Positions 1-12,152 of a stretch of DNA of 12,152 nucleotides are shown here, piece after piece. Each line of letters opens with the position of its first letter. Position 1 is the first letter of the stretch. The DNA comes from Bacteroidota bacterium. Its GTDB lineage: Bacteria; Bacteroidota; Bacteroidia; NS11-12g; UBA955. A program made the translations under genes and the position numbers. Location: assembly GCA_030836345.1 (NCBI GenBank), contig JAURQA010000139.1:1-12152 (forward strand). Reading direction: 5' to 3'. The notes beneath the pieces are model-generated. The model was not told the DNA's origin. It ran no database searches and worked only from the letters and a program-made list of their open reading frames with translations.

Positions 1-264
1 AAAGATTGGAGTTTTCCAGCCAAGGTCGTTTTGATAACAAGCAAGCGAAACTTTAAAAAAGCAGTCGATAGGAACTACCAGAAAAGGGTACTCCGCGAGC
101 TATACAGAGTGCGTAAATCGAAGTTGTATGAGCACATGGGAAAGCACCATTATGCATTAGCCCTTATTTATGTGGGCAATCAAAAACATAGCTTTATAGA
201 CCTACAGAAAGCCATGGACGATTTAATGCTAAAGGCCATTGAATATTTTGAAACAGATGCTTAA
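1..264 (+). CDS. rnpA: Ribonuclease P protein component, 5'-truncated by window edge
   Basis: Protein subunit of RNase P, which binds the catalytic RNA and helps it remove the 5' leader from precursor tRNAs. Frame 1 is open from base 1 to the TAA at 262-264, giving the last 87 residues; the true start lies left of the window. A TTG at 31 is only an internal codon, because the family pattern ([10 protein letters not shown], then the basic helix) already begins before it. The diagnostic stretch is [16 protein letters not shown], corresponding to the RNR signature (usually RNRxKRxxRE). Here the second Arg of RNR is Tyr, a deviation at a conserved RNA-contact position. The 3' end overlaps yidD by 8 nt, the classical rnpA-yidD order, which suggests translational coupling. 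Identity is secure; only the N-terminus is missing. Confidence 0.93.
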
Positions 265-469
265 ACTTCTTTTCATAGGAATTATTAAAGGCTATCAGTA
301 TTTGCTAAGCCCTCTTTTTCCGAGCAGTTGTAGATTCACCCCAACCTGCTCTCAGTATGGCATTGAAGCTCTTAAAAAGCATGGTTTATGGAAAGGCTTA
401 AAATTAACACTCAAACGCATCTCCAAATGCCATCCCTGGGGAGATGACGGCTACGATCCAGTGCCATAA
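257..469 (+). CDS. yidD: Membrane protein insertion efficiency factor YidD
   Basis: Small (70 aa) protein thought to help YidC/Sec insert inner-membrane proteins. The family core is plain: an amphipathic N-terminal helix ([19 protein letters not shown]), then [19 protein letters not shown], and the C-terminal [13 protein letters not shown] with its conserved cysteines. I chose the ATG at 257 rather than an upstream TTG at 239, because family members start directly before the KLL..I..YQ helix. The chosen ATG overlaps the end of rnpA by 8 nt. Length matches the family. No yidC follows; the next 159 nt are non-coding and a different operon begins. Confidence 0.93.
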
Positions 470-628
470 ATCGATGCTAACATGCATTTCAACAGATTAA
501 TAAAATATTTATGCCTTGCGCGCGTTTAATCAGCCATAAGTTATGTTAGTAGTGCAAAATATTAGTATTTTACCCTTATTTTCGCCATAAATAAAAAAAT
601 CTCTGGCACACTAATTGAATTATTAAAC

Positions 629-1165
629 ATGAAAATGGTAAAGAAATTAAGCATCCTTCTTTTTAGCATCGCTAGTTTTAGCTTTGTTAATGCTCAAAAC
701 ATTGGTTACGTGGATTCTGATGTCATCTTAAATAAGATGCCCGAATACAAATCAGCGCAACAGCAACTAGACGATATGGCTGCTAAATGGCAGGCAAAAG
801 CGGATGAGATGCAAGCAGAAGTAGATGAGTTGTTTAGAAACTTTGACGCAGAAAAAGTATTTCTAACTCCTGAACAAGGAGAAGCGAAACAAAAAGCCAT
901 TATTGAAAAAGAAGATGCTTTATTTAAGTACCGAGAAGAAAAATTCGGTCAAAATGGAAAGCTGTTTAAAAAGAGAGAAGAGCTTATCAAACCAATCCAA
1001 GATAAAATTTATGCAGCCGTTCAAAAGATATCTAAAAAGAATGGCATCAAATTTATGTTTGATAAGGCAGGTGGCGTGCTTATGCTCTATGCCGATGAAA
1101 AATATGATAAAACAGAAGATGTGATGCAAGAGTTAGGCATTACTACCACAACATTAGAAGAATAA
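629..1165 (+). CDS. OmpH/Skp-family periplasmic chaperone (first copy)
   Basis: 178-residue secreted protein of the OmpH/Skp family, trimeric periplasmic holdases that carry unfolded outer-membrane proteins to the BAM machine. A signal peptide (KK, then a hydrophobic stretch LSILLFSIASFSFVNA) is predicted to be cut after Ala22, followed by QNIGYVDSDVILNKMPEYK, the typical first strand and helix of the fold. The middle (about 40-130) is a charged, Ala/Gln/Glu/Lys-rich helical hairpin forming the tentacles, and the C-terminus (GIKFMFDKAGGVLMLYAD) returns to the body domain. The ATG at 629 is used; a second in-frame ATG at 635 is possible. It sits 2 nt before a paralogue, the tandem pair common in Bacteroidota, although bamA is not adjacent here. 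Confidence 0.93.
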   Translation: MKMVKKLSILLFSIASFSFVNAQNIGYVDSDVILNKMPEYKSAQQQLDDMAAKWQAKADEMQAEVDELFRNFDAEKVFLTPEQGEAKQKAIIEKEDALFKYREEKFGQNGKLFKKREELIKPIQDKIYAAVQKISKKNGIKFMFDKAGGVLMLYADEKYDKTEDVMQELGITTTTLEE

Positions 1166-1167
1166 AA

Positions 1168-1728
1168 ATGAAAAAAGTTATAATTACATCCATGCTTGCA
1201 TTGGCTTTATTAGCCACGCAATCCCTGAAAGCTCAAAATCAAAAATTTGGATTTGTAGATGCATCCCGAGTTTTTGACACAATCCCTCAAATGGATACAC
1301 TCAGATCTGCTCTAAACATATACCAGCAGGGCATCTACACAAGTCTAGGTCAAAGCGAAGCGGATATTCAGAAGAAATATCAAGAATATCAAACGATTCA
1401 AAGCGGCCCTGTAACGGCGCAAACTCAGCAAAAACTTGAGATTACAGAGAATTTGATAAAATCTATGCAGCAAAACTTAGAATTGGATAAGCAGCAAGCG
1501 CAGTCTAATTTAGAGCAAAAGCAATATGCCTTGTTACTGCCCTTGAATGTCTACATCAATAAGCAAATTGAACGCATTGCTAAAAGCAAAGGATACTCTC
1601 ATATTTTGAGCTCTGCTCCAACAAATATGTATTATTCTGTAAATGATAATGAAGACATTACGGCGGATATTATCAAAATTATGTTTGATAATGCTCCAAA
1701 AGTTCAGGCCACTCCTCAACTAAAATAA
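1168..1728 (+). CDS. OmpH/Skp-family periplasmic chaperone (second copy)
   Basis: 186-residue paralogue of the preceding gene, starting 2 nt after its stop codon, so the two are co-transcribed and probably translationally coupled. The signal peptide MKKVIITSMLALALLATQSLKA is predicted to be cleaved after residue 22, followed by QNQKFGFVDASRVFDTIPQMD, the family start. Residues 45-135 form a Gln-rich helical hairpin and the C-terminal strand is YSHILSSAPTNMYYSVNDNEDIT. It has diverged strongly from its neighbour, suggesting different clients or hetero-oligomers (inference). A strong intrinsic terminator follows. Confidence 0.92.
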   Translation: MKKVIITSMLALALLATQSLKAQNQKFGFVDASRVFDTIPQMDTLRSALNIYQQGIYTSLGQSEADIQKKYQEYQTIQSGPVTAQTQQKLEITENLIKSMQQNLELDKQQAQSNLEQKQYALLLPLNVYINKQIERIAKSKGYSHILSSAPTNMYYSVNDNEDITADIIKIMFDNAPKVQATPQLK

Positions 1729-1745
1729 AAACAATCTGTACCTTC

Positions 1746-1787
1746 AAAAGCCAAGGCAACTAAAGTTCCCTTGGCTTTTGTATTTTT
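1746..1787 (+). terminator. Rho-independent terminator of the skp pair
   Basis: Perfect 11-bp inverted repeat (AAAAGCCAAGG at 1746-1756, CCTTGGCTTTT at 1769-1779) with a 12-nt loop, followed by GTATTTTTA. It ends only a few bases before the next start codon at 1793, so it separates the skp operon from the following gene. The A-rich left flank could let it act weakly in the other direction too. Confidence 0.9.
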
Positions 1788-1792
1788 ACCCC

Positions 1793-2863
1793 ATGAAACA
1801 TTCTTTTAGAAAAGCCCTCTTGTTCACGCTGGGTATTAAAGTGTTGTTTTATGTTTTTGGATATTTATTGAGACCCGATCCCATAAATCAAGGGTTATTT
1901 TTCGACGTATTTATGGAAAATGATAGCTATTGGTATAAGCATATATTTGACCATGGCTATCCTTTAAAGATACCGGGGTATTGGGAGCAGAGCTCCTTTG
2001 CCTTCTTCCCACTTTACCCCATCCTTTTAAAAGGCCTTGCTTGGATCTTTAGTTCATTTGCTCATTCAGCATTTGCCCTAAGCCTATGCCTAAGCTTTCT
2101 GTGGGTAAAAGGGATCTTTAAATACATGGATTCTATGGGTAAAAGTGCCTCCGATGCCTTTTGGTTAGTAGCACTGCTTCAGTGCATTCCATTTCACTAC
2201 TTCTTCCATATGTTTTATACAGAGTTGCTCTTTTCTACCCTTCTTTTTTGGCTGATGTATTCCATCCAAAAAGCCCGTTTCATGGCAGTGTTTTCTCTGT
2301 GCATTCTTATAGCTGCCAGTAGGCCTACAGGGCTCCTATTTGCCTTTACCCTATTCCTTACCCTTCTTATTCAAATCCATCCCTCCCAATGGTTTACCAA
2401 AATAAACCTAAAGAGATTGCTCCCTTTTATTGGCGCGCCAATGGGTATAGGCCTTTATGCAACTTATTGTTATGCAAGAGTGGGAAGAGCTTTTGTATTT
2501 AGAGAAAATATGAGTGCTTGGCAAAGAGACTATTGTTGGCCTTGGGAATCATTTGAAACCAGTCGCATAGAACTGCAATACCTTGGCATATATGCCGCCA
2601 TACTATTGCTCATAGGACTCTATGCAGCCTATTTAAATAAGGGTAAAAACCTCTTCATTATTTTACCAAACTTAATCCTACCCCTCTGTACAGGAACAGT
2701 AACGAGTTATCCTAGATACGTATCAGTAAACCACCCCATTTTTGAAAAGCTCTTAGCGAAATTCAGATTTCTAAGAAACCCCTTGTTTCTAGCTCTGCTA
2801 TTTTTGGGTAATTTAGCCACCTTTGCCTATTGGGTATTAGTGCATGATGTATTAAGCTACTAA
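1793..2863 (+). CDS. PIG-V-like integral membrane mannosyltransferase
   Basis: 356-residue polytopic membrane protein, by sequence pattern a GT-C-type glycosyltransferase of the PIG-V group, which in eukaryotes adds mannose to GPI anchors; bacterial members lack a defined substrate. Visible marks are an N-terminal membrane helix, an acidic DSYWY motif (44-48) with HGY (54-56), a hydrophobic [10 protein letters not shown] block (67-76), FYTELLF (141-147), SRPTG (176-180), and near the C-terminus a PRY motif (307-309), with about 8-9 hydrophobic segments. The ATG at 1793 is preferred over a TTG at 1778 that lies inside the terminator stem. There is almost no leader; TATTTTTA, 4 nt before the ATG, resembles the Bacteroidota -7 box. 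The end overlaps the convergent parE by 12 nt. The general class is fairly sure, the sugar and acceptor unknown. Confidence 0.8.
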
Positions 2864-4735
2864 ATTTTCGTCTTCTTCTTTGGGATCATCCTCCTCCTCA
2901 AGCACGTCACTTTCAACCACTAAATTATCAATAATAAATTCTTGACGCGAGGGAGTATTCTTTCCCATATAATAATTTAACAGTTGCTCAATGGATGTAT
3001 CTTTAGATAAAATAACCGGTTCCAATCGAATATCCTCACCGATAAAGCCAGCAAATTCATCTGGAGAAATCTCACCCAAGCCTTTAAAACGAGTAATTTC
3101 GGGTTTTGGGCTCAGTCGTTCAATGGCTTTAAGGCGTTCCTCATTAGAATAGCAATAGGCTGTTTCTTTTTTATTACGCACCCTAAATAATGGAGTTTGC
3201 AGAATATACAAATGACCATTTCTCACAAGATCTGGGAAAAAATTTAAGAAGAAAGTCATCATTAACAAACGAATGTGCATTCCATCCACATCGGCATCAG
3301 TGGCAAGAACTACTTTATTATAGCGTAATCCATCCATCCCTTCTTCGATATTTAAGGCGTGCTGCAAAAGATTAAACTCTTCATTCTCATAAACCACTTT
3401 TTTCTTTAGTCCATAGCAATTCAGGGGTTTCCCTCTCAGGCTAAAAACCGCTTGATAGCTTGTGTTTCTACTTTTAGTAATACTTCCACTGGCACTATCG
3501 CCCTCTGTGATGAATAACGTTGTTTCATATGCATCGTCCTTATCCGTGGTAAAGTGAACCCTGCAATCTCTCAATTTTTTATTGTGCAGATTGGCCTTTT
3601 TTGCTCTTTCCTTGGCCAATTTTTGAACCCCCGCCATATCCTTCCGCTCTCTCTCGTTTTGAAGAATCTTTTTCAAGAGGGCTTGAGCCACTTCATCATT
3701 TTTATGCAAGTAATCATCCACCTGCTTTTTAACAAATTCTGTAATTCCAACTTTAATGCTAGGCCCCTCTGGTCCCATATCGGTACTTCCCAATTTAGTC
3801 TTGGTTTGGCTCTCAAATATGGGTTCCATGATGCGAATACTTACTGCGGCACTAATACTACTTCGAATATCTCCGGCATCAAAATCCTTTTTATAAAACT
3901 CGCGAATGGTTCTCACAAAAGCCTCTCTAAACGCTTGAAGATGGGTTCCTCCCTGAGTGGTGTATTGTCCATTTACAAAGGAGTAATACTCCTCGCCGTA
4001 ACTGCTAGTATGAGTGAAGGCAATTTCTACATTCTCGCCTCTGGCGTGAATGGCTGGATAAATCATTTCTTCTGGATTGACTTTGCTTTCAATTAAATCC
4101 AGCAGTCCATTTTTACTTGAAAAATTAACGCCATTAAACACAATGGTTAATCCCGCATTTAGATAGGTATAATACTTAATCTGATTCTCCAGAAAATCGG
4201 TAATAAATCTATAATTCTTAAATACCGAATCATCGGGTGTAAACCGAATCCGAGTCCCATTTCTCTCCTTACTCTCCTTTATTTTGTCGTCCTCTATAAG
4301 TTCCCCTTTATCAAAAGCGGCGCGCTTTACTTCTCCCTCTCTAAAACTTTCTACAACAAAGCGATTACTGAGGGCGTTAACGGCCTTCGTTCCAACCCCA
4401 TTTAAACCTACACTTTTTTGGAAGGCTTTGCTATCATATTTACCTCCTGTATTTATTTTGCTCACACAATCAATGACTTTTCCCAGTGGAATTCCACGTC
4501 CATAATCTCGAATCATCACTTCCACGTCATTGACTTTTATTTCAATGCGCTTTCCATTGCCCATTACATGCTCGTCAATGCTATTGTCCAAAATCTCCTT
4601 CACCAAAACATAGATTCCATCATCTGCAGCAGTACCATCTCCCAGTTTTCCTATATACATTCCGGGTCTCAGCCTGATGTGCTCTTTCCAATCAAGGCTT
4701 CGTATTTCGTTTTCGGTGTATTTAGCTTCGGCCAT
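2852..4735 (-). CDS. parE: DNA topoisomerase IV subunit B (GyrB/ParE family)
   Basis: 627-residue ATPase subunit of a type IIA topoisomerase that decatenates daughter chromosomes; it pairs with ParC. N-terminal GHKL ATPase: RPGMYIG (23-29), E47 and N51 in KEILDNS, D77 in [22 protein letters not shown] (110-123), then a transducer domain with the QTK loop (310-312). TOPRIM domain: EGDSASGS (411-418) and DADVDG (480-485) supply the metal-binding acids. The C-terminus has [18 protein letters not shown] and an acidic tail. The EGDSASGS form and the length fit Bacteroidota ParE rather than GyrB. parC does not follow directly, because downstream lies a convergent gene overlapping by 12 nt. The start [16 protein letters not shown] is the family-like ATG at 4735. 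Confidence 0.93.
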
Positions 4736-4863
4736 TTACTGACGCAATGTACTACCGAAATATGGCTTGTAACTCCCAAGTTTTCTACATTGTTATTGAA
4801 AGCAGTTGAAATGTATGCTTCGATTGCAGAACCTATTATTTCATTAGTTTTACACTCTAAGCG

Positions 4864-4893
4864 TTTGCATTTCGCAGGTGTATTGTAAATTTG
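4864..4893 (+). promoter_or_regulatory. Bacteroidota-type promoter of the lipoprotein operon
   Basis: TTTG at 4864-4867 and TAAATTTG at 4886-4893 are separated by 18 nt, an almost ideal match to the Bacteroidota sigma factor consensus (TTTG, about 19 nt, TAnnTTTG). The ATG at 4899 lies only 5 nt behind the -7 box, so the transcript would have almost no leader. It is in the 163-nt divergent gap with parE and probably drives the run through at least the helicase. Confidence 0.7.
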
Positions 4894-4898
4894 CAAGG

Positions 4899-5405
4899 AT
4901 GCATAAAATAAAGTTTTTCCTTGGCTTAGTAGTTTTATTTCTGATTGCCTGTCAACCCAGTGAGACGCAAAGGCCTTTTAGCCAATATGAACGTTTTATG
5001 GTGGGCCAAAAAATAGTTTTGGATTCTATCCCAGACACCGTAGCGGTGAGCATAGAAAATTATGTAAAGAAGGAACAGCCTGAAGATGGCGCCCAGCTGA
5101 TGTGGGTAGCTGCCAACTTAAACAGCAAAGGAGGGCGTGTGCGAAGGTGTGCAGCCAATTTAGAAACCATTGCCCGTGATTACCCTAAAAGTCCCATTGT
5201 GCCGGACGCGCTTATTTCTGCAGGAACCAACTACCAAAACTTGGGCATGATGGATCATGCCAAGAAAGCATATGGCCAATTCTTAAGCAAATTCCCAAAA
5301 CATGCCATGTATAAAGAAATAAAAATGGCATTTGCCATGTTGGAAGAAGGAATTTCCTCGCCAGAGGAACAGCTGGAATTTATCCGAAAAAATCAAACGA
5401 AGTAA
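4899..5405 (+). CDS. TPR-like lipoprotein
   Basis: 168-residue predicted lipoprotein. The signal sequence MHKIKFFLGLVVLFLIAC ends in a lipobox (LIAC) with lipidated Cys18. Residues 20-65 are an extended linker; residues 82-150 form helical pairs of tetratricopeptide type (RCAANLETIARDYPKS, then DALISAGTNYQNLGMMDHAK, KAYGQFLSKFPKH), resembling the YfiO/BamD or Tol-associated repeat style but shorter. It is probably anchored to a membrane facing the periplasm as a protein-binding scaffold; no specific partner can be named. The ATG at 4899 is preferred to GTG at 4878, which precedes the -7 promoter box. The stop is 2 nt before the next gene, so they are one operon. Confidence 0.8.
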   Translation: MHKIKFFLGLVVLFLIACQPSETQRPFSQYERFMVGQKIVLDSIPDTVAVSIENYVKKEQPEDGAQLMWVAANLNSKGGRVRRCAANLETIARDYPKSPIVPDALISAGTNYQNLGMMDHAKKAYGQFLSKFPKHAMYKEIKMAFAMLEEGISSPEEQLEFIRKNQTK

Positions 5406-5407
5406 AT

Positions 5408-6025
5408 TTGGAAACCTACCGCATTGAATATGGCTATCTCCCTCAACAGGAATTTAAGGCCATTGTGCGGCAGATAAAAAAAGGTGATTTAGCTATTTTT
5501 CCAACTGACTCAGTATATACTTTGGCTTGCGCTTTGAGCGCAAAAGATTCGATTAAACGCTTGTGTAAACTGGTTGGGAAAAAGTCAGAACAGGCTCAAC
5601 TGAGTATCATTTGCAATGATTTCTCCATGATATCAGACTTTACCGTTCATTTTAGTACGAGCAATTTTAGAAGCATGAAGGCCGCTTTACCAGGGCCTTA
5701 TACTTTTATCTTAAATGCCGATAAAAATCAGACTAAACATTGGGAAAACAAGCGAAAAACTATAGGCGTTCGAATACCTAATCAGGATTTCTTACTGGAA
5801 TTAATTGGCCAAATTGGTGAGCCTCTTATTTGCAGTTCCTTGCACAGCGAGGATGAATTGAAATCCTATTTTACAGAACCTGAAAATATAGAACAGCAAT
5901 ATAAAAATACCATTGACTTATTTGTGGAGGACGGTGCCGGAGGCACGGAGCCTAGTACCGTAGTTGATTGCACAGGTGATTATCCAGAATTAATTAGAGA
6001 AGGGATGGGAACACGGCCGCTGTAG
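5408..6025 (+). CDS. YciO/Sua5-family (threonylcarbamoyl-AMP synthase-like) protein
   Basis: 205-residue YrdC-fold protein. The family makes threonylcarbamoyl-AMP for t6A modification of ANN-decoding tRNAs. This one resembles the YciO branch, whose role is less certain. Motifs in order: FPTDSVYTL (31-39; usually PTDTVYGL), PGPYTFIL (95-102), KRKTIGVRIP (115-124), EPLICSSLHS (138-147, where canonical Sua5 has a TSAN-type motif), and STVVDCTG followed by ELIREGMG (183-201). The start is a TTG at 5408, with no in-frame ATG nearby, and lies 2 nt after the lipoprotein stop. The TAG at 6023-6025 lies at the beginning of the helicase frame. Because the VYGL glycine and the TSAN-type motif are changed, it may not be the main t6A enzyme. 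Confidence 0.82.
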   Translation: METYRIEYGYLPQQEFKAIVRQIKKGDLAIFPTDSVYTLACALSAKDSIKRLCKLVGKKSEQAQLSIICNDFSMISDFTVHFSTSNFRSMKAALPGPYTFILNADKNQTKHWENKRKTIGVRIPNQDFLLELIGQIGEPLICSSLHSEDELKSYFTEPENIEQQYKNTIDLFVEDGAGGTEPSTVVDCTGDYPELIREGMGTRPL

Positions 6026-7311
6026 AAGCACAGTTTAGTTTAAGTGATGAACACCAATCGTTTATTGAACTTATTACCGAAACAAGGGCAGGAATCTTTT
6101 ACCTTACCGGGCCTGCAGGTAGCGGTAAGTCTACTTTAATCGAATACCTGAGAAGAAATGTTTTTCAAAAACCCCTCATTGCAGCTCCTACTGGTGTGGC
6201 TGCTTTAAACGTGAGAGGGCAAACCATTCACTCCCTGTTTCAGCTTCCGCTTGGCCCATTGCTTCCAGGCGATTCCAGGCTTTTTAAACGGTATTTTCAG
6301 AAGAATAAATATCAAATGTTTCTTCAATCCGATATTATTATCATTGATGAAATTAGCATGGTTCGGGCAGATACCTTAGACGCTGTTGATACCATTTTAA
6401 AACGCATTACTCGAAAAAACCTGCCTTTTGGGGGTAAAAAAGTATTGATGGTGGGCGATGTTTTTCAACTTGAACCCATTGTAAAAGGCACAGAATCGGG
6501 GCTTTTGGCGGAGCATTATCAAAGTCCATTCTTTTTTCACTCCCAGGTACTCACCCAAAATCAGTACGATACATTTAAACTAAAAAAAATATACCGTCAA
6601 TCGGATGAACGATTTTTAGGTTTATTGAATACGGTAAAAATGGGAGAAAGCGATGAGTATACACTGGAAGGATTAAACGATCGTGTTACAGATGCCAATG
6701 AAGATATAAAGTCTATTTATTTATGCGCTCGCAAAGCGGAGGCGGAGGCCATTAATAATGAACGCATGAATGCTTTGCCAAGCGAATCTCGATCATACAG
6801 CGGAAGGGTTTCTGGTGAATTTGGGACAAATATTTTGCCCAATGATATTTTACTTGAATTGAAACCCGAAGCGAGGGTTATGTTCCTAAAAAATGATCCA
6901 GAAAAACGATTTGTTAATGGAACCCTAGGTACTGTTACTCAACTCCATTCGCAAACCATAAGTATAGAAACAGATGAAGGCGAGCGAGTAGAGATGGAGC
7001 CCGAAACCTGGGAAAATATTAAATATTCCTATGATGAAAAGGAGAATACCATTAGCGAGAATGTGATGGGAAGCTTTGAACAATTTGCCATAAAACCGGC
7101 CTGGGCTATTACCATTCACAAAAGCCAAGGCTTAACTTTTGATCAAGTAAATATAAATTTAGGCGCAGGAGCCTTTGCCAGCGGAATGCTCTACGTAGCA
7201 TTAAGCCGATGCAGAACGCTCGAAGGCATTAGCCTAAAAGCACCTCTAAGTCCGCGCGACTTTAGGGTAAATCCGGTAGTGGTAGAATTTGCGGGAGGAA
7301 CGTTTTATTAA
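6022..7311 (+). CDS. Pif1/RecD-like SF1 DNA helicase with no canonical start codon
   Basis: About 429-residue ATP-dependent SF1 helicase of the Pif1/RecD2-like group, presumably acting in DNA repair or replication. Numbering from the GTA at 6022: Walker A GPAGSGKS (30-37), APTGVAALN with QTIHSLF (motif Ia), Walker B IIIIDEISMV (DE at 109-110), GDVFQL (145-150), HKSQGLTFD (from 366) and YVALSRCRT with the arginine finger (391-398). The first in-frame ATG/GTG/TTG is the GTG at 6196, after Walker A, so it cannot be the start of a working enzyme. The frame is open from 5998, and family members begin about 25-30 residues before Walker A. That falls at GTA 6022, forming a GTAG overlap with the upstream TAG stop. 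Alternatives are ATT at 6064, a -1 frameshift from the upstream gene, or a sequence error. Function confident, start uncertain. Confidence 0.85.
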   Translation, partial: VEAQFSLSDEHQSFIELITETRAGIFYLTGPAGSGKSTLIEYLRRNVFQKPLIAAPTGVAALNVRGQTIHSLFQLPLGPLLPGDSRLFKRYFQKNKYQMFLQSDIIIIDEISMVRADTLDAVDTILKRITRKNLPFGGKKVLMVGDVFQLEPIVKGTESGLLAEHYQSPFFFHSQVLTQNQYDTFKLKKIYRQSDERFLGLLNTVKMGESDEYTLEGLNDRVTDANEDIKSIYLCARKAEAEAINNERMNALPSESRSYSGRVSGEFGTNILPNDILLELKPEARVMFLKNDPEKRFVNGTLGTVTQLHSQTISIETDEGERVEMEPETWENIKYSYDEKENTISENVMGSFEQFAIKPAWAITIHKSQGLTFDQVNINLGAGAFASGMLYVALSRCRTLEGISLKAPLSPRDFRVNPVVVEFAGGTFY

Positions 7312-7326
7312 TAAATTAAGGTACCA

Positions 7327-7334
7327 TAGATTTG
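7327..7334 (+). promoter_or_regulatory. Possible -7 promoter box for the TonB-dependent receptor
   Basis: TAGATTTG matches TAnnTTTG and sits 8 nt before the ATG at 7343, in the 31-nt gap after the helicase. No TTTG or TTG is present at the expected -33 distance, so the call rests on one box. If real, the receptor can be transcribed apart from the upstream operon, on a very short leader. Confidence 0.35.
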
Positions 7335-7342
7335 TAAACGTA

Positions 7343-9562
7343 ATGAGGAATATGTCCTGTAGCTCTATTCCTTTACCAAAGAGTATACTTCTTGGGATTG
7401 GCTTGTTCATGGTACAATGGACCCAAGCGCAAACCGATAGTTCAGAAATTGAAAGTTTTGACGAGGTTATTATTTCCGCACAGAGACAGCCCGTTTCGCG
7501 AAGCTCCATGGCCCGACAAGTAGAAATATTGAGTAGTAAAAAGATGGCTGCCTCGCAGCCCGCCACCTTGGCCGATGCGGTTCAACTTAGCGGAAAAGCC
7601 TTTATTCAAAAAAGCCAACTGGGCGGAGGGTCGGTTGTTTTAAGAGGTTTTGAAGCCAGTAGAATTCTGCTTGTAGTGGATGGAGTGCGCATGAATAATG
7701 CGGTATATCGCGCGGGTCACCTGCAAGATATTGTTACCTTAGACCAATTTTCCGTAGATCGAGTAGAGATGCTCTTTGGCGGCGGAAGCAGCATGTATGG
7801 TAGCGATGCGCTGGGCGGAGTTATTTATGTTAAAACAAAATCTCCCTCCTTTACCGATAGTTTAGAAATTAAACCTTTTGCACATTTTAGATTTTCCAGT
7901 GCTGGAAATAACACGGCTGTGAATGCAGGGTTGACAGTAACCCATGCAAAATCGGCCTTTATTTTTAATGCCACTCTTAGTGAGTACGGCGATTTGCAAA
8001 TGGGAAGCACCGATTTTAGTGATGTACCTAATTTTGGCTATCGCTATCAATACGCAGCAACTAAAAACGGTAGAGATACTGTAATTCAAAACAACAGACC
8101 CCGAAAGCAAATCGGCTCGGGCTATCAACAAATGGATTATATGTTTAAGGGTACTTTTTTAACCCGCGGCATAAAACATGGATTTAATACCAATATGTCC
8201 TTGAGCTCTGGAATACCTAGGTACGATAGATTAAGCAATGTAACCAATGGAGTTCCAACCTTTGCCGAGTGGGAGTATGCACCGCAAAATAGATTTTGGA
8301 TTTCCTACTTTGCTGAAAAGCAAGGGGAAAAGAATTACCAAAAACTAGTAGGCGCTTTCCAAAAAACCAATGTGAGCAGAATCAATCGGAGGTTTAATAA
8401 TCCCACCCGCCAAATAACCAATGACAAGGTGAATATGTACACTCTTAATTATGATTTTAGACACCAATTAAGCAAAGTATCTCAATGGCAAACAGGTGCA
8501 GAACTGGTATTAAATACGGTAAATAGCAAAGGCTATGTAGAAAATATAGCTACGCTAGAAAAGCAACAATCCAATGCCAGGTATGCAGATTCATCGGTTT
8601 ACACTGCAGCAGCAAGTGTATACGCCGGCATTAGTGGCCATTTTCCAAAAGCTCGGCTCAGGTATAATTCCGCTTTTCGTTTAACGGCTTACCAGCTCTC
8701 CGCTGGCTTTAGTCAATACGCCCAAAAATTGCTACCAGAAAGCTCCATTGATTTTTTCAATTTTGCACCAAGTGCCGATCTTGGATTGGTTTATTTAATA
8801 CGTAAAAATTGGAATTTGAAGGCGGCGGCTCAATCGGCTTTTAGAAACCCTAATGTAGATGATGCAACCAAGCTTTTTGAGTCTAGACCCGGCATTAAAC
8901 TGGTGGTTCCTAACAATGCCATTGAACCAGAAAGAACGTATACGGCCGAGCTCTCTTCCAACATAAGTAAAAAGAGATTTAACTTTGAAATTGGAGCCTT
9001 TTCCACGGCTATTCGCAATCTAATGGTAGACCAATCGCGGGGAGATAGCCTCGTATTCCAAGGAGACACCACGCCTGTTTTTCGGATAGCAAATGCCGCT
9101 TCTGGAATAATTAGAGGAGCGTATATCAGCGCCCAATGTCAGTTTTTAAACCATTGGTATTTGGATGCTAGCATTACCTTTACTAAAGGGCGATTTAAAG
9201 CAGATGGAAACTCCTTTTTTGAGCCTTTGGATCATATTCCACCCACCTTTGGCCGAGTAGGAGTAAAATATAAAAAGAAGGGGTTTGATATTCAGGCATT
9301 TGTTATTTTTAACGGAATAAAAGCCAATTCGGAATACAGCAGCAGCGGCGAGGACAATTTAGATGATACCCAATTTGGAACACCTAGTGGCTTTACTCCG
9401 ACCTGGCAAACCTACCACCTAAGTGCTCATAGCAGCGTATCAGAGAATGTAGATTTTTGGATAGGTATTGATAATATAATGGACCTAAATTACCGCCCAT
9501 TTGCTAGTGGCATTAATGCGGCAGGAAGGAATCTTTCGGTTACCTTGAGGTATGCCTTTTAA
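7343..9562 (+). CDS. TonB-dependent outer-membrane receptor (haem/transferrin-receptor type)
   Basis: 739-residue 22-strand outer-membrane transporter powered by TonB-ExbBD. Signal peptide with hydrophobic core ILLGIGLFMVQW, predicted cut after Ala29 (TQA). A TonB-box-like DEVIISAQR (40-48) is followed by a plug domain: LADAVQLSGKAFIQKS, GGGSVVLRGFEASRILLVVDG (94-114), RMNNAVYRAGHLQDI and YGSDALGGVIYVKTKS (152-167). These plug motifs resemble the haemoglobin/transferrin/lactoferrin receptor group. The rest is alternating aromatic beta-barrel, ending NLSVTLRYAF with the terminal Phe recognised by BAM. No N-terminal carboxypeptidase-like domain and no SusD partner, so a metal or haem ligand is likelier than glycan (inference). 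The ATG at 7343 (or 7352) is preferred to a TTG at 7289 inside the helicase gene. Confidence 0.9.
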   Translation: MRNMSCSSIPLPKSILLGIGLFMVQWTQAQTDSSEIESFDEVIISAQRQPVSRSSMARQVEILSSKKMAASQPATLADAVQLSGKAFIQKSQLGGGSVVLRGFEASRILLVVDGVRMNNAVYRAGHLQDIVTLDQFSVDRVEMLFGGGSSMYGSDALGGVIYVKTKSPSFTDSLEIKPFAHFRFSSAGNNTAVNAGLTVTHAKSAFIFNATLSEYGDLQMGSTDFSDVPNFGYRYQYAATKNGRDTVIQNNRPRKQIGSGYQQMDYMFKGTFLTRGIKHGFNTNMSLSSGIPRYDRLSNVTNGVPTFAEWEYAPQNRFWISYFAEKQGEKNYQKLVGAFQKTNVSRINRRFNNPTRQITNDKVNMYTLNYDFRHQLSKVSQWQTGAELVLNTVNSKGYVENIATLEKQQSNARYADSSVYTAAASVYAGISGHFPKARLRYNSAFRLTAYQLSAGFSQYAQKLLPESSIDFFNFAPSADLGLVYLIRKNWNLKAAAQSAFRNPNVDDATKLFESRPGIKLVVPNNAIEPERTYTAELSSNISKKRFNFEIGAFSTAIRNLMVDQSRGDSLVFQGDTTPVFRIANAASGIIRGAYISAQCQFLNHWYLDASITFTKGRFKADGNSFFEPLDHIPPTFGRVGVKYKKKGFDIQAFVIFNGIKANSEYSSSGEDNLDDTQFGTPSGFTPTWQTYHLSAHSSVSENVDFWIGIDNIMDLNYRPFASGINAAGRNLSVTLRYAF

Positions 9563-9692
9563 GAAAAACCGATATCCGGAGCGTATCTCCATCAATTTAA
9601 AAAGCAGTTCTCTGCTTTAGTTTGAGCTAAAACTGCTGTTAAAACATAAAATTAGGCCAAATCCTAGCACTGATTTTATTAAAACATAAGTA

Positions 9693-9723
9693 TTGGTAGA
9701 CATCTAAAAAGCAATTATATTTG
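9693..9723 (+). promoter_or_regulatory. Promoter of the tRNA pair
   Basis: TTG (9693-9695), a 20-nt spacer and TATATTTG (9716-9723), a near-perfect Bacteroidota housekeeping promoter. The tRNA-Ala gene begins 11 nt after the -7 box, leaving a leader of only a few bases. Confidence 0.8.
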
Positions 9724-9734
9724 CACCCTTGCAA

Positions 9735-9808
9735 GGGGGATTAGCTCAGTTGGCTAGAGTACTTGCATGGCATGCAAGGGGTCATCGGTTCGAATCCGAT
9801 ATCCTCCA
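9735..9808 (+). tRNA. tRNA-Ala (anticodon GGC)
   Basis: A full cloverleaf can be drawn. Acceptor GGGGGAT pairs with ATCCTCC, with a G-U wobble exactly at position 3-70, the identity mark of tRNA-Ala. The D-arm is GCTC/GAGT, the anticodon stem CTTGC/GCAAG with loop ATGGCAT (GGC at 9769-9771), and the T-arm ATCGG/CCGAT with loop TTCGAAT. Discriminator A at 9808. The CCA end is not encoded (CA only), so it must be added enzymatically. Confidence 0.95.
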
Positions 9809-9814
9809 CAAGCC

Positions 9815-9888
9815 GGGCCTATAGCTCAGTTGGTTAGAGCACCTGACTCATAATCAGGTGGTCCTTGGTTCGAGTCCAAGTGGGCCCA
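9815..9888 (+). tRNA. tRNA-Ile2 (anticodon CAT, lysidine-modified; reads AUA)
   Basis: Acceptor GGGCCTA pairs with TGGGCCC (one wobble), D-arm GCTC/GAGC, anticodon stem CCTGA/TCAGG with loop CTCATAA (CAT at 9849-9851), T-arm CTTGG/CCAAG with loop TTCGAGT, discriminator A. A CAT anticodon could mean Met, but the GACTCATAATC context and the acceptor sequence are those of the minor isoleucine tRNA whose C34 is changed to lysidine by TilS. It lies 6 nt behind tRNA-Ala in the same transcript. CCA is not encoded. Confidence 0.9.
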
Positions 9889-9890
9889 CT

Positions 9891-9928
9891 CAATAAACCC
9901 TTTAATACAAAGGGTTTTATTGTTTTTT
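9891..9928 (+). terminator. Rho-independent terminator after the tRNA pair
   Basis: Long hairpin, CAATAAA-CCCTTT (9891-9903) against AAAGGG-TTTTATTG (9909-9922), with one unpaired T and a 5-nt loop, followed by TTTTTT. It starts 2 nt after the tRNA-Ile2 discriminator base. Confidence 0.9.
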
Positions 9929-10202
9929 GACAGTAGGTTAGAACATATCAAATATAATAAAACTATTTGAATATGGCATTAAATTGTATGAATATGGCAG
10001 TTATTAGACAGTTAAAAAGCCAAAAAAATCCGAACTACTTTTCTTATTCACCACCCCCGTACTCTTTAAAATATGGGCTTCTTATTTGAAGGCTTTGCTC
10101 AGAACGGGTATACAACCCAATGGCTTACTGTCAGTAATTAGGAATAAGGACATAAAAAAGCTCCCACTATCAAGGGGTACACTAAATGTCAGTTGAAATT
10201 TC
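9929..10202. other. Intergenic region between the tRNA terminator and the repeat array
   Basis: No credible gene. It contains a short direct repeat (TGAATATGGCA twice, about 9968-9998), then a C5 run at 10054-10058 that begins the 88-nt array repeat, and at 10154-10180 AAAAAAG-CTCCC...GGGG, a degraded version of the minus-strand terminator seen clearly at 11123-11149. The repeat here has the layout of an upstream region (C run and adjacent sequence as at 12057-12152), but no signal-peptide gene lies to its left. A 38-codon frame at 9973-10089 runs into the repeat and has no support. Confidence 0.6.
10060..10147 (-). repeat. Array intergenic repeat, copy 1
   Basis: All 88 nt are identical to 12065-12152, 2005 nt away. 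It contains GGGTATACAACCC and the 13-nt perfect dyad TTACTGTCAGTAA at 10125-10137. Identical non-coding sequence beside diverged coding sequence implies recent duplication, gene conversion or selection on the DNA itself. Orientation is given relative to the genes of the array. Confidence 0.95.
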
Positions 10203-11027
10203 TCAAAAAGTTAAACAATCAAATGCCATATTACCTTGAGTCTCTTGCTCTGTGGTTCTTAACCAACAACAATGTATTTTCCCATCTTTAAATTCTCGAT
10301 AATTCTTAACAAAGTCATCGATATAATTAGCATTAAAGTTAGAAATAACTTTGTTTGGGAAGGAATTACCAAACTCACTTTTCAAATAGCTAATAATAGT
10401 TGCTCCATAAGTAGGCTCAGATTCTCCTTCCACCGCACACCATTGTCTAAGTTCCTCCCGTATCAATTTTCCTTTGTTATTGAAATACACACAATAAAAA
10501 CTGCCACAATCGCCACAAGCACTAGCACCAACACTAATTTTTGCTACTTTACCATTTTTGTGAAATCTCATAACTGCACCTTCCTCATTATTGTTTTCTT
10601 TTGTGAGAAAAACTTCTTTTTTATATTTTGAGTATTCAAGACATAATGAATCTAACTTCAAATATTCCTTTATATTAATATCTGACTCAGTATTTGAAAC
10701 TCCTTTTACAAAATTTACTATGATTTTACCCAATGAATCAATATTCAACTTCTTGTTTTCAATCTCAATCTTTAAATTATTAATTTTTAGTGCATCCCTT
10801 TTTTCATTACTAAGTTTTGATTGCCTTTCACTTGAAAGGGCTAATCTAAAACTATCAAGCCTGCTGTTTAACTTAATACTATTCTCATTACTCAGCTTTA
10901 TTTCTTTTGAAAGGGCTAATCTAAAACTATCAACCCTGCTATTAAGCGTGATAATTTGTTTCTTTTTAGACTGAGCATAAACCACAGTATTAGCCAAAGC
11001 AAATACCAAGAACAACATCTTTTTCAT
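10203..11027 (-). CDS. Secreted coiled-coil protein, array paralogue 1
   Basis: 274 residues, no recognised family. The signal peptide MKKMLFLVFALANTVVYA is cut after Ala18, so it is periplasmic, secreted or surface-exposed. Residues 28-52 are a 25-residue repeat unit (LNSRVDSFRLALS, then KEIKLSNENSIK), followed by a second, diverging copy and a charged helical stalk to about 105. Twenty-five residues fit two heptads plus an eleven-residue step, a plausible coiled coil. The C-terminal domain (about 145-274) has short beta-like segments (AVMRFHKNGKVAKISVGA, VYFNNKGKLIREELRQW) and seven cysteines (171, 174, 179, 197, 253, 254, 271), suggesting disulfides. Residues 1-65 and the upstream region nearly match the neighbour at 11259-12035; the rest does not. 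A minus-strand TATATTTG box lies 4 nt before the ATG. AT-rich compared with the core genes. Confidence 0.85.
   Translation of the reverse strand: MKKMLFLVFALANTVVYAQSKKKQIITLNSRVDSFRLALSKEIKLSNENSIKLNSRLDSFRLALSSERQSKLSNEKRDALKINNLKIEIENKKLNIDSLGKIIVNFVKGVSNTESDINIKEYLKLDSLCLEYSKYKKEVFLTKENNNEEGAVMRFHKNGKVAKISVGASACGDCGSFYCVYFNNKGKLIREELRQWCAVEGESEPTYGATIISYLKSEFGNSFPNKVISNFNANYIDDFVKNYREFKDGKIHCCWLRTTEQETQGNMAFDCLTF
10852..10948 (-). repeat. 75-nt coding repeat in array paralogue 1
   Basis: The unit begins CTATCAA on the plus strand at 10852 and again at 10927, exactly 75 nt apart. One full copy, the start of a second, and a diverged partial copy at about 10812-10851 are visible. It encodes the 25-residue stalk unit and differs in copy number from paralogue 2. 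Confidence 0.85.
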
Positions 11028-11031
11028 ACCA

Positions 11032-11039
11032 CAAATATA
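11032..11039 (-). promoter_or_regulatory. -7 promoter box of array paralogue 1
   Basis: On the minus strand TATATTTG lies 4 nt before the ATG, matching TAnnTTTG exactly. No TTG at the -33 distance is seen. The geometry predicts a leaderless or nearly leaderless mRNA. The same box and gap recur before paralogue 2. Confidence 0.55.
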
Positions 11040-11043
11040 TAGA

Positions 11044-11074
11044 TTTTACCCAAAAATGTTTGGGGTGGGTAAAA
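11044..11074. repeat. Hairpin upstream of array paralogue 1
   Basis: TTTTACCC (11044-11051) and GGGTAAAA (11067-11074) are perfect 8-bp arms, and inside them CCCAAA/TTTGGG with loop AATG forms a second stem. The structure sits directly upstream of the -7 box of paralogue 1 and is absent at the same place before paralogue 2, where a G7 tract is found instead. Confidence 0.6.
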
Positions 11075-11089
11075 TAGGTTCAGATATAT

Positions 11090-11113
11090 AACCCAATGGC
11101 TTACTGTCAGTAA
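11090..11113 (-). repeat. Array intergenic repeat, copy 2 (24-nt core only)
   Basis: These 24 nt are identical to the core of copies 1 and 3, including the dyad TTACTGTCAGTAA at 11101-11113. Flanking sequence to the left (TCAGATATATAACCC) is a loose match to TCAGAACGGGTATACAACCC in the other copies; the rest has diverged. Confidence 0.85.
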
Positions 11114-11122
11114 ATCGGGTAT

Positions 11123-11149
11123 AAAAAAGCCCCTGACGATTTAGGGGCT
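11123..11149 (-). terminator. Rho-independent terminator of array paralogue 2
   Basis: Read on the minus strand, a perfect 7-bp stem (AGCCCCT at 11143-11149 and AGGGGCT at 11128-11134) with an 8-nt loop is followed by six T. It lies about 110 nt behind the stop of the gene at 11259, after the decayed fragment, so the fragment is within the transcribed unit. Confidence 0.85.
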
Positions 11150-11184
11150 AAAATCTTGGTTGATAATTAAGAAATTTAAAAAAT

Positions 11185-11250
11185 AAGGCAACTTGAGCTC
11201 TTAGCTCTGCAGTTCTCACCTAACAATAATGTTTGCCCATCTCAGAGTCC
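11185..11250 (-). pseudogene. Decayed copy of the 3' end of an array gene
   Basis: The plus strand at 11192-11242 aligns with 10235-10287, the region coding for IHCCWLRTTEQETQ in paralogue 1, matching at about 43 of some 55 aligned positions counted by eye, with small gaps. In the nearest reading frames it has stop codons and frameshifts (one reads MGKHYC, stop, VRTAE). It begins almost directly after the stop codon of paralogue 2. Best reading: the old C-terminal end of this gene, displaced when a new C-terminal part was acquired. Confidence 0.7.
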
Positions 11251-11258
11251 TCAGAGCG

Positions 11259-12035
11259 CTATTCACAATCACCTTCGCAGCGCATTAATTCCCAATGGGA
11301 GTAATTTTTATACGTTTTTGTCCAAACATCCCTATCTATTACACCCCCTAAAAAGAAATGCTGAGTTATGCTCACCTCATCAATAGTATTACTTTTAAGA
11401 GAATAGGTTCTACAACTACCTGAAGAAGTTGTTATATACACAGCATCTTCCGCACGATTGAACTTAGCGTTTCCAAAATCATCAAAAACTGCAATAACAG
11501 AATTCCCATAAAGCAACTGTATTTTATAGTCAGCAATGAAAGGTATTACTGCTGCCGGAGATTCTCTTTTATTACTCATTATAAAATTAAATCTAAAATC
11601 TGAGGCCTTGGTGATATTATTACTTTCCGCCTTTAGTGAATCAATTATTAGCTCTTTCTTTTTAAGTTCATTATCTAATTCAACAATTTTATCATAGGCG
11701 GAGTAAGAATAGTTTTTGAAATAAACTAAACTGTCCGAATAGTTTTTTAGCATTGAATTAAGTGAGCTAAGATTGTCATATAAACTATCAACCTTGCTAT
11801 TTAACTTAATACTGTTCTCATTACTCAGCTTTATCTCATTCGACAGAGCTAACCTAAAACTATCAACCTTGCTGTTTAACTTAATACTATTCTCATTGCT
11901 TAGCTTTATTTCTTTTGAAAGGGCTAATCTAAAACTATCAACTCTGTTATTAAGCGTAATAATTTGTTTCTTTTTTGACTGAGCATAAACCACAGTATTA
12001 GCCATTGCAAATACCAAGAATAACATCTTTTTCAT
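11259..12035 (-). CDS. Secreted coiled-coil protein, array paralogue 2
   Basis: 258 residues, no recognised family. The signal peptide MKKMLFLVFAMANTVVYA differs by one residue from paralogue 1. Stalk: two full 25-residue units (28-52, 53-77; core VDSFRLALS and EIKLSNENSIK) and a partial third (78 on), then an Asp/Ser/Lys-rich helix to about 140 (DKIVELDNELKKKELIIDSLKAE). The C-terminal domain (145-258) is beta-like (YKIQLLYGNSVIAVFDDFGN, AVYITTSSGSCRTYSL) with three cysteines (208, 253, 257) and the end MRCEGDCE; it shares nothing obvious with the C-terminal domain of paralogue 1. Start ATG at 12035. A minus-strand promoter box, AT-dinucleotide tract and G7 tract lie just upstream. Possible roles are adhesin, surface decoy or effector; none can be shown. 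Confidence 0.85.
   Translation of the reverse strand: MKKMLFLVFAMANTVVYAQSKKKQIITLNNRVDSFRLALSKEIKLSNENSIKLNSKVDSFRLALSNEIKLSNENSIKLNSKVDSLYDNLSSLNSMLKNYSDSLVYFKNYSYSAYDKIVELDNELKKKELIIDSLKAESNNITKASDFRFNFIMSNKRESPAAVIPFIADYKIQLLYGNSVIAVFDDFGNAKFNRAEDAVYITTSSGSCRTYSLKSNTIDEVSITQHFFLGGVIDRDVWTKTYKNYSHWELMRCEGDCE
11785..11956 (-). repeat. 75-nt coding tandem repeat in array paralogue 2
   Basis: Copies start at 11785, 11860 and 11935 (each beginning CTATCAAC on the plus strand), exactly 75 nt apart; the third is partial. The period is a multiple of three, so gain or loss of units changes stalk length without breaking the frame. Confidence 0.92.
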
Positions 12036-12039
12036 ACCA

Positions 12040-12063
12040 CAAATATATATATATTACCCCCCC
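12040..12063 (-). promoter_or_regulatory. Promoter region of array paralogue 2 with simple-sequence tracts
   Basis: On the minus strand, G7 (12057-12063), then an AT-dinucleotide tract (12043-12054) merging into TATATTTG (12040-12047), 4 nt before the ATG. Both tracts are longer than their counterparts at the other sites (C5 at 10054-10058; a shorter ATATATA at 11035-11041). Slippage here would change promoter spacing or the box itself. Confidence 0.5.
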
Positions 12064-12064
12064 A

Positions 12065-12152
12065 TACTCTTTAAAATATGGGCTTCTTATTTGAAGGCTT
12101 TGCTCAGAACGGGTATACAACCCAATGGCTTACTGTCAGTAATTAGGAATAA
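12065..12152 (-). repeat. Array intergenic repeat, copy 3, cut by window edge
   Basis: Identical to 10060-10147 over all 88 nt, including the dyad at 12130-12142. Since copy 1 lies behind the stop of paralogue 1, copy 3 probably lies behind the stop of a further array gene just beyond the window. Confidence 0.93.

What the first reader, a model, noticed from the sequence alone, without database searches (positions are those of the whole stretch)
10054..12152. Tandem array of secreted coiled-coil proteins with constant 5' parts and unrelated C-terminal domains
Seen: two minus-strand genes share almost identical promoter boxes, signal peptides and first stalk repeat (about the first 65 codons), then have no visible similarity. 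Repeats separate them, with dyads 976 and 1029 nt apart, and a third repeat at the right edge points to more units. Inference: a modular family in which a constant export and stalk unit displays variable tips, as in antigenic variation or C-terminal polymorphism of other systems. I know no described family with this exact layout, but could not search.
Basis: partly seen in the sequence, partly recalled or inferred. Interest (0 to 1): 0.8.

Follow-up and report, generated by a model that had tools for sequence, protein, structure and literature searches.

The report
Secreted stalk proteins with swappable tips
Beside a tRNA gene, an uncultured Bacteroidia bacterium carries two neighbouring genes for exported rod-like proteins that share one front half but end in unrelated domains, and related sequences show front halves and ends in many combinations, which looks like a natural mix-and-match kit for exported domains.

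Summary
Genes 11027-10203 and 12035-11259 share promoter, signal peptide and about 60 codons (93-97% DNA identity), then similarity drops to background. The repeats lie where stated and the contig ends inside a 94-nt repeat copy. A modular family is strongly supported: 54 relatives from a protein search plus the two window proteins have one N-terminal cluster and 18 C-terminal clusters (14 tip types after setting aside shortened copies). Signal peptides and tips assort independently: pairs with tips 80-95% identical have signal peptides only 13-40% identical, and the window's signal-peptide type goes with 12 tip types. At the orthologous tRNA-Met locus of a sister genome the gene A unit is absent, with the break in the shared repeat. 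That repeat is part of a ~130-nt sequence often found behind tRNA genes. Against a large array: the incomplete own assembly shows only two units, the sister genome one, broken. Most likely, units and tips are gained, lost and re-fronted by recombination in a tRNA-associated island, varying what a Sec-exported stalk carries. Shown: modularity, unit presence/absence. Inferred: binding function, cell-surface location, recombination route. My paper searches listed no description of it.

The parts
10203..11027 (-). gene A, 274 aa: signal peptide, stalk, tip type A
   Evidence: tip relatives P0027 and P0038
11259..12035 (-). gene B, 258 aa: signal peptide, stalk, tip type B
   Evidence: tip relatives P0001-P0013
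10828..11051 (-). constant 5' part of gene A (promoter region, signal peptide, first stalk repeats)
   Evidence: 224 nt, 92% identical to 11836-12059
11836..12059 (-). constant 5' part of gene B
10206..10664 (-). tip A, residues 122-274
   Evidence: last stretch shared with another tip type ends at residue 121
11262..11606 (-). tip B, residues 144-258
   Evidence: last stretch shared with another tip type ends at residue 143; mostly beta strands in the model
11032..11039 (-). TAnnTTTG box of gene A, 12 nt before ATG
   Evidence: pattern match; motif recalled, function not tested
12040..12047 (-). TAnnTTTG box of gene B, 12 nt before ATG
   Evidence: pattern match; motif recalled, function not tested
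10005..10147 (+). tRNA-side copy of the ~130-nt repeat, with dyad 10125-10137
11085..11118 (.). short repeat copy between the two units, with dyad 11101-11113
   Evidence: 34 nt, 91%
12059..12152 (.). 94-nt repeat copy upstream of gene B, cut by the contig end, with dyad 12130-12142
   Evidence: 99% identical to 10054-10147
11128..11149 (-). terminator-like hairpin behind gene B
   Evidence: 2 such sites in the stretch against 1.1 (sd 1.1) in shuffles, so not above chance as a count
9815..9889 (+). tRNA-Met(CAT) beside which the array lies; tRNA-Ala at 9735-9809

Best explanation
The window holds a tandem pair, probably part of a longer array, of single-gene units from a modular family. Each unit has its own promoter box, a signal peptide for Sec export, a coiled-coil-like stalk with 25-residue repeats and one of many unrelated C-terminal tips. 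The pair lies in a tRNA-Met-associated island where small gene sets accumulate. The near-identical 5' parts and the noncoding repeats let homologous recombination delete, insert or exchange units, and tips become joined to the resident 5' part. The stalk probably oligomerises and carries variable binding domains, changing what the cell recognises or how it looks to others. Shown: constant/variable architecture, independent assortment of signal peptide and tip, unit presence/absence between two genomes of the genus with the break in the repeat, location beside a tRNA. Inferred: homologous recombination as the route, oligomerisation, binding function, location outside the inner membrane, more units to the right.
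For: One N-terminal but 18 C-terminal clusters among 56 proteins. Of 1109 different-tip pairs 421 have signal peptides at least 80% identical, with tips at 23.1% (shuffles 22.6%); of 166 same-tip pairs 34 have signal peptides under 60% identical, e.g. P0032/P0051 tip 95%, signal peptide 20%. Sharp DNA boundary between A and B. G001 has the orthologous locus without the gene A unit, the two matches overlapping in the repeat. Stalk repeat number varies, 1 to 4 motifs per protein. Solitary members with the same layout and other tips in other genera. Repeat behind tRNA-Met, -Arg, -Glu and -Asn; 228-nt direct repeats round a DUF285 gene at tRNA-Glu of G001.
Against: Only two units in the own assembly and one, in two frames, in G001. 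The relatives were fetched by similarity to A and B, so the single N-terminal cluster is partly by construction; most have no genome context. Tips A and B were found on no other front part (37 and 51 hits, all in the N-terminal cluster; tip A alone 2 hits), so capture from elsewhere is indicated only for the NF046077 and DUF285 tips. Stalk periodicity is above shuffles for the mean of 56 but not for A or B singly. Models are weak: mean pLDDT 59.9 (B) and 36.7 (A). No ligand, no localisation. In one relative the C-terminal part looks like a periplasmic TonB domain (L070, by eye), against surface display.
Confidence: 0.6

Rival explanations
1. A dedicated site-specific system moves the units: the ~130-nt repeat with its dyad is the recombination site of a tRNA-targeting recombinase supplied elsewhere, integron-like.
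For: The repeat recurs behind different tRNA genes and in two families but in 11 of 107 genomes only; direct repeats flank small gene sets at tRNA-Glu of G001, one copy reaching into the tRNA end; an integrase island (PF00589) sits in tRNA-Met of G001 with a 105-nt duplication.
Against: No recombinase was recognised in the window; the repeat copies differ in where they begin and end, as homologous recombination would leave them; the G001 integrase island lies between its tRNA copies and not round the stalk unit; 7 of 17 copies of at least 100 nt have no tRNA in the expected place.
Confidence: 0.13
2. Polymorphic toxins: constant trafficking part, variable toxic C-terminal domains.
For: Constant front, variable C-terminal domain.
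Against: The 231 nt between the genes hold no frame over 37 codons, so no immunity gene there; no toxin family among the Pfam matches of 41 members at E 0.01; DUF285 and NF046077 tips are not toxins by name.
Confidence: 0.05
3. Antigenic variation with one expressed copy and silent stores.
For: Repeated 5' parts and unit turnover.
Against: Both window genes carry a start codon, signal peptide and the same promoter box; no promoterless tip store was seen, though none was searched for specifically.
Confidence: 0.06
4. Assembly chimeras at the shared repeats joined front parts and tips that do not belong together.
For: Exact repeats up to 88 nt, short metagenome contigs for many relatives, contig ends at the repeats in both genomes.
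Against: Solitary members in other genera show the same layout with other tips, some on long contigs (G012 C1, 1.79 Mb); one tip type, NF046077, is listed on 23 and 17 contigs for single clusters (P0040, P0041); tip B occurs with several stalks.
Confidence: 0.06
5. Ordinary paralogues whose C-terminal halves diverged beyond recognition.
For: Tips could share a fold without sequence similarity; fold comparison was inconclusive.
Against: DNA identity falls from 93-97% to background within about ten codons; same tip with different signal peptide and the reverse.
Confidence: 0.03

Closest known systems
MAT (mosaic adhesive trimeric) fibres of Bdellovibrio (PMC10769870, passages read)
   Same: Constant fibre part with N-terminal domain invariable in (predicted) structure and diversified C-terminal tips; one pair is 75% identical in the fibre and then differs
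   Different: Those are phage-fibre-like trimers of about 1000 residues, some with an autoproteolytic S74 domain; here about 230-380 residues with a coiled-coil-like stalk and no known anchor
Additive flexible genomic islands and tycheposons at tRNA genes (PMC4119200 and PMC10872708, passages read)
   Same: A conserved tRNA as insertion place, gene sets added or missing between genomes, repeats of the tRNA end or its flank
   Different: There the cassettes are metabolic or resistance genes; here units of one chimeric protein family, with a shared coding 5' part
PARCEL / DUF285 proteins (PMC2996958, passages read)
   Same: 25-residue repeats in exported proteins spread by transfer; DUF285 is one of the tip types (2 of 41 members)
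   Different: The stalk repeat is another sequence; the window proteins do not match DUF285
Polymorphic toxins (PMC3482391, listing and abstract start seen)
   Same: Constant front, C-terminal domains varied by recombination
   Different: No immunity gene between the window genes, no toxin domain recognised
M949_RS01915 family, NF046077 (PMC5294843, listing and abstract start seen)
   Same: One tip type belongs to it (4 of 41 members scanned)
   Different: In the order it was found in 5 of 107 genomes, and in the two that I read from the start (L064, L065) in lipoprotein-like proteins without the stalk

Membership tests
Additive tRNA-associated genomic island | Conserved tRNA as the place of insertion | tested here: met
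   Array beside tRNA-Met/tRNA-Ala; locus syntenic with G001 (4505 nt at 90%)
Additive tRNA-associated genomic island | Cassettes present or absent between genomes at the same locus | tested here: met
   Gene A unit missing from G001, break in the repeat; two genomes only
Additive tRNA-associated genomic island | Duplicated tRNA 3' end or flank | tested here: inconclusive
   Seen in G001 (L034 336-440/5497-5601; L032 16934-17147/18558-18784); in the window contig only one tRNA-Met was found
Tycheposon | Tyrosine recombinase in the island | tested here: inconclusive
   None recognised in the window by eye; one in L034 (PF00589, E 2e-8), in a separate island
Integron | Integron integrase and attC sites | not tested
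   No search for IntI or attC core sites was made
MAT fibre | Trimeric fibre with phage-fibre-like domains | tested here: inconclusive
   No clear fold match of the gene B model; oligomeric state not testable here
Polymorphic toxin | Immunity gene next to the toxin gene | tested here: not met
   231 nt between the genes, longest open stretch 37 codons
Polymorphic toxin | Recognisable toxin domain | tested here: inconclusive
   None among Pfam matches of 41 members at E 0.01; most tips match nothing
PARCEL / DUF285 protein | DUF285 repeats | tested here: not met
   Neither window protein matches; 2 of 41 family members do

The most novel reading that the evidence does not exclude
A dedicated gene-cassette system works at tRNA genes in this lineage: the ~130-nt repeat with its dyad is the site by which units are captured, deleted and reordered, and the resident constant 5' part turns captured domains into exported stalk proteins. 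It would work like an integron that builds chimeric exported proteins.
Probability: 0.15. Interest if true: 0.85.

Novelty: new variant of a known kind. Interest (0 to 1): 0.6.

Why it matters
If true, free-living bacteria make new exported proteins by fitting varied end domains to one export-and-stalk part, visible as the same tip on different fronts and different tips on one front. Because the units sit beside known tRNA genes with repeats as borders, their turnover in natural populations can be measured directly with long reads. Most of the 14 tip types are undescribed small domains.
Full report
WHAT IS THERE. The window is contig C95 of an incomplete genome (66.89% complete, 300 contigs). 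At its right end two minus-strand genes (A, 11027-10203; B, 12035-11259) share a 224-nt stretch of 92% identity with promoter region, signal peptide and first stalk repeats. DNA identity is 93-97% per 10-codon block over codons 1-60 and 23-57% beyond. The later parts of the two proteins are no more alike than shuffles (51 of 200 reach the score). Repeats with the dyad TTACTGTCAGTAA stand at 10125, 11101 and 12130. The longest exact direct repeat is 88 nt against 15 in Markov sequences. The contig ends inside a 94-nt repeat copy, as assemblies do where a repeat has more than one continuation, so a further unit is likely but cannot be read. The own assembly holds no other significant copy of the N-terminal part.

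THE FAMILY. Searches with B and A gave 37 and 51 relatives, 54 distinct proteins. With A and B, the first 65 residues form one cluster of 56 and the last 120 residues 18 clusters. Because the relatives were fetched with A and B, the single front cluster is partly by construction; the many tips are not. By reading, four of the seven single-member clusters (P0029, P0037, P0039, P0050) are shortened copies of other types, which leaves 14 tip types. DUF285 is one (2 of 41 members scanned), NF046077 another (4 of 41); other Pfam matches were weak, mostly to coiled-coil families. The last stretch shared with another tip type ends 60 to 150 residues in. The stalk motif xDSFRLAL occurs 1, 2, 3 or 4 times in 24, 28, 2 and 2 proteins. 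P0001 has tip B unchanged and one 25-residue repeat fewer than gene B.

FRONT AND TIP ASSORT INDEPENDENTLY. I distinguish five signal-peptide types by eye. The window's type occurs with 12 of the 14 tips; six tips (B, A, SRFF, T12, T13 and, through a shortened copy, T8) occur with two or more types. For 51 of the 56 proteins (P0029, P0037, P0039, P0050 and P0054 left out), 421 of 1109 different-tip pairs have signal peptides at least 80% identical, with mean tip identity 23.1% against 22.6% in shuffles of 150 pairs. Of 166 same-tip pairs 34 have signal peptides under 60% identical: P0012/P0013 tip 95%, signal peptide 40%; P0032/P0051 95% and 20%; P0034/P0053 89% and 27%; P0014/P0018 88% and 27%; P0038/gene A 81% and 27%. 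Plain divergence does not give this. That a signal-peptide type marks a lineage is inference, as the proteins carry no genome names.

UNIT TURNOVER. G001 is the only other genome of the genus among those searched; its C14 has the length and match position of CALKCM010000014.1. Its tRNA-Met locus begins, at a contig start, in sequence that matches gene B's 3' flank (L034 1-172 = window 11249-11085, 89%) and runs into the tRNA-side repeat (127-440 = window 10155-9821, 85%); the matches overlap at 127-172, in the shared repeat. So G001 has the window's arrangement without the gene A unit. Beyond the tRNA, 4505 nt are syntenic at 90%. The nearness of a contig end is a weakness. P0001 and P0015, with different tips, are both listed with a longest contig of 7,074 bases, which suggests another neighbouring pair.

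THE REPEAT AND ITS PLACE. The repeat belongs to a ~130-nt sequence (13 copies aligned). Within 200 nt behind the 3' end of tRNA-Met, -Arg, -Glu or -Asn stand, by my count, 10 of 17 copies of at least 100 nt (one tRNA is the fragment in L034); L072 has a tRNA in the other orientation and six copies have none there. At E 0.0001 it is in 11 of 107 genomes of the order: genus g1 of the window's family and genera g15 and g17 of the second family; a 24-nt match in G008 is the only sign in another genus of the first family. In G001 it flanks a DUF285 gene as 228-nt direct repeats (86%) at tRNA-Glu, with a third partial copy at 14680-14761. A DUF285 gene at L032 8804-9577 shares promoter region and start with the stalk genes (94% over 87 nt to the stalk gene at 5587) but has no stalk. 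A separate integrase island has entered tRNA-Met of G001, with a 105-nt identical duplication. These features resemble additive islands and tycheposons (PMC4119200, PMC10872708, passages read).

WIDER RELATIVES. The full gene B protein has matches in 4 of 57 relatives. With the N-terminal alignment, 9 of 70 genomes of the family (E 0.001), 11 of 108 of the order (E 0.0001) and 4 of 395 of the class have a hit, own genome included; some hits are false by eye (L056, L057, L069). Others have the same layout with other tips: Fib_succ_major in L048 (PF09603, E 2.6e-28); by eye, a tip shared by L049, L051 and L052, one like that of P0052 in L050, and one shared by L044 and L061. L054 (E 3.8e-4) seems to hold two such genes side by side.

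WHERE TIPS COME FROM. NF046077 was found in 5 of 107 genomes of the order, 4 over the cut-off; of these I read L064 and L065 as lipoprotein-like without the stalk, L067 (below the cut-off) likewise, L066 only from an inner start, L063 not. Tips A and B were found only on this stalk. So the tip supply is seen for two types only.

HOW IT MOST LIKELY WORKS. The signal peptide exports the protein. The stalk shows helical periodicity in the mean of 56 (3.55 residues; power 0.71 against at most 0.48 in 200 shuffle rounds of 20 stalks), not for A or B singly (607 and 165 of 1000 shuffles reach them), and is a long helix, of low confidence, in the gene B model; its tip is mostly strands. The stalk probably oligomerises and holds the tip out. 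Repeats of 90-220 nt allow recombination that removes, adds or re-fronts units. Recognition or adhesion by the tips, location, ligand and benefit are inferred.

COMPARISON. In principle it works most like the MAT fibres of Bdellovibrio (passages of PMC10769870), in setting like additive tRNA islands. It fails the immunity-gene test for polymorphic toxins and is no PARCEL protein. The paper searches listed no description of this family; most subscription papers are not held. I rate it a new variant of a known kind.

Noticed in passing
window 10005-10147; L004, L032, L034-L041, L072-L087: A ~130-nt noncoding sequence stands behind several tRNA genes in two families of the order, without a conserved RNA fold; patchy, 11 of 107 genomes.
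   Followed up: partly
L034 336-5601: Integrase island (PF00589) in tRNA-Met of the sister genome, with a 105-nt identical duplication.
   Followed up: partly
L032 14680-18784: Three copies of the tRNA-Glu flank in a row with genes between them, as if sets had been added one after another.
   Followed up: partly
L032 8804-9577: DUF285 gene with the promoter region and first codons of the stalk genes but no stalk.
   Followed up: partly
L032 5587-6377: The only close stalk gene of the sister genome lies in two frames, so it looks broken.
   Followed up: no
L004 3-17 and L041 3-17 (G000 contigs C278 and C52): Both contig ends encode TFETK of what looks like one gene, so the contigs seem to abut; two repeat copies would then flank two genes beside tRNA-Arg.
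   Followed up: no
window 11032-11039 and 12040-12047: The TAnnTTTG box ends only 4 nt before ATG, which would give mRNAs with almost no leader.
   Followed up: no
window 629-1165 and 1168-1728: Two adjacent genes look like Skp/OmpH periplasmic chaperones (by eye, not searched).
   Followed up: no
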